A DNA stretch of 64,000 nt. Source: Salinicoccus sp. Bachu38. Its GTDB lineage: Bacteria; Bacillota; Bacilli; Staphylococcales; Salinicoccaceae. Shown in pieces: positions 1 to 64,000 of the stretch. The first letter of the stretch is position 1. The number at the start of each line of letters is the position of its first letter. The notes beneath the pieces were generated by a model. It was not told the origin of the DNA. It did no database searches and saw only the letters and a program-made list of their open reading frames with translations. The stretch lies in contig NZ_CP138333.2 of the NCBI RefSeq assembly GCF_038561955.2, positions 868,001 through 932,000 of the forward strand. Reading direction: 5' to 3'. Position numbers and translations under genes: made by a program.

Positions 1-122
1 TGGTCGCCTTTCTCCTTGACGTTGTCCCATTTATCTTTGACACCGCCATCGCCGTTGCCGTCTTTAATATTATTTACAGCATCTTTTGCTTTATCAAATA
101 ATCCTTTTTTCTCTTCAGCCAT
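1..122 (-). CDS. Small hydrophilic stress-type protein (3' part outside window)
   Basis: The first 40 codons of a minus-strand gene lie in the window and the C-terminus is cut off by the edge. The product is rich in Lys, Asp, Gly and Asn and has no hydrophobic segment. A GGAGATG ribosome site sits just upstream of the ATG at 122. A SigB-type promoter lies at 162-187. The composition resembles small CsbD-like or other general-stress proteins, but I cannot assign a family from the fragment. Confidence 0.7.
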   Translation of the reverse strand, partial: MAEEKKGLFDKAKDAVNNIKDGNGDGGVKDKWDNVKEKGD

Positions 123-161
123 AATCAACATCTCCTTTGCGTTAATTCTTATACTATATGT

Positions 162-187
162 TTACCTATATATACAAGGTTCTAAAC
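162..187 (-). promoter_or_regulatory. SigB-type promoter for the gene at 1-122
   Basis: On the minus strand GTTTAG is followed after 14 bases by AGGTAA. The SigB consensus is GTTTAA, 12-15 bases, GGGWAW, so there is one mismatch in each hexamer. It lies 40 bases upstream of the start codon. Confidence 0.55.
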
Positions 188-207
188 ATGGATCGTCAAA
201 CCCATTG

Positions 208-233
208 AAAAAGCACCGTCCGATGGACGGTGC
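208..233 (-). terminator. Terminator of the CsbD-like gene
   Basis: On the minus strand a 9-bp perfect stem GCACCGTCC/GGACGGTGC with a 3-base loop is followed by five T. It lies just after the stop codon at 243. Confidence 0.8.
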
Positions 234-242
234 CGGGGGATG

Positions 243-425
243 CTATTTTTTGTCGTTGAATGCGTCTGTTGCCTTGTCTTTTACGTCGTTCGCAGCGTCC
301 TTGACTTTGCCTTCCGTCTCCTGACGCTTGCCTTCTTCTTTCGTCTTGTCATCATTCATCATGTCGCCGGCAGCTTTTTTCGCCTTGCCCATGAATTTGT
401 CTTTTTTGCTTGTATCATCAGCCAT
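243..425 (-). CDS. CsbD family general stress protein
   Basis: This is a 60-residue, highly charged, Cys-free protein. It shows the CsbD pattern of GKAKKAAGDM, then an acidic/basic middle with EGK, then GKVKDAANDVKDKA. CsbD proteins are abundant SigB-dependent stress proteins in Bacillus and Staphylococcus; their biochemical function is unresolved. The ATG at 425 follows AGAGGTG at good spacing. A longer in-frame reading back to 566 would swallow the promoter at 474-499, so I reject it. The gene has its own SigB-type promoter and its own terminator (208-233), so it is probably monocistronic. Confidence 0.85.
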   Translation of the reverse strand: MADDTSKKDKFMGKAKKAAGDMMNDDKTKEEGKRQETEGKVKDAANDVKDKATDAFNDKK

Positions 426-473
426 CAGTAAACACCTCTTCTTATGAATTGTAGTTTTGCTTTCCATAGGTCG

Positions 474-499
474 ATTCCCAGTTCGTGGGAAGGTTAAAC
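474..499 (-). promoter_or_regulatory. SigB-type promoter for the CsbD-like gene
   Basis: On the minus strand GTTTAA and GGGAAT are separated by exactly 14 bases (480-493), with no mismatch to GTTTAA-N12-15-GGGWAW. It lies between the stop of the gene at 502 and the CsbD start at 425. Confidence 0.8.
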
Positions 500-501
500 T
501 T

Positions 502-696
502 CTAACGGTTTCCGGAATCGTATCGATTGTCGTGGAAGACGCTCTTGTCCGTCTCTTCGTCCACATAGAATTCCTTGCGCTTCTTATTTATATCGGAAAG
601 GACGTCCTCCATGGAGTCGTCTTCGGAATTGCGTTGTCCAAGTTTTTCGTCGGATGATTCTTCGAACATTTTCTCCGTCTTATCCTTTTTGAACAT
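502..696 (-). CDS. Small acidic hypothetical protein, SigB-type promoter
   Basis: A 64-residue hydrophilic protein dominated by Asp, Glu, Lys and Ser, with no Cys and no membrane segment. I do not recognise a family. The ATG at 696 follows GGGAGAGG. A SigB-type promoter lies at 727-752, and the CsbD-like gene follows downstream with a second promoter of the same kind. The context suggests a general-stress protein. Composition alone would also fit a disordered or coil-forming protein. Confidence 0.7.
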   Translation of the reverse strand: MFKKDKTEKMFEESSDEKLGQRNSEDDSMEDVLSDINKKRKEFYVDEETDKSVFHDNRYDSGNR

Positions 697-726
697 GTGG
701 CAACCTCTCCCTTCCTTTTTATTTCA

Positions 727-752
727 GTACCCGTCGCGAAACGGAGTGAAAC
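727..752 (-). promoter_or_regulatory. SigB-type promoter for the gene at 502-696
   Basis: On the minus strand GTTTCA and GGGTAC are spaced by 14 bases (733-746). This is one mismatch per hexamer from the SigB consensus. It ends 30 bases before the start codon. Confidence 0.6.
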
Positions 753-788
753 ATTACCCTTTCGGGTAAAGTGGGGTGAGGTGATGAC

Positions 789-1232
789 ATGTATGCAATA
801 AATGGCAAATTCAATCAGACATTCCGGGATTTCGGGATATATCGGCGGCTCGGCATTGTGAGCGTGACGACGACCCGCTTCAAGGAAAGCGTCATGGGCC
901 CGGGACCGGGGGATCTGTTTGCGCTGTACAGCACACGCCAGGGTTGGCTTGGCGTCGGGAGGGTGGTGGAACCGGCCGTACCCTTCCGGGATTTCAGGAT
1001 GCATCAGGGCGGCCGGCTGATCGACCAGGATGCGTATCCTTTCAAGGAGATCCAGCGCATCAACCCCCATTTCGGCAAAGAGGAGTATGTACTGCGCGTG
1101 GAATGGCTCGCCATCGTGGATACGGTGGAGGAGGGGGAACTGATCGGCGGATTCGACTCTGATGACCCGGTCATAGTGCTTGATGATAAAACGGAAGCGG
1201 AAGTCTTCAGGGCATTCGACCTTTCCATATGA
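789..1232 (+). CDS. Hypothetical protein, possible PUA/EVE-like fold
   Basis: A 147-residue soluble protein. The central stretch GPGDLFALYSTRQGWLGVGR (residues about 38-57) has the pattern 'GD.. Y ... G.vGvG.V' seen at the start of EVE/ASCH/PUA-like domains, and EEYVLRVEWLAIVD further on would match a later strand. This is a fold-level guess. The ATG at 789 follows GGGGTGAGGTGATGAC. The gene lies divergent from the small stress genes and convergent with the gene at 1,269-1,508, sharing a terminator. Confidence 0.6.
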   Translation: MYAINGKFNQTFRDFGIYRRLGIVSVTTTRFKESVMGPGPGDLFALYSTRQGWLGVGRVVEPAVPFRDFRMHQGGRLIDQDAYPFKEIQRINPHFGKEEYVLRVEWLAIVDTVEEGELIGGFDSDDPVIVLDDKTEAEVFRAFDLSI

Positions 1233-1233
1233 A

Positions 1234-1263
1234 AATAACCCTCTCCAGGTCGGGAGGGTTATT
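1234..1263. terminator. Bidirectional terminator
   Basis: A 10-bp perfect stem AATAACCCTC/GAGGGTTATT with a 10-base loop lies between two converging genes. T-rich bases flank it on each strand. Confidence 0.75.
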
Positions 1264-1268
1264 ATGGT

Positions 1269-1508
1269 CTACCGGACTTTCTGTTCAAGCAGCGCCTCGC
1301 CTTCATCCGTCAGCTCGATATTGCTGTAGTAGAAGTCGTAGTCGAACGGTATCAATATAATGAGGCCTTTCTGCTCCATCAGTTTCATATGAAAGTCCAC
1401 AGTGCGGATATCATATTCCGCCATGCTCGTGTTCGGATAGTCGAACAGTTCGTGCTTTACATTATATAGTATATTATATTCCAGATTTCTATCGTATGAA
1501 TACTGCAT
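1269..1508 (-). CDS. Winged-helix-like hypothetical protein (DUF2513-like)
   Basis: A 79-residue protein. The order of elements fits a small winged-helix protein: a helical N-terminus, a candidate recognition region VDFHMKLMEQKGLIILIPFD, a strand pair, then ELTDEGEALLEQ, typical of the C-terminal wing and helix of DUF2513/MarR-like proteins. The ATG at 1,508 has GGAGTGAT upstream. I infer possible DNA binding from the pattern; no partner or target is visible. Confidence 0.6.
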   Translation of the reverse strand: MQYSYDRNLEYNILYNVKHELFDYPNTSMAEYDIRTVDFHMKLMEQKGLIILIPFDYDFYYSNIELTDEGEALLEQKVR

Positions 1509-1592
1509 ATGATCACTCCTGCCAGAATAGTATAAGAACGTCTGTTCTATTTGTCAATGATATTTATTTAGATGTAAATGCCAGGGATTTAT

Positions 1593-1618
1593 GTTTAAAG
1601 ACCTCTATGATGTGGAAC
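1593..1618 (+). promoter_or_regulatory. Possible SigB-type promoter for the PfpI-family gene
   Basis: GTTTAA is perfect, but after 14 bases the second element is TGGAAC, two changes from GGGWAW. It lies 40 bases upstream of the start. The B. subtilis relative YfkM (general stress protein 18) is SigB-dependent, which supports the reading. Confidence 0.4.
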
Positions 1619-1658
1619 ACTATATAATGTAACGATATTCTATAAGGAGTGATTGATT

Positions 1659-2171
1659 TTGGCTAAGAAAGTCGCAGTAATCATGACCAACATGGTAGAA
1701 GATGTCGAATATACAAGCCCGGTCGAGGCACTTCAGAATGAAGGGCACGAGGTGGAAGTCATCGCACCCGAAGCCGGAGAAATAGAAGGTAAGCAGGGCG
1801 GCAAGTTCCAGGCGGATAAAAGCATTGCTGATGCAAGCCCGCAAGACTATGACGCAATCCTGGTACCTGGCGGATTCTCCCCAGACTTGTTGCGTGCCGA
1901 CCAGGAAGGCCGTTTCGGCAAATTCGCAAAACACTTCCTCCAGGAGGACAAGCCGACATTCGCAATCTGTCATGGACCACAGGTACTCATCGATACCGAC
2001 CTGTTGAAGGAACGCAACATTACTTCCTTCATCTCCGTAAGAAAAGACCTGGAGAACGCAGGTGCAAAAGTGCATGACAAATCCGTTGTGGTCTGCAGCA
2101 ACCTCGTATCCAGCCGCAAGCCGGATGACCTGGAAGACTTCAACCGTGAAATCAAGGCACAGCTTGCCTAA
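1659..2171 (+). CDS. DJ-1/PfpI family protein (YfkM/GSP18-like glyoxalase/deglycase)
   Basis: A 170-residue class I glutamine-amidotransferase-like protein. AICHGPQ near residue 105 is the nucleophile elbow with the catalytic Cys, and the [12 protein letters not shown] loop precedes it. Members of this family (YfkM, YraA, PfpI, YhbO) act on glyoxal/methylglyoxal damage or as stress proteins; the exact substrate is debated. I chose the TTG at 1,659, nine bases after AAGGAG. A TTG at 1,653 is only three bases away from it. The gene stands alone, with a possible SigB promoter and its own terminator. Confidence 0.85.
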
Positions 2172-2219
2172 CCAATTGTGATATGTAAAGAGGTTTAAAT
2201 TTAAGGAATCAACAGCAGG

Positions 2220-2249
2220 TCCAACCCAAATAGGGTTGGATCTTTTTTT
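2220..2249 (+). terminator. Terminator of the PfpI-family gene
   Basis: An 8-bp stem TCCAACCC/GGGTTGGA with a 5-base loop is followed by seven T. Confidence 0.85.
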
Positions 2250-2322
2250 GGATGAAGAGGGGGCGGGAGGCTCCAATTGACATTCGTTGGAATTACGAAT
2301 GACAGGTGAGAGTAAGAACACC

Positions 2323-2352
2323 AAAAAACCGCCCCCTGAACTAGAGGGCGGT
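2323..2352 (-). terminator. Terminator of the nsrR/Ig-like protein unit
   Basis: Read on the minus strand, the stem ACCGCCCT/(G)GGGCGGT runs into six T, ten bases after the stop codon at 2,363. Confidence 0.8.
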
Positions 2353-2362
2353 CCGATTCCGT

Positions 2363-3121
2363 CTATTCGACTGTAATCGTGCGTGCTTTGGCATGGGGAT
2401 CGCCGAAATGATCGAATACAGCGTAGGCAATCGTGTATTCACCCGGTGTTTCGGTATCGACTTCGCCCGAAATATAGGTGCGGTGGGTGATATCACTGCC
2501 GTCCACATCGATGATTGCGACATCCTCCTTGGGATTGAACTCTGAACCTTGGGAAATGGTTATGTCCTCAAGTCCAAGGAATGTGATGGCAGAACTGCTG
2601 GCAGCATTCTCCTCAGCCTCTTCGGATTCTCCGGAGGCGGCAGCAAGTTCTTCTTCAGTCGGTGGAATCATCGGTATCGGGTCGCTTGCAGCATTCGACA
2701 CTTCGATTACACGTGTGTATTCATAGAATCCACCGCGGCTGTTTTCGACACGGTATGACACATTGTAGCTGCCTGCCCGGTTGGTGTTGACGTTGTTGGA
2801 GGTCACCTCGATGTTGCCGGTGATGTCCCCGTCGCGATTGTCGATGGCGTAGACGCCGGCAAGCGGATCGAAATCGTCCCCGACCTGCACATTGTAGGCG
2901 TCGGTGCCTTTGATGGCCGGCACATTGCCACTATGTGACGCGATTTCCTCTTCCATCGTTGGTCCGTTGTAATCGGCATACTTGGAATCAGTCCCGGTTT
3001 CGGATTCTGCTTCTGCTTCGGACGTTTCCGCCTGCTGCAGCTCTTCATCCAGCAGCTCTCCTGTGATCGGCGCTGCCGGCAGCAGTCCGGCCATGAATTT
3101 TATTATTGTACTTGTATTCAT
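2363..3121 (-). CDS. Secreted-type protein with two Ig-like (DUF5011-type) domains
   Basis: A 252-residue protein. It begins with a short hydrophobic stretch IIKFMAGLLPAAPITG (possible weak signal or anchor), followed by an acidic Ser/Glu/Ala-rich segment. Two beta-rich repeats then occur (about residues 70-145 and 180-252), each with the pattern 'D..DGDIT..i......T..PG.Y.v.Y.V' of bacterial Ig-like DUF5011 domains, joined by an acidic Ala/Glu linker. There is no LPXTG sorting signal. The ATG at 3,121 follows GAGGTG; a GTG at 3,130 would overlap the ribosome site. The gene starts 5 bases after nsrR, so the two are probably co-transcribed. Surface location is inferred. Confidence 0.75.
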   Translation of the reverse strand: MNTSTIIKFMAGLLPAAPITGELLDEELQQAETSEAEAESETGTDSKYADYNGPTMEEEIASHSGNVPAIKGTDAYNVQVGDDFDPLAGVYAIDNRDGDITGNIEVTSNNVNTNRAGSYNVSYRVENSRGGFYEYTRVIEVSNAASDPIPMIPPTEEELAAASGESEEAEENAASSSAITFLGLEDITISQGSEFNPKEDVAIIDVDGSDITHRTYISGEVDTETPGEYTIAYAVFDHFGDPHAKARTITVE

Positions 3122-3126
3122 TATGG

Positions 3127-3537
3127 TCACCTCGGTATTGCTTTAGGGGTAATGTCCTGCAATGTATATTTATCGAGCACTTCAAGGTATGCCTTGAGGG
3201 CATCATTCAGCACGAAACGCAGTCCGCATACGGGTGTCAGAACGCATTCATTGCCTTCCGAGAAGCATTCGGCCATATGGAAGTTGTCTTCCGTCTGGCG
3301 GACGACTTCGCCGATATTGAGCGCTTCTGGTTTATAGTTTAGCATAATCCCTCCGCCGCGACCACGTACAGTTTTGACATAGCCGAGCTTCGACAGATGG
3401 TGCACCACTTTTGTCAGGTGGTTTCTCGAAATATTATAGTAGCCTGCGATTTCATCTATCTGGACTTTCTCTTCTTCACGCATGCTGAGGTACATCAGCA
3501 CCCGCAAAGAGTAGTCCGTATATAATGTCAGTTTCAC
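3127..3537 (-). CDS. nsrR: Rrf2-family nitric-oxide-sensing repressor NsrR
   Basis: A 136-residue Rrf2 regulator. The N-terminus KLTLYTDYSLRVLMYL and the helix-turn-helix around YYNISRNHLTKVVHHLSKLG match NsrR. Cys91, Cys98 and Cys104 are the expected iron-sulfur ligands. NsrR loses its cluster on reaction with NO and releases its targets. The GTG at 3,537 lies nine bases after AAGGAG, whereas the in-frame ATG directly abuts that site. The gene is divergent from hmp with an NsrR-type operator between, the classic arrangement. Downstream it is coupled to the Ig-like protein gene. Confidence 0.9.
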   Translation of the reverse strand: MKLTLYTDYSLRVLMYLSMREEEKVQIDEIAGYYNISRNHLTKVVHHLSKLGYVKTVRGRGGGIMLNYKPEALNIGEVVRQTEDNFHMAECFSEGNECVLTPVCGLRFVLNDALKAYLEVLDKYTLQDITPKAIPR

Positions 3538-3675
3538 TGGAATCATCTCCTTCATATAATTATACACGCATTCATTGCTGATATAAATAAAGTGCCTCGA
3601 AACGCAATTATTCTGTGAACGAAATGTGAAATTTAGCACAAAAACTTGAAAACCGTTTCATATTAAATTACCATA

Positions 3676-3698
3676 AAGATGTATTGAAAATATATCTT
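3676..3698. promoter_or_regulatory. NsrR operator upstream of hmp
   Basis: A 23-bp inverted repeat has half-sites AAGATGTATT and AATATATCTT separated by GAA, with 9 of 10 arm positions complementary. It closely matches the known NsrR motif (AAGATGYATTT-N-AAATRCATCTT). It lies 24 bases before the hmp start. Confidence 0.8.
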
Positions 3699-3721
3699 TT
3701 GACAAAAGGGGTTTTAACCAT

Positions 3722-4858
3722 ATGATTACTGAAGAGAAAAAAGAGGTCATCAAAGCGACGATTCCTGTACTGGAAGCACATGGAACCGAAATTACATCCA
3801 CATTCTATCAAAATATGTTCAAGGCACATCCCGAACTTCTGAACATTTTCAACCAGACGAACCAGACGGTCGGCGACCAGCCGAAGGCCCTCGCAATGAC
3901 GGTACTGGCAGCAGCGAAGCATATCGATAACCTCGATGCGATTGTTCCGCACGTTGTCGGCATTGCGCACAAGCACCGTGCACTCGAGATCAAACCGGAA
4001 CATTATCCGATTGTCGGCAAATATCTGCTCGAAGGCATCCAGGAAGTGCTTGGCGACCAGGCGACACCTGAAATCATCGATGCATGGTGTGAATACTACA
4101 ACCAGATCGCCCAGGTGTTCATCGATGTTGAGCAGGACATGTACCAGGCCGCAGCATGGGATGGGTTCAAGCCATTCATCGTCAGGAAGAAGGAAGTCAT
4201 GACACCTGAAATCGTCAGGTTCACGGTGGGTTCCGATAATGTGGACAAGGCCTTCACAGCCGGACAGTATATTACGGTGAAGGTGAAGCCTGCAGACTAT
4301 CCCTATGAAGCACTCCGCCACTATTCCATCTGCTCGAACGATGCGGAGGACGGCATCACATTTGCGGTGAAACGTGAAGGGCTGGATGACAAGAAGGGCG
4401 TCGTTTCGAACTATCTGCATAGTGGCATTGAAGAAGGCGATGCACTCTTCCTTTCTGCACCGGCGGGCGACTTCAAAGTCGAAGCGGAACACGACAGGCT
4501 GCTCTTCATCGCCGGTGGTGTCGGTGCGACCCCGGTCATGGCAATGGCTGAAGAGGCGATTTCAAAAGGCAAGGATGTCAAATTCGTCTACAGTGCAATC
4601 AACGAACAATACCTGCCATTCAAGGACCAGTTTGAAAAACTGGAAGCGGATGGAGCAGACATCAGCGTGAAGTATAGTGACACCGACGGCTACCTGAACC
4701 GTGAAGACTTTACAGGCAGTGAGGACCGTGAAATCTACATCTGTGGTTCCATGCCGTTCATGAATACGATGATCGCCGAACTCAATGCCATGGGCATCGA
4801 TGATTCCCGCATCCACTTCGAGCCGTTCGGTCCGAAAATGAGCCTTCAGAAAGTATAA
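3722..4858 (+). CDS. hmp: Flavohaemoprotein, nitric oxide dioxygenase
   Basis: A 378-residue cytoplasmic enzyme oxidising NO to nitrate with O2 and NAD(P)H. The globin domain (1-140) has Tyr29, Gln53 and proximal His85 (IAHKHRALEI), the same positions as E. coli Hmp. An FAD domain follows with RHYSIC (about 200), then an NAD domain with IAGGVGATPVMAM and a C-terminal HFEPFGP. The protein is slightly shorter than the usual 390-400 residues. The ATG at 3,722 follows AAAAGGGG. The NsrR box upstream implies induction by NO. A strong terminator follows. Confidence 0.96.
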   Translation: MITEEKKEVIKATIPVLEAHGTEITSTFYQNMFKAHPELLNIFNQTNQTVGDQPKALAMTVLAAAKHIDNLDAIVPHVVGIAHKHRALEIKPEHYPIVGKYLLEGIQEVLGDQATPEIIDAWCEYYNQIAQVFIDVEQDMYQAAAWDGFKPFIVRKKEVMTPEIVRFTVGSDNVDKAFTAGQYITVKVKPADYPYEALRHYSICSNDAEDGITFAVKREGLDDKKGVVSNYLHSGIEEGDALFLSAPAGDFKVEAEHDRLLFIAGGVGATPVMAMAEEAISKGKDVKFVYSAINEQYLPFKDQFEKLEADGADISVKYSDTDGYLNREDFTGSEDREIYICGSMPFMNTMIAELNAMGIDDSRIHFEPFGPKMSLQKV

Positions 4859-4890
4859 TAAGCGTCCAGAAGATATTTCAAATATAGACG

Positions 4891-4930
4891 ATACACCCAT
4901 CCGTCCCTAATCGGATGGGTGTATTTTTTT
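4891..4930 (+). terminator. Terminator of hmp
   Basis: A 13-bp stem ATACACCCATCCG/CGGATGGGTGTAT is followed by seven T. Confidence 0.9.
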
Positions 4931-5012
4931 GTTGTGGAATGGTTTATATTATAATGATGGATGGGAAAACGAATCATTTTCCAGATCAGTATAAAAATCA
5001 GGAGGCTTCATA

Positions 5013-5414
5013 ATGGAAAGAAAATGGGGTATCAACTTCATCCGGGTGGCATCAGTATTCGGACTGCTCGGCGTATTCATCGGTTCACAGATGGCGGGGG
5101 AGATGGACTACAGCATCCGTCCGATCCACACGCACGTACTGCTTGTGGGATGGCTGTCCATGTTCGCATGGGGCATATTCTACAGCGTCTACCGCATCAG
5201 AAATAAACTGCTCGTCCATATCCACGGCATCACGGGCATGCTGGGGGCAGTGATGCTGACAAGCGGGATGTACTTCTATATGCTCAACCCGTTCGGTTTC
5301 AATGAAACATTCACTATGATCTATTTCATAGTAGGCGGCAGCGTCCTGCTCATCGCCTTCCTGCTCTTCCTCGTCATTACATTCCTTGTGGAAAAGGATG
5401 GACAGGACGGCTAG
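5013..5414 (+). CDS. Small haem-copper-oxidase subunit I-like membrane protein
   Basis: A 133-residue protein with four predicted membrane helices. RPIHTHVLLVGWLSMFAWG in helix 2 and HIHGITGMLGAVMLTSG in helix 3 carry His residues in the style of cytochrome oxidase/NorB subunit I. It resembles the short Bacillus proteins often labelled 'cytochrome-c oxidase', which are too small to be complete oxidases. The ATG follows AGGAGG. Its position after hmp suggests a link to NO or haem chemistry, but no NsrR box is visible here. A GTTTAT-N15-GGGAAA element at 4,942-4,968 could be a SigB promoter, and a TATAAT overlaps it. Confidence 0.65.
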   Translation: MERKWGINFIRVASVFGLLGVFIGSQMAGEMDYSIRPIHTHVLLVGWLSMFAWGIFYSVYRIRNKLLVHIHGITGMLGAVMLTSGMYFYMLNPFGFNETFTMIYFIVGGSVLLIAFLLFLVITFLVEKDGQDG

Positions 5415-5415
5415 A

Positions 5416-5443
5416 TTCTCCTCTTCAAAAAGGAGAGTTTTTG
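5416..5443 (+). terminator. Weak terminator after the COX1-like gene
   Basis: A 6-bp stem TCTCCT/AGGAGA is followed by G and five T. Confidence 0.55.
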
Positions 5444-5499
5444 TGTTTCATTTTATTTTAAAGGGAAAGTAGTAAATAAAACCATAGAGAGAAAGCGAG

Positions 5500-6465
5500 A
5501 TGGAGTCTTTGGAATATATTCTTCTGGTAATCGGCTTTGTCCTGCTGATCAAGGGTGCGGACTACTTCGTAGAAGGTGCCTCGAACATCGCAGTCAAGCT
5601 CAATGTATCTCCGTTGCTGGTCGGCCTGACCATCGTCGCACTCGGCACCAGTTCGCCTGAAGCGACAGTGGCGATTCTGGCCGCACTGGATGGCAGTCCG
5701 GGCGTCGTACTCGGTAACGTCATCGGCAGCAACATCGTAAACATCACGGTCGTTGTCGGTCTGACGGCGATGATTGCCCCGCTCACAGTGCAGAGTGAAA
5801 CCGTCCGCAAGGAGATTCCATTTGCGATGCTGGCGGCCGTCGTACTGATGATACTGATGGCGGACGTGGCGCTGCAGGGGGCGGGAGCGAACATCATCAA
5901 CCGTGGTGATGGTATCATCATCCTGCTGTTCTTCTCGGTGTTTCTGTATTATGTATTTGAAATGGCACGGAAAAACCGTTCCAGTGCAGTGGAGAAAGTC
6001 GATGCGGATGCCGGAGAGTCCTGGCTGAAGAATATACTCTTCACCATTGGTGGCCTCATTGCGATCATCATCGGGGGTGAAATGGTTGTCAGCAGTGCAA
6101 CGGAAATCGCCCTGGCACTCGGCATGAGCGAGGCACTCGTCGGTCTGACGATCGTTGCGATCGGTACATCACTGCCTGAGATCATGACCTCGGTCACCGC
6201 AGCCCTCAAGGGGAAAGGCGACATGGCCATCGGCAACGTCGTCGGCAGCAACATCTTCAACATATTCTTCGTCACCGGCACGGCCTCCACTGTGGCGCCG
6301 ATTGCTGCAGAATCCAAGCTGTTCTTCGACGGCTGGGTGATGGTGGCCCTGACCGTGCTGCTGCTGATCTTCTCCCGGACCCACTTCAAAATCGGACGTA
6401 AGGAAGGGGCGGTCCTGCTCATCGCCTACATCATATATCTGGTGTACATCATCATGAGGAACTAG
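5500..6465 (+). CDS. Calcium/sodium antiporter (CaCA family, YrbG-like), copy 1
   Basis: A 321-residue integral membrane protein with about ten helices in two inverted halves. Each half carries an alpha-repeat ending in the exchanger signature: GLTIVALGTSSPEATVA (about 43-59), then GNVIGSNIVNI, and GLTIVAIGTSLPEI (second half), then GNVVGSNIFNI. These are the ion-binding motifs of K+-independent/dependent Na+/Ca2+ exchangers. The start ATG follows a GAGAGAAAGCGAG purine-rich site. A close paralogue follows 127 bases downstream after a terminator. Confidence 0.88.
   Translation: MESLEYILLVIGFVLLIKGADYFVEGASNIAVKLNVSPLLVGLTIVALGTSSPEATVAILAALDGSPGVVLGNVIGSNIVNITVVVGLTAMIAPLTVQSETVRKEIPFAMLAAVVLMILMADVALQGAGANIINRGDGIIILLFFSVFLYYVFEMARKNRSSAVEKVDADAGESWLKNILFTIGGLIAIIIGGEMVVSSATEIALALGMSEALVGLTIVAIGTSLPEIMTSVTAALKGKGDMAIGNVVGSNIFNIFFVTGTASTVAPIAAESKLFFDGWVMVALTVLLLIFSRTHFKIGRKEGAVLLIAYIIYLVYIIMRN
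6313..6395 (+). repeat. Near-identical tract shared by the tandem exchangers (copy 1)
   Basis: These 83 bases match 7,406-7,488 with only four differences, including a 38-base identical run, while the flanking coding sequence differs at many positions. Confidence 0.85.
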
Positions 6466-6504
6466 TGCTTACTGTTCATATCATAAATTAAATTTACGGA
6501 TTTC

Positions 6505-6536
6505 CTCCTTCTCAATGATGAGAAGGAGTTTTTTAT
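6505..6536 (+). terminator. Terminator between the exchanger paralogues
   Basis: A 9-bp stem CTCCTTCTC/GAGAAGGAG is followed by a T run. Confidence 0.85.
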
Positions 6537-6592
6537 TTTATAATGAATAGGGAATGGAGTGGAGAAGACGATCCATATCATAGGAAAGAGAG

Positions 6593-7558
6593 ATGAAGGC
6601 ATTGGTTTATATTCTGCTCATCATAGGTTTCATCCTGCTGATCAAAGGGGCGGACTACTTCGTTGAAGGTGCCTCGAACATTGCGTTCAGGCTGAATGTC
6701 TCCCCGCTTCTGATCGGCTTGACCATCGTCGCATTCGGGACAAGTGCCCCGGAAGCGACCGTGTCCATCGCAGGTGCGCTTGAAGGAAGCGCAGGCGTTG
6801 TGCTCGGCAACGTCATCGGCAGCAATGTCGTCAATATTACGCTTGTGCTCGGCATCACTGCACTCATCGCCCCAATTGCCGTAAAGAGTGAAACAGTGCG
6901 CAAGGAGATACCATTCGCCCTGTTGGCCACCATCATACTGATGATACTGATGGCGGATGTGGCACTCCAGAATGCCACGGAAAATATACTGGGTCTGGGC
7001 GATGGGCTGGTCATCCTGCTGATCTTTTCCATATTTTTATACTATGTATTCGAAATCGCAATGAAAAACCGTACGGAAGCGGAACCTGAGGCGGATGCCG
7101 GTGTCGGCGAGTCGTGGACGAAGAATATAATGCTGACTGCCGCGGGCCTCATTGCCATCGTACTCGGCGGCAGCATGGTCGTCGATGGTGCAATAGAAAT
7201 CGCCCTGGCCCTCGGCATGAGCGAGACGCTGGTGGGTCTGACGATTGTTGCGGTCGGGACCTCCCTGCCTGAAATCATCACTTCCATTACGGCAGCGATG
7301 AAGAAGCAGGGGGATATCGCTTTTGGCAATATCGTCGGAAGCAACATCTTCAACATCCTCTTCGTTGCCGGCGCCTCATCCGTGATCGCGCCACTGACCA
7401 TAGAGTCCAAACTGTTCTTCGACGGCTGGGTGATGGTGGCCCTGACCGTACTGCTGCTGATCTTCTCCCGGACCCATTTCAAGATCGGGCGCAAAGAAGG
7501 GGCAGTCATGCTCGCCGCCTATCTGGCGTATCTGGTGTACATCATCATAAGGAACTAG
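6593..7558 (+). CDS. Calcium/sodium antiporter (CaCA family, YrbG-like), copy 2
   Basis: This is a paralogue of the preceding gene with the same length of 321 residues and the same motifs (GLTIVAFGTSAPEATVS, GNVIGSNVVNI, GLTIVAVGTSLPEIITS, GNIVGSNIFNI). The proteins are similar throughout, most variable in the central loop (about 150-170), and nearly identical at the C-terminus. It is separated from copy 1 by a terminator, so the two can be expressed independently. Tandem duplication followed by divergence, with local sequence exchange, is the simplest history. Ion preference (Na+/Ca2+, K+) cannot be read from the sequence. Confidence 0.88.
   Translation: MKALVYILLIIGFILLIKGADYFVEGASNIAFRLNVSPLLIGLTIVAFGTSAPEATVSIAGALEGSAGVVLGNVIGSNVVNITLVLGITALIAPIAVKSETVRKEIPFALLATIILMILMADVALQNATENILGLGDGLVILLIFSIFLYYVFEIAMKNRTEAEPEADAGVGESWTKNIMLTAAGLIAIVLGGSMVVDGAIEIALALGMSETLVGLTIVAVGTSLPEIITSITAAMKKQGDIAFGNIVGSNIFNILFVAGASSVIAPLTIESKLFFDGWVMVALTVLLLIFSRTHFKIGRKEGAVMLAAYLAYLVYIIIRN
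7406..7488 (+). repeat. Near-identical tract shared by the tandem exchangers (copy 2)
   Basis: This is the partner of 6,313-6,395; see that entry. Confidence 0.85.
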
Positions 7559-7623
7559 GGCCGGAGACCTGGGTCAATTCATTAACCTGAATGAATTTAT
7601 TTGCAGTCGAAAAAAATCAAACC

Positions 7624-7661
7624 ACCTCCTTTCCTCCATATATAGGGAAGGAGGTTTTTAT
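7624..7661 (+). terminator. Terminator of exchanger copy 2
   Basis: An 11-bp stem ACCTCCTTTCC/GGGAAGGAGGT with one mismatch is followed by T5. Confidence 0.85.
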
Positions 7662-7852
7662 TATGGATAAAAGAAGACGAACGAAATAACAGCAGTGGCT
7701 GATGGTCATGGCAGAACCGGGGATGGTCCCAGGTGAGGGAGTACTCGTTATCCGGGGGAGTTCAGGTATAGGGATCAGGAAATTAAGTGAAAAGGTGTAA
7801 TGGCCATTCGTGATCCCGGTCAATGGCAATTGGCACGCTTCCCACGCACAAT

Positions 7853-7880
7853 AGCCCGGACAGCAGATGCCGTCCGGGCT
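7853..7880 (-). terminator. Hairpin downstream of folD
   Basis: A 9-bp perfect stem AGCCCGGAC/GTCCGGGCT lies 21 bases past the folD stop. The following minus-strand bases (ATTGTG) are not a real T run, so terminator activity is less certain. Confidence 0.5.
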
Positions 7881-7901
7881 TTATTCATACATAAAATGAT
7901 A

Positions 7902-8753
7902 TTATTCGATGCCGTTGTGCCATTTGGCAGCGAGCAGTGTATTATTGAGCACCATTGTAATCGTCAATGGGCCGACACCGCCTGGTACTGGGGTGATGTA
8001 GCTCGCGACTTCCTTGGCGGAGTCGAAATCGACATCACCGACGAGTTTTTCATCGACGACGGTGTTGCCGACATCGATGACGATGGCGCCTTCTTTAAGG
8101 TGTGCGCCTGTCACAAGGCCGGGTGCACCGACGGCACTGACGATGACGTCATAGTCCTTCAGCTTGGCTGTCAGATCCTTTGTCCGGGAATGCATGAGAG
8201 TGACAGTTGCGTTCTCGTTGGTGAGCAGTTTGGCGACAGGCTGGCCGACGATGTGGGAACGACCGATCACTGCAGCGTCCTTCCCTTCGAGGGAGCCGGT
8301 ATGCTTGAGCAGTTCCATGATGCCAAGCGGCGTGCATGGTACGAAAGTGCGCTGGCCTGTATAGAGTCTGCCGATATTCACCGGATGGAAGCCGTCGACG
8401 TCCTTATGCGGTGCAATCGCTTCGAGCACCTTCTCCTCGCTGACCTGTTCGGGCAGGGGGACCTGGACGAGAATGCCGCTGACTGCATCGTCATTGTTCA
8501 GGCGTTCGATTGTGCTGAGCACTTCCGCTTCGGAGGTGTCTTCATCGAGATGGACGATCTCCGATGTCATGCCGATTTTTTCGGCGGCTTTATTTTTTGA
8601 GCGGACATAGCTCAGAGAGGCACCATCATTGCCGACGATTACGACTGTCAGGTTCGGAGTGATGCCTTTGCTTTTCAACTTCTCAACTTCTTTGGCAAGG
8701 CCGGCGCGGTATTCCTTCGCGATTTCCCTGCCGTTCAAAAGTTCTGCTGTCAT
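7902..8753 (-). CDS. folD: Bifunctional methylenetetrahydrofolate dehydrogenase/cyclohydrolase
   Basis: A 283-residue cytoplasmic enzyme interconverting 5,10-methylene-, methenyl- and 10-formyl-THF. [13 protein letters not shown] holds the catalytic Tyr and Lys, GILVQVPLP and DVDGFHP are family motifs, [14 protein letters not shown] is the NADP-binding loop, and [11 protein letters not shown] lies near the C-terminus. The ATG at 8,753 follows AGGAGGCG; codons further upstream in frame run into AT-rich leader and are not used. It supplies formyl groups to PurN and PurH and is divergent from the pur operon with PurR-type boxes between them. Confidence 0.96.
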
Positions 8754-8917
8754 CTTAAAACGCCTCCTAATAGATTTTCCTCCTCCATTATCCATGAGTT
8801 TATTGAAGATTTCCATATCCATTTCATGAAATTGCTTATTTATCATATTTTCAGAATATTGTTTAATATGTGAACAATGACGTATATTTATATGTACATA
8901 CAAGGTATTATTTAACC

Positions 8918-8961
8918 AAATACAAACAATAGGATATAAATATTAATAAATGTTCGTTTTT
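8918..8961. promoter_or_regulatory. PurR box pair between folD and purE
   Basis: AAATACAAACAAT (8,918-8,930) on the plus strand and AAAAACGAACATT (8,949-8,961) on the minus strand form an inverted pair 18 bases apart. The PurBox consensus in Firmicutes is AWWWCCGAACWWT with a spacing near 16-17. The second box has one mismatch and the first two. This implies PRPP-relieved repression by PurR of both folD and purE. I found no guanine riboswitch in the leader. Confidence 0.6.
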
Positions 8962-9037
8962 AGGTTGATTATCCGCATCCGTATTGTTAAGCTGAACTTG
9001 AGAAAAAAACATCTGAATACAGAGAGGGTATTTATTC

Positions 9038-9520
9038 ATGACAGTTGGAATAATTATGGGCAGTTCTTCGGACTGGCCGACGATGAAGCATGCAGGCGAC
9101 ATGCTGGATACTTTTTCAATACCGTACGAAAAGAAAGTGGTAAGTGCCCATCGTACACCTGAAATGATGATGGACTATGCAAAAACGGCGAAATCACGCG
9201 GCATCAAGGTGATCATTGCCGGCGCCGGAGGGGCTGCACACCTCCCGGGCATGGTGGCTTCGATGACAAATATTCCGGTCATCGGCGTACCGATCGAATC
9301 GAAGGCGCTGCAGGGGCTGGATTCCCTGCTGTCCATCGTCCAGATGCCGGGCGGCATCCCGGTGGCGACGACGGCAATCGGCAATGCCGGCAGCAAAAAT
9401 GCCGGGATACTCGCGGCAAGGATGCTCGCAGTGGGCGAACCGGAGCTCTATGGCATGCTCGAGGAATACACGAAATCATTGGAGGAGAAAGTGGAGGCGA
9501 TGCAGGATGAACTCAATTAG
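9038..9520 (+). CDS. purE: N5-carboxyaminoimidazole ribonucleotide mutase
   Basis: A 160-residue PurE class I enzyme converting N5-CAIR to [18 protein letters not shown] at the N-terminus and [11 protein letters not shown] hold the substrate-binding Ser, Asp and catalytic His; [14 protein letters not shown] and [16 protein letters not shown] follow. The ATG lies after GAGAGGG. It is the first gene of the pur operon and overlaps purK by 14 bases. Confidence 0.96.
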
Positions 9521-10628
9521 GCTGGGTGGCACAATCGGAATCATCGGAGGCGGACAGCTTGGGAAGATGCTCGCCCAGAGTGCACTCCGGATGGGGTACA
9601 GGGTCGCCATCCTGGATCCTTCGGGAGATGCGCCGGCAAAAGCCACTTGTCACACATTCATCCATGCACCGTTCAGCGATTTCGATGCACTGAAGCATCT
9701 GTGTGAAATCTCGGACATCGTCACTTATGAATTCGAGAACATCGACGCACATATTCTGCGGACACTCGTCCATGACTACAATGTGCCGCAGGGTGCCGAA
9801 ACGGTGCTGACACTCCAGAACCGCGACCTCGAGAAGACGGCAATCGCTGAGTCGGGTGCGGACATCGTCCCCTATGGAAAAATCGAAGATGGGGACGCGC
9901 TCAAAGGATTCGTCCGGGAGCACGGTCTGCCGGTCATCGTCAAGACGACGACGGGCGGCTATGACGGCAAGGGCCAGATGGTGATTGAAAGCGAAGCGGA
10001 GCTCGCAGAAATGAACATCCCGTTCGATGAAGCGGAATGGGTGGTCGAGAAATATCTCCACCTGGAGCGCGAAGTCTCCCTGACAACAGCGCGCAGCACG
10101 AGCGGGCAGGTCATCCATTTTCCTCTGCAGGAGAACCTGCATAAGAATCAGATACTCTACCGCACGATTGCACCCTCACGCATCGATTACGAAGAAGAGG
10201 CGAAACAGGCTGTCGGGAAGATTATGGAAGCGATGCATTTCGTCGGAGTATTCACAGTGGAATTCTTCATCGACCAGGACGGCCGGCTGTATGTCAATGA
10301 GATTGCGCCAAGGCCGCACAATTCGGCCCACCATACGATCGAGTCCTGCAGCATCAGTCAGTTCGATGCCCATATCCTTGCGCTGCTCGATCATCCGATG
10401 CCGGAAGTCCGCCAGCACCAGCAGGCCATCATGATGAACCTGCTCGGCGATGATCTCGACCGTCTGGAAGACACACTGTTCAGCCAGCCGGACTGGCACG
10501 TGCATGTCTATGGCAAGACGGGACGCAAGCCCGCCCGCAAGATGGGGCATGTGACGCTGCTTACGGATGATGTCGAGGCGACACTGGGTCATCTGGAACA
10601 AAAATTTATCAAGGGAGTCGAAGCGTAA
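9507..10628 (+). CDS. purK: N5-carboxyaminoimidazole ribonucleotide synthase
   Basis: A 373-residue ATP-grasp enzyme forming N5-CAIR from AIR, bicarbonate and [21 protein letters not shown] is the N-terminal loop, [12 protein letters not shown] the ATP-grasp glycine loop, and [16 protein letters not shown] the metal/substrate site. I place the start at the ATG at 9,507, inside the end of purE; a longer reading from 9,384 would translate purE out of frame and lacks family similarity. Its stop shares one base with the purC start, implying coupled translation. Confidence 0.95.
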
Positions 10629-11329
10629 TGCTGTTATATGAAGGAAAAGCGAAACGGGTCTTCAATACGGAGACGGATGGCGTCTACCGCATCGAATACA
10701 AGGATGAGGTGACGGCAGGGAACGGGGAAAAGCATGACTTCCTTACAGGAAAGGGAAGGCTCAACAACCTGATTTCCGCCGACATCTTCGAATACATGGC
10801 AGCTCACGGCATCGACTCCCATTTCGTGGAGCGCATCAGTGAGACGGAGCAGCTTGTCCGTGCAGTCGACATCATTCCACTCGAAGTGGTGGTCAGGAAC
10901 TTTGCTGCAGGCAGCATCGTCAAACGCCTCGGGCTCGCTTCCCACCAGCCGCTCGATCCGCCGCTCGTCGAGTTCTTCTACAAGAACGACGACCTCGGCG
11001 ACCCGATCCTGACAGATGATCATGTATTGATGCTCGGACTCGCCACAACGGAAGAGATCAAGGCACTGAAGGCAGCAGCACTGAAAATAAACAGCGTGCT
11101 CAGCCGGATGATGGCAGAGATGGAACTCTCCCTCATCGACTTCAAGATAGAGTTCGGCAAGGGTCAGGATGGAAACATCGTCCTTGCGGATGAGATTTCG
11201 CCGGATACATGCCGCATCGTCGACATGGAGACGAAAGAGAATTTCGATAAGGATGTGTACCGCAACAGCACCGGCTCGCTGCTCGATACGTACACTGCAT
11301 TCTATAACAAGATGGAGGCCATTAAATAA
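10628..11329 (+). CDS. purC: SAICAR synthase
   Basis: A 233-residue phosphoribosylaminoimidazole-succinocarboxamide synthase, ligating aspartate to [14 protein letters not shown] at the N-terminus, [17 protein letters not shown] and [14 protein letters not shown] are family signatures. The start ATG overlaps the purK stop by one base (TAATG) and its stop overlaps purS in the same way. Confidence 0.96.
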
Positions 11330-11586
11330 TGAAGAAGGTAGAACTGATCGTTACACTGAAACCACAGGTACTGGATACGCAAGGGGAGGCACTGAACCGC
11401 GCGGTGCATGAGCTCGACCATGATGAAATCAACAACATCCGCGTCGGCAAGGTCCTTTATTTCGACATCGACGAGACGGAGGATGCAAAGATCGACGACA
11501 GTGTGCGCCAGCTGTCCGAGAAGCTGTTCACCAATACCGTCATCGAAACATACTCCTACAGAATCCTCGACGAGGTGTCCCAATAA
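11329..11586 (+). CDS. purS: FGAM synthase subunit PurS
   Basis: An 85-residue small subunit that bridges PurQ and PurL in the Gram-positive FGAM synthase complex. The N-terminus [20 protein letters not shown] and the [12 protein letters not shown] segment are typical. It has one-base overlaps with purC and purQ, keeping subunit translation coupled. Confidence 0.95.
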
Positions 11587-12263
11587 TGAAGTTTGCAGTC
11601 GTGAAATTCCCAGGCTCCAACTGTGACAGGGACATGCTGAACGCCGCCGTCAAAGCGGGTGGCGAGGCGGAGTATGTCGACTACCGCGAAACTTCCCTCG
11701 AAGCATATGATGGCGTACTAGTTCCCGGCGGCTTCTCATTCGGCGACTACTTGAGGAGCGGTGCGATGGCGAGTGTGGCGCCGATCACCCGTGCCATCAA
11801 GGAAGCGGCGGCATCAGGCAAACCGGTGCTCGGCGTCTGCAATGGCTTCCAGATACTGACCGAAATCGGCCTCCTTCCGGGTGCACTCATCTTCAATGAC
11901 ACGCATACATTCATCTCCCGCAATGAAGTGCTGACGATCACGAACAATGAAACGGCGTTCACCAGCGGATATGAAAAGGGCGAATCCGTCATCTTCCCGG
12001 TTGCACACGGCGAAGGACACTACTACTGTGACGACGAAACACACGAAACACTTGTTGAAAATAACAGGATCGTACTCACATACAATGACAATCCGAATGG
12101 TTCGAGGGCGGACATCGCCGGCATCGTCAATGAAGCGGGCAACGTCTTCGGCCTGATGCCGCACCCGGAACGCGCGCTCGAGACACTGCTCGGCAGTGAC
12201 GACGGCATGAGACTTTTTGAAAAAATGAACGATTGGGAGGCTAACCATGATCACATTCACTGA
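11586..12263 (+). CDS. purQ: FGAM synthase glutaminase subunit PurQ
   Basis: A 225-residue class I glutamine amidotransferase subunit delivering ammonia to Pur[20 protein letters not shown] forms the oxyanion region, [11 protein letters not shown] carries the catalytic Cys, and [11 protein letters not shown] the His and Glu of the triad. Its last 17 bases overlap the start of purL. Confidence 0.96.
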
Positions 12264-14424
12264 ACCGACCGAACAGGATATCCGGAATGAAAAACTGTAT
12301 GCCGATATGGGACTCACCGACGGGGAATATGATAAGGTCATCGGAATCCTCGGCAGGGAGCCGAACTACACGGAAACAGGCATATTCTCCGTCATGTGGA
12401 GTGAGCACTGCTCATACAAGCATTCGAAACCCCTCCTGAAGCAGTTCCCGACAACGGGTGACCGTGTACTGATGGGGCCCGGCGAAGGTGCGGGCGTCGT
12501 CGATATCGGCGATAACCAGGCGGTCGTGTTCAAAGTGGAATCCCATAACCATCCTTCCGCTGTGGAACCCTACCAGGGTGCGGCTACGGGTGTCGGGGGC
12601 ATCATCCGTGACATCGTCTCCATCGGTGCGCGTCCAGTCGGCCTCCTGAATTCCCTGCGCTTCGGCGAACTTTCTGAGCCGAACAACCGCCGCCTTCTGC
12701 GCGGCGTCGTTGCAGGCATCGGCGGCTACGGCAACTGCATCGGCATCCCGACGGTATCGGGCGAAGTGGAATTCGATCCTTCCTATGACGGCAATCCGCT
12801 CGTCAATGCGATGTGTGTCGGCACGATCGACCATGACAAGATCCAGAAGGGGACTGCCAGAGGCATCGGCAATAAAGTCATCTACGTCGGTCTCAAGACG
12901 GGCCGCGACGGCATCCATGGGGCGACCTTCGCCTCCGAGGAACTGACGGAGGCGTCCGAATCGAAGCGTCCATCGGTGCAGATCGGGGACCCGTTCACCG
13001 GCAAAAAGCTGATGGAGGCGACACTCGACGCCATTAGACAGCCTGAACTCGTCGGCATCCAGGACATGGGGGCGGCAGGCCTCACCTCCTCGAGTGCCGA
13101 GATGGCAGCGAAGGGCGAATCCGGCATTGCGCTCCATCTCGACCAGGTGCCGGTCAGGGAGGACGGCATCACACCATATGAAATGATGCTGTCGGAAACA
13201 CAGGAGCGCATGCTGCTCGTCGTCGAAGACGGTTCCGAGGACAAGTTCCTCGACATGTTCGAAGGCTACGAACTCGATTCTGCAGTCATCGGCGAAGTGA
13301 CGGATACCGACCGCCTGGAGCTTTTCTTCCATGGTGAAAAATATGCGGACATCCCGGTCCAGCCGCTGTCCGATGAAGCACCGGTCTACATCCTTGAAGG
13401 CGAGGCACCGGAGCAGGACGCGACGCCGTACAGCTACGGTGACCAGAATTTGAACGCAGTGTTCGATGCACTCATCGGGCATCCGACCCATGGTTCGAAA
13501 AGCTATATATACGAACAGTACGACAACCAGGTCGGGGCGAACACCGTCCAGAAGTCCGGCTTTGGTGCAGGCGTCGTCAGGGTCGAAGGCACAGACAAGG
13601 CGATCGCGATGGCAATCGACGGCAAGAGCCGCTATGTTTATGCCGATCCATTGAACGGCGGGAAGGAAGCGGTTGCGCAGACCTTCCGCAGCATCATCTC
13701 GACCGGTGCACTGCCGCTTGCGATGACGGACTGCCTGAACTACGGCAGCCCGGAAAAGCCGGAGATCTACCATCAGCTGGAAGCATCTACGCGCGGCATG
13801 GCGGAAGCGTGTGAAGTGCTGTCGACGCCGGTCGTATCCGGCAACGTCAGCCTATATAATGAATCGAAGGGCACCATTCTCCCGACGCCGGTCATCGGCA
13901 TGGTCGGACTGATCGAAGATGTCAACTTCATGGCCGGCGTAGAAATCTCAGCCGGTGACGCACTCTACCTTGTCGGTGAGACGACGAAATCGTTCGCCGG
14001 CAGCCAGATCGAAAAGCTGATCGACAATGATATCAGGAAACAGGCGCGCCACATCGACCTGAAACTTGAGTATGCACGCGGCATGGACCTCCGTGGACGC
14101 CTCATCGACGGTGAAGTGAAAAAAATAGCACCGGTCGGCCGCGGCGGCATCGCCATCAAATTGGCCCAGCTCTCAGCATTCCACCACCTCGGCATGGATG
14201 TGGAAATCAACCTTGACGGGGAAGATCTCTTTGCGGAGAATGCTTCCCGCTACATTGTGATTGCACCCGCCGGCCTGGACCTCAAGGACGGCACAGAAAT
14301 CGGCAGACTGACGGACGAAGGATTCCATATCGGTACGCACGACCTGACCATCGACCGGAGCATTGACGCGATTTCAAATACTTGGGAGGGGGCAATCCCG
14401 CAATGTATGACATCCACGGACTAA
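12247..14424 (+). CDS. purL: FGAM synthase large subunit PurL
   Basis: A 725-residue ATP-dependent synthase subunit, the standard small-type PurL length. It has two AIRS-like halves; [15 protein letters not shown] and [20 protein letters not shown] near the N-terminus bind ATP and FGAR, and the second half repeats the fold. The ATG at 12,247 follows GGGAGG within purQ. It overlaps purF by 22 bases. Confidence 0.96.
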
Positions 14425-15821
14425 ATGAAGAATGCGGTGTGTTCGGAATATTCAACCACCCGGAAGCGAGCGAACTGACGTATATGGCACTCCACAGCCT
14501 GCAGCACCGGGGCCAGGAGGGTGCAGGCATCGTCTGCTCCAATGGGGAATACCTTTTCGGCGCACGCGGCATGGGGCTTCTGACGGAAGCACTGTCGCAG
14601 GAGCAGCTGATGTCGCTTGAAACTTTTCCGCATGCAATCGGCCACGTCCGCTATGCCACGACGGGCGGCAGTGAAATATCGAACGTCCAGCCGTTCCTGT
14701 TCAAAAGCCACAATGGCGACCTCGGCCTTGCCCACAACGGTAACCTCGTCAATGCCATCAGCGTGCGTGAAGCACTCGAGGATGACGGGGCGATCTTCCA
14801 GACATCTTCCGATTCCGAAGTGCTGGCGCACCTGATTCGTAAAAATAAAAGTCCGGACAGGAAGCAGCGCATCAAGACGGCGCTGCGCCAGCTGAAGGGC
14901 GCGTTTGCATTCGTCATCCTGGATGAGGATTCGCTGACGATCGCGCTCGATGACCATGGTGTACGTCCGCTCATGCTCGGCATGGTGGACGGGGCATACT
15001 GTGTGGCGAGTGAAACATGTGCGTTCACGGCCATCGGTGCAGAATACATCCGGGATATCGAACCGGGTGAACTGATCACCCTGAGTGATGAGGGCATCGA
15101 TTTTGACTACTACACGGATACACGCCATCCCAACATGTGCTCGATGGAATACATCTATTTTGCACGTGCAGATTCCGAATTCCGGAGCACTTCAACGTAT
15201 ACCATAAGAAAGTCCCTCGGGCGTGAGCTCGCCCGCGAGATGGATGTCAGCGCGGATATCGTCATCGGTGTACCCGATTCGAGCCTGGCCGCGGCAAAAG
15301 GATTTTCGGAAGCCTCCGGCATTCCGCAGGAGCAGGGGCTCCTCAAGAACCGCTACATCGGGCGGACATTCATTTCAAAAGGGCAGGAAGCGCGTGAACG
15401 CGCAGTGCGCATGAAACTCTCTCCAGTACGGGACGTCGTGGAGGGCAAAAGCGTCATCGTCATAGACGACTCCATCGTGCGGGGGACGACAAGCCGCTTC
15501 ATCGTCAAGGCACTGAAGAAGGCTGGGGCGAAGGAAGTGCACATGGGTGTATCCTCTCCGCCGCTTAAAAACCCATGCTTCTACGGCATCGATGTGTCGA
15601 CGCATGCAGAGATCATTGCCTCACAGAAATCGACAGAGGAGATCCGTGAGGAGATCGGTGCCGATTCTCTGACATACCTGTCGGTCGATGCGATGCATGA
15701 TGTATACTATTCCTATGGCTCGAAAGGCCAGTGTGATGCCTGTTTCACAGGCAACTATCCTATTGATATTATCGACCGTCTCCTGCCTCAGGAGAAGGAT
15801 CTGAAGACGAAAGGGGTCTGA
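14403..15821 (+). CDS. purF: Amidophosphoribosyltransferase
   Basis: A 472-residue enzyme for the first committed step, PRPP plus glutamine to phosphoribosylamine. The ATG at 14,403 puts Cys11 after a ten-residue propeptide ([10 protein letters not shown]), matching the autoprocessed Bacillus enzyme whose Cys becomes the N-terminal nucleophile. A TTG at 14,382 would lengthen the propeptide and sits on the ribosome site. [22 protein letters not shown] and the PRPP loop [14 protein letters not shown] are present. Four Cys that could bind a 4Fe-4S cluster occur in the C-terminal half. Confidence 0.95.
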
Positions 15822-15822
15822 C

Positions 15823-16845
15823 ATGTCAGAACAGTATAGAGATGCCGGCGTGGATATCACGGCCGGATACCAGGCAGTCAACCAGATCAAATCCCATGTC
15901 AAACGGACGATGCGGAAGGAGGTCATCGGCGGTCTCGGCGGATTCGGCGCCGCATTCGACCTGTCCAGACTGAACATGAAATCCCCCGTCCTCGTTTCCG
16001 GAACGGACGGTGTCGGCACGAAGCTCAAGCTTGCGATCGATCATGACCGCCACAACACCATCGGTGTGGACGCCGTGGCGATGTGCGTCAATGACATTTT
16101 GACGACGGGTGCAGAGCCGCTCTACTTCCTCGACTATATCGCCGTCAACAAGGTGGTGCCGACGCATATAGAACAGATTGTCGAAGGCGTCTCAACGGGA
16201 TGCCAGACGGCGGGCTGTGCGCTCATCGGCGGGGAGACTGCCGAGATGGGCGATATGTATGGTGAAGGGGAATATGATATCGCAGGCTTCAGCGTCGGTG
16301 CGGTGGAGAAGACGAAATACATCGATGGATCAGCCGCGAAACCGGGGGACAGAATCATCGGTCTTCCTTCAAGCGGAATCCATTCCAATGGCTACAGCCT
16401 TGTCAGAAAATGGCTGCACGACTATTCGGTGGATGTCGACGACACACTGGACGGCACACCGATCATCGACCTTTTGCTTGAACCGACGCGCATCTATGTG
16501 AAAAGCGTGCTTGCCGTGCTGGAACAGATCGAAGTGAAGGCGATGAGCCATATTACGGGCGGCGGCTTCATCGAGAATATCCCTCGTGCATTCCGTGAAG
16601 ATGCCGGGATCGACATCGACGCCTCGAAAATTACAGTGCCGAAAGTCATCGACTGGCTCATCTCCCTGGGGGAAATGGACAGGGAAGAAGCGTATAATGT
16701 GTTTAACATGGGTATTGGATTCATACTCTGTGTCGACCGGGACGATGTCGACCGTACGCTCGGCATCCTCGAATCCGCCGGGGAGTCACCGCTGGTGATC
16801 GGTGAAGTGACCGAAGGAAGCGGCCTGACGATCCATGGCTACTAG
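15823..16845 (+). CDS. purM: AIR synthase
   Basis: A 340-residue phosphoribosylformylglycinamidine cyclo-ligase closing the imidazole ring with [28 protein letters not shown] and [11 protein letters not shown] are characteristic. It begins one base after the purF stop and overlaps purN by 11 bases. Confidence 0.96.
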
Positions 16846-17422
16846 GGTTGCGGTCCTTGCTTCCGGCGGGGGCACGAATTTTGAAAATCTTGCACATCGT
16901 GCGGAGGACATCGGCATGGAAATCACCGTGCTGATCACCGACAATCAGGATGCGTTTGCCATAACCCGTGCGGAACAGCTCGGCATTCCATATGCTGTAC
17001 ATGCGCGGACGGAATACCCATCGAAAGAGGCACATGAATCGGCGATCATCGAAACGCTCGGGGCATACGACATTTCATATGTACTGCTCGCCGGATACAT
17101 GCGGATCCTGTCGGCCCGCTTCATTGAAAGTTTCGAACGCCGCATCATCAATCTGCACCCCTCACTGCTGCCAAGCTTCAAGGGCAGGGACGGTATCCGC
17201 GATGCCTATGAATACGGTGTGAAGGTGACCGGTGTGACCATCCACTTCGTCGATGCCGGCATCGACACGGGAGAGATCATCGACCAGATGCCGGTGATGA
17301 TCGAAGCCGGTGACACGCTTGAAGCGGTCACCCGAAAAATCCATGAGACGGAGTATGCACTCTATCCAAAAGCCATCAAAAAAGTTCTAAAGGAGAGAGA
17401 CGATGAAGAAAGCACTCATTAG
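16835..17422 (+). CDS. purN: GAR transformylase PurN
   Basis: A 195-residue 10-formyl-THF-dependent phosphoribosylglycinamide formyltransferase. [15 protein letters not shown] binds the phosphoribosyl group, [17 protein letters not shown] carries the catalytic Asn/His region, and [13 protein letters not shown] holds the Asp. The ATG at 16,835 lies inside purM. Its end overlaps purH by 20 bases. Confidence 0.96.
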
Positions 17423-18881
17423 CGTTTCTGATAAGAGAGGATTGGAGCCATTCGTGCGTGGTCTTGCGCGCAATGACTATGAAATCTATTCCACAGGGGG
17501 CACATTGAAGGCAATAGAATCCTTCGGGGTCCCGGTCGAGAATGTCAGCACGCTGACAGGTTTTGAAGAAATATTGGACGGGCGCGTGAAGACGCTCCAT
17601 CCGGCTGTCCATGGGGGCATCCTGGCAGATCGTGACAACAAGTCACACATGGCGGCACTCGAATCGGAGGGCATTGCACCGATCGATCTAGTGGCGGTGA
17701 ACCTTTATCCGTTCAAGGAGACGGTGGCACAGGCGGATGTGACGGAGCACGATGCGGTCGAGAACATCGACATCGGTGGGCCGACCATGCTGCGTGCTGC
17801 TGCAAAGAACTTCAAGCACGTCACAACGGTCGTATCCCCCGAAGACTACGGGGAAGTCGTCCAGCGCATCGAATCGGACACGCTCGATGAAACATACCGC
17901 CGCTCCCTGATGATCAAAGTGTTCCGTCATACGAACGACTACGACCAGGCGATCGTCAACCATTTCAGCCAGGCGGAAGAAACACTGCGCTATGGCGAGA
18001 ACCCGCACCAGTCGGCCCGCCTTGTCAGGACGACGGAGGACCGCAATACGATCCTCAATGCCGATGTGCTCCATGGCAAGGCACTGTCCTACAACAACCT
18101 GCGTGATGCCGATGCCGCGTTCCAGCTGGCCAAGAAGTTCACGATGCCGGTGGCGGTCGCGGTCAAGCACATGAACCCTTGTGGTGTAGGCACGGGCGAA
18201 ACGATTGCAGAAGCATTCAGGAATGCCCATGAAGCGGACAGCCAGTCCATCTTCGGCGGCATCGTCGCGCTCAACAAGACGGTAGACCGCGAAACGGCGG
18301 ATCAGCTCCATTCCATCTTCCTCGAGGTCATCATTGCGCCGAACTTCGATGAAGCAGCGCTTGAAGTGCTCACACAGAAGAAGAATGTCAGACTGCTCGA
18401 GGCCGACTTCCGTGAGGACGAACACGCAGAGGAGTTCGTCAGCGTGTCCGGCGGCTATCTCGTCCAGTCCCAGGATACGGGAGCGCTCGAGGAGAAGGAC
18501 ATCAAGGTGGTTACGGATAATAAACCGACGCGTGAACAGATGACTGCCATGGCACTGGCCTGGGAAGTTTCCAAGCATGTCAAGAGCAATGCGATCGTCC
18601 TTGCGAATGAGAAGCAGACCGTCGGCATCGGCGCCGGACAGATGAACCGCGTCGGTGCGCTCAAGATTGCCATCGACCGTGCGCTTGAACTCGGTGACAA
18701 TGTCGTGATGGCAAGTGACGGCTTCTTCCCGATGCCGGATACTGTCGAACTCGCGCACACGCATGGCATCCGGTCGGTCATCCAGCCGGGCGGCTCCAAG
18801 CGCGATCAGGAATCCATCGATTTCTGCAACGCAAATGGCATGGCGATGGTCTTTACGGGCATGAGGCATTTCAAGCATTGA
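17403..18881 (+). CDS. purH: AICAR transformylase/IMP cyclohydrolase
   Basis: A 492-residue bifunctional enzyme for the last two steps to IMP, a little shorter than the 512 of B. subtilis. The N-terminal IMP cyclohydrolase domain has [11 protein letters not shown] and [15 protein letters not shown]. The C-terminal transformylase has [13 protein letters not shown] with the catalytic Lys-His and ends [12 protein letters not shown]...TGMRHFKH, the usual C-terminus. A terminator-like hairpin separates it from purD. Confidence 0.96.
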
Positions 18882-18893
18882 TCAATGGATACC

Positions 18894-18918
18894 AGCCGGA
18901 TGCGTCCGGCTATTTTAT
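18894..18918 (+). terminator. Attenuator-like hairpin between purH and purD
   Basis: A 7-bp stem AGCCGGA/TCCGGCT with loop TGCG is followed by ATTTTATTAT. It lies in the only sizeable gap (56 bases) within the pur operon. The broken T tract suggests partial rather than full termination. Confidence 0.55.
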
Positions 18919-18937
18919 TATCGAAAGGAGCAGTTTT

Positions 18938-20200
18938 ATGAATGTTGCTGTAATCGGTGGCGGTGGAAGGGAACATGCATTGGCAAGGAAGCTTGCCTCA
19001 TCCAGGCGCGTGGAGAAGATCTTTGCCGTGCCGGGGAATGACGGCATGCGGGATGTGGCGGAAGTGCGTCCGGAGATCGGGGAGACCGATTTTGAGGCGT
19101 TGGCGGACCTGTGCATAGAAAACGCGGTGGAATGGGTCATCGTCGGTCCGGAAGCACCGCTTAACGAAGGTGTAGCCGATTTTCTGGAGGGGAAGGGCAT
19201 CAAAGTGTTCGGGCCGAGAAAGGCAGAATCGAAGATCGAATCCTCCAAGGCATTCGCAAAGGACATCATGGAGCGGTACGGCATCCCGACAGCGAAATAC
19301 CAATCCTTTACGGATTATGACGCTGCCTATCAATACATAGAATCAGTGGGGGCACCAATCGTCCTTAAAAAGGACGGTCTTGCTGCCGGCAAGGGTGTCG
19401 TCGTTGCCACGGACATGGACGAGGCGCTCGCCGGCCTTGATGCGCTGATGGAAGGGGCCGATGCCCCGGTCGTCATCGAGGAATTTCTGGAAGGGGAGGA
19501 GTTCTCCCTGATGGTGCTCGTCAATGGGGAGTACACACATTCCTTCGAGATCATCGCCCAGGACCATAAGCGCGCATTTGATGGGGACGAAGGGCCGAAC
19601 ACCGGCGGCATGGGCGTATACGCACCGGTCGAACATATCTCGGAATCCGTAAGGAAGGCGGCGGTGGAGCAGATTGTCGAACCGATGGCACACGCCATGG
19701 TGGCAGAAGGCCTCGACTATTTCGGCGTCCTCTACCTCGGTGCCATCGTGACGGAAGAAGGCGTCAAAGTCATCGAATTCAATGCCCGCTTCGGCGATCC
19801 GGAAGCACAGATCCTGCTCTCCCTGATGAAGGATGACTTCATTGACGTGCTTGAGAAGGTGGAGCGGAAGGAATCCTTTGAACTGACCTTTGCGCCCGGG
19901 CATCAGGTGGGCGTCATGCTCGCAAGTGCCGGCTATCCCCTGGCCTATGAAAAAGGGCACACCATCGATTTTGATGATGTGCGGGACGCGTGCTATGTCA
20001 GCGGTCTGAAGCAGGAGGATGGGAGATGGTGCACAAACGGCGGCCGGGTACTGCTCGTCACCGGTGAAGGAGCGACGATTGAAGCGGCGGTCGACGCAGC
20101 ATACGCCAATGTCGATAGGGTGTCCTTTGATGGGGAGGCATTGTTCCTGAGGCGGGATATCGCCCGCAGGGCACTGAACCAGGGTAGACCGGAAGCATGA
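18938..20200 (+). CDS. purD: GAR synthetase
   Basis: A 420-residue phosphoribosylamine-glycine ligase of the ATP-grasp type. VAVIGGGGREHALARKLA at the N-terminus, KKDGLAAGKGVVVA, and the NARFGDPEAQ metal-site motif are present. The ATG at 18,938 follows AAAGGAG; an upstream in-frame ATG lies before the hairpin at 18,894 and adds residues with no counterpart in the family. It is the last gene of the pur operon. Confidence 0.96.
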   Translation: MNVAVIGGGGREHALARKLASSRRVEKIFAVPGNDGMRDVAEVRPEIGETDFEALADLCIENAVEWVIVGPEAPLNEGVADFLEGKGIKVFGPRKAESKIESSKAFAKDIMERYGIPTAKYQSFTDYDAAYQYIESVGAPIVLKKDGLAAGKGVVVATDMDEALAGLDALMEGADAPVVIEEFLEGEEFSLMVLVNGEYTHSFEIIAQDHKRAFDGDEGPNTGGMGVYAPVEHISESVRKAAVEQIVEPMAHAMVAEGLDYFGVLYLGAIVTEEGVKVIEFNARFGDPEAQILLSLMKDDFIDVLEKVERKESFELTFAPGHQVGVMLASAGYPLAYEKGHTIDFDDVRDACYVSGLKQEDGRWCTNGGRVLLVTGEGATIEAAVDAAYANVDRVSFDGEALFLRRDIARRALNQGRPEA

Positions 20201-20260
20201 AATTTGTCTGGTTGTGCGTCACGAGCGGCAATCGGGTCCAAAACAGTAGAAATCCACATA

Positions 20261-20307
20261 AAAAAGGCGTCGCCAGAACACCGTCCGTGTAATGGCAACG
20301 CCTTTTT
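20261..20307. terminator. Bidirectional terminator after purD
   Basis: A long stem AAAAAGGCGT(C)GCCA/TGGC(A)ACGCCTTTTT with one mismatch provides A and T tails on both sides. It serves purD and the converging gene at 20,309. Confidence 0.85.
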
Positions 20308-20308
20308 G

Positions 20309-20497
20309 CTATTCGAATGAATCCTGAATCTCATCTTCAGTCCTGTCGGTACCGGATTCGTCCCTTTCAAGGTCTTTCCCCTTATCGACTTTCCTGTCCG
20401 CCTCGGTATCCATCTCTTCTGATGGGTTTTCCTTGGTGCGTGCTTCCTGTGCTGCATCTTCGATTTCGGATTTCTTATCTTTATCTTTAAAGTCCAT
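20309..20497 (-). CDS. Small acidic hydrophilic protein, SigB-type promoter
   Basis: A 62-residue protein made almost entirely of Asp, Glu, Lys, Arg, Ser and Thr, with no Cys, Trp or hydrophobic segment. I do not recognise a family. The ATG at 20,497 follows AGGAGTG. The perfect SigB-type promoter at 20,568-20,593 and the composition, like that of the gene at 502-696, suggest a general-stress, probably disordered protein. Confidence 0.75.
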   Translation of the reverse strand: MDFKDKDKKSEIEDAAQEARTKENPSEEMDTEADRKVDKGKDLERDESGTDRTEDEIQDSFE

Positions 20498-20567
20498 TTG
20501 AAATCACTCCTAATATTACTGGTTTGATATCATATATATTTATTACTTATCTGCTGTTAGTTGGAGT

Positions 20568-20593
20568 ATACCCATGCTTTTGGACCCTTAAAC
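20568..20593 (-). promoter_or_regulatory. SigB-type promoter, consensus match
   Basis: On the minus strand GTTTAA and GGGTAT are separated by 14 bases (20,574-20,587), an exact match to the SigB consensus. It drives the gene at 20,309-20,497. Confidence 0.85.
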
Positions 20594-20688
20594 AAAACTT
20601 TGGACATTTCTTTTCAGACAGATGGTTCATTCCATGCATTCGGAGAGGAATTCCTCTATAATGGGAAGGGATATTGAGGTGAAATGAA

Positions 20689-21912
20689 ATGAAGTGGTTG
20701 AAGCAACAAAGCGAAGTGATCATAAGCATCCTTCTGGGAGTGTTCTTTGTCGTTCTGGGCCTGTTCATACTGTTCAATACGGGCAGGATCAGAGGCAATG
20801 GCGAAGCTGCCGGCACTCCCCAAATAGATACATTTTTTGACCTTTTCAATGCGTTTTTTGTAGAGGTCCTCAACATATTGGGCATGGTCATCGGCGGATT
20901 TCCGATCATTGCGGGCATACTGTCCATCCTGTTCGGACTTGGCATGTTCAAAATCGCCCAGCTCATCCGCAGGACGACGGAATATGATACGGAGCTGTCA
21001 TTCTTCTTCATTGGGCTCTCGTTCCTCCTTTTCCTGCTGACGACACTGCTGATGTTCCAGGTGTACGGCTGGTTTGCACTCCTGTTCCTGCTCGCATTCA
21101 TCATCCATATGCTCTACAACATCTTCAACGAGTATCTGGATCCGCGGCACCGCAAGGAACACTATATGGTCATCCTGTTCTTCTATGGACTGGCCTATTT
21201 CTTTACACAGACTGCCGTCTATTCGAATATCGATGTGACGCTGTCTCCGACGGATGTTCTATCGATCAACATGTTCTTCGGTATCCTCTGGGTACTGTCG
21301 CTCATGGCCCTGTGGGTCGGTGTCTTCCTTTCGAAGTCGAAAAATCTGCTCAAAAAGCCGAAGCAGGGCGACCGGGCGACACTCTCCCGCAAAAATAAAA
21401 GGCGCAGGCTGCATCCTGACGAGTACCTCGGATTTTCAAAACAGCTGTACGACATGCGCAACGGTCTGCTCCGCAGAGTGAAGACGTTCATGGAAATCGA
21501 ATTCCCATACTGGCTGAAGCCGAACTATATCGAGCTGCTGCTCGGGGCACTTGTGCTGATCTTCGTCCTGATCGAATTCAACAATCGTCATGGTGTATTC
21601 ACAGAAGGATATTTCAGAATATCCGATATGCAGTATATATATGAATGGGTCAATCTGTTCATCGCCCTGGCATTGGCAGTGGCCTACCTGTTTACGACGT
21701 TCTTCAACATGACACAGGGCAAGTACTATCACCGTCAGATGATCGTCATCACGGCTCTATGGCTGAAAGTGACTGTAAGCCTGTTCATCACCCTGTTCAG
21801 GGACGTGGAACTGTCCCTTTTCATACTGCCATTCAACATTCTGCTCGTCCTGCTGACGACGCCGCTGTTGATCATAAGCGTATTCAAAGAATTCCATAAT
21901 AGGGGGAGATAA
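20689..21912 (+). CDS. Polytopic membrane protein of unknown function
   Basis: A 407-residue protein with about nine to ten hydrophobic helices. An N-terminal hairpin (about 10-32 and 58-90), a group of helices (100-145, 165-185, 200-220), a strongly basic cytoplasmic loop (KPKQGDRATLSRKNKRRRLH, about 222-245), then further helices to the C-terminus. I see no transporter signature or catalytic motif. S. aureus encodes a membrane protein of similar size, AuxA (lipoteichoic acid stability), in the same broader region; similarity to it is untested. The ATG follows GAGGTGAAATGAA. hutG starts 3 bases downstream, so they may be co-transcribed. Confidence 0.75.
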   Translation: MKWLKQQSEVIISILLGVFFVVLGLFILFNTGRIRGNGEAAGTPQIDTFFDLFNAFFVEVLNILGMVIGGFPIIAGILSILFGLGMFKIAQLIRRTTEYDTELSFFFIGLSFLLFLLTTLLMFQVYGWFALLFLLAFIIHMLYNIFNEYLDPRHRKEHYMVILFFYGLAYFFTQTAVYSNIDVTLSPTDVLSINMFFGILWVLSLMALWVGVFLSKSKNLLKKPKQGDRATLSRKNKRRRLHPDEYLGFSKQLYDMRNGLLRRVKTFMEIEFPYWLKPNYIELLLGALVLIFVLIEFNNRHGVFTEGYFRISDMQYIYEWVNLFIALALAVAYLFTTFFNMTQGKYYHRQMIVITALWLKVTVSLFITLFRDVELSLFILPFNILLVLLTTPLLIISVFKEFHNRGR

Positions 21913-21915
21913 GAG

Positions 21916-22818
21916 ATGAAGCATATTGAACACCACACTTTTACAGGAAGAACAGACAACCCGGATGTCCGGGAACGCATGCATCAGGTCATCGGCCAGT
22001 GGAGTGAGGAGACGCCTGCTGGCGTACCGGTGTTCATCGGCTTCCGCTCCGATGAAGGGGTGCGGCGCAACAAAGGGCGCGCTGGTGCATTCGACGGACC
22101 GGTGAAAGTACGTCAGAAACTCGCTTCCCTGTCCTATACGGAACCGGTATACGACTATGGCAGCGTTGTCGGGGACGAGGAACTCGAAGCGTCACAGGAA
22201 GCTCTGGGTGAATGTGTCGGTGAAGTGCTCGCCCGGGAACAGTTTCCGCTCATCATCGGCGGTGGTCATGAAACACTTTATGGACACTATCTCGGCATCC
22301 GGAGGGCCTATCCGGACAAGCGGATTGCGGTGGTGAATTTCGATGCCCATTTCGATCTGAGGAATGAACGACCGTCTTCCGGTACGATGTTCCATCAGAT
22401 TCTCTCCGAGGACCGGAGCATCGACTATCATGTGCTGGGAATCCAGCCATCCGGCAACACGAAGACCCTTTTCGATACGGCAGATGACTTCGGGGTGCAC
22501 TACGCGTTGATGGACGACGTGAGAAGGACGGATGTCTACGCGCGCACACTGTCCAAGCTGGAAGCGTATGATGTGGTGTTCGGCACCCTCTGCATGGACT
22601 CCGTGCAGCAGAGTGTGGCGCCAGGCACGAGCATGCCCGCGCAGAACGGCTATACGGCTCAGGAGATTCATGGTATGGTAGCACAACTTGCCAAGCTTTC
22701 CAATCTTGTAAGCTTCGACATCAGCGAAGTGGCTCCGCCCCTTGATGTCGATGACCGGACGAGCAGTCTGGCCGCAAGCCTATTCCACAGCTTCATGATA
22801 GAAAGGGAGACATTTTGA
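21916..22818 (+). CDS. hutG: Formimidoylglutamase (arginase/agmatinase superfamily)
   Basis: A 300-residue binuclear manganese hydrolase-like protein; HutG converts N-formimidoyl-glutamate to glutamate and formamide in histidine degradation. GFRSDEGVRRNKGRAGAFDGP near the N-terminus is typical of HutG; GGGHE and NFDAHFDLR supply the first metal ligands. The third metal motif reads TLCMDSVQQSVAPGTSMP, with Cys where most arginase-family enzymes have the first Asp of DxD. No other hut gene is nearby. The stop overlaps the next start by one base. Confidence 0.8.
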   Translation: MKHIEHHTFTGRTDNPDVRERMHQVIGQWSEETPAGVPVFIGFRSDEGVRRNKGRAGAFDGPVKVRQKLASLSYTEPVYDYGSVVGDEELEASQEALGECVGEVLAREQFPLIIGGGHETLYGHYLGIRRAYPDKRIAVVNFDAHFDLRNERPSSGTMFHQILSEDRSIDYHVLGIQPSGNTKTLFDTADDFGVHYALMDDVRRTDVYARTLSKLEAYDVVFGTLCMDSVQQSVAPGTSMPAQNGYTAQEIHGMVAQLAKLSNLVSFDISEVAPPLDVDDRTSSLAASLFHSFMIERETF

Positions 22819-23996
22819 TGAATACGATACAGCTGAAAAAAGGACATGAACGGGCCTATTTCAATGGGCAGCTGAATATAGCCAGGGAGGACCTGAGCGA
22901 TGATACATTCCTGAAGGATGGCGAAATCGTCAGGCTCGAAGATACTTACGGCAGACTGATGGGCATCGCCATGATCAGCTTCGAACAGAAGGCGCAGGGC
23001 TGGGTACTCACGCGTGATGAGCGCGAAGTGATAGATGATGCCTTCATCGAAACAAGGATCAGGGAGGCACTGGAAAAGCGCACACCCCTCTACAATCAGG
23101 AGGATACGACGGCATTCCGCCTGTTCAATGAGATAGGGGATGGCATCGGCGGCTTCACCGTCGACAATTATGACAACCATCTGCTCATCACGTTCTATTC
23201 CCGCGGCATCTATAAGATCCGCGACCTGATCATCAAGACATTGATGGTGGAGCTGAAACCGGACTCCATTACGGAACAGACACGATTCAGCGACCAGGGG
23301 AAGATGACGATAAACAACCGGCGGATAATGGGAAATGTGGAATTCCCCATTACGGTGCTCGAGTCGGGGCTGATATATAGCGTGCATCTCGATGAAGGTC
23401 CGATGACGAGACTCTTCCTGGATCAGCGCGAGACACGCAAGACACTGATGCAGAATTCCTCCAACGCGAAATCCTTCCTCAATCTGTTCAGCTACAGCGG
23501 CACATTTTCAATCGCAGCCAGGGAAGGCGGAATGATGACGACAAGTGTCGACCTGGCGAAGCGGAGCCGGGAGCTGATCACAGAAAACTTCAATGCCAAC
23601 AATCTGTCGCTTGACGGACAGAGCATCTATATAATGGAAGCTTTCGAATACTTGAAATACGCAGCGAGAAACCGTCAGAGGTTCGATGCGATACTGATCG
23701 ATCCGCCGAGCTTCTCACGCTTCGGCAAGAAAGTGTTCAAGGTGGAGCGTGATTTCCCGAAACTCATCCAGGAGGCGCTCAAAGTGCTGAAAACCGGAGG
23801 CCATCTGATACTCAGCCAGAACCTCGAGTCCTTCACATTGAACCAGTTCAAGCGGCAGATAGACCGGACGCTGACGCAGGCGGGGTACTCCTACACGCTT
23901 GTGGACGTCAAGGGATTGCCAAAGGATTTCCCCACAGTGAAGGGATATAAGCACGGCAAGTATCTCAAAGTGGTCACGGTGGAAATCAACAAGTAG
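22818..23996 (+). CDS. Class I SAM-dependent rRNA (cytosine-5) methyltransferase, RlmI-like
   Basis: A 392-residue protein of the RlmI/YwbD family, which methylates 23S rRNA cytosine. An N-terminal PUA domain (about 1-75) is followed by a linker and a Rossmann methyltransferase domain with FLNLFSYSGTFSIAA (SAM motif I), VDLAKRSRELITENF, and the catalytic loop LIDPPSFSRFGKK. The length fits the family. I take the ATG at 22,818, which overlaps the hutG stop (TGATG); the TTG one codon upstream is less likely. Confidence 0.88.
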   Translation: MNTIQLKKGHERAYFNGQLNIAREDLSDDTFLKDGEIVRLEDTYGRLMGIAMISFEQKAQGWVLTRDEREVIDDAFIETRIREALEKRTPLYNQEDTTAFRLFNEIGDGIGGFTVDNYDNHLLITFYSRGIYKIRDLIIKTLMVELKPDSITEQTRFSDQGKMTINNRRIMGNVEFPITVLESGLIYSVHLDEGPMTRLFLDQRETRKTLMQNSSNAKSFLNLFSYSGTFSIAAREGGMMTTSVDLAKRSRELITENFNANNLSLDGQSIYIMEAFEYLKYAARNRQRFDAILIDPPSFSRFGKKVFKVERDFPKLIQEALKVLKTGGHLILSQNLESFTLNQFKRQIDRTLTQAGYSYTLVDVKGLPKDFPTVKGYKHGKYLKVVTVEINK

Positions 23997-24016
23997 CATA
24001 ATCCGTGGAATGAATT

Positions 24017-24042
24017 GGTTACCAGCGGACTGAAATGGGTAT
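24017..24042 (+). promoter_or_regulatory. Possible SigB-type promoter for the gene at 24,089
   Basis: GGTTAC is followed after 14 bases (24,023-24,036) by GGGTAT. The downstream hexamer is perfect and the upstream one has two changes. It lies 46 bases before the start codon. Confidence 0.5.
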
Positions 24043-24088
24043 ATTCAAAACGACAACGATCAAAATAATGTGCAAAGGAGTTTTGAAT

Positions 24089-24541
24089 ATGAGTGCCCAA
24101 CCGCTCACTGAACAGCAGATAGAAGAGAAAGAACAGGAAGCCCGTGAAATGGTCCACCAGAAATCGCTCTATTCCTCCCTCGCGGCCGCCCTCCCGATTC
24201 CATTGCTCGATGTCGGTACGGATATGAAACTGATGAAGGATATCAGGCAGGAGGCCGAGGAGATTTTCGGGTTCGACCACAATGAGGTGAACGAACTTTC
24301 AGATGACCTGATGAACCGTGCTGCCGTAATGGCGACAAGCATAGGAAGTGAATTCATAGGCAGCCAGACGACCAAGATCCTGTTGAAGCGGGTCACTAAA
24401 AATTCCAAGATTACGAGATTCGGGCTCATACCGATCCTCAGCAAAGTCCTTGGGGCCGCCATCAGCTACAAAGTGATGCAGAAGCTCGGTAACGACTATG
24501 TGGACAAATGCGTGGAAATTGCCAGGAACCAGACGGCCTGA
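24089..24541 (+). CDS. EcsC/DUF697-like small protein
   Basis: A 150-residue protein with a charged N-terminal helix (EEKEQEAREMVHQK) and then SLAAALPIPLLDVGTDMKLM, an amphipathic or membrane-associated segment. Further GSEFIGSQTTKILL and FGLIPILSKVLGAAISYKVMQKLG segments follow. The alternation of short hydrophobic helices recalls EcsC or DUF697 proteins, but I cannot settle the family. The ATG at 24,089 follows AAAGGAG; the in-frame ATG at 24,035 overlaps the putative SigB promoter. Followed by a strong terminator, it is probably monocistronic. Confidence 0.7.
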   Translation: MSAQPLTEQQIEEKEQEAREMVHQKSLYSSLAAALPIPLLDVGTDMKLMKDIRQEAEEIFGFDHNEVNELSDDLMNRAAVMATSIGSEFIGSQTTKILLKRVTKNSKITRFGLIPILSKVLGAAISYKVMQKLGNDYVDKCVEIARNQTA

Positions 24542-24550
24542 TGACCGGAA

Positions 24551-24594
24551 AACCCTCCTTTAAAGCATCTTTTTAAAGGAGGGTTTTTATTTTT
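24551..24594 (+). terminator. Terminator
   Basis: A 14-bp perfect stem AACCCTCCTTTAAA/TTTAAAGGAGGGTT is followed by a T-rich tract. Confidence 0.9.
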
Positions 24595-24653
24595 CGCCAC
24601 ATTTTCCAAGAATGACTTTTATTTATGACCCATGTGGGACAAAAAGTGAAAAG

Positions 24654-24709
24654 TTTACGCTTATATCGATCGTGGTATATTAGAATATCCCTATCATACG
24701 TGGTACAAT
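24654..24709 (+). promoter_or_regulatory. Tandem SigA-type promoters of ptsHI
   Basis: TTTACG (24,654) is followed 16 bases later by TATATT (24,676-24,681). Downstream, TGG-TACAAT (24,701-24,709) is an extended -10 element. Both precede the ptsH start with a leader of roughly 55-85 bases. Confidence 0.5.
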
Positions 24710-24770
24710 GAAGCTAACCATGTATGTCTATCATGTAAACTTATAACGCATTCTAAAGGAGACTAACGCA

Positions 24771-25037
24771 ATGGAACAAAAATCTTATCTGATCACAGAC
24801 GAAACAGGAATCCACGCAAGACCAGCTACAATTCTGGTGCAGACAGCATCCAAATTCGATTCCGATATCCAACTGGAATACAACAGCAAGAAAGTGAACC
24901 TGAAATCCATCATGGGTGTCATGTCACTCGGTGTCGGCAAAGATTCGGAAGTGGCAGTCTACGCGGAAGGTAAAGATGAAACTGAGGCAATTGAAGCGAT
25001 TACTGAGACCCTTTCAAAAGAAGGACTGACCGACTGA
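24771..25037 (+). CDS. ptsH: Phosphocarrier protein HPr
   Basis: An 88-residue PTS carrier. His15 in GIHARPA is phosphorylated by enzyme I, and Ser46 in [12 protein letters not shown] is the HPr kinase site that links sugar status to CcpA. The ATG follows AAAGGAG. The stop overlaps the ptsI start by one base. It is relevant to the cre-type sites seen in the ilv region because HPr-Ser-P is the CcpA co-repressor. Confidence 0.97.
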
Positions 25038-26764
25038 TGTCAAACATCCTAAAAGGAATTGGTGCGAGTGACGGTGTAGCAATTGCACCGGTATACTCCC
25101 TGGAAGAGCCTGACCTGTCATTTGACAGCAAGCAGATTGAACCCGGTGGTGAAGATGCCGAGGTTGAACGCTTCAAGGCTGCTTTCAACCAGTCCAAAGT
25201 AGAAATCACCAGAATCAGGAACCACGCGGAGGAGTCGGTAGGGCCGGAGCATGCTGCGATATTCGATGCACACCTGCTTGTGCTGGATGATCCGGAGTTC
25301 CTTGGACCTATCGAAGCCCATATCCGCAATGACCAGAAGAGTGCGCCTCAGGCACTTCTGGAAACAAGGGACCAGTTCGTCGCCGTGTTTGAAAATATGG
25401 AGAACGAATACATGAAGGAACGTGCTGCAGACATCAAGGATGTATCGAAGCGTGTCCTCGCCCATATGCTCGGAAAGGAACTTCCCGACCCAAGCAAGAT
25501 CGATACACCGGTAGTCATCGTTGCAGAGGACCTGACACCTTCCGATACAGCGCAGCTGGATAAGAATTTTGTCAAAGGGTTCGTGACGAATGTGGGCGGG
25601 CGGACCTCCCACTCGGCCATCATGTCCCGTTCCCTGGAAATCCCGGCAGTCGTCGGTACGAAGGATATAACGGCTATTGCGAAAGTCGGCGATGATATCA
25701 TCGTGGACGGCAGTGCAGGGGAAGTCATCGTCAATCCGACCGAAGACGAAGTACTCGTCTACAAGGACAAGGAGGCGCGCGTTCAGGAAGAGAAGGCGGA
25801 GCTCCAGAAACTTGTCGATGAGCCATCTGAATCGATGGACGGCATTACAGTCGAACTGGCTGCGAATATCGGGACACCGGACGATCTGGAAGGTGTGAAA
25901 TCGAACGGCGCCGAAGGCATCGGACTCTACCGTACGGAGTTCCTCTATATGGGCAGGAATGAACTGCCTACGGAGGATGAGCAGTACGAAGCCTACAAGA
26001 AGGTGCTCAAGGACATGGAGGGCAAGCCGGTCGTCGTACGTACACTGGATGTCGGCGGGGACAAGGAACTGCCTTATCTGGACCTTCCCAAGGAGATGAA
26101 TCCGTTCCTCGGGCACCGTGCCGTGCGCATGACGCTCGATAACCCGGAACTCTTCAGGACACAGTTGCGTGCACTGCTCCGTGCGAGCCAGCACGGCAAC
26201 TTGAAAATCATGTTCCCGATGATTGCGACCATAGATGAATTCAACCGTGCGAAAGCACTGCTGATTGAAGAGAAGGACAAGCTTGTCGACGAAGGGGAGA
26301 AGATCAAAGAGGATATCGAAGTGGGTATCATGGTCGAAATTCCTTCGGCAGCGGTCATTGCAGACCAGTTTGCGAAAGTCGTCGACTTCTTCTCCATCGG
26401 AACAAATGATCTGATCCAGTACACGATGGCTGCCGATCGGATGAACGAATCCGTGAGCTACCTGTATCAGCCGCACCACCCTGCGCTTCTGAGACTCATC
26501 AAGATGGTGATCGATGCAGCGCATAAGGAAGGCAAATGGGCAGGCATGTGCGGAGAGATGGCCGGCGACGAGCAGGCCGTGCCACTCCTTCTTGGACTTG
26601 GACTCGATGAGTTCTCCATGAGTGCATCTTCAGTACTGAAGGCGCGCAAGCAGATCTCCCAGCTTAAGAAGACGGATATGGAACGTCTGGCTGCAGCAGC
26701 AATCGAATGCAAGGACTCGGAAGAAGTGCTTGCACTGGTTGAGGAATATACAGACAGAATATAG
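25037..26764 (+). CDS. ptsI: PTS enzyme I
   Basis: A 575-residue phosphoenolpyruvate-protein phosphotransferase. The N-terminal HPr-binding domain leads to [12 protein letters not shown] with the phosphorylated His192. The PEP-binding barrel has [34 protein letters not shown] and the catalytic Cys in [11 protein letters not shown]. It forms an operon with ptsH and ends at a strong terminator. Confidence 0.97.
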
Positions 26765-26771
26765 AAATTTC

Positions 26772-26802
26772 ACACGCATGGATTAATCCATGCGTGTTTT
26801 TT
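26772..26802 (+). terminator. Terminator of ptsHI
   Basis: A 26-base perfect palindrome from ACACGCATGG to CCATGCGTGT runs into T6. Confidence 0.9.
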
Positions 26803-26841
26803 GCTGTTATAATGGCAGAAAAGAGCTCGGGAGGATCACCG

Positions 26842-28137
26842 ATGAAGGAAACAGTGCGTCGTCCGTTGGAACTTTATCTCACGCTGCCGATTTTCGCTTT
26901 TGCCCTCTATGATTTTGCCAATACCATATTCAGTGCCAATATCGTTACGCTGTTCTTTCCGCAGTATGTCACTGAAACGGTGGGGACGAACCCGCGTCTG
27001 GAACAGATCGCCTCCACGGTCATCGCCTATGCGAATGCCGTGGCAGCCATCCTGCTGATTGCCTTCGCCCCGCTGTATGGTGTGACGATGGACCGGACGG
27101 GCAGACGCAAGAGGTATGTCATCCTGTTTACACTGCTGTGCATCACCGCTGCTGTCGGAATGGGGATTTTTGGCGGCATGGATACGGGCGAATGGTTCGG
27201 ATTGCCCAACGGTTTTGTGCTTACCATCCTGTTTTTTGTCATCGCAAAATTTGCATTCAATTCAGGCAATGTATTCTATGATGCGATGCTGTCGGGCTTG
27301 GGCAACAAAAAGGAGATTCCGCTGATTTCCGGCTATGGGGTGGCACTCGGCTATCTGGGCACTCTATTTGGTATATTCTCAGTCCTCCTGATCATCGGGG
27401 ACGGGGCGGTGCACCACACATTCTGGCTGTCCGGGGTACTGTTCCTGATCTTTGCACTGCCGCTGTTCTTCATCAACAGGGATCCGCCTGCAGAGCAGAA
27501 ACCGAAACAACCCTTTCTGAAAGGATACAGGGACGTCTACGGGACCTTCATCCAGGCGAGGGAATATCCATCCATATTCTATTTCATGATCGCCTACTTT
27601 TTCGTCAATGATGCACTGGCAACAGCCATTGCCATGATGCAGCCCTATGCGACAACGGTAGTCGGCTTCGAACCGGGTACTTTCCTCATTGTATTCATGG
27701 TGGCCACACTGTTCAGTATCATCGGGGCGATCGTCTTCAGTTTCATCAATAGGGCGTTCGGGTCGAAACGGACTTTTCTGATCATCGCCATGCTGCTGGC
27801 GGTCGCAGTCGCAATCGCCGCCATCCCGCTGCCGATGTGGACCTTCTGGATTGCCGCTTCCCTCTTCGGCATTGCGATGGGATCGACATGGGTGGTGAGC
27901 CGGACGATGATCATCGAACTTTCTCCCGCAGGAAAAGAGGGGCAGTTCTTCGGACTGTTCGCCTTCAGTGCAAAAATGAGTGCAGTCGTGGGTCCTTTCA
28001 TCTACGGTTCGATCACATTGATGCTGGCGGATTATGGCGTGGTGGCCTCGCGCATGGCGATCACCAGCCTCATCGTCATGATCGTGATCGGGCTCCTGTT
28101 CCACCTCAAGGTCAAAGAGGATGAATCAGCGGTTTAA
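26842..28137 (+). CDS. MFS transporter, UMF1/Atg22-like family
   Basis: A 431-residue protein with about twelve membrane helices. The N-terminal ALYDFANTIFSANIVTLFFPQYV is the hallmark of the UMF1 (Atg22-like) branch of the major facilitator superfamily, and DRTGRRKRYVI is the loop 2-3 MFS motif. The substrate is unknown; relatives are proposed amino acid or other small-molecule exporters. The ATG at 26,842 follows GGGAGGATCACC; an earlier in-frame ATG at 26,794 lies inside the ptsI terminator. It appears monocistronic. Confidence 0.85.
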   Translation: MKETVRRPLELYLTLPIFAFALYDFANTIFSANIVTLFFPQYVTETVGTNPRLEQIASTVIAYANAVAAILLIAFAPLYGVTMDRTGRRKRYVILFTLLCITAAVGMGIFGGMDTGEWFGLPNGFVLTILFFVIAKFAFNSGNVFYDAMLSGLGNKKEIPLISGYGVALGYLGTLFGIFSVLLIIGDGAVHHTFWLSGVLFLIFALPLFFINRDPPAEQKPKQPFLKGYRDVYGTFIQAREYPSIFYFMIAYFFVNDALATAIAMMQPYATTVVGFEPGTFLIVFMVATLFSIIGAIVFSFINRAFGSKRTFLIIAMLLAVAVAIAAIPLPMWTFWIAASLFGIAMGSTWVVSRTMIIELSPAGKEGQFFGLFAFSAKMSAVVGPFIYGSITLMLADYGVVASRMAITSLIVMIVIGLLFHLKVKEDESAV

Positions 28138-28182
28138 ATTATTGTAATTCAGGGCATGATACGATAGAATAATAAATTGAGA

Positions 28183-28200
28183 ATGATAATTATTTCACAA
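28183..28200 (-). promoter_or_regulatory. Possible Rex-type operator upstream of cydA
   Basis: On the minus strand TTGTGAA-ATAA-TTATCAT matches the Rex motif (TTGTGAA-N4-TTCACAA) perfectly in the left arm and at 4 of 7 positions in the right arm. Rex senses NADH/NAD+ and controls cydAB in Gram-positives. An overlapping GATAATTATT could also be read as a Fur/PerR-like half. Confidence 0.4.
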
Positions 28201-28205
28201 AATTG

Positions 28206-28221
28206 TCATGAAATATCATGA
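28206..28221. repeat. Palindrome TCATGA-AATA-TCATGA upstream of cydA
   Basis: Two 6-base inverted arms are separated by 4 bases, 66 bases before the cydA start and right after the Rex-like site. It is of operator size, but I do not recognise the regulator. Confidence 0.5.
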
Positions 28222-28286
28222 TTCTGAATATCATATGCGAGATGACCGTTTTATGATTCAGGATACATTAACTAAGAGGTGATCGA

Positions 28287-29642
28287 ATGGATGATGTAAT
28301 CATTGGTCGTGTACTGACTGCATCCACTCTCGGATTCCATATAATTTTTGCGACGATCGGTGTCGGTATCCCGATTGTTTTCATGGTACTGGAATTTCTG
28401 GGAATACGGAAGAAGGATGACATGTACCTGACCATGGCAAGAAGGGTAGCGAAGGGATATACGGTGACGGTTGCCGTCGGTGTTGTGACCGGGACCATCA
28501 TCGGTCTCCAGTTGTCATTAATATGGCCGGAGTTCATGAGGCTCGGCGGCCAGATCATCGCACTGCCGCTGTTCATGGAAACTTTCGCATTTTTCTTTGA
28601 GGCGATATTCCTCGGCATATTCCTGTATACATGGGACCGCTTCAAGAACCCATGGCACCACTGGCTGCTCAACATACCAATCGTCATCGGATCGACCTTA
28701 TCCGCCGTGTTCATCACGACGGTGAACTCGTTCATGAACACACCGGCAGGATTCGACCTGGTGGATGGTGCACTGGTCAATGTGGACCCTCTTGCAGCAA
28801 TGTTCAATCCATCCAGCTGGGTCAGGATCTTCCACGTCGTGGCGACGGCCTATATGACGGCAGTATTCATCATTGCTTCCATCGGGGCGTTCAAGCTGCT
28901 CCGCTCCAAATTCGAGGAGGACAGGGAATACCACAAGAAGGGTCTTAAAGTAATGATGGCACTCGGTCTTCTCATGGCTTTCCTGACAGTACTCGCCGGT
29001 GACTTCTCTGCAAAATTCCTGCATGAGAACCAGCCGGAAAAACTGGCGGCATTGGAATGGCATTTTGAAACGGAAGAGAATGCGGATCTGATCCTGTTCG
29101 GTGTTCTGGACGAAGAGACGCAGGAAGTGAGCTATGAAATCAGGATACCGAGTGCCCTGAGCTTCCTGGCGGCCTATTCCTTTGATGAAGAGGTGACCGG
29201 ACTGAATGACATACCGGAAGATGAACAGCCGCCATTGATCATCCACTACTTCTTCGACATGATGGTGTTCTTCGGCATGTATGCCCTCACGGTGGCCATC
29301 ATCTACTTCATTGCGAAGTTTTCGAAGTTCGATGAATACCACCCGGCACTCCTGTACGCCTATGTACTGACCGGGCCATTGTCCATGGCAGCGATAGAAT
29401 CCGGCTGGTTCCTGGCGGAAATGGGCCGTCAGCCATGGATCCTCCGCGGATACATGAGAGTATCGGAGGCTGTGACGAACGCAGACGGACTCGGAATCAC
29501 ACTCATCGCATTCGTCATGCTCTATGCCGTGCTTGGTGTGACATGCATCTATGTACTGCTCAAGATGTTCCAGGGCAAGAGTGCCGATACGGAACGCCTT
29601 GAAATGTATGGGGAAGACTATAAAGGAGGTCGGTTGCCATGA
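28287..29642 (+). CDS. cydA: Cytochrome bd-type quinol oxidase subunit I
   Basis: A 451-residue membrane subunit carrying the haems and the quinol site. His18 in TLGFHIIFATIGVGIPI is the conserved haem ligand, and LPLFMETFAFFFEAIFLGIF carries the Glu residues of the proton path. The Q-loop is short, as in other Firmicutes. The ATG follows AGAGGTGAT. It forms an operon with cydB with a 4-base overlap. It reduces oxygen to water at the membrane under low oxygen. Confidence 0.95.
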   Translation: MDDVIIGRVLTASTLGFHIIFATIGVGIPIVFMVLEFLGIRKKDDMYLTMARRVAKGYTVTVAVGVVTGTIIGLQLSLIWPEFMRLGGQIIALPLFMETFAFFFEAIFLGIFLYTWDRFKNPWHHWLLNIPIVIGSTLSAVFITTVNSFMNTPAGFDLVDGALVNVDPLAAMFNPSSWVRIFHVVATAYMTAVFIIASIGAFKLLRSKFEEDREYHKKGLKVMMALGLLMAFLTVLAGDFSAKFLHENQPEKLAALEWHFETEENADLILFGVLDEETQEVSYEIRIPSALSFLAAYSFDEEVTGLNDIPEDEQPPLIIHYFFDMMVFFGMYALTVAIIYFIAKFSKFDEYHPALLYAYVLTGPLSMAAIESGWFLAEMGRQPWILRGYMRVSEAVTNADGLGITLIAFVMLYAVLGVTCIYVLLKMFQGKSADTERLEMYGEDYKGGRLP

Positions 29643-30664
29643 ATTATGAAATCATCGGAGTGACCGTACTGTGGACATTCCTCTACGGCTATATCATCGT
29701 GGCATCGATCGACTTCGGTGCGGGCTTCTTCAACTTCTATTCGAAGCTGACCGGAGACGACAATGTCATCAGCCCGATCATCCAACGCTATCTGAATCCG
29801 GTATGGGAAGTGACGAATGTCTTCTTCGTCTTCTTCTTCGTCGGGATCGTCGGATTCTATCCGGATACGGCCTACTATTATGGAACAGCCCTTCTGATTC
29901 CGGCAAGCATCGCGCTGATACTGCTCGCCATACGCGGAAGCTACTATGCCTTCAACTCCTACAACAAGGAACCGAAACTGTCCTGGACTTTCCTATACGG
30001 AGTGACGGGCCTTCTCATACCGGCTTCCCTGTCCATGGCACTCGTCATATCGGAAGGCGGCTACATCACCGAGGAAGGGGGCGGCATACAGCTGCAGCTG
30101 GAAGAACTGCTGTTCAGCACATATGGCTGGTCGGTCGTATTTCTGGCCATCATCACCGTCCTCTATGTATCCAGCGGCTTCCTGACCTTCTATGCGGCGC
30201 GTGCACAGGATACGCAGGCACTCGCCCTTGTGCGCAGATGGTTCCTCATCTGGACGCTGCCGATGCTGTTCATTTCGCAGTTCGTCTTCCTGGGTCTCCG
30301 GGAGCACAACTATGAACACTTCCTGCGTGCCCAGGACTACTGGTATCTGTTCGGACTGAGCCTCCTCTCCATGGGCATCGCGGTGTTCCTAATCTGGCGG
30401 AGGCGCTACTTCGGCTTTGCATTCATCATGATCATGATGCAGTTCGCCTTTGCATTCTATGGATACGGCATCAGCAAACTGCCTTACATTCTATATCCGT
30501 ATGTGGAGGTCAACACGTCGGTTGTGAACGAAAGTATGGCTTTCAGTTTGACAGTCGTCTTCATTTTAGGTTTACTATTATTGGTTCCAAGTCTCGTCCT
30601 TCTCATGAGACTGTTCCTGTTCGACAAGGATTATGTAAGGGGGAAGGGCAACAGCAAGTACTAA
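29639..30664 (+). CDS. cydB: Cytochrome bd-type quinol oxidase subunit II
   Basis: A 341-residue subunit with about eight to nine membrane helices. The N-terminal VLWTFLYGYIIVASIDFGAG and PVWEVTNVFFVFFFVG match CydB, with a conserved Trp-Glu pair in the latter. The start ATG overlaps the cydA stop. No cydX-like short ORF is evident in the 24 bases before ktrA. Confidence 0.93.
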   Translation: MNYEIIGVTVLWTFLYGYIIVASIDFGAGFFNFYSKLTGDDNVISPIIQRYLNPVWEVTNVFFVFFFVGIVGFYPDTAYYYGTALLIPASIALILLAIRGSYYAFNSYNKEPKLSWTFLYGVTGLLIPASLSMALVISEGGYITEEGGGIQLQLEELLFSTYGWSVVFLAIITVLYVSSGFLTFYAARAQDTQALALVRRWFLIWTLPMLFISQFVFLGLREHNYEHFLRAQDYWYLFGLSLLSMGIAVFLIWRRRYFGFAFIMIMMQFAFAFYGYGISKLPYILYPYVEVNTSVVNESMAFSLTVVFILGLLLLVPSLVLLMRLFLFDKDYVRGKGNSKY

Positions 30665-30688
30665 CATTGAGGATGGACAGGTGATAAG

Positions 30689-31348
30689 ATGAATAAAGAT
30701 TATGCAGTCATCGGGCTCGGACGGTTCGGGGGGAGCATCGTCCGTGAACTCAGGGTGCTGGAAATGGATGTTCTGGCGGTGGATGTGGATGAAAACCGCG
30801 TCAATGAATTCATAGATATCGCAACGCAGGCGGTCATCGGGGATACGACCGATGAAACGGTGCTGAAGGACCTCGGCCTCGGCAACTTCGACAATGTCAT
30901 CGTGGCGATCGGCGACAACATCCAGTCGAGCATTCTGACGACACTGCTGCTCAAGGACCTTGGGGTCAAGAAGGTCAGCGTAAAGGCGCAGAACGACTAC
31001 CACGCGCGGGTGCTTGAAAAGATCGGTGCCGATCTCGTCATCCATCCGGAGCGGGATATGGGGCGGAGGATTGCTCATAAGCTTGCATCCAGTTCGGTGC
31101 TCGATTACCTTGAACTGTCCGATGAGCATTCGATCGTCGAAATCATGGCAGAGGAGAAGCTTGCAGACCAGTCGCTGCTCGATCTCGACATACGGGCAGA
31201 ATACGGCGTCAGTGTCATTGCGATCAAGCGCGGGGAGGACATCATCGTCAGTCCCGACCCGACAGTCAACATCCAGAAAGAGGATATCCTCATCATGATT
31301 GGCAACGATGATGACCTGACCCGATTCGAAAAATCATTGACCCGATAA
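30689..31348 (+). CDS. ktrA: KtrA/TrkA-type potassium channel regulatory subunit
   Basis: A 219-residue RCK protein. An N-terminal Rossmann domain has YAVIGLGRFGGSIVREL and acidic VDVDENRVNEF at the end of strand 2, binding NAD(H) or ATP/ADP. The linker leads to a C-terminal TrkA_C domain (about 135-219), a c-di-AMP target in relatives. It gates a KtrB/KtrD pore that is not in this window. The gene begins 24 bases after cydB and ends at a terminator shared with rnjA. Confidence 0.9.
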   Translation: MNKDYAVIGLGRFGGSIVRELRVLEMDVLAVDVDENRVNEFIDIATQAVIGDTTDETVLKDLGLGNFDNVIVAIGDNIQSSILTTLLLKDLGVKKVSVKAQNDYHARVLEKIGADLVIHPERDMGRRIAHKLASSSVLDYLELSDEHSIVEIMAEEKLADQSLLDLDIRAEYGVSVIAIKRGEDIIVSPDPTVNIQKEDILIMIGNDDDLTRFEKSLTR

Positions 31349-31385
31349 AAAAAGTACATCCGGCAGCGCCGGATGTACTTTTTTA
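31346..31385. terminator. Bidirectional terminator between ktrA and rnjA
   Basis: A 13-bp stem AAGTACATCCGGC/GCCGGATGTACTT with A and T tails on both sides. Confidence 0.9.
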
Positions 31386-33062
31386 TTTCTGCTGATCGAC
31401 TCTCATGATCGTCGGTAGGATCATCGGTTTCCTATGGGTCTTGCGGTAGAGATGATTGCTCAGCTCTTCGATGATGAGCTGTTTTACGTGATACCACTCG
31501 ACATTTTCCTTTGTATTCAGAAGGTTGATGACATCGCCCTTGATCTTCTTCTCCGCACTGCGGATGAGGCCGTAGGATTCACGCATGTATACGAAGCCGC
31601 GTGAGATGATGTCCGGTCCGCTGAGCAGGGTCTTCGTCTCGAAGTCGATGGATACGACGACGATCGCCAGGCCTTCTTCCGAAAGATCTTTCCTGTCGCG
31701 GAGGACGATGTTGCCGATGTCCCCGATGCCGATGCCGTCGACGAAGACGGTGCCGGCAGGAACCCGGTGGCTGTGTCTTGCACTGTCACGCTTGAGTGCC
31801 AGGACATCACCGATCTCCATGAGGAAGATGTCGTCCGGATCCATTCCCGTGTTCACTGCGAGTTCCTTATGGAGATGCAGCATGCGGTACTCGCCGTGGA
31901 TCGGCATGAAGTATTTCGGACGCATCAGGCGGAGCATCAGTTTCTGCTCCTCCTGGGATCCGTGTCCGGATGTGTGGATGTTGGACAGCTTGCCGTGGAT
32001 TACATCTGCACCGGCTTTGTACAGTGCATTGATTGTCCGGTTGATGCTGAGCGTATTGCCCGGAATCGGCGAGGAGCTGAAGACGACGGTATCATCCGGG
32101 ATGATGCTGATCTGACGGTGGGTGCCGTTGGCGATCCTTGAGAGTGCAGCCATCGGCTCACCCTGTGATCCGGTACACAGCATCATGACCTTGTGCTTCT
32201 CGATGCTGTTGATCATCTTCGGCTCGATGAATGTTTCAGGCGGCGCTTTGATATAGCCGAGTTCAAGACCGATTTTGATGTTGTTTTCCATACTGCGGCC
32301 GAATATGCAGATTTTGCGGTCGAGCTTTATCGCGGCATCGATTGCCTGCTGGACACGGTAGATGTTGGAAGCGAAGGTGGCGAAAATGATCCGCCCGGTA
32401 CACTTCCTGAATATGTCCTCGACATTCTGGCCGACTTCCTTTTCGCTGATTGTGAAGTTGGGTACTGTCGCATTCGTCGAATCCGACAGGAGGCAGAGAA
32501 CGCCTTCTTCGCCGAGACTCGCCATCTTGGCGATGTTTGCAGGTTCCCCGACTGGTGTGAAGTCGAATTTGAAGTCACCCGTATGGACGATGTTGCCTTC
32601 CGGTGTCCGGACGATTACACCATACGCCTCAGGGATGGAGTGCGTCGTCAGGTAGAATTCGATGGACATGTGCTTGAATTTGAGCACAGTGTCCTCCTTG
32701 ATCGGATTGAGCTCTGCAGTGCGCAGAAGGTGGTGTTCCTCAAGCTTGTTGCGGATGAGTCCGAGTGCAAGCGGTCCGGAATAGATGGGCACATTGATCT
32801 CCTTCAGCAGGAAAGGAATGCCGCCGATGTGGTCTTCGTGGCCATGGGTGATGATCAGTGCACTGATGCGTTCCTTGTTTTCCTTGAGATATGTGTAGTC
32901 GGGAATGACATAGTCGATTCCGAGCTGTTCATCATCCGGAAACTTGATGCCTGCGTCAATCATTATGATTTCGTCTTTATATTCGATACAGTAGGTGTTC
33001 TTGCCGATTTCCCCGAGTCCCCCGAGGGCAAAAACGCCTACTTCTCCTTTTTCAAGTCCCAT
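31383..33062 (-). CDS. rnjA: Ribonuclease J1
   Basis: A 559-residue metallo-beta-lactamase/beta-CASP RNase with 5'-exo and endonuclease activity in mRNA decay and rRNA maturation. [17 protein letters not shown] is the zinc motif; [24 protein letters not shown], and the beta-CASP segments HGEYRMLH and HTSGHG are present. The start shares its A with the rpoY stop (TGATG), so translation is coupled to rpoY. No strong ribosome site of its own is visible. Confidence 0.96.
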
Positions 33063-33277
33063 CAGACGTTTTCAACCTTGAAATCATCGTTATGCTCTTT
33101 TTCGTATTCCAGGTGTGAGGGACTCAGTTCCTGTACGAATTCGATATTGTAGGGTGCGTCGCTTAGAATCTTGCGGACTTCCGTTTCGGATTCCGCTTCG
33201 AAATAGCGTGTGAGGGTGTCCTCACGGATGATGCGGCTATCCAGTGCTTCCTGGAAAAAAACTTTGAATACTGCCAT
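33062..33277 (-). CDS. rpoY: RNA polymerase epsilon subunit RpoY
   Basis: A 71-residue small RNAP subunit of Firmicutes. [23 protein letters not shown] is the typical N-terminus and [17 protein letters not shown] follow. The ATG at 33,277 follows AAAGGAG; a longer reading from 33,310 is not supported. It sits directly upstream of rnjA with overlapping stop and start, the arrangement found in Bacillus and Staphylococcus. Confidence 0.93.
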
Positions 33278-33557
33278 TTTGTATATTCTCCTTTTGCTAG
33301 TTATCTGCATGACTTACGGTTCGTTAAAGATGTGCGCTGTAAGAAGCGGCACAGGAAAGAGGGTGGGTCAGTCCCTCTTTATAAATTCGTTGTTCAGCAA
33401 CCCTTTCCTACCGAGAATGCGTCCAAGCCTCTGCTTCAGCCTTTTTCTCAACCGTTTGAGCAAGAAGACCACATCCCTTTATCAGCTTAAGTTTATTTTA
33501 CATTATAGACGGGGGACATGCAAAGACTTTATAATGGTGGGGAATGGAGGGATAGAG

Positions 33558-33821
33558 ATGAAGGAGAAGCGTATACTGGAAGGGGTGCTTCTGGAGAGGG
33601 AGCGCCAGGATCGCAATATGGTCATGCTGGAATTCAATATTCGTCCGGACATGGTGGTCATGAACTATGTTTATGACGGTCACGATGCCGGAGGGGACGT
33701 GCACAAGAAGCGCCATGACCATGACCCGGAAATCATGGACCATGAAACATTCGAGGCACTGAAGGAAAAGCTGTACGAAAACAATGTGCCATTTAAAGAG
33801 AGGCGGGATGCTTTCATCTGA
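33558..33821 (+). CDS. Hypothetical protein with a His/Asp-rich segment
   Basis: An 87-residue soluble protein, unrecognised. Residues about 47-67 (HDAGGDVHKKRHDHDPEIMD) are rich in His and Asp, which could bind a metal. The C-terminus ALKEKLYENNVPFKERRDAF is charged and helical. The ATG at 33,558 follows GGAGGGATAGAG. It lies between rpoY and def, divergent from rpoY. Confidence 0.7.
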   Translation: MKEKRILEGVLLERERQDRNMVMLEFNIRPDMVVMNYVYDGHDAGGDVHKKRHDHDPEIMDHETFEALKEKLYENNVPFKERRDAFI

Positions 33822-33834
33822 ACTTATCCCCGCA

Positions 33835-33867
33835 GAAAAAAAAGAAGCGGCTCGATCGAGCCGCTTC
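33835..33867 (-). terminator. Terminator of def
   Basis: A 10-bp perfect stem GAAGCGGCTC/GAGCCGCTTC with a GATC loop runs into eight T on the minus strand. Confidence 0.9.
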
Positions 33868-33871
33868 ATGT

Positions 33872-34423
33872 CTATTCCACCGGGGCAGCCCCGGTCTTGG
33901 GTTCCATCGGCATCTCCTTGTCGATGCGGTCATAGAACATGATGCCATCGAGATGATCGAGTTCATGCTGCAGCACGACCGCAAGCATACCTTTGGCCTT
34001 CACCTCGACCGGCTCGCCGTGGATGTCGGTCGCCGTGACCCTGATTCTCTGATACCGGTGCACCAGTCCCGGTATCTCCTCATCGACGCTGAGGCAGCCT
34101 TCACCGCTTGGGAGATAGGTTTCGGTCACAGAGTGGCTTTTCACTTTCGGATTGATCAGCATGTAGTCGTGGACGACCTCGCCCTCTTCACCTTCGATGT
34201 AGACGGCGAGCATGCGTTTGTCGAGCCCGACCTGGGGCGCAGCGAGTCCGACACCGGGGCGCAGATCGTATTTCTCAGCCATTTCCGCGTTCTGTGAATT
34301 GACGAGATACTCCCTCATCTCCTTGAGCTGCGAGACCGTCTCCTCATCTATGTCTTCCACTTCCGCGACTTTTGTCCGGAGCATCGGATCCGGGTCGCGT
34401 ACGATATCTTTCATTGTCAACAA
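33872..34423 (-). CDS. def: Peptide deformylase
   Basis: A 183-residue metalloenzyme removing the N-formyl group from nascent proteins. GVGLAAPQVG, EGCLSVDEE and QHELDHLDG are the three motifs with the metal Cys and His residues. I chose the TTG at 34,423, six bases after GGAGGG, giving MLTMKDI, the same N-terminus and length as the S. aureus enzyme. The ATG three codons later is too far from the ribosome site. Confidence 0.94.
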   Translation of the reverse strand: MLTMKDIVRDPDPMLRTKVAEVEDIDEETVSQLKEMREYLVNSQNAEMAEKYDLRPGVGLAAPQVGLDKRMLAVYIEGEEGEVVHDYMLINPKVKSHSVTETYLPSGEGCLSVDEEIPGLVHRYQRIRVTATDIHGEPVEVKAKGMLAVVLQHELDHLDGIMFYDRIDKEMPMEPKTGAAPVE

Positions 34424-34535
34424 AATAAACCCTCCTGTTTTATCTATACTATTATTTATTATACTATAATACTCAGGGGAACGTGAGATTCTCAAATATA
34501 TTATACTTAAAAAAATGATTATCGGAGGTAGGGAA

Positions 34536-35162
34536 ATGAAGAAGCTGTTAGGGAGCCTGCTGATTTTTTCAGTAGTGCTTGCGGGGTGCTCCTCGGATGA
34601 GGACGAACTGCTGGATTTCTATAATGCGTTTCAAGAGACTGTTGAGGTGGAAAAGGAGATAGAGAATGTAACAGCAGAATTTGACGAGCTGGAAACTGAA
34701 AAAGCGGAACTCCAGCAATCCCTCGAATCCGCCACAAGGGAAGAGCTGACTGAAATCAGTGGCCAGCTGGTGGAAAATGCAGACGCCAGAATTGCCAAAC
34801 TCGACGAGGAAGTAGCCATCATGGGCGAAAGCAGAAGCCGTATGGAAACGTCAAAACAGTACATCAGCGAAATATCGAATGAATCCAACCGTGAGAAGGC
34901 CCAGTCACTGGTGGATGCGATGGATGAGAGATATCTTGCACATGGAGACATGATCGGCAGCTATAAGACCGTCCTCGAAAGTGAAAAGAGCATTTTCGAA
35001 TACCTCGGGGAAGAGGACATCTCCCAGGACGAGGTAGATGAGCGGCTGAACAATCTGGATGAAGAGTACCAGCAGGTGCAGGAGGACGCACAGACTTTCA
35101 GCGAGCAGACCGAGAATGTGAACCAGATCAAACAGGAGATAGAATCACTCATTGAATCATAA
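34536..35162 (+). CDS. YkyA family lipoprotein
   Basis: A 208-residue predicted lipoprotein. The signal peptide MKKLLGSLLIFSVVLAGC has the lipobox L-A-G-Cys18. The mature part is almost wholly alpha-helical and Glu/Gln/Lys-rich, likely coiled coil, as in the YkyA (putative cell-wall binding lipoprotein) family. In Bacillus and Staphylococcus the family member lies between def and pdhA, as here. The ATG at 34,536 follows GGAGGTAGGG. Function is unknown; outer-membrane-leaflet location is inferred from the lipobox. Confidence 0.85.
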   Translation: MKKLLGSLLIFSVVLAGCSSDEDELLDFYNAFQETVEVEKEIENVTAEFDELETEKAELQQSLESATREELTEISGQLVENADARIAKLDEEVAIMGESRSRMETSKQYISEISNESNREKAQSLVDAMDERYLAHGDMIGSYKTVLESEKSIFEYLGEEDISQDEVDERLNNLDEEYQQVQEDAQTFSEQTENVNQIKQEIESLIES

Positions 35163-35305
35163 GTGATGGAAGCGCTGTATTATATAACAGATAATACTGT
35201 TTTGATACAGAAAACGTTGATTTTAAAGGGTTTTGAAGACCCTGTTACAGTTCGGTTTTATTTACTATTATAACAGCATATGGTAAGATAACTGATGATA
35301 AATGA

Positions 35306-36442
<1,137 letters not shown>

Positions 36443-36445
36443 GCA

Positions 36446-37423
36446 ATGGCAGAGATGACAATGATCCAGGCAATCACTGATGCGATGGCCACGGAATTGA
36501 AAAATGACGAGAATGTCCTCGTCTTCGGTGAAGACGTCGGTGTAAACGGCGGTGTATTCCGTGCGACTGAAGGTCTTCAGAAGGAATTTGGCGAAGAGCG
36601 CGTCTTCGACACGCCCCTTGCTGAGAGTGGACTCGCTTCAATGGGGCTTGGCCTCACACTTGAAGGCTTCCGTCCTGTTGTCGAAATCCAATTCTTCGGC
36701 TTCGTATTCGAAGCGATGGATGGCATCGCCGGTCAGATAGCACGCCATAGGCACCGTTCAGGGGCGAGCAAGGAGACACCGATCGTAATCCGTGCGCCAT
36801 TCGGTGGCGGGGTACACACGCCGGAACTCCACGCAGACTCCCTTGAAGGCCTCATGGCACAGACACCGGGACTTAAAGTGGTCATCCCTTCCACTCCGAC
36901 AGATGCGAAAGGCCTGCTCATCGAAGCGATTCGCTCCAACGATCCGGTCGTATTCCTCGAGCATATGAAACTTTACCGCTCATTCCGTGAAGATGTGCCG
37001 GAAGAGGATTACACTGTGGAAATCGGCAAGGCGAACGTCAAACGTGAAGGGGAAGACATTACCCTGATCGCCTATGGTGCGATGGTGCAGGAAGCAATCA
37101 AGGCAGCAGATGCATTGGCAGAAGAGGATATCTCTGCAGAAGTCATCGACTTGAGGACAGTGTCTCCGATTGATTATGACACGCTCGTTGAGTCCGTGGA
37201 GAAGACGAACCGGGCTGTGGTGATTCAGGAAGCTCAGCGCCAGGCGGGTGTTTCCGCGAATGTTGCCGCTGAACTTTCAGAGCGTGCGATACTGAGCCTT
37301 GAATCACCAATCATGCGTGTGACGGCGCCGGATACTGTCTATCCGTTCACACAGGCAGAAGGCATATGGCTTCCGAACAAGGATGATATCATCGAACGTG
37401 CGAAACAAGTATTGGACTTTTAA
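36446..37423 (+). CDS. pdhB: Pyruvate dehydrogenase E1 beta subunit
   Basis: A 325-residue partner of E1 alpha. [20 protein letters not shown] holds the conserved Glu that activates TPP, and [20 protein letters not shown] and [20 protein letters not shown] are typical. It starts 3 bases after pdhA. Confidence 0.96.
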
Positions 37424-37443
37424 TCAGCAAAGGAGGAAATACT

Positions 37444-38778
37444 GTGGCATTTGAATTCAAACTGCCGGATATCGGTGAAGGTATCCATGAAGGTGAAATC
37501 GTCAAGTGGTTCATAGGTGAAGGCGATGAAATCAAAGAGGACGACGTACTTGCAGAAGTGCAGAATGACAAGGCGGTTGTTGAAATCCCATCCCCAGTGG
37601 ATGGTACGATCAAGAAACTGCATGTTGAAGAAGGTACAGTGACAACTGTAGGGGAGACGATCGTTACGATCGACGATGGCTCCGAAGATTCCGGTGAAGA
37701 AGAACCGGCAAAAGAGGACAAGGAAGAGAAGAAAGAAGAATCTTCCGAGCAGAAGGAAGAAAAAGAAGCAGAAGATGAAACGGAAGAAAAGCCAAAAGAG
37801 GAAGCTTCCGAAGAGGAAGAGGACTCCAAGGATTCCGGCAAGGGCAAATCAGATGAACGTATCATCGCGATGCCATCTGTACGCAAGTTTGCACGCGATA
37901 ATGATGTCGACATCAACGAAGTATCCGGCAGTGGCAAGAACGGCCGTGTGCTTAAAGAAGATATCGAAGCATTCATGAACGGTGAACAGACTTCCACGGA
38001 TTCTGAAGAGGAAGCGGAAGCATCCGAAGAGCAGGATGAAGGCAAGCAGGAGAAACAGGTTGCACCTGAAGGCGACTTCCCTGAAACACGCGAAAAGATG
38101 AGCGGCATGAGAAAAGCGATTGCGAAGGCAATGGTGAACTCCAAGCAGACATCCCCTCACGTGACGCATCTTGATGAAGTCGAAGTTCAGGCCCTATGGG
38201 ACCACAGGAAGAAATTCAAGGGTGTTGCAGAAGAGCAGGGCATTAAGCTCACATTCCTCCCTTACGTTGTGAAGGCCCTTGTGTCAATGCTCAAGAAATA
38301 TCCTGAGTTCAACACATCAATCGATAATGAAACATTTGAAGTTATCCAGAAACATTATTATAATGTGGGTATTGCTGCGGATACAGAACGCGGACTTGTC
38401 GTGCCTGTCGTGAAGCATGCCGACAAGAAATCCATGTTTGAAATCTCCGATGAAATCAACAATCTTGCTGTAAAAGCACGTGATGGCAAGCTGTCAGGCG
38501 AAGAGATGAAAGGCGGATCCATGACGATTTCAAATCTTGGTTCTGCAGGTGGACAATGGTTCACTCCTGTCATCAACCAGCCGGAAGTTGCGATTCTCGG
38601 CATCGGCCGTATCGAACAGAAGGCCATTGTCAGAGATGGGGAAATCGTTGCAGCACCTGTGCTTGCCCTGTCACTCAGCTATGACCACAGACAGATTGAT
38701 GGAATGACAGCACAGAACGCCCTGAACCATGTTAAACGTTTGCTTAACAATCCAGAATTACTATTAATGGAGGGATAA
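37444..38778 (+). CDS. pdhC: Dihydrolipoamide acetyltransferase (PDH E2)
   Basis: A 444-residue core of the PDH complex. One N-terminal lipoyl domain (1-78) has the lipoylated Lys in [12 protein letters not shown] long acidic Glu/Lys-rich linker (about 80-140) leads to the peripheral subunit-binding domain ([20 protein letters not shown], about 145-180), then a second acidic linker and the catalytic domain ending in [13 protein letters not shown] start at 37,444 after AAGGAGG. Confidence 0.96.
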
Positions 38779-38784
38779 TTACAG

Positions 38785-40191
38785 ATGGTAGTTGGAGATT
38801 TTCCTATTGAAACCGATACAATTGTAGTTGGCGCCGGCCCAGGAGGCTATGTTGCAGCAATCCGTGCAGCACAGCTCGGCCAGAAAGTGACGATCGTAGA
38901 GAAGGATGTTCTTGGCGGTGTATGTCTGAATGTCGGATGTATTCCTTCCAAGGCCATGATCTCTTCTTCCCACCGTTTCCACCAGGCCCAGGACTCTGAA
39001 GACATGGGGGTCATCACCGAAGGTGTCAAACTTGATTTTTCAAAAGTGCAATCCTTCAAGGAGAGCGTAGTCAAAAAGCTCACTGGCGGTGTGGAAAGCC
39101 TGCTCAAAGGAAACAAGGTTGAAATCGTCAAAGGCGAAGCGTACTTCGTTGACGAGAACAAAATGAAAGTCATGGATGAGAAGCAGTCCCAGACTTATGA
39201 ATTCAAAAATGCAATCATCGCTACAGGTTCCCGTCCGATCGAGATTCCTGGCTTCAAATTCGGTGAACGTGTTCTGGATTCCACAGGTGCACTTGCACTT
39301 GAAGAAAAGCCGGAAAAACTCGTCGTCATCGGTGGCGGCTACATCGGTTCCGAGCTGGGTACAGCCTATGCAAACTTCGGCACTGAAGTAACGATTCTTG
39401 AAGGCGCGAAAGATATTCTTGGCGGATTCGAAAAACAGATGACGCAGCTTGTCAAAAAGAAACTCAAGAAAAAAGGCGTGACCATCGAAACAGAGGCGAT
39501 GGCCAAAGAAGCCGAAGAGACGGAAGACGGCGTCAAGGTGACTTATGAAGTCAAAGGCGAAACGAAAGAGATCGAAGCGGACTATGTGCTCGTCACAGTC
39601 GGCCGCCGCCCGAATACGGACGAACTTGGTCTCGAAGAAATCGGCGTAAAAATGACGGACAAAGGCATTGTCGAAGTCGACAAGCAGTCCAGGACTTCCG
39701 TGAAGAACATCTTTGCAATCGGCGACATCGTCCCAGGTCTTCCACTTGCCCACAAAGCAAGCTACGAAGGCAAAGTGGCGGCAGAAGCGATTGCCGGAGA
39801 AAAATCCGAAGTCGACTACCTCGGCATGCCGGCTGTCTGCTTCACCGAGCCTGAACTTGCAACTGTAGGCTACAACGAGGCGGATGCCAAAGAAGCTGGA
39901 TTCGAAGTGAAGACTGGCAAATTCCCATTCGCGGCGAACGGCCGTGCACTGGGTCTCAATGAAACCGACGGTTTCGTCAAACTGGTTTCACGCAAAGAAG
40001 ACGGCTTGCTTCTTGGTGCCCAGGTGGCAGGTACAGGTGCTTCCGACATCATCGCTGAACTCGGTCTTGCAGTAGAGACCGGCATGACGGCGGAGGACAT
40101 CGCCCTCACAATCCATGCCCACCCGACACTTGGAGAGATTCCAATGGAAGCGGCAGACGTTGTGCTCGGCAAACCGATCCACACTATGTAA
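38785..40191 (+). CDS. pdhD: Dihydrolipoamide dehydrogenase (PDH E3)
   Basis: A 468-residue FAD/NAD disulfide oxidoreductase. [19 protein letters not shown] binds [16 protein letters not shown] holds the redox disulfide, [20 protein letters not shown] binds NAD, and [14 protein letters not shown] is the C-terminal His-Glu pair. The ATG follows GGAGGG. It closes the pdh operon. Confidence 0.96.
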
Positions 40192-40204
40192 TAGGACTGA
40201 CCAT

Positions 40205-40235
40205 GGGCGCCCGGATGGGCGCCCTTTCTTTATTT
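40205..40235 (+). terminator. Terminator of pdhABCD
   Basis: A stem GGGCGCC/GGCGCCC with a 6-base loop is followed by a T-rich tract. It lies between pdhD and the UPF0223 gene. Confidence 0.75.
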
Positions 40236-40256
40236 TTGACAGATAGGAGTCTGAGT

Positions 40257-40529
40257 ATGGAAGAATACAGCTATCCGATAGATGTCGACTGGACAACAGA
40301 TGAAATCATCGATGTCGTCGCATTCTTCGAGGCCATTGAAAAAGCTTACGACGAGGGCATCGTCGCGTCGGAACTGAAAGGGAAGTACCACAATTTCAAG
40401 ACGGTTGTTCCCGGAAAGGCCGAGGAGAAGACCATTTTCAGGGAATTCAAATCAAACAGTGGCCTCGAGTCCTACCCGGCGGTCAAACTGCTCAAGGATG
40501 CCGATGATAACGATGTCATCAGAATATAG
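40257..40529 (+). CDS. UPF0223 family protein (YktA-like)
   Basis: A 90-residue helical protein. YSYPIDVDWTTDEIIDVVAF at the N-terminus and YDEGIVASELKGKYHNFKTVVPGKAEEK are the UPF0223 family core; function is unknown. The ATG at 40,257 follows ATAGGAGTCTGAG; an earlier ATG at 40,203 lies in the terminator. In B. subtilis the relative yktA neighbours yktB (UPF0637) and yktC (inositol monophosphatase); here the branched-chain block and a DUF4064-like gene separate them. Confidence 0.88.
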   Translation: MEEYSYPIDVDWTTDEIIDVVAFFEAIEKAYDEGIVASELKGKYHNFKTVVPGKAEEKTIFREFKSNSGLESYPAVKLLKDADDNDVIRI

Positions 40530-40541
40530 ACCTGTACACCA

Positions 40542-40572
40542 AGCCTGTTCCCAGCCGGGGGCAGGTTTTTTC
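40542..40572 (+). terminator. Terminator of the UPF0223 gene
   Basis: An interrupted stem CCTG..CCC/GGG..CAGG is followed by six T. Confidence 0.65.
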
Positions 40573-40679
40573 TGAAGTAATGAAAATATCAGACATTGCA
40601 GATGTCACTGAGTGTTCCGGGTGTGCCTGGGATGGTTCGGTCGGCATAATCAATCCAGCCACATATACCGCTCAGAGTT

Positions 40680-40704
40680 GATTAAAATATCGACGGTAGG
40701 GTAT
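40680..40704 (+). promoter_or_regulatory. SigB-type promoter for the DUF4064-like gene
   Basis: GATTAA is followed after 13 bases by GGGTAT. One mismatch in the upstream hexamer, none in the downstream one. It lies 36 bases before the start codon. Confidence 0.65.
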
Positions 40705-40740
40705 TATTCAAAATGAGGACATAATATCTGGGAGGTTAAC

Positions 40741-41817
40741 ATGGCTAGAAAAAATTACACACAAACAGTAGAACCTGTCAGCCGGATTGCTGAAAAGATT
40801 TTTGGGTGGCTGGCCTGGCTCGGCCTGCTTGCGATTACCGCTTTGCTTCTATTCTTTTCACTGGTCACCATGAACGATCCTGCATTCGTTGATAATCTGA
40901 GACAGCAGCTTGAGACGGAATTCCAGAACTTGGCACAGCAGGGTCAGGATCTGGGGGCAGCTCCGGGGGAGATTGCCAACATGGCAGTCGGCTGGCTGAA
41001 TAACGTCTGGATGATTGCCCTTTATCTTGCGATACCGTTGATTCTCGGGCTTTTCGGACTATTGACGATGCGCCGCAGAATACTTGCCGGATTCCTGCTC
41101 CTTATTGCAGGGATTCTGACTGCACCACTGATTGCATTCGTCATCACTGGACTGATTCCGCTATTCTTCGTCATTGCAGCGATTCTTCTGTTCGTCAGAA
41201 AAGATCGTGTCATCACCCATGATGACGACATGGAGCCGCTTGACGACAGAAGAGATGCCACCGAACGCCGTGGAGATGGCATCCAGAATGACAGACGTGG
41301 CGCACCAGTTGATGATGCAGCATACGATCGTCGCCGTGATATGGAAAGGGACCTGGAAGACAATCAGGTGAACCGCCGTGGAGACGATCCTGTCAGAAGG
41401 TATGAAGAGGACCGTGAAAAACAGCGGCATGCGGATGAAATTGATGAGAGGCAGCGTACCGGAAGGGACGATGACCTGGAAAAGACACGGACATTCCGTA
41501 GCCTGGACGATAGTGACAGAGGCGACCGTTCAGGTGTCGTCGCCCGCGATGCACAGTCGGACAGGGAAGGTGAATATGGTTCACGTGGTGAAGACCAAGA
41601 CCGCTATGTCGACCGCAACATCGATTCACAGGAGACGACGGAACCGGTCATAGAAGAAGAGTATGCACGCCGGGGTGGTATCGGTGCTGAAAGGGATGAT
41701 GGCAGCGAAATCACATCGGATGATGAATCAGTGAATCGCCGTGGAGAGGATTACGACTACGGTGCAACGAGAGAGCGACGGGATAATGTCAACCGCCGCA
41801 ACAATGACACTCTGTAA
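40741..41817 (+). CDS. DUF4064-like membrane protein with long charged RRG-repeat tail
   Basis: A 358-residue protein. The N-terminal half (residues about 20-155) has four hydrophobic helices in the pattern of DUF4064 proteins. Residues 156-358 are extremely Asp/Arg/Glu-rich, without hydrophobic runs, so probably disordered. The tail repeats an (N)RRG element at residues 177, 185, 212, 310 and 333 and ends NRRNNDTL. Tail codon use is not foreign to the region. A SigB-type promoter precedes it and a strong terminator follows, so it is a single-gene stress unit. Function unknown. Confidence 0.8.
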   Translation: MARKNYTQTVEPVSRIAEKIFGWLAWLGLLAITALLLFFSLVTMNDPAFVDNLRQQLETEFQNLAQQGQDLGAAPGEIANMAVGWLNNVWMIALYLAIPLILGLFGLLTMRRRILAGFLLLIAGILTAPLIAFVITGLIPLFFVIAAILLFVRKDRVITHDDDMEPLDDRRDATERRGDGIQNDRRGAPVDDAAYDRRRDMERDLEDNQVNRRGDDPVRRYEEDREKQRHADEIDERQRTGRDDDLEKTRTFRSLDDSDRGDRSGVVARDAQSDREGEYGSRGEDQDRYVDRNIDSQETTEPVIEEEYARRGGIGAERDDGSEITSDDESVNRRGEDYDYGATRERRDNVNRRNNDTL

Positions 41818-41834
41818 TTGAATGATATGGCTTC

Positions 41835-41868
41835 AGCCCCGGCTCCACGAGCCGGGGCTTTAATTTTT
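41835..41868 (+). terminator. Terminator of the DUF4064-like gene
   Basis: An 11-bp perfect stem AGCCCCGGCTC/GAGCCGGGGCT is followed by TTAATTTTTATT. Confidence 0.9.
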
Positions 41869-41887
41869 ATTCTGAACTCCCTTCATT

Positions 41888-41901
41888 TGTAACCGGTTTC
41901 A
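41888..41901 (+). promoter_or_regulatory. CcpA cre-type site upstream of the BASS-ilvD unit
   Basis: TGTAACCGGTTTCA matches the cre consensus TGWNANCGNTNWCA at every defined position. It lies about 150 bases before the first start codon, upstream of the likely promoter. Confidence 0.6.
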
Positions 41902-41951
41902 TTCAAATATGCCAATGGCTCCAGCCATGCAATTGTAAAAATATAATTTCA

Positions 41952-41966
41952 AAGATTCTAAAAATT
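41952..41966 (-). promoter_or_regulatory. CodY box upstream of the BASS-ilvD unit
   Basis: On the minus strand AATTTTTAGAATCTT differs from AATTTTCWGAAAATT at three positions. CodY represses branched-chain synthesis when isoleucine, leucine, valine and GTP are plentiful. A likely extended -10 (TGT-TAAGAT, 42,000-42,008) lies downstream. Confidence 0.55.
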
Positions 41967-42052
41967 TTAATAAAATCTCTAGGCTATTCCCACTTTATCT
42001 GTTAAGATACTTTCTATAGTTTCAAGCATTATCCAATGAGGAGGGAAAGTGA

Positions 42053-43024
42053 ATGAATGGTTTGGCAAGACTGAGTCAATTCATAGGGAGTACGTTTGGC
42101 ATCTGGGTCATCATTTTTGCGATCCTGTCATTTGTTCTGCCAGGAGGATTTACATGGATAGCACCATACATAAACCTGCTGCTCGGCATCATCATGTTCG
42201 GCATGGGTCTGACACTCAGGCTTACGGACTTCAAAAGGGTGCTGAAAGCACCGAAACTGGTCTTCATCGTCGTACTGTCACAGTACACGATCATGCCACT
42301 GTTGGCACTCGGGCTGGTCGTACTCTTCCAGTTGCCGCCTGAAATTGCGGTCGGTGTCATCCTGGTCGGGTGTACACCTGGAGGAACGTCATCGAATGTC
42401 ATGACTTTCCTGGCAAAAGGGAATACGGCACTGTCGGTGACAGCAACTGCGGTATCTACGGTCCTTGCACCGGTCCTGACACCTGCGCTTACACTGCTGC
42501 TCGCAAGTGCGTGGCTTCCGGTGTCATTCATGGATCTCTTTATCTCGATCATCCAGATTGTACTGGTTCCGATTGCACTCGGCCTGGCGGTGAGGATGCT
42601 GCTCGGCGATCGTGTTGAAAAGGGCATTTCCATTCTGCCGCTCATCTCCGTGGTCGGCATCGTCGGTGTCGTCGCAGCGGTCGTATCGAACAATACGGAG
42701 GCAATCATGCAGTCCGGACTCCTGATCTTCGGCGTGGTCATACTGCACAATGTGCTTGGCTACCTCGTGGGATTCGGCCTGGCCAAAGTGCTGCGTTTCG
42801 ATCTTGCCGACCAGAAGGCGGTATCGATTGAAGTCGGCATGCAGAATTCAGGGCTCGCAGCGGCATTGTCCGCAGCACACTTCTCACCGCTCTCCGCCGT
42901 GCCGGCTGCATTGTTCAGCGTATGGCACAATATTTCCGGCTCCATGGTCGCAACGTGGATGAGCAAATATCGTGAAGATGAGACAGGAGCAGAATCAGTC
43001 AAAAATGAAGAAGTACATGTATAA
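42053..43024 (+). CDS. Bile acid:sodium symporter (BASS) family transporter
   Basis: A 323-residue protein with about ten membrane helices. LLLGIIMFGMGLTLRLTDFKRV and GVILVGCTPGGTSSNVMTFLAKGN, plus ISIEVGMQNSGLAAALSAAHFSP-type sequence in the second half, are BASS signatures (helix-crossing regions). BASS members move bile acids, pyruvate, pantoate/ketopantoate or other organic anions with Na+. Linkage to ilvD under CodY/CcpA-type sites suggests a 2-oxo acid or ketopantoate substrate; this is inference. The ATG follows GAGGAGGG. Confidence 0.85.
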   Translation: MNGLARLSQFIGSTFGIWVIIFAILSFVLPGGFTWIAPYINLLLGIIMFGMGLTLRLTDFKRVLKAPKLVFIVVLSQYTIMPLLALGLVVLFQLPPEIAVGVILVGCTPGGTSSNVMTFLAKGNTALSVTATAVSTVLAPVLTPALTLLLASAWLPVSFMDLFISIIQIVLVPIALGLAVRMLLGDRVEKGISILPLISVVGIVGVVAAVVSNNTEAIMQSGLLIFGVVILHNVLGYLVGFGLAKVLRFDLADQKAVSIEVGMQNSGLAAALSAAHFSPLSAVPAALFSVWHNISGSMVATWMSKYREDETGAESVKNEEVHV

Positions 43025-43054
43025 TGAGTCATAATCATGAAAGGTGGTTTTTGA

Positions 43055-44758
43055 ATGTCAACAGAAGGAAAGACTAAAAAGGATCTTCGCATCAAAAGCA
43101 AAGTGTATACGGAAAGTGACGTAAAGGCACCGAACAGGGCAATGCTCCGTGCTGTCGGACTGACAGATGAAAGCTTCACAAAGCCGCAGATCGGCATCGC
43201 CAGCACATGGGCCGAGGTGACACCATGCAACCTCCATCTGAACGACCTCGCAAAAGAGGCGAAGGCGGGCGCGGCAGAAGCGGGCGGCGTGCCGCTCCAG
43301 TTCAACACGATCACCGTGTCAGATGGGATTTCCATGGGGACGCAGGGCATGCGCTATTCCCTGCCATCACGCGACCTGATCGCCGACTCCATCGAAACGG
43401 TCGTAGGGGCCGAGAATCTGGATGGACTTGTGGCCATCGGTGCATGCGACAAGAACATCCCGGGCTGTGCGATTGCGATCGCCAATGCGGAAGTGCCGGC
43501 GGTATTCGTCTATGGTGGCACAATTGCACCGGGCCAGCATAGAGGCCGCGACATCGACCTGGTCAGCGTTTTTGAAGGCGTCGGCAAGCTGAACGCTGGT
43601 GAAATCGATGAAAAGGAACTGAACCAGATCGAATGCAATGCATGCCCAGGAGCTGGAGCATGTGGCGGAATGTATACTGCCAACACCATGGCATCGGCAA
43701 TGGAGGCGCTCGGTCTGAGCCTGCCCGGCAGTGCATCAAATCCGGCCGAATCACAGGCGAAAGCTGAAGATGTCAAAGCTGCGGGTGAAGCGGTCTACAA
43801 GCTGCTCGAGGAAGGCATCTATCCGAAGGACATCATGACCGAGAAGGCATTTGAGAATGCCATCACAGTCGTCATGGCACTGGGCGGATCGACGAATGCG
43901 ATTCTGCACCTCCTCGCCATCGCGCATGCGGCGGAAGTGGATCTGACAATCGACGATTTCAACCGCATCCAGGAGAAGGTGCCGCACCTGGCAGACCTGA
44001 AACCGAGCGGCCGCTATGTCATGCAGGACCTCTACAAGGCTGGCGGCGTGCAGGGCGTCATGAAGATGCTGCATAGGGAAGGTTATCTCCATGGGGACTG
44101 CATCACGGTGACCGGCAAGACAGTGGCTGAAAATCTTGAAGAAGTGGAGGATCTTGTGGATGGTCAGGATGTCATCATGCCGTTCGACAATCCCAAACGT
44201 GCCGATGGCCCGCTCATCGTCCTGAAAGGAAACCTGTCACCGACAGGTGCAGTGGCGAAGGTCTCCGGTGTGAAAGTTGCCCGTCATGAAGGCCCGGCCA
44301 GGGTGTTCGACAATGAGAAGGAGGCGTCCGATGCCGTATTGGCCAATGAAATCAATGAAGGGGACGTCCTCGTAATCCGCTATGTCGGACCGAAGGGCGG
44401 GCCGGGCATGCCGGAGATGCTCTCCATTTCCAGCCTCCTCGTCGGCAAAGGTCTCGGCGAGAAGGTCGCACTGCTCACAGACGGCCGCTTCTCCGGAGGC
44501 ACGCACGGGCTCGTCGTCGGCCACATTTCACCTGAAGCGCAAAGTGGGGGACCGATCGCTTTCCTCAAGGAAGGGGATATGGTGACGATCGACTCCACGA
44601 AGAAGGAGATATCCTGTGATGTATCCGAAGAAGAGATGGACAGGCGCCGTGGCGAGTGGGAAGCGCCGCCCCTCTACAAAAAAGGTGTGCTCGGCAAATA
44701 TGCGCACAATGTAACCTGTTCCTCAGAAGGTGCAGTGACGGATTACCTCACCAAATAG
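43055..44758 (+). CDS. ilvD: Dihydroxy-acid dehydratase
   Basis: A 567-residue Fe-S dehydratase forming 2-oxo acids in valine/isoleucine synthesis. [10 protein letters not shown] and [19 protein letters not shown] provide the cluster Cys residues; [10 protein letters not shown] and [11 protein letters not shown] are family motifs. The ATG follows AAAGGTGG. It is transcribed with the BASS gene and separated from ilvB by a terminator and a T-box leader, unlike S. aureus where ilvD heads the ilv-leu operon. Confidence 0.95.
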
Positions 44759-44766
44759 AACATGCA

Positions 44767-44800
44767 TGCACGGCATAATCATGCCGTGCATTTTTTATTT
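44767..44800 (+). terminator. Terminator of the BASS-ilvD unit
   Basis: A 10-bp perfect stem TGCACGGCAT/ATGCCGTGCA is followed by T6. Confidence 0.9.
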
Positions 44801-44874
44801 TGAGGCATATATGGGGCAATTAGAAATAAATCAGAAAAAATATTTTATTTTTAGAAACCTTGACATGACAGTAA

Positions 44875-44888
44875 TGTAACCGTTTACA
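44875..44888 (+). promoter_or_regulatory. CcpA cre-type site at the ilvB promoter
   Basis: TGTAACCGTTTACA matches TGWNANCGNTNWCA at every defined position. It is the core of the dyad AATGTAA-CCGT-TTACATT and overlaps the promoter hexamers. Confidence 0.65.
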
Positions 44889-44901
44889 TTTTCAGAAATA
44901 T
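44887..44901 (+). promoter_or_regulatory. CodY box at the ilvB promoter
   Basis: CATTTTCAGAAATAT differs from AATTTTCWGAAAATT at three positions and keeps the central TTTTCAGAAA intact. It abuts the cre-type site. Confidence 0.65.
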
Positions 44902-45004
44902 TAGATAATTTAAAATTATTTAGAAACAGGTGGTTGATTTCTTTCTTCAAACGTTATAAGATTACTTTCAATATCACATATCAGAAATGTCAGATAAATA
45001 TAAA

Positions 45005-45308
45005 TCACAGAAAAACGACGAGGGGAACGTAGATGAAAGACAAGTCGATTACCAGAGACCCGGGATGCTGGAAACCGGGATTGACGCTTTCTTCTATCTC
45101 GACCCTGAGTGCCGGACTGAAAGATTGAGTAGGCTCGGCCGGGTGGATGACACCCGTTACCAAAACGGACTTTTTTATAAGTCCATAAGGCATGCTTCGC
45201 AAGAAGCATGCAAAACTGGGTGGTACCGTGAAATAGCTCTTTTCGCCCCATGACATGCTCGCAGTCCGACTGGGAGTAGAACGTGGGGGAAAAGGGCTAT
45301 TTTTTTAT
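45005..45308 (+). ncRNA. T-box riboswitch leader of the ilv-leu operon
   Basis: A leader of about 300 bases with T-box elements. Stem I spans roughly 45,008-45,125. The specifier is probably CTC (45,098-45,100, leucine, followed by a purine as usual); ATC (45,096-45,098, isoleucine) overlaps it and cannot be excluded by eye. A hairpin GCATGCTT/AAGCATGC (45,190-45,212) is followed by the T-box CTGGGTGGTACCGTG (45,216-45,230), whose TGGT pairs with the tRNA acceptor end. The terminator stem runs from 45,232 to 45,300 with T7. Uncharged tRNA would favour readthrough. Confidence 0.93.
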
Positions 45309-45362
45309 AACAGAAGCAAATACAGATGATCTTGCTCAAGATTTACAAGGAGGTAAGTGGTA

Positions 45363-47096
45363 ATGAAAACACAAACTGAAACGCACACACAACCAGTTGA
45401 ACAGAAACTGAGGACCGGGGCTGACCTTTTCGTCCAGTCACTTGTTGAAGAGAAGGTGGACACAGTATTCGGCTATCCTGGTGGGGCAGTGCTGCCGATC
45501 TATGATGCACTATATCGGGCGGATGCTCCGTTTCAGCATATTCTATGCAGGCACGAACAGGGCCTCATCCATGCTGCTGAAGGCTACGCAAGGGTAACAG
45601 GCAAACCTGGTGTCGTCATTGCCACTTCAGGACCGGGGGCAACCAACCTGATTACAGGCATCACGGACGCAATGATGGATTCACTGCCGGTCGTCGTATT
45701 CACCGGACAGGTGTCAACTGCAGTCATCGGCTCCGATGCTTTCCAGGAAGCGGATGTAATCGGCCTGACAACTCCGATAACGAAGCATAATTATCAGGTG
45801 ACGGATATCAAGGACCTGCCGCGGATAACCAGAGAAGCGTTCCACATCGCTACGACAGGCCGGCCGGGACCGGTTGTCGTCGATATTCCGAAGAACATCG
45901 CCCAGGAGATCACGGACAAGACATTCGATACTTCATTCCATCTTCCGGGATACCAGCCGACGGTCAAGCCGAATCCGCTGCAGATCAGAAGACTCGCCGA
46001 AGCGCTTGCGAAAGCGAAGAAACCGGTACTTCTTGCCGGTGCAGGTGTCCATTTTGCAGATGCTTCTGAGGAACTCAAGGCTTTCGCCGAAAAGTTCGAA
46101 CTGCCGGTCACGACGACACTGCTCGGACTTGGCAGCTTCCCGGGAGGGCACGAACAGGCGCTCGGCATGGCCGGAATGCACGGCTCCTACAGTGCGAACA
46201 TGGCCATCTATGAAGCCGACCTGCTGATCAACATCGGTGCAAGGTTTGATGACCGGCTGACAGGTGCCATACAGCACTTTGCACCGGAAGCGGCAGTCGC
46301 ACATATCGATATAGATCCTGCTGAAATCGGCAAGAACATCGAGACGAAGATCCCGGTAGTCGGTGATGCCAAGGAAGCATTGACGGCATTGCTCGATATC
46401 GATATCGAATGCACAGACCATTCCAGCTGGAGTGAGGAAACGATGAACAATAAGAAGGAGTACCCATTCTGGTTCGAACGGTCCGATGATCTGATTTCAC
46501 CCCAATGGCTGATCGAATCGGTCCACCGCGAAACGGACGGGCATGCGATCGTCACAACGGATGTCGGTCAGCACCAGATGTGGGCGGCACAGTTCTACCA
46601 GTTCAATTCGCCGCACAAATGGGTGACGTCCGGCGGGCTCGGCACGATGGGCTTCGGCCTTCCGGCGGCAATCGGCGCACAGCTTGGCCGCCCGGAAGAG
46701 ACGGTGGTAGCCATTGTCGGAGATGGCGGCTTCCAGATGACCATGCAGGAGATGGCGGTCGTCAAGCAGCATAACCTGCCGATCAAGGTCATCATCGTCA
46801 ACAATGAAGCACTTGGCATGGTGAGGCAGTGGCAGGAGAAGTTTTATGAGGAACGCTACTCCGCTTCACTGATGACCGAGAATCCGGATTTCATCAAACT
46901 TGCTGAAGGCTTCGGGGTCAAGGGCATCCGGGTTTCAAAGGAAACCGATGTACCGTCCGTCATCAAGGAGGTCTTCCAGCATGACGGCCCGGTGCTTGTG
47001 GATGCCAGAGTGCAGAAGCTCGACAAAGTATTCCCGATGGTCGCTCCGGGCAAGGGAAACCATGAAATGATAGGGGTGAAACAATGCGAAGAATAA
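45363..47096 (+). CDS. ilvB: Acetolactate synthase large subunit
   Basis: A 577-residue TPP/FAD enzyme condensing pyruvate with pyruvate or 2-oxobutyrate. [16 protein letters not shown] with [15 protein letters not shown] carries the catalytic Glu; [16 protein letters not shown] is the TPP/Mg motif. The ATG at 45,363 is nine bases from GGAGG; the GTG two codons earlier is too close. It is the first gene of the eight-gene ilvBNC-leuABCD-ilvA operon behind the T-box. Confidence 0.95.
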
Positions 47097-47599
47097 TTAC
47101 AGCCACCGTCCAGAACTCGAGTGGCGTGCTGAACAGGATTACCGGCATGCTGTCGAAGCGGGCTTTCAATATAGAAAGCATCACAGTCGGCACAACCGAA
47201 ATAGAAGGAATATCCAAGATGACCTTCGTAGTGGAAATACCGGATGCAAACAAGATCGAACAGCTCACAAAGCAGCTGAATAAGCAGATCGATGTATTGA
47301 AAGTAAATGACATCACCGAAAAGGCCATTGTCCAAAGGGAACTTGCACTGATCAAGGTGGGCAGTACAAGTGCCTCCCGGGCAGAGATCCAAGGAGTCAT
47401 CGAACCGTTCAGGGCACGCGTCCTGGATGTATCGAGGGACAGCCTGGTGATAGAAGTGACAGGCAAACCGGATAAGATCGAGGCACTCATCGATCTGCTC
47501 CATCCGTACGGCATCAAGGACATGACACGGACAGGGGTGACGGCTTTCCCTCGAGGAAAGCAGCCCAGGCAGGTCCAGGAGTTCACACTAAGCGTATAG
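47084..47599 (+). CDS. ilvN: Acetolactate synthase regulatory subunit
   Basis: A 171-residue small subunit. An N-terminal ACT domain ([20 protein letters not shown], valine feedback site) and a C-terminal ALS_ss_C domain are both present, the full-length form. It overlaps ilvB by 13 bases. Also called ilvH in many genomes. Confidence 0.94.
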
Positions 47600-47617
47600 C
47601 ATTAAAACAAAAAATAA

Positions 47618-50210
<2,593 letters not shown>

Positions 50211-50231
50211 AGTGAGATGGAGGGGTTCAAA

Positions 50232-51338
50232 ATGAGAAAGCAAGTGATCCTGTTACCCGGTGACGGGGTTGGTCGGGAGATCATGGAAGGCGCAAAAGCA
50301 GTACTGAACGCCATAGCAAGTGAATACAATCATGAATTCATCGTCCATGAACATGCGATAGGCGGCGACGCCATCGACCGATATGACACACCATTGCCGG
50401 AGGATACGGTCAAAGCGTGCAAGAACGCGGATGCGATACTCCTCGGAGCTGTAGGCGGTCCGAAATGGGACGGTATGCCTGCTGGCAAAAGGCCTGAAAA
50501 AGGGCTGCTCGGCATCCGCAAGTCGCTTGGCCTTTTCGCGAACCTGCGGCCGGTGCAGGGGTTCGGCCCACTTGTCCATGCCTCTCCACTCAAAACCGAG
50601 CTTGTCGATGGCTGCGACATCCTCATTGTCCGTGAACTGACCGGAGGCCTTTATTTCGGGAAGCCGAGCGGACGGAGTGCCGATGGTGAAGAAGTCGTCG
50701 ATACGCTGCGCTATACCCGGAGCGAAATCGAACGGATCGTGGAGAAAGGTTTCGAAGCTGCCCGGATGAGGAGTGGCAAGCTGACATCCGTCGATAAGGC
50801 GAATGTCCTTGAATCGAGCCGCATGTGGAGGGAAGTCGTCGATGAAAAGGCGAAGGACTATCCGGATGTGACGGTGGAACACCAGCTCGTCGATTCGGCA
50901 GCAATGAAACTGATCACAAACCCGAAGCAGTTCGATGTCATCGTCACTGAAAACCTGTTTGGCGACATTCTCAGTGATGAGGCCTCCGTACTCACCGGTT
51001 CGCTCGGAATGCTGCCCTCAGCAAGCCTGCGTACAGATGGTGTCGGCCTCTACGAACCGGTCCATGGATCGGCGCCGGATATTGCCGGGGAAGGCATAGT
51101 CAATCCGCTCGGCATGATTCTCTCCACCGCGATGATGCTCAAGTATTCATTCGGAATGGAAGAGGAGGCGGCCGAGATTGAACGGGCCGTCACAGAATGT
51201 CTCGAAGATGGGTATCATACACGCGATCTTGACGTAAAAGGCGGCAAGGTCGTCGGGACGGATGAGATGGTCAAACGGATCATTGACAATCTGTCCACGA
51301 AAAGTATTTCAAATGCAATCTGCAGCTCTTATATGTAA
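50232..51338 (+). CDS. leuB: 3-isopropylmalate dehydrogenase
   Basis: A 368-residue NAD-dependent decarboxylating dehydrogenase. LLPGDGVGREIMEGA at the N-terminus, LLGIRKSLGLFANLRP, and the metal motif NLFGDILSDEASVL then EPVHGSAPDIAG are present. I chose the ATG at 50,232 after GGAGGGG; the ATG at 50,217 is part of that ribosome-site region. Confidence 0.95.
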   Translation: MRKQVILLPGDGVGREIMEGAKAVLNAIASEYNHEFIVHEHAIGGDAIDRYDTPLPEDTVKACKNADAILLGAVGGPKWDGMPAGKRPEKGLLGIRKSLGLFANLRPVQGFGPLVHASPLKTELVDGCDILIVRELTGGLYFGKPSGRSADGEEVVDTLRYTRSEIERIVEKGFEAARMRSGKLTSVDKANVLESSRMWREVVDEKAKDYPDVTVEHQLVDSAAMKLITNPKQFDVIVTENLFGDILSDEASVLTGSLGMLPSASLRTDGVGLYEPVHGSAPDIAGEGIVNPLGMILSTAMMLKYSFGMEEEAAEIERAVTECLEDGYHTRDLDVKGGKVVGTDEMVKRIIDNLSTKSISNAICSSYM

Positions 51339-51356
51339 GGAAAAGGTGTGTCGGAT

Positions 51357-52766
51357 ATGGGAAAAGGAAAAACAGTAATTGAAAAAATCTGGGAAACTCA
51401 CGTTGTCCATAGCCAGGAAGAGAAGCCGGACCTGATCTATATCGATCAGCATCTTGTGCACGAAGTGACTTCTCCCCAGGCATTTGAAGGACTCAGGCTC
51501 AAAAACCGCAAAGTGCGGCGTCCGGATCTGACATATGCCACTATGGACCACAATGTTCCGACGAGGAACAGGGAAGTCATCAAGGATGAAATCTCCAAAA
51601 CTCAGATGGAGACATTGAGGAGGAACTGTGAGGAGTTCGGCATCACACTTGCTGACATGCACCACCCGGACCAGGGCATCGTACACGTCATCGGGCCTCA
51701 GCTCGGTCTGACCCAGCCGGGCAAGACGATCGTGTGCGGAGACAGCCATACCTCTACACATGGTGCTTTTGGAGCACTCGCTTTCGGCATCGGCACAAGT
51801 GAAGTCGAGCATGTACTGGCGACACAGACATTGATGCAGAGCCGCCCTAAGACGATGAACGTCAAGGTCAACGGCAATCTGCCTGCCGGAGTGACGGCAA
51901 AGGATCTTATCCTTGCCATCATCGCAAAATTCGGCGTCAAATTCGGGACCGGCCATGTCATCGAGTATACCGGAGAAGCGATCCGGAACCTGTCGATGGA
52001 AGGACGGATGACCGTCTGCAACATGTCGATCGAAGGCGGTGCACGTGCAGGGCTGATCAGCCCCGATGAAACGACCGTAGAATTTTTACGCGGCCGGGAA
52101 TATGTACCGGAAGGTGAAGCCTTCGACCGTAAGGCAGCCGAGTGGCTCGAACTGGCTTCGGACGAAGATGCCGAATACGATATGACGCTTGAAATCGACG
52201 CAGAGGAAGTTGAACCGCAGGTATCATGGGGAACGAACCCGAGCATGGTCGTCCCGATCAGTGGCATGACACCTTCTGTCGATTCAGTCGACAACAAGGA
52301 TGAAGTCAGCCGGGCCCTCCAGTACATGGGGCTCGAGGAGAACCAGCCGATCACTTCAATCGAAGTCGATCACGTATTCATCGGTTCCTGTACGAATTCA
52401 AGGCTCCCCGATCTGGTGAATGCCGCGAACATCGTCAAAGGACACAAGGTGAAGGATGGCGTGCGGGCAATCGTCGTTCCGGGTTCATTCAGCGTCAAAC
52501 TTCAGGCGGAAGAGCTTGGCATTGATGAAATATTCAAGGATGCCGGTTTCGAATGGCGGGAATCCGGATGCAGCATGTGCCTTGCGATGAATGATGATGT
52601 CGTGCCGGCCGGAGGACGTTGCGCCTCCACTTCCAACCGGAACTTCGAGGGACGGCAGGGAAGCGGTGCACGCACCCACCTTGTCAGTCCGGAAATGGCA
52701 GCAGTGGCTGCAATAGAAGGCAATTTTACAGACGTCAGAAAATTCCAGGCCGGAGTGCCGAGTTAG
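51357..52766 (+). CDS. leuC: 3-isopropylmalate dehydratase large subunit
   Basis: A 469-residue aconitase-type subunit holding the 4Fe-4S cluster. [19 protein letters not shown] and the cluster ligands in [13 protein letters not shown] and [10 protein letters not shown] are visible. The ATG at 51,357 follows AAGGAAAAGGTG; a GTG at 51,348 overlaps that site. It pairs with leuD. Confidence 0.95.
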
Positions 52767-52777
52767 GAGGAGAGCAG

Positions 52778-53368
52778 ATGGAAGCGATCAAAGAACATAC
52801 TGGGAAGGTCTTCCCGCTTGACCGCAGCAATGTGGATACGGACCAGATCATCCCCAAGCAATTTCTGAAGCGTGTGGAACGGACGGGTTTCGGCCAGTTC
52901 GTCTTCCACAACTGGCGCTTTGATGACGATGGAAATCCAAAGCCGGATTTCGAACTGGACAGCCCACGCTACAATGATGCATCCATTCTTATCGCCGGAG
53001 AAAACTTTGGGTGCGGCTCCTCCAGGGAGCATGCACCCTGGGCGCTGCTCGATTTCGGCTTCAAGGTCATTATTGCACCAAGTTTTGCCGATATATTCTA
53101 CAACAATGCATTCAAGAACGGCATCATCCTGATCAAGGCGGATGAAGGACAGATTGAAGAATGGATGGAGCAGGCGAAGGATGGTACATTCCACCTGCAT
53201 GTCGACCTTGAAAACCAGACGATTTCAGATGATGGAAAGCGTGTCCCATTCGATATTCCGTCCTACCATAAGGAGAAGCTCCTGAACGGATGGGACGACA
53301 TCGCACTGACACTGCTGCTCGACGACAAGATCAGGGAATACGAGGAGAAGCAGGCTGCGAGAGCCTGA
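52778..53368 (+). CDS. leuD: 3-isopropylmalate dehydratase small subunit
   Basis: A 196-residue swivel-domain subunit. [34 protein letters not shown] and [14 protein letters not shown] are the family motifs. The ATG at 52,778 follows AGGAGGAG, 11 bases after the leuC stop. Confidence 0.95.
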
Positions 53369-53487
53369 ATCCTCATCAGAACAGGGATTAATCAAAAACA
53401 TAGATTACATCCAAATAAATCATTCAAGGAGTGTGACCACATGGGGATTTCCTAACTGGTGGATTAGTCCATGACGCCTGGAAGCGT

Positions 53488-54447
53488 TTGGATCATATTG
53501 TCCATCACACACCGTTACGTACGTCAGCTACATTGGACCAGCGCACAAAGAAAAATGTCTATTTCAAAATGGAGAACCAGCAGAAGACCGGTGCCTTCAA
53601 ATTCAGGGGAGCAAGCTACAAACTCATGCGTCTGACGCAGGAACAGCTGGCATGCGGGGTAATCACCGCCTCTGCGGGCAATCATGCACAGGGACTGGCT
53701 TTGGCAGCCCATAAGCTCGGAGTAAAAGCGACGATCTACATGGCTGAGTCGACACCTGAAGCGAAAGTCCAGGCAACGAGAGGGTATGGCGCCAATGTCG
53801 TACTTACAGGAGAAAGTTTCCAGGAGGCCTACGAAGCATCACTTGAACATCAGAAAAAATGCGGTGCAACTTTTGTCCATCCTTTCGACGATTATGACAT
53901 CATGGCCGGACAGGGAACGATGGCCCTCGAAATGCTGGAGCAGGAAAGCAGGATCGATACGATCATCGTACCGATCGGCGGCGGCGGACTCATCAGTGGC
54001 ATCGCAGTCGCAGCGAAATCCCTGGATCCGGATATCAAGGTGATCGGTGTACAGGCAGCATCTGCTGCGGCGATGCACACTGCATATCACCAGGGCGTCG
54101 TGGAAAAGCTGGACAAGGTCTCCACCATTGCAGAAGGCATAGCCGTAAAGCAGCCGGGCGAAAAGACACTCCCGATCATCCAGCATTATGTCGATGATGT
54201 GGTTACAGTGAGCGAAGCAGAAATTGCAAACGCCATGGTCACTATGCTCGAACGTGGCAAGACATTGGTCGAAGGTGCTGGTGCAGCTGCATTGGCGGGA
54301 TTATTGTCACATAATGATCAGATAGATTCCAGACATTGTGGAGTAATCGTCAGCGGCGGCAATTTCGACATCGGCAAGATTGCCCATGTCCAGTCGCTCG
54401 CAAATCAGTTGAAACCCGAAAAGTCCAACAAGACCCTGGTATTGTAA
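53488..54447 (+). CDS. ilvA: Threonine deaminase, ACT-less, with disrupted start
   Basis: A PLP enzyme converting threonine to 2-oxobutyrate. KTGAFKFRGASYK contains the PLP Lys, ITASAGNHAQGLALAA the phosphate contact, and VPIGGGGLISG the glycine loop. It stops after the PLP domain (319 residues from TTG 53,488) with no C-terminal ACT-type regulatory domain, resembling TdcB more than S. aureus IlvA. The obvious start, AAGGAG then ATG at 53,441, is out of frame and meets TAA after four codons. The body frame extends upstream with plausible residues (HDAWKRLDHIVHHTPL). One extra G in the G4 run at 53,443-53,446 would join them into 335 residues. The TTG is a fallback. Confidence 0.75.
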   Translation: MDHIVHHTPLRTSATLDQRTKKNVYFKMENQQKTGAFKFRGASYKLMRLTQEQLACGVITASAGNHAQGLALAAHKLGVKATIYMAESTPEAKVQATRGYGANVVLTGESFQEAYEASLEHQKKCGATFVHPFDDYDIMAGQGTMALEMLEQESRIDTIIVPIGGGGLISGIAVAAKSLDPDIKVIGVQAASAAAMHTAYHQGVVEKLDKVSTIAEGIAVKQPGEKTLPIIQHYVDDVVTVSEAEIANAMVTMLERGKTLVEGAGAAALAGLLSHNDQIDSRHCGVIVSGGNFDIGKIAHVQSLANQLKPEKSNKTLVL

Positions 54448-54483
54448 TTGGAATCTGCAGTGTTTTTGGGAATGATTGAGTTA

Positions 54484-54520
54484 AACCCGTCATCTGGAGA
54501 GATGACGGGTTGTTTTATGC
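54484..54520 (+). terminator. Terminator of the ilv-leu operon
   Basis: A 12-bp perfect stem AACCCGTCATCT/AGATGACGGGTT is followed by GTTTTA. Confidence 0.88.
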
Positions 54521-54542
54521 CGATATACTGTTCTGCTACACT

Positions 54543-55151
54543 CTAATATAGACGGACGAGCTCCTGGAGGACAGTTTCGAGCTCTTTGATGAAAATGTCG
54601 TCACGGGTGAGCACACTGTTTGAAGGCAGGTATTTCTTGCCGACGAGGAACTCGCCCTTTTTGACGTCCCGCAATCTTATGAGCGCTGATTCAAGATCTT
54701 CCTCGCTCATCTCCCTGAGTGGTGTCTTCTCCGGCCTCATATGGTTGAGGGAGACGACATAATCCTCGGGTATGGAACGGATCTCTTCGATCTGGTCGAG
54801 CCATCTTTCCGCGACTGCGGCCTTCTCGGGAGATTCATAGATGATGCCATACATGCAGAATGCATGGTCGCCAAAAAGGCCGATCTGGAAATGGGGCATC
54901 ATCTTGTATCCTTTCGGATTGGTGCTGAAGCTCACCCACGTATCGTCCGGTGGATTGACCTTGCGCCTTGCATGCTTGGCAACGTGTGCGAAATGCTCAT
55001 CGCCGGTGATCTCTGTCAGGTACTCGCTGAAGTATTCCCCGAGGTTCTCGAGCTTCGGCCGGATGGTTGTCTTGAGTGCGTCCATTCTCGGTTCGAGGCC
55101 TTCGATATCGAATACTTTAAAATCGTCTTTGGTAAAATGGTACTTGGGCAT
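54543..55151 (-). CDS. UPF0637 (DUF1054) family protein (YktB-like)
   Basis: A 202-residue soluble protein matching the DUF1054 family: FTKDDFKVFDIEGLEPRMDAL at the N-terminus, HVAKHARRKVNPPDDTWVSF, and PHFQIGLFGDHAFCMYGII. Length fits YktB. Function is unknown. The ATG follows AAAGGAG. It is convergent with ilvA and divergent from the inositol monophosphatase gene. Confidence 0.88.
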   Translation of the reverse strand: MPKYHFTKDDFKVFDIEGLEPRMDALKTTIRPKLENLGEYFSEYLTEITGDEHFAHVAKHARRKVNPPDDTWVSFSTNPKGYKMMPHFQIGLFGDHAFCMYGIIYESPEKAAVAERWLDQIEEIRSIPEDYVVSLNHMRPEKTPLREMSEEDLESALIRLRDVKKGEFLVGKKYLPSNSVLTRDDIFIKELETVLQELVRLY

Positions 55152-55227
55152 TTTACTACTCCTTTCAAATCACTACTTCTATGATAGAATAAGTAATGAT
55201 GTCAATCAATTATTTGGGGTGGATGCA

Positions 55228-56043
55228 ATGGAAATATACGAGTTTGGACAACGTTTGATAAGGGAGGCTGGAGATTTCGTCCGGCTGCGCATGAAAAAGG
55301 ATTTCCGTATAGATGCAAAATTGAATCCGAATGATCTTGTGACGGACGTGGACCGCGAGACTGAAACATATATATACGACCGTATACTGGAAAAATACCC
55401 TGATCACCATATCATCGGTGAGGAAGGGCATGGCACGGATATCGAAGATACCGAAGGGGTTCTCTGGATCGTGGATCCGATTGACGGGACATTGAATTTT
55501 GTGCATCAGCTTCAGAACTTTGCAGTTTCAATCGGCGTCTATATAGATGGCAGACCGCATTGCGGAATGATACTCGATGTAATGAATGACCATCTCTATC
55601 ACGCGAAGGCAGGGGAGGGGGCATTCAAGGATGACATCCGGCTGGCACCGCTCGAGGATACCGACCTTGCCCATTCCCTCGTCAGCCTGAATTCAAATTG
55701 GGTGATCAAGGATGAAATCGGACCGGCCTTCACAAAAGTAGTCAAAGAAGCACGCAGTACACGCTCATACGGATCTGCGGCACTCGATTTGGCATTCACC
55801 GCAACAGGGATAGTAAGTGCGACACTCTTCTATCGCCTGCACCCATGGGACTATGCTGCGGGAATGATCATCATTTCGGAAGTCGGGGGCAGAACGACGA
55901 ATCTGCTGGGTGAAGAGATCGATATATTGAAAAAGGATAGCATATTGGCAGGAAACCGGGCGCTGCATGGAGAGCTTGTGGAATATTTCGATTCCGATGA
56001 ATCGTTCATTGCAGCTCACAGGCGCGCGCATGGTGAAAAATAA
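55228..56043 (+). CDS. Inositol monophosphatase family protein (SuhB/YktC-like)
   Basis: A 271-residue Mg-dependent phosphatase. IIGEEGHG, WIVDPIDGTLNFVHQ and HPWDYAAGMIIISEVGG are the three metal/substrate motifs of the IMPase family; relatives also hydrolyse fructose bisphosphate or PAP. The ATG at 55,228 follows GGGGTGG. Its last 28 bases overlap the 3' end of the minus-strand gene at 56,016. Confidence 0.9.
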   Translation: MEIYEFGQRLIREAGDFVRLRMKKDFRIDAKLNPNDLVTDVDRETETYIYDRILEKYPDHHIIGEEGHGTDIEDTEGVLWIVDPIDGTLNFVHQLQNFAVSIGVYIDGRPHCGMILDVMNDHLYHAKAGEGAFKDDIRLAPLEDTDLAHSLVSLNSNWVIKDEIGPAFTKVVKEARSTRSYGSAALDLAFTATGIVSATLFYRLHPWDYAAGMIIISEVGGRTTNLLGEEIDILKKDSILAGNRALHGELVEYFDSDESFIAAHRRAHGEK

Positions 56044-56357
56044 TAGATTCTCTCTTTATGGTCCAGCTTCTTGAAGTTGGACCGTATTATTTTTTGCAGA
56101 GTATACTCCGAAACGGAAATCCGCAGATGGTCGATGATGTCCCGGCGCTTGTAGTTCTCTCCCGGGAACAGTCGGTCGAACTGTGTGAAATAGTCCCTGG
56201 CGATGATCTGGACCGCTTCGACCTGCCCACAGACATCGCATTTTCCTATACTGCCTCCGATGGTCTGCCAACCGAAGGCATGGCACCGTCTGCATTTTAT
56301 GCCCCGGCGGAAGTTTCCGGCATTGATGGAAAGGGGCACCCGCACCTTGAGCATCAT
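56016..56357 (-). CDS. Zinc-ribbon half of a split NERD-like gene
   Basis: A 113-codon frame whose first ATG (56,357) overlaps the stop of the upstream gene by four bases (ATGA). Cys22, Cys25, Cys40 and Cys43 form a CRRC...CDVC zinc ribbon, followed by a helical segment with YTLQKIIRSNFKKLDHK that may bind nucleic acid. No ribosome site is visible for independent translation. The frame equals the -1 frame of the upstream gene after an A-AAA-AAG heptamer, so it is probably the C-terminal part of one 298-residue protein, made by frameshifting or broken by a homopolymer indel. Confidence 0.65.
   Translation of the reverse strand: MMLKVRVPLSINAGNFRRGIKCRRCHAFGWQTIGGSIGKCDVCGQVEAVQIIARDYFTQFDRLFPGENYKRRDIIDHLRISVSEYTLQKIIRSNFKKLDHKERIYYFSPCARL
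56060..56095 (+). terminator. Terminator of the inositol monophosphatase gene
   Basis: A stem GGTCCAGCTTC/GAAGTTGGACC (one G-T wobble) is followed by a T-rich run. It lies within the antisense 3' end of the minus-strand zinc-ribbon gene. Confidence 0.7.
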
Positions 56358-56911
56358 GTCGAGGCGGGGCGATGGTTCTTTTTTCTGATTACGGCGGAAT
56401 GTTCGATGGCTTTCAGATAGTAGGGCAGATTACGTTCTTCAAGAAAAAGGTCCGACCGTTTCCCCTTCAACTGGAACCCATCGTTCATCATGACATACTT
56501 TAATATGATGGGACGCTGATATGTGCCGGCATCAATCAGCTGGTCACGGAACATTTCAAATATCTGCCTGCTGCGGTTAAGATCGAGGACTGCTTCGTGG
56601 TTGCTGCTGCACAGGATGTTGAACGGATTGATGTAATGCTCGCCTTCAAGATCATGAAGTATGAACAGATAGTAGCAGTAGTCGGTCACGATCAGGACGT
56701 TCACTATTTCGGCCTTCCTGTCGACGAGCACCTCGGCGTGCCAGTGGATACGCATGTTTGTCGTCTTTATTTTCATCAGGTGGTGTTCGAACTGCGCTTC
56801 CAGTTTCTCCGTCCTCTGCATCGCTTCATATTCGTTTGTTTCATCGTCCGAAAACGGCAGTCTGTTATATAGGAATTCGTAGACTTTCAATCGGTCGGGC
56901 TTCTCTCTCAT
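56354..56911 (-). CDS. NERD-like protein, N-terminal half of a split gene
   Basis: A 185-residue product. After a charged N-terminal helix, the segment IHWHAEVLVDRKAEIVNVLIVTDYCYYLFILHDLEGEHYI resembles a degenerate NERD (nuclease-related) domain, in which strands lead to a 'D..vv....y.l..k....G' pattern. No complete catalytic set is visible. The ATG at 56,911 follows AAGGAG at seven bases. The frame ends seven codons after AGA-AAA-AAG, where a -1 shift would continue into the zinc-ribbon frame at 56,016. Function and nuclease activity are uncertain. Confidence 0.65.
   Translation of the reverse strand: MREKPDRLKVYEFLYNRLPFSDDETNEYEAMQRTEKLEAQFEHHLMKIKTTNMRIHWHAEVLVDRKAEIVNVLIVTDYCYYLFILHDLEGEHYINPFNILCSSNHEAVLDLNRSRQIFEMFRDQLIDAGTYQRPIILKYVMMNDGFQLKGKRSDLFLEERNLPYYLKAIEHSAVIRKKNHRPAST
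56378..56384 (-). other. Candidate -1 frameshift site A-AAA-AAG
   Basis: Read on the minus strand, codons AGA-AAA-AAG give the heptamer in the register needed for tandem -1 slippage. The -1 frame then reads GAA-CCA-TCG onward into the ORF at 56,016. Eight bases downstream a GC-rich stem CCCGC/GCGGG with further pairing can be drawn. Loss of one A from an original A7 would give the same picture. Confidence 0.6.
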
Positions 56912-57077
56912 GGCGCATCTCCTTTGGTTTGATGCCTTCATTGTCGAACATCGGAAGCTGCAGGTCAAAGTACCGAAATCGGAAAAATGACATGAAAAAA
57001 CAGGATAAAACGGAGAATTGGAATATTGTTCCCCATTTATCCTGCTTCGATTGCGCAACTATCTGAAATCTGCAGTC

Positions 57078-57269
57078 CTATAGCCAGCCGTTTTCCCGAT
57101 ATTTCTTCTTCAGGGTGAAGCCTGTGCCAAATATCGCAATGAATACGAGGACGGAGACGACTGCCATAAGCGGCATCGCTTCAGCGATGAAGACGGAAAA
57201 TGCGATCATCATCAGGACTGCAAGCACAGCAAGTACACCAAATATGGCTTTAGATCTTTTTGGTTCCAT
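57078..57269 (-). CDS. YlaF-like (DUF5325) small membrane protein
   Basis: A 63-residue protein with two membrane helices (about 9-29 and 32-50) and a basic C-terminus KKKYRENGWL. Position beside typA and the helix pattern match YlaF/DUF5325 of Bacillus. Function unknown. The ATG follows AAAGGATCG. The upstream -10 at 57,304-57,309 gives it its own promoter. Confidence 0.75.
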   Translation of the reverse strand: MEPKRSKAIFGVLAVLAVLMMIAFSVFIAEAMPLMAVVSVLVFIAIFGTGFTLKKKYRENGWL

Positions 57270-57303
57270 GGGCTACGATCCTTTCGAAAGTCATGTTTGC
57301 GCC

Positions 57304-57312
57304 ATTATACCA
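57304..57312 (-). promoter_or_regulatory. Extended -10 promoter of the YlaF-like gene
   Basis: On the minus strand TGG-TATAAT is an extended -10 element, 35 bases before the start. The -35 is weak. Confidence 0.5.
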
Positions 57313-57373
57313 TAAACGGCGCCATATTACACCCGGGCTGTGGAATACATAGTGGAAAAACACACGGGTTTCA

Positions 57374-57382
57374 TGTTATAAT
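57374..57382 (+). promoter_or_regulatory. Extended -10 promoter of typA
   Basis: TGT-TATAAT is a perfect -10 with an extended TGn, 47 bases before the typA start. A clear -35 is lacking. Confidence 0.5.
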
Positions 57383-57428
57383 AAACAGGTTGTGAAATAG
57401 CGATTCTAAAAACGAAGGGAAAGTCTTG

Positions 57429-59270
57429 ATGAATTTAAGAAATGATATCCGTAATATCGCAATCATTGCGCACGTTGACCACGGAAAAACGACATTGGTG
57501 GATGAACTGCTCAAGCAATCTGGCATGTTCAGGGAAAATGAGCATGTCGCAGAACGTGCAATGGATTCAAACGATATTGAACGTGAACGCGGGATTACGA
57601 TCCTCGCAAAAAATACAGCACTTGCCTATAAAGATACAAGAATCAATATCCTGGATACACCAGGACATGCCGACTTCGGTGGTGAAGTCGAGCGTATCAT
57701 GAAAATGGTGGATGGTGTCATCCTCGTCGTGGATGCCTATGAAGGGACGATGCCGCAGACGCGCTTCGTACTGAAAAAGGCACTGGAACAGGACTTGAAA
57801 CCACTCGTTGTCGTCAATAAGATTGACAAGGACACTGCCCGTCCGGAATCGGTCATCGACGAAGTGCTGGAGCTCTTCATCGAGCTTGATGCCAATGATG
57901 AACAGCTGGAATTCCCGGTTGCCTATGCTTCTGCCATCAATGGTACAGCGAGCCTCGAGATGGATCAGCAGGATGAGAACATGGAGTCGATCTTCGAAAT
58001 GATCATCGAACATGTCCCGGCACCTGTTGACAACAGCAGTGAGCCACTCCAGTTCCAGGTAGCACTCCTCGACTACAATGACTATGTCGGAAGAATCGGC
58101 ATCGGCCGTGTCTTCAGGGGTGAGATGAAAGTCGGCGATCAGGTTTCACTGATCAAGATCGACGGTACAGTCAAGAATTTCAGGGTAACCAAAATGTTCG
58201 GTTACTTCGGTCTGAACCGCGTCGACATCGACTATGCCAAAGCGGGCGACCTCATCGCACTGAGCGGCATGGAGGACATCAACGTGGGAGAGACGGTCAC
58301 GCCGGTGGATACGCCGGAAGCCCTGCCGGTCCTCCACATCGATGAACCGACGCTGCAGATGACCTTCTCTGTGAACAATTCACCGTTTGCGGGCAAGGAA
58401 GGTAAATATGTCACTGCACGCAAGATTGAAGAGAGACTCGAACAGCAGCTTGAAACGGACGTTTCGTTGAAAGTGGATCCGACGGATCAGCCGGATGCAT
58501 GGAAAGTCTCAGGCAGGGGCGAACTCCACCTGTCCATACTGATCGAAAACCTGAGACGTGAAGGATTTGAGCTGCAGGTGTCCAAGCCTGAGGTCATCAT
58601 CAAGGAAGTCGATGGTGTGAAGTGCGAGCCTTTCGAACGTGTCCAGATTGATGTGCCTGAAGAGAATACCGGCAGCGTCATTGAGTCCCTTGGGCAGCGC
58701 AAAGGTGAAATGGTCGACATGTCCAATACGGGCAATGGCCAGACACGCATCATCTTCCATGTACCTGCACGCGGCCTGATCGGTTACCGTACCGAGTTCA
58801 TGTCCATGACAAGGGGATATGGTATACTGAACCATACATTCGAGGACTACAGGCCTGTCATCCGGGAGCGCATCGGCGGCAGACGCAATGGTGTGCTCGT
58901 CTCCATCGACAAGGGGGCGGCATCGACCTATTCGATCCTGCAGCTTGAGGGGCGTGGCACGAACTTCATGGAACCGGGGACAGAAGTCTACGAAGGCATG
59001 ATCGTCGGAGAAAACTCCAGGGACAATGACCTTACAGTCAACATCACCAAGGTGAAGGCGGCAAACAACATCCGTTCTGCAACGAAGGAACAGACCACTA
59101 CGATGAAAAAACCGCGCTCTTTGACACTTGAAGAGGCGCTTGAATTCATCAATGAGGATGAGCTGGTGGAAGTGACGCCTGAAACCGTCCGTCTCAGAAA
59201 GAAGATCCTCGGCAAGAGCGAAAGAGAAAAATCACAGAAGAAAGAAAAGTTTAAACTTGAAGCGGAGTGA
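57429..59270 (+). CDS. typA: Ribosome-associated GTPase TypA/BipA
   Basis: A 613-residue translational GTPase involved in ribosome assembly and stress/cold adaptation. [17 protein letters not shown] is the P loop, ERERGITI and [13 protein letters not shown] are G2/G3, and [10 protein letters not shown] is G4. The EF-G-like domains and the TypA-specific C-terminal domain follow. ATG at 57,429 after AAGGGAAAG. Family length 605-615, so complete. Confidence 0.95.
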
Positions 59271-59276
59271 GTCTAA

Positions 59277-59624
59277 TTGTTTCTCCCTGATCTGATGAGT
59301 GTAAATGTTACGGAACGCCTGACGTTCTTTGGCAGGATATTCGGTCTGGATACCAATCCCCAGGCGGGGATGTGGTATCTGTTCCTGACCATATTCGTCC
59401 TTTCCATCATCGTCTATAACCTTGGCTTTGCCCGCAAAATCAAGCTGTGGCAGAACGTGATCATTTACATCGTCATGTTTTTCGGCTGTGTGATGCTGAC
59501 ATTCTTCGGTGCATTTCTGCCAGTGGCGGAAAGCCTGGTCGTCGCAGCCATCTTTCTGGCGCTGTATCGATTCAGACTCCATCAGGAACGCAAGGCTGGA
59601 AACATCAAAACTTCCGAAAAATAG
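59277..59624 (+). CDS. YlaH-like membrane protein
   Basis: A 115-residue protein with three membrane helices (about 33-50, 60-82 and 85-97). ERLTFFGRIFGLDTNPQAGMW and VYNLGFARKIKLWQNVIIY match the YlaH family that follows typA in Bacilli. The TTG at 59,277 follows GGAGTGAG; the first in-frame ATG (59,295) is a weaker alternative. Function unknown. Confidence 0.8.
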   Translation: MFLPDLMSVNVTERLTFFGRIFGLDTNPQAGMWYLFLTIFVLSIIVYNLGFARKIKLWQNVIIYIVMFFGCVMLTFFGAFLPVAESLVVAAIFLALYRFRLHQERKAGNIKTSEK

Positions 59625-59664
59625 AAAATAAGCTGCTCATCCTCCGGATGAGCAGCTTATTTTT
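59625..59664. terminator. Bidirectional terminator
   Basis: An 18-bp perfect stem from AAAATAAGCTGCTCATCC with a 3-base loop lies between ylaH and the converging gene at 59,676, with T tails on both strands. Confidence 0.92.
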
Positions 59665-59675
59665 GTGCGGGACGA

Positions 59676-60158
59676 CTATTCAAATGCGATGCCGCTGACA
59701 TGTTCGAGCCGTTCTTCGATTTCCCCGTCGCCGATGACGAGTACGTCAATGAATCCGTCATCATACAGCCGCTTGCCGTCCTGGCTGAAATGCGCATAGA
59801 ACTTATGCCGCTGGTTGTATGGAAGGATCGTTGTGTTCCCATCATGTGTGAAGGTGATCATGGCGTCTTCGCCACGCTCGGGCTCCGTATATTCAAGGAA
59901 TGGCTTCAGGCAGATGACGAAAGTGCCATCAAGCAGTTCCTGCTTCTTGAATTTCTTTTCCGACTTCAGTGTAGGCGGCTTTGTCGTGCCCTCTATGATC
60001 TGCCTGCTCCACTCCCTGGAGTCGGAAAACTCAATCTGTTCTTCATCGCCGTCGTTGGCCAGTACCTTGTCAAGTTCCTCTTTACGGTCATCGAAGATCC
60101 AGGTGGATGGATCGAGTGTGATTTGAAAACGCACGTTACCCATAATCTGTATAATCAT
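59676..60158 (-). CDS. Conserved hypothetical protein (possible YlaL counterpart)
   Basis: A 160-residue soluble acidic protein. IMGNVRFQITLDPSTWIFDDRKEEL at the N-terminus, PYNQRHKFYAHFSQDGKRLYDDG in the middle and VLVIGDGEIEERLEHVSGIAFE at the end. No catalytic motif stands out. Bacilli carry a hypothetical protein of similar size (YlaL) between ylaH and ylaN, so it may be the counterpart. The ATG at 60,158 follows AAGGAGAG. Confidence 0.7.
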   Translation of the reverse strand: MIIQIMGNVRFQITLDPSTWIFDDRKEELDKVLANDGDEEQIEFSDSREWSRQIIEGTTKPPTLKSEKKFKKQELLDGTFVICLKPFLEYTEPERGEDAMITFTHDGNTTILPYNQRHKFYAHFSQDGKRLYDDGFIDVLVIGDGEIEERLEHVSGIAFE

Positions 60159-60305
60159 ATTTATTCTCTCCTTACCCCGTAATTATAACAGACTTATATA
60201 TGATAAATAAATCCTCTTTGCTGTTTTCATACGCTTGTCTTTGCTTGCTTTTTTACGGTCGGTGATATAAAATTTTATAGAGAGTTTATAGAAAGGGGTT
60301 ATTTC

Positions 60306-60605
60306 GTGTCCACATTAGATGAATTGAGTAAACAGGCTTATGAGCAGCTGGAGAAAGATGCAGAAAAGATAGTCCAGCTGATCAAAGTGCAGATGGACAA
60401 TTTGACGATGCCCCAATGCCCAGTCTATGAAGAAGTATTGGACACACAGATGTTTGGGCTTTCTAAAGAAGTTCATTTTGCTGCCAGGCTTGGCCTGATC
60501 GACCCGGAAGATGGGCGTGCGCTTCTGGAGAAACTGGAAAAGGAAGTATCCAAAGTACACGATGCATATATGGAAGATGAAAAATTCGAGTCTAAAGAAA
60601 TGTGA
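60306..60605 (+). CDS. YlaN family (UPF0358) protein
   Basis: A 99-residue helical protein. [20 protein letters not shown]-like N-terminus, [28 protein letters not shown] and [16 protein letters not shown] are typical of YlaN. In B. subtilis and S. aureus YlaN is linked to iron homeostasis and Fur function. GTG start at 60,306 after AAAGGGG. It lies 31 bases upstream of ftsW. Confidence 0.9.
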
Positions 60606-60636
60606 TCTTTAGACTTTTTTTAAATGAGGCGGTTCT

Positions 60637-61827
60637 TTGTCATTTATAAAAGATTTCTTTAATTACGTAAGGACATATTCGAGATATGTCGATTTCACCA
60701 TTGTGATTACATATGTACTGCTCAGTCTGATCGGACTTGTCATGATCTACAGTGCCAGCATGGTGATGGCGTCAAGAAGCACGGGCATCACCGGAGGAAA
60801 TCCGGAACATTTCTACATACGGCAGCTGGTCTCCATATTCCTCGGCTTCACCGTCGTGTTCATCATGGCGTACTTCATGTCGGGTGAATTCCTGAGGAAC
60901 AAGTACTTCCAGATTGCCGCGACGGGAGGGATCTTCATCCTTCTCGTCTTCACGGCATTCTTCGGCACCGAGGTGAACGGTGAGCGGAACTGGATCCGCC
61001 TGGCGGGGTTCAACTTCCAGACTTCCGAGTTCTTCAAGATTGTGACGATCCTTTACCTGTCCTATATATACGACCGCAAAAAGGACCGACTGAAGCAGCT
61101 GGAAGGGGGGCATCTCGTACCCCTTGCCTTCATCGGATTCTGTACAATGATCGTCATTTCCAATGACTTTGGCACAGGTCTTGTCATCACAGGCATCATT
61201 GCCGGCATATTCATCTATTCCGGCATTTCGATCCGGTTCCTCGCCAAAGTCGGGGGCGCTCTGGCAGTCGCTGCCGGTGCAGTGGGGATCATCATCTACC
61301 TGATCAAAGGAAGCATCCTTTCCCCGCACCAGCAGGCCCGTATCGATACGTTCCTGCATCCCTTCAATGACCCGACGGGAACCGGCTACCAGCTGACCAA
61401 TGCGCTGGTCTCCATTTCCCATGGCGGCGTATTCGGTAACGGCCTTGGCAACGGGGTGATGAAGCTCGGCTATCTGCCGGAGCCGCACACCGATTTCATA
61501 TTTGCCGTCATCGCCGAAGAACTGGGACTGATCGGTGTGGTCTTCATACTGTGCCTGTACCTCATCATCGTCATCAAGGCACTCAGGTATGCAGCAGTTT
61601 CACAGGACATGTTCTATCGGCTGATCTGCATCGGTGTGGCCATATACATCTCCTTCCAGCTCTTCATAAACCTGGGTGGCATTTCGAAACTCATTCCGCT
61701 TACAGGGGTGCCATTGCCACTGCTCAGCTATGGCGGCTCGTCATTCCTGAGCATCTCGATTGCTGTCGGTCTGCTGATCATCGCAGCCAAACATGTCAAA
61801 AAATCAAAAGCATTGGGCCGTACGTGA
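60637..61827 (+). CDS. ftsW: Peptidoglycan glycosyltransferase FtsW
   Basis: A 396-residue SEDS-family membrane protein with about ten helices, polymerising lipid II at the septum. GEVNGERNW-type region, NFQTSEFFKIVTILYLSYI and PEPHTDFIFAVIAEELGLIG are the SEDS signature with the catalytic Asp; PLPLLSYGGSSFLS is near the end. TTG start at 60,637 after GAGGCGG. The position between ylaN and pyc matches Bacillus and Staphylococcus ftsW rather than rodA. Confidence 0.93.
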   Translation: MSFIKDFFNYVRTYSRYVDFTIVITYVLLSLIGLVMIYSASMVMASRSTGITGGNPEHFYIRQLVSIFLGFTVVFIMAYFMSGEFLRNKYFQIAATGGIFILLVFTAFFGTEVNGERNWIRLAGFNFQTSEFFKIVTILYLSYIYDRKKDRLKQLEGGHLVPLAFIGFCTMIVISNDFGTGLVITGIIAGIFIYSGISIRFLAKVGGALAVAAGAVGIIIYLIKGSILSPHQQARIDTFLHPFNDPTGTGYQLTNALVSISHGGVFGNGLGNGVMKLGYLPEPHTDFIFAVIAEELGLIGVVFILCLYLIIVIKALRYAAVSQDMFYRLICIGVAIYISFQLFINLGGISKLIPLTGVPLPLLSYGGSSFLSISIAVGLLIIAAKHVKKSKALGRT

Positions 61828-61856
61828 ACCGGGTATCTCTGATACCCGGTTTTTTC
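61828..61856 (+). terminator. Terminator of ftsW
   Basis: A 10-bp perfect stem ACCGGGTATC/GATACCCGGT is followed by T6. Confidence 0.92.
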
Positions 61857-61955
61857 AATGTCCGAGCCCCTCCATTTTGCATCCCTCAGAACATACGGAA
61901 ATCATTTTCAGATTCCTTCATAAAGTATGAATAAGCATTTTAATTATTAATATTA

Positions 61956-61984
61956 TTGTATATTTTTTGAATATTTATTATAAT
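61956..61984 (+). promoter_or_regulatory. SigA-type promoter of pyc
   Basis: TTGTAT (61,956-61,961) and a perfect TATAAT (61,979-61,984) are spaced by 17 bases, 28 bases before the start. Confidence 0.6.
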
Positions 61985-62011
61985 TGATAATTATAGCAAA
62001 GGAGGAACACT

Positions 62012-64000
62012 ATGAATAAGATCAATAAGTTGCTCGTCGCCAACAGGGGAGAAATCGCAATCCGCATTTTCCGGGCGTGTACAGAGCTCGATATTACGAC
62101 TGTGGCGATCTATAGTAATGAAGACAAAGGTGCTTTACATAGATATAAAGCAGATGAAGCTTACCTTGTCGGCGAAGACCTTTCACCGACGGAAAGCTAC
62201 TTGAATATAGAAGCGATCATCAAGGTCGCGAAGAACGCAGGAGTGGACGCAATCCATCCAGGTTACGGTTTCCTGAGTGAAAATATGGAATTCGCAAGAC
62301 GCTGCGAAGAGGAGGGCATCATCTTCATCGGTCCTGAACTGCGCCATCTGGACATGTTCGGAGACAAGGTGAAGGCCCGTGAGACGGCAGTTTCTACAGG
62401 TCTGCCCGTCATTCCCGGCACGGATGGGGCGGTCCAGTCATTCGAGGAAGTGGAGGCATTCATTGAAAAGCATGGATTTCCGATCATCATCAAAGCCATT
62501 TCCGGCGGTGGCGGCAAGGGCATGCGCATCGTCGATGAGGAGGACGACCTCAGGGACAGCTACGATCGTGCGAAAAGTGAGGCATCCAAATCATTCGGCA
62601 ACAGTGAGGTGTATCTCGAGAAGTTCATCGACAGGCCTAAGCATATAGAAGTCCAGATCCTCGGAGATACCGAAGGGAACATCCTTCACCTCTATGAGCG
62701 TGACTGTTCAGTGCAGAGACGTCATCAGAAAGTGGTTGAGGTTGCACCTTCCGTGGGACTCTCCGATGAACTGCGCCTGGAAATCTGCGAAGCGGCCAAG
62801 GACATGGCCCAGCAGGTCGGATATGTCAATGCAGGCACGGTCGAGTTCCTGGTGGCGAATGATGAATTCTTCTTCATCGAAGTCAATCCGCGTGTACAGG
62901 TCGAGCACACGATCACCGAGATGGTCACTGGCATCGACATTGTAAAGACGCAGATCCAGATTGCCGACGGCAATACGCTGTTCGGTGAAGTCATCAATCT
63001 GCCGCAGCAGGAGAATGTCCCTCTGATGGGCTATGCGGTACAGTGCCGTATCACGACGGAAGATCCTTTGAACGACTTCATGCCGGACACGGGTGAAATC
63101 ATGGCCTACCGTTCAAGCGGCGGCTTCGGCGTCCGCCTGGATGCCGGAGACGGCTTCCAGGGCGCGGTCATCTCCCCGTACTATGATTCCCTGCTTGTAA
63201 AACTGTCGACCCATGGCCTGACATACAAGGATGCGAATGAAAAGATGATCCGGAGCCTGAAGGAGATGCGTATCCGCGGCATCAAGACAAACCTCCAGTT
63301 CCTGACCAATGTCATCAGTGACAAGGATTTCCAAAAAGGCGACTATTCGACGAAGTTCATCGATACGACACCTTCCCTGTTCGAATTCGAGAAGCCGAAG
63401 GACCGGGGAACGAAGACGCTGGAATACATTTCCACAATTACAGTAAACGGCTTCCCGGGTGTCGAGAAGCGTCAGAAGCCGCATTTCGATCCGCCAAGAA
63501 TGCCGGACTATGAACCGGTCATCGAAGACGGGACGAAGCAGATACTCGAACGCGAAGGTCCGGAAGGCCTGTCGAAATGGCTGAAGGCACAGGATGATGC
63601 ACTGATTACAGATACGACGATGCGTGACGCGCACCAGTCCCTTCTGACTACACGTATCCGTACCTATGACATGAAGAAGATTGCACCTTATACGGCCCAT
63701 GACCTCAAAGATGCCTTCTCGCTTGAGATGTGGGGCGGGGCGACATTCGATGTGGCCTACAACTTCCTGAAGGAGGACCCTTGGAGAAGGCTCGAAGTGC
63801 TCCGCAAGGAGATTCCGAACGTGCTCTTCCAGATGCTGCTTCGGGCATCCAACGCGGTCGGCTATAAGAACTATCCGGACAATGTCGTCGAAAAATTTGT
63901 CCAGGAGAGTGCTGATGCCGGCATCGACGTATTCAGGATATTCGATTCCCTCAACTGGATGGAAGCGATGAAGCAGCCGATTGAAGCGGTGCTGAAGACG
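62012..64000 (+). CDS. pyc: Pyruvate carboxylase (3' part outside window)
   Basis: The first 663 codons of a biotin enzyme making oxaloacetate from pyruvate, bicarbonate and ATP; no stop occurs before the window edge. The biotin carboxylase domain (1-450) has LLVANRGEIAIRIFRA, IKAISGGGGKGMRIV and EVNPRVQVEHTITEM. The carboxyltransferase domain begins at about 530 with TDTTMRDAHQSLL. The biotinylated C-terminal domain is beyond the edge. The ATG follows AAAGGAGG and its own promoter. Confidence 0.95.
   Translation, partial: MNKINKLLVANRGEIAIRIFRACTELDITTVAIYSNEDKGALHRYKADEAYLVGEDLSPTESYLNIEAIIKVAKNAGVDAIHPGYGFLSENMEFARRCEEEGIIFIGPELRHLDMFGDKVKARETAVSTGLPVIPGTDGAVQSFEEVEAFIEKHGFPIIIKAISGGGGKGMRIVDEEDDLRDSYDRAKSEASKSFGNSEVYLEKFIDRPKHIEVQILGDTEGNILHLYERDCSVQRRHQKVVEVAPSVGLSDELRLEICEAAKDMAQQVGYVNAGTVEFLVANDEFFFIEVNPRVQVEHTITEMVTGIDIVKTQIQIADGNTLFGEVINLPQQENVPLMGYAVQCRITTEDPLNDFMPDTGEIMAYRSSGGFGVRLDAGDGFQGAVISPYYDSLLVKLSTHGLTYKDANEKMIRSLKEMRIRGIKTNLQFLTNVISDKDFQKGDYSTKFIDTTPSLFEFEKPKDRGTKTLEYISTITVNGFPGVEKRQKPHFDPPRMPDYEPVIEDGTKQILEREGPEGLSKWLKAQDDALITDTTMRDAHQSLLTTRIRTYDMKKIAPYTAHDLKDAFSLEMWGGATFDVAYNFLKEDPWRRLEVLRKEIPNVLFQMLLRASNAVGYKNYPDNVVEKFVQESADAGIDVFRIFDSLNWMEAMKQPIEAVLKT

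Follow-up and report, generated by a model that had tools for sequence, protein, structure and literature searches.

Within a 64,000-nucleotide stretch of a one-contig 2.6 Mb Salinicoccus genome (bases 868001-932000; hereafter, the window), a reading frame for a nuclease-like domain is overlapped near its end by a second frame on the same strand, which encodes a zinc ribbon. The question raised by this locus is whether the two frames constitute a single gene whose halves are joined by recoding, two genes coupled by translational restart, or a gene broken by the loss of one base. Programmed frameshifting is established for only a few bacterial chromosomal genes outside mobile elements, and automatic annotation may well break this one in two or misassign it. 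The arrangement of the sequence, its conservation among relatives, purifying selection on the tail and the tRNA set make it highly probable that programmed -1 ribosomal frameshifting decodes the two frames as a single chromosomal gene.

Organization of the locus

The gene and its surroundings comprise the following features, in coordinates of the window:

56354..56911 (stop included), minus strand: zero-frame ORF, encoding a short product of 185 residues with a putative, diverged NERD-like pseudo-nuclease domain
56378..56384, minus strand: slippery heptamer A_AAA_AAG in the -1 register
56354..56356, minus strand: zero-frame TGA stop, overlapping an ATGATG of the -1 frame
56016..56378 (stop included), minus strand: -1-frame extension of 120 residues, a Cys4 zinc ribbon (its four Cys invariant in 30 of 30 family orthologues) and a winged-helix-like domain
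56337..56371, minus strand: possible stimulatory stem-loop, 6-nt spacer
57078..57269, minus strand: small conserved upstream neighbor, presumably DUF5325
57426..59270, plus strand: conserved neighbor that we take to be typA
55228..56043, plus strand: conserved convergent neighbor, presumably a suhB-like inositol monophosphatase gene, overlapping the end of the -1 ORF

The zero-frame ORF extends from its ATG at 56911 through 185 codons to the TGA, and the codons around the shift site are ATC AGA AAA AAG AAC CAT CGC CCC GCC TCG ACA TGA, with seven sense codons between the heptamer and the stop. Past the heptamer, the -1 frame reads EPSPRLDMMLK and onward to a stop at 56018-56016, such that the long form would consist of 178 + 120 = 298 residues. 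The original prediction, made from the letters of the window, had claimed a heptamer in this register seven codons before the stop and a -1 frame coinciding with that of the downstream zinc-ribbon ORF to yield one 298-residue product; both claims are borne out. In-frame A_AAA_AAG occurs only here when all ORFs of the window with 150 residues or more, spurious ones included, are considered (27,020 codons).

According to the proposed mechanism, ribosomes would first translate the N-terminal pseudo-nuclease domain and, at A_AAA_AAG, the P- and A-site tRNA-Lys(UUU) would re-pair one base back, on AAA AAA. Some of the ribosomes would then continue in the -1 frame and add the zinc-ribbon/winged-helix-like tail to give the 298-residue form, and those remaining would terminate at the nearby TGA to release the 185-residue form. 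Both slippage in cells and its efficiency are inferred.

The gene order typA, small gene, recoded gene, convergent suhB and yktB (typA, suhB and yktB being presumptive names) was kept in all 39 genomes tested, 30 from the family and nine from its sister family. In the window, the last 28 bases of the -1 ORF (56016-56043) are shared with the suhB-like gene, which meets it tail to tail on the opposite strand.

Conservation of the shift site and of both reading frames

The N-terminal part is present in 30 of 33 family genomes, and the nearest relative, S. luteus, is at 96% over this part. Both parts and the heptamer occur in all 12 Salinicoccus genomes, where the zero frame stops close by and the -1 frame stays open. 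The same holds for heptamer, nearby stop and -1-frame tail across four genera, in 24 of 24 orthologues (12 Salinicoccus, nine Jeotgalicoccus, one Aliicoccus and two Phocicoccus), the stop lying five to nine sense codons past the heptamer in every case. The first base of the heptamer is always A, within a codon that is AGA, CGA, AAA or TCA, and the G of its AAG is invariant. The A run is A6 in 22 of the 24, A8 in two and A7 in none. The original prediction had held that the split would be programmed if many relatives kept A6 and both frames, and this is the pattern that the orthologues display.

In five Jeotgalicoccus loci (L065-L069), the N-terminal part starts with GTG rather than ATG. The three family genomes without the N-terminal part are those of a single genus, g5 (L114, L115, L117); these genomes are small (1.4-1.6 Mb), and suhB directly follows the small gene in them.

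Loss of one A, whether by sequencing error or in a pseudogene, had been offered as the alternative in the original prediction. Homopolymers are error-prone, and four orthologues from the sister family are continuous genes that have no run, as this explanation would have it. However, the same split recurs in 24 of 24 genomes, and dN/dS is low in both the N-terminal part and the tail (0.08-0.25 for the tail in all 15 of the hand-chosen pairs). Because of this conservation and these ratios, error or decay was rejected, and its probability is next to nil.

The tail is under purifying selection in its own frame, and the shift site shows signals of selection as well. Among 132 scored codon columns (median synonymous identity 0.49), full synonymous identity is confined to the AAG column; the two rows from Phocicoccus, displaced by one column at this point, also read AAA AAG. 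The dual-coding overlap is less variable than either flank in three clades: variable sites number 3/27 in the overlap versus 21/60 upstream and 21/60 downstream in Salinicoccus clade I (n = 6), 6/27 versus 21/60 and 20/60 in Salinicoccus clade II (n = 4), and 6/27 versus 16/60 and 29/60 in Jeotgalicoccus (six of the nine). Furthermore, four of the 24 orthologues have a -1 frame that does not open before the first base of the heptamer, so an earlier shift cannot give the fusion product there.

These comparisons also bear on whether the locus is a pair of coupled genes, in which translation stops at TGA and restarts at the overlapping ATGATG so that the zinc ribbon would be made only as a protein of its own. 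In five of 12 Salinicoccus, the window's genome included, the stop has an ATG overlapping it or next to it, as ATGATG or TTGATG, and possible start codons precede the first CxxC of the shifted frame in 18 of 30 family orthologues, again including the window's gene. However, the other 12 have no ATG, GTG or TTG in that interval, the heptamer is kept even where a restart codon is absent, and the tail is fused to its N-terminal part in paralogues and in six sister-family genomes. Independent initiation of the tail was rejected as a general explanation on account of the 12 orthologues without a start codon, and coupled genes without fusion are very unlikely at this locus. Given the position of the ATG in the five Salinicoccus, restart could also make a separate tail as an extra product, and the ATGATG of the window's gene could serve in this way beside frameshifting.

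Decoding machinery and stimulatory elements

The tRNA complement is of the kind that slippage on A_AAA_AAG would employ. In the window's own genome, ARAGORN typed 60 genes in the stretches around 60 tRNA hits; both tRNA-Lys genes among them have the anticodon UUU, and both tRNA-Pro genes have UGG. In E. coli, several A or U heptamers shift less readily than A_AAA_AAG, and only one lysine tRNA is found in about half of known bacteria (PMC5009743).

The original prediction had included a hand-drawn stem downstream of the heptamer, and this stem can form (56371-56337). Downstream RNA structure is usual, although not universal, at -1 heptamer sites. The role of the stem as a stimulator is only partly supported. 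In the window, the advantage over dinucleotide shuffles is moderate at most (z -1.68 for a 40-nt stretch, -0.16 for a 70-nt stretch). A stem lies 6 nt past the heptamer in seven genomes, namely six clade I Salinicoccus and G010, in which 94% of cells are paired (5/500 shuffles as high) and two pairs exhibit double changes (40/500 shuffles as high). It is absent in other clades. Values of z at or below -1.6 were found for the 40-nt stretch in eight of 30 genomes, and at or below -2 for the 70-nt stretch in seven of 30, including both Phocicoccus (-3.9 and -5.6); no value under -1.8 was obtained for five of the Salinicoccus or for any of the six Lacicoccus. Stems are thus clade-specific, with none common to the 30 family genomes. 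Upstream of the heptamer, a Shine-Dalgarno-like stimulator was sought and found neither in the window nor, apart from short matches in two of 30 genomes, in the relatives.

A +1 arrangement in Lacicoccus

The six Lacicoccus orthologues all lack the heptamer, and their tail lies in the +1 rather than the -1 frame. A CCC codon is invariant in the six and is followed by A or G (CCC AGT or CCC GGC), and a TGA comes one sense codon later in five of them. In the 60 nt before CCC, 17 of 25 variable sites fall at zero-frame third positions, while after CCC 19 of 41 fall at +1 third positions, although only two of seven do so within the pair G023/G024. Full codon identity is found in 39 of 140 columns of these six related genomes, the CCC column being one of the 39, so the CCC column alone is a weak argument and the switch of frame is the better one.

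This layout is best read as +1 frameshifting at CCC, in which peptidyl-tRNA-Pro(UGG) would leave CCC and re-pair with the CCA or CCG that overlaps it. Of 56 tRNA hits in Lacicoccus G027, 55 were typed, and they include two tRNA-Pro, both UGG, as well as two tRNA-Lys, both UUU. In E. coli, the pairing of tRNA-Pro(UGG) with CCC is weak, and this tRNA can move into +1 and +2 (PMC4519876). Slippage by -2 on the A-rich sequence that precedes CCC is disfavored because zero-frame constraint runs right up to CCC. In a tree of the N-terminal part, for which the program issued a long-branch warning and six of the 15 sister-family rows were used, the +1 group forms a single clade (100/99), and its position among -1 users has modest support (83/76, 84/79).

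Long A runs in the sister family

Both domains are also kept in all 15 genomes of sister-family genera g10 and g11 (G049-G063). Four of these have a continuous gene without an A run at the junction, and the other 11 have A9-A16 at the same place, of which six need a -1 shift, three need +1 and two are in frame. A variable frame beside a retained run is as expected if slippage, rather than the genomic frame, sets the outcome, and the long runs suggest slippage by polymerase or ribosome; assembly error in such runs may account for some of the lengths and frames. At loci L083, L084, L126 and L127, runs of 10-16 bases lie at coding-region junctions with a downstream frame that differs between genomes, and slippage or a phase-variable locus is possible there. 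Between the small gene and suhB, no counterpart was found in the sampled genomes of g12 (three), g14 (eight) and f2 (one).

The sister family brings in transcriptional slippage, whereby RNA polymerase would insert an extra base in the A run, so that the frame change would already be present in the mRNA. Runs of 9-16 at the same junction, with all three frames represented, speak for such an origin, and slippage is known at runs of nine (PMC5009743). The run is, however, A6 in the window and in nearly all orthologues of the -1 genera, with an invariant G next to it, and transcriptional slippage is usually implicated at runs above seven (PMC3711429). A long run of A or T (about 8-9 or more) is a feature of 11 of the 15 sister-family genomes and not of the window's gene, for which polymerase slippage is very improbable.

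It is somewhat more likely than not that the chemistry of recoding changes within one syntenic gene while selection keeps its two-product output. Under this reading, four genera would shift -1 at A_AAA_AAG, Lacicoccus would shift +1 at CCC_A/G, and the sister family would rely on slippage at its long A runs. The gene is kept over at least four genera; a fifth has the direction of the shift changed, and the sister family has the A-run form. The -1 genera, the +1 genus and the A-run family provide a ready comparative series, which may serve to ask why the ratio of recoded isoforms is kept and how one recoding signal replaces another.

Comparison with known recoded genes

A close precedent is E. 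coli dnaX (tau/gamma), likewise a chromosomal gene with A_AAA_AAG in the same register, a sole tRNA-Lys(UUU), and two products sharing an N-terminal part (PMC3711429, PMC5009743). In contrast to dnaX, the shift proposed here would add a domain instead of truncating the product, the protein is unrelated, no upstream Shine-Dalgarno-like element accompanies the heptamer in the window, and the stem is clade-specific. Recoded prokaryotic gene clusters of the GeneTack survey, such as magnesium chelatase and dnaX with long A runs, are similar in being non-mobile genes with A-rich conserved shift sites and, in some cases, fused homologues (PMC3711429). The main text of that survey makes no mention of NERD, nuclease-related, zinc or Macrococcus (PMC3711429).

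For the +1 arrangement, a parallel exists in the coat and tail genes of Listeria phage PSA, which shift +1 at the proline codon CCC, while the coat genes of A118 and A500 use -1, an exchange of -1 and +1 between related genes (PMC5009743). Those are phage structural genes, whereas the present case is a syntenic chromosomal gene with another site context (CCC AGT or CCC GGC). The -1 signal is well known; the literature searched contained no report of the gene, and the change of recoding type among relatives is unexpected.

Identity of the two domains

The N-terminal part looks like a diverged, PD-(D/E)XK-like NERD domain that lacks the catalytic residues: of the catalytic D...ExK, the 30 members have D in none, E in none and K in one. 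The description as NERD-like in the original prediction has no counterpart among Pfam hits, as NERD (PF08378) does not appear for any of the 30 N-terminal parts, which stay below its gathering score; what favors it is collinearity with true NERD paralogues and the predicted fold. Profile comparison with these paralogues was collinear over 160 columns at E 0.015 and a probability of 3%, values that leave the relationship unproven by sequence alone. Pfam hits to the 30 N-terminal parts were scattered, at E 0.0075 or worse, the only one for the window's own N-terminal part being DUF123 at E 0.027, under its cut-off. The tail had no Pfam hit and, in NCBIfam, only L40e at E 0.046, again under the cut-off. 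PADLOC returned nothing for either part.

As many as three NERD paralogues that end in a zinc-ribbon tail were found in some Salinicoccus genomes (L014-L022), each encoded in a single frame with a D...ExK that looks intact. The tail of the recoded gene matches theirs at a profile E of 1.5e-11. The recoded gene shares the tail and an apparently collinear N-terminal part with NERD (PF08378) paralogues of its own genus, but differs from them in its split frame and its lost D...ExK, and it misses the Pfam threshold. The long form would presumably bind nucleic acid through the tail, and the short form, made in a set ratio to it, may be a partner or an antagonist. In PADLOC, one of the NERD paralogues weakly matched two defense models, MkoA (2.8e-6) and PglW (2.6e-4).
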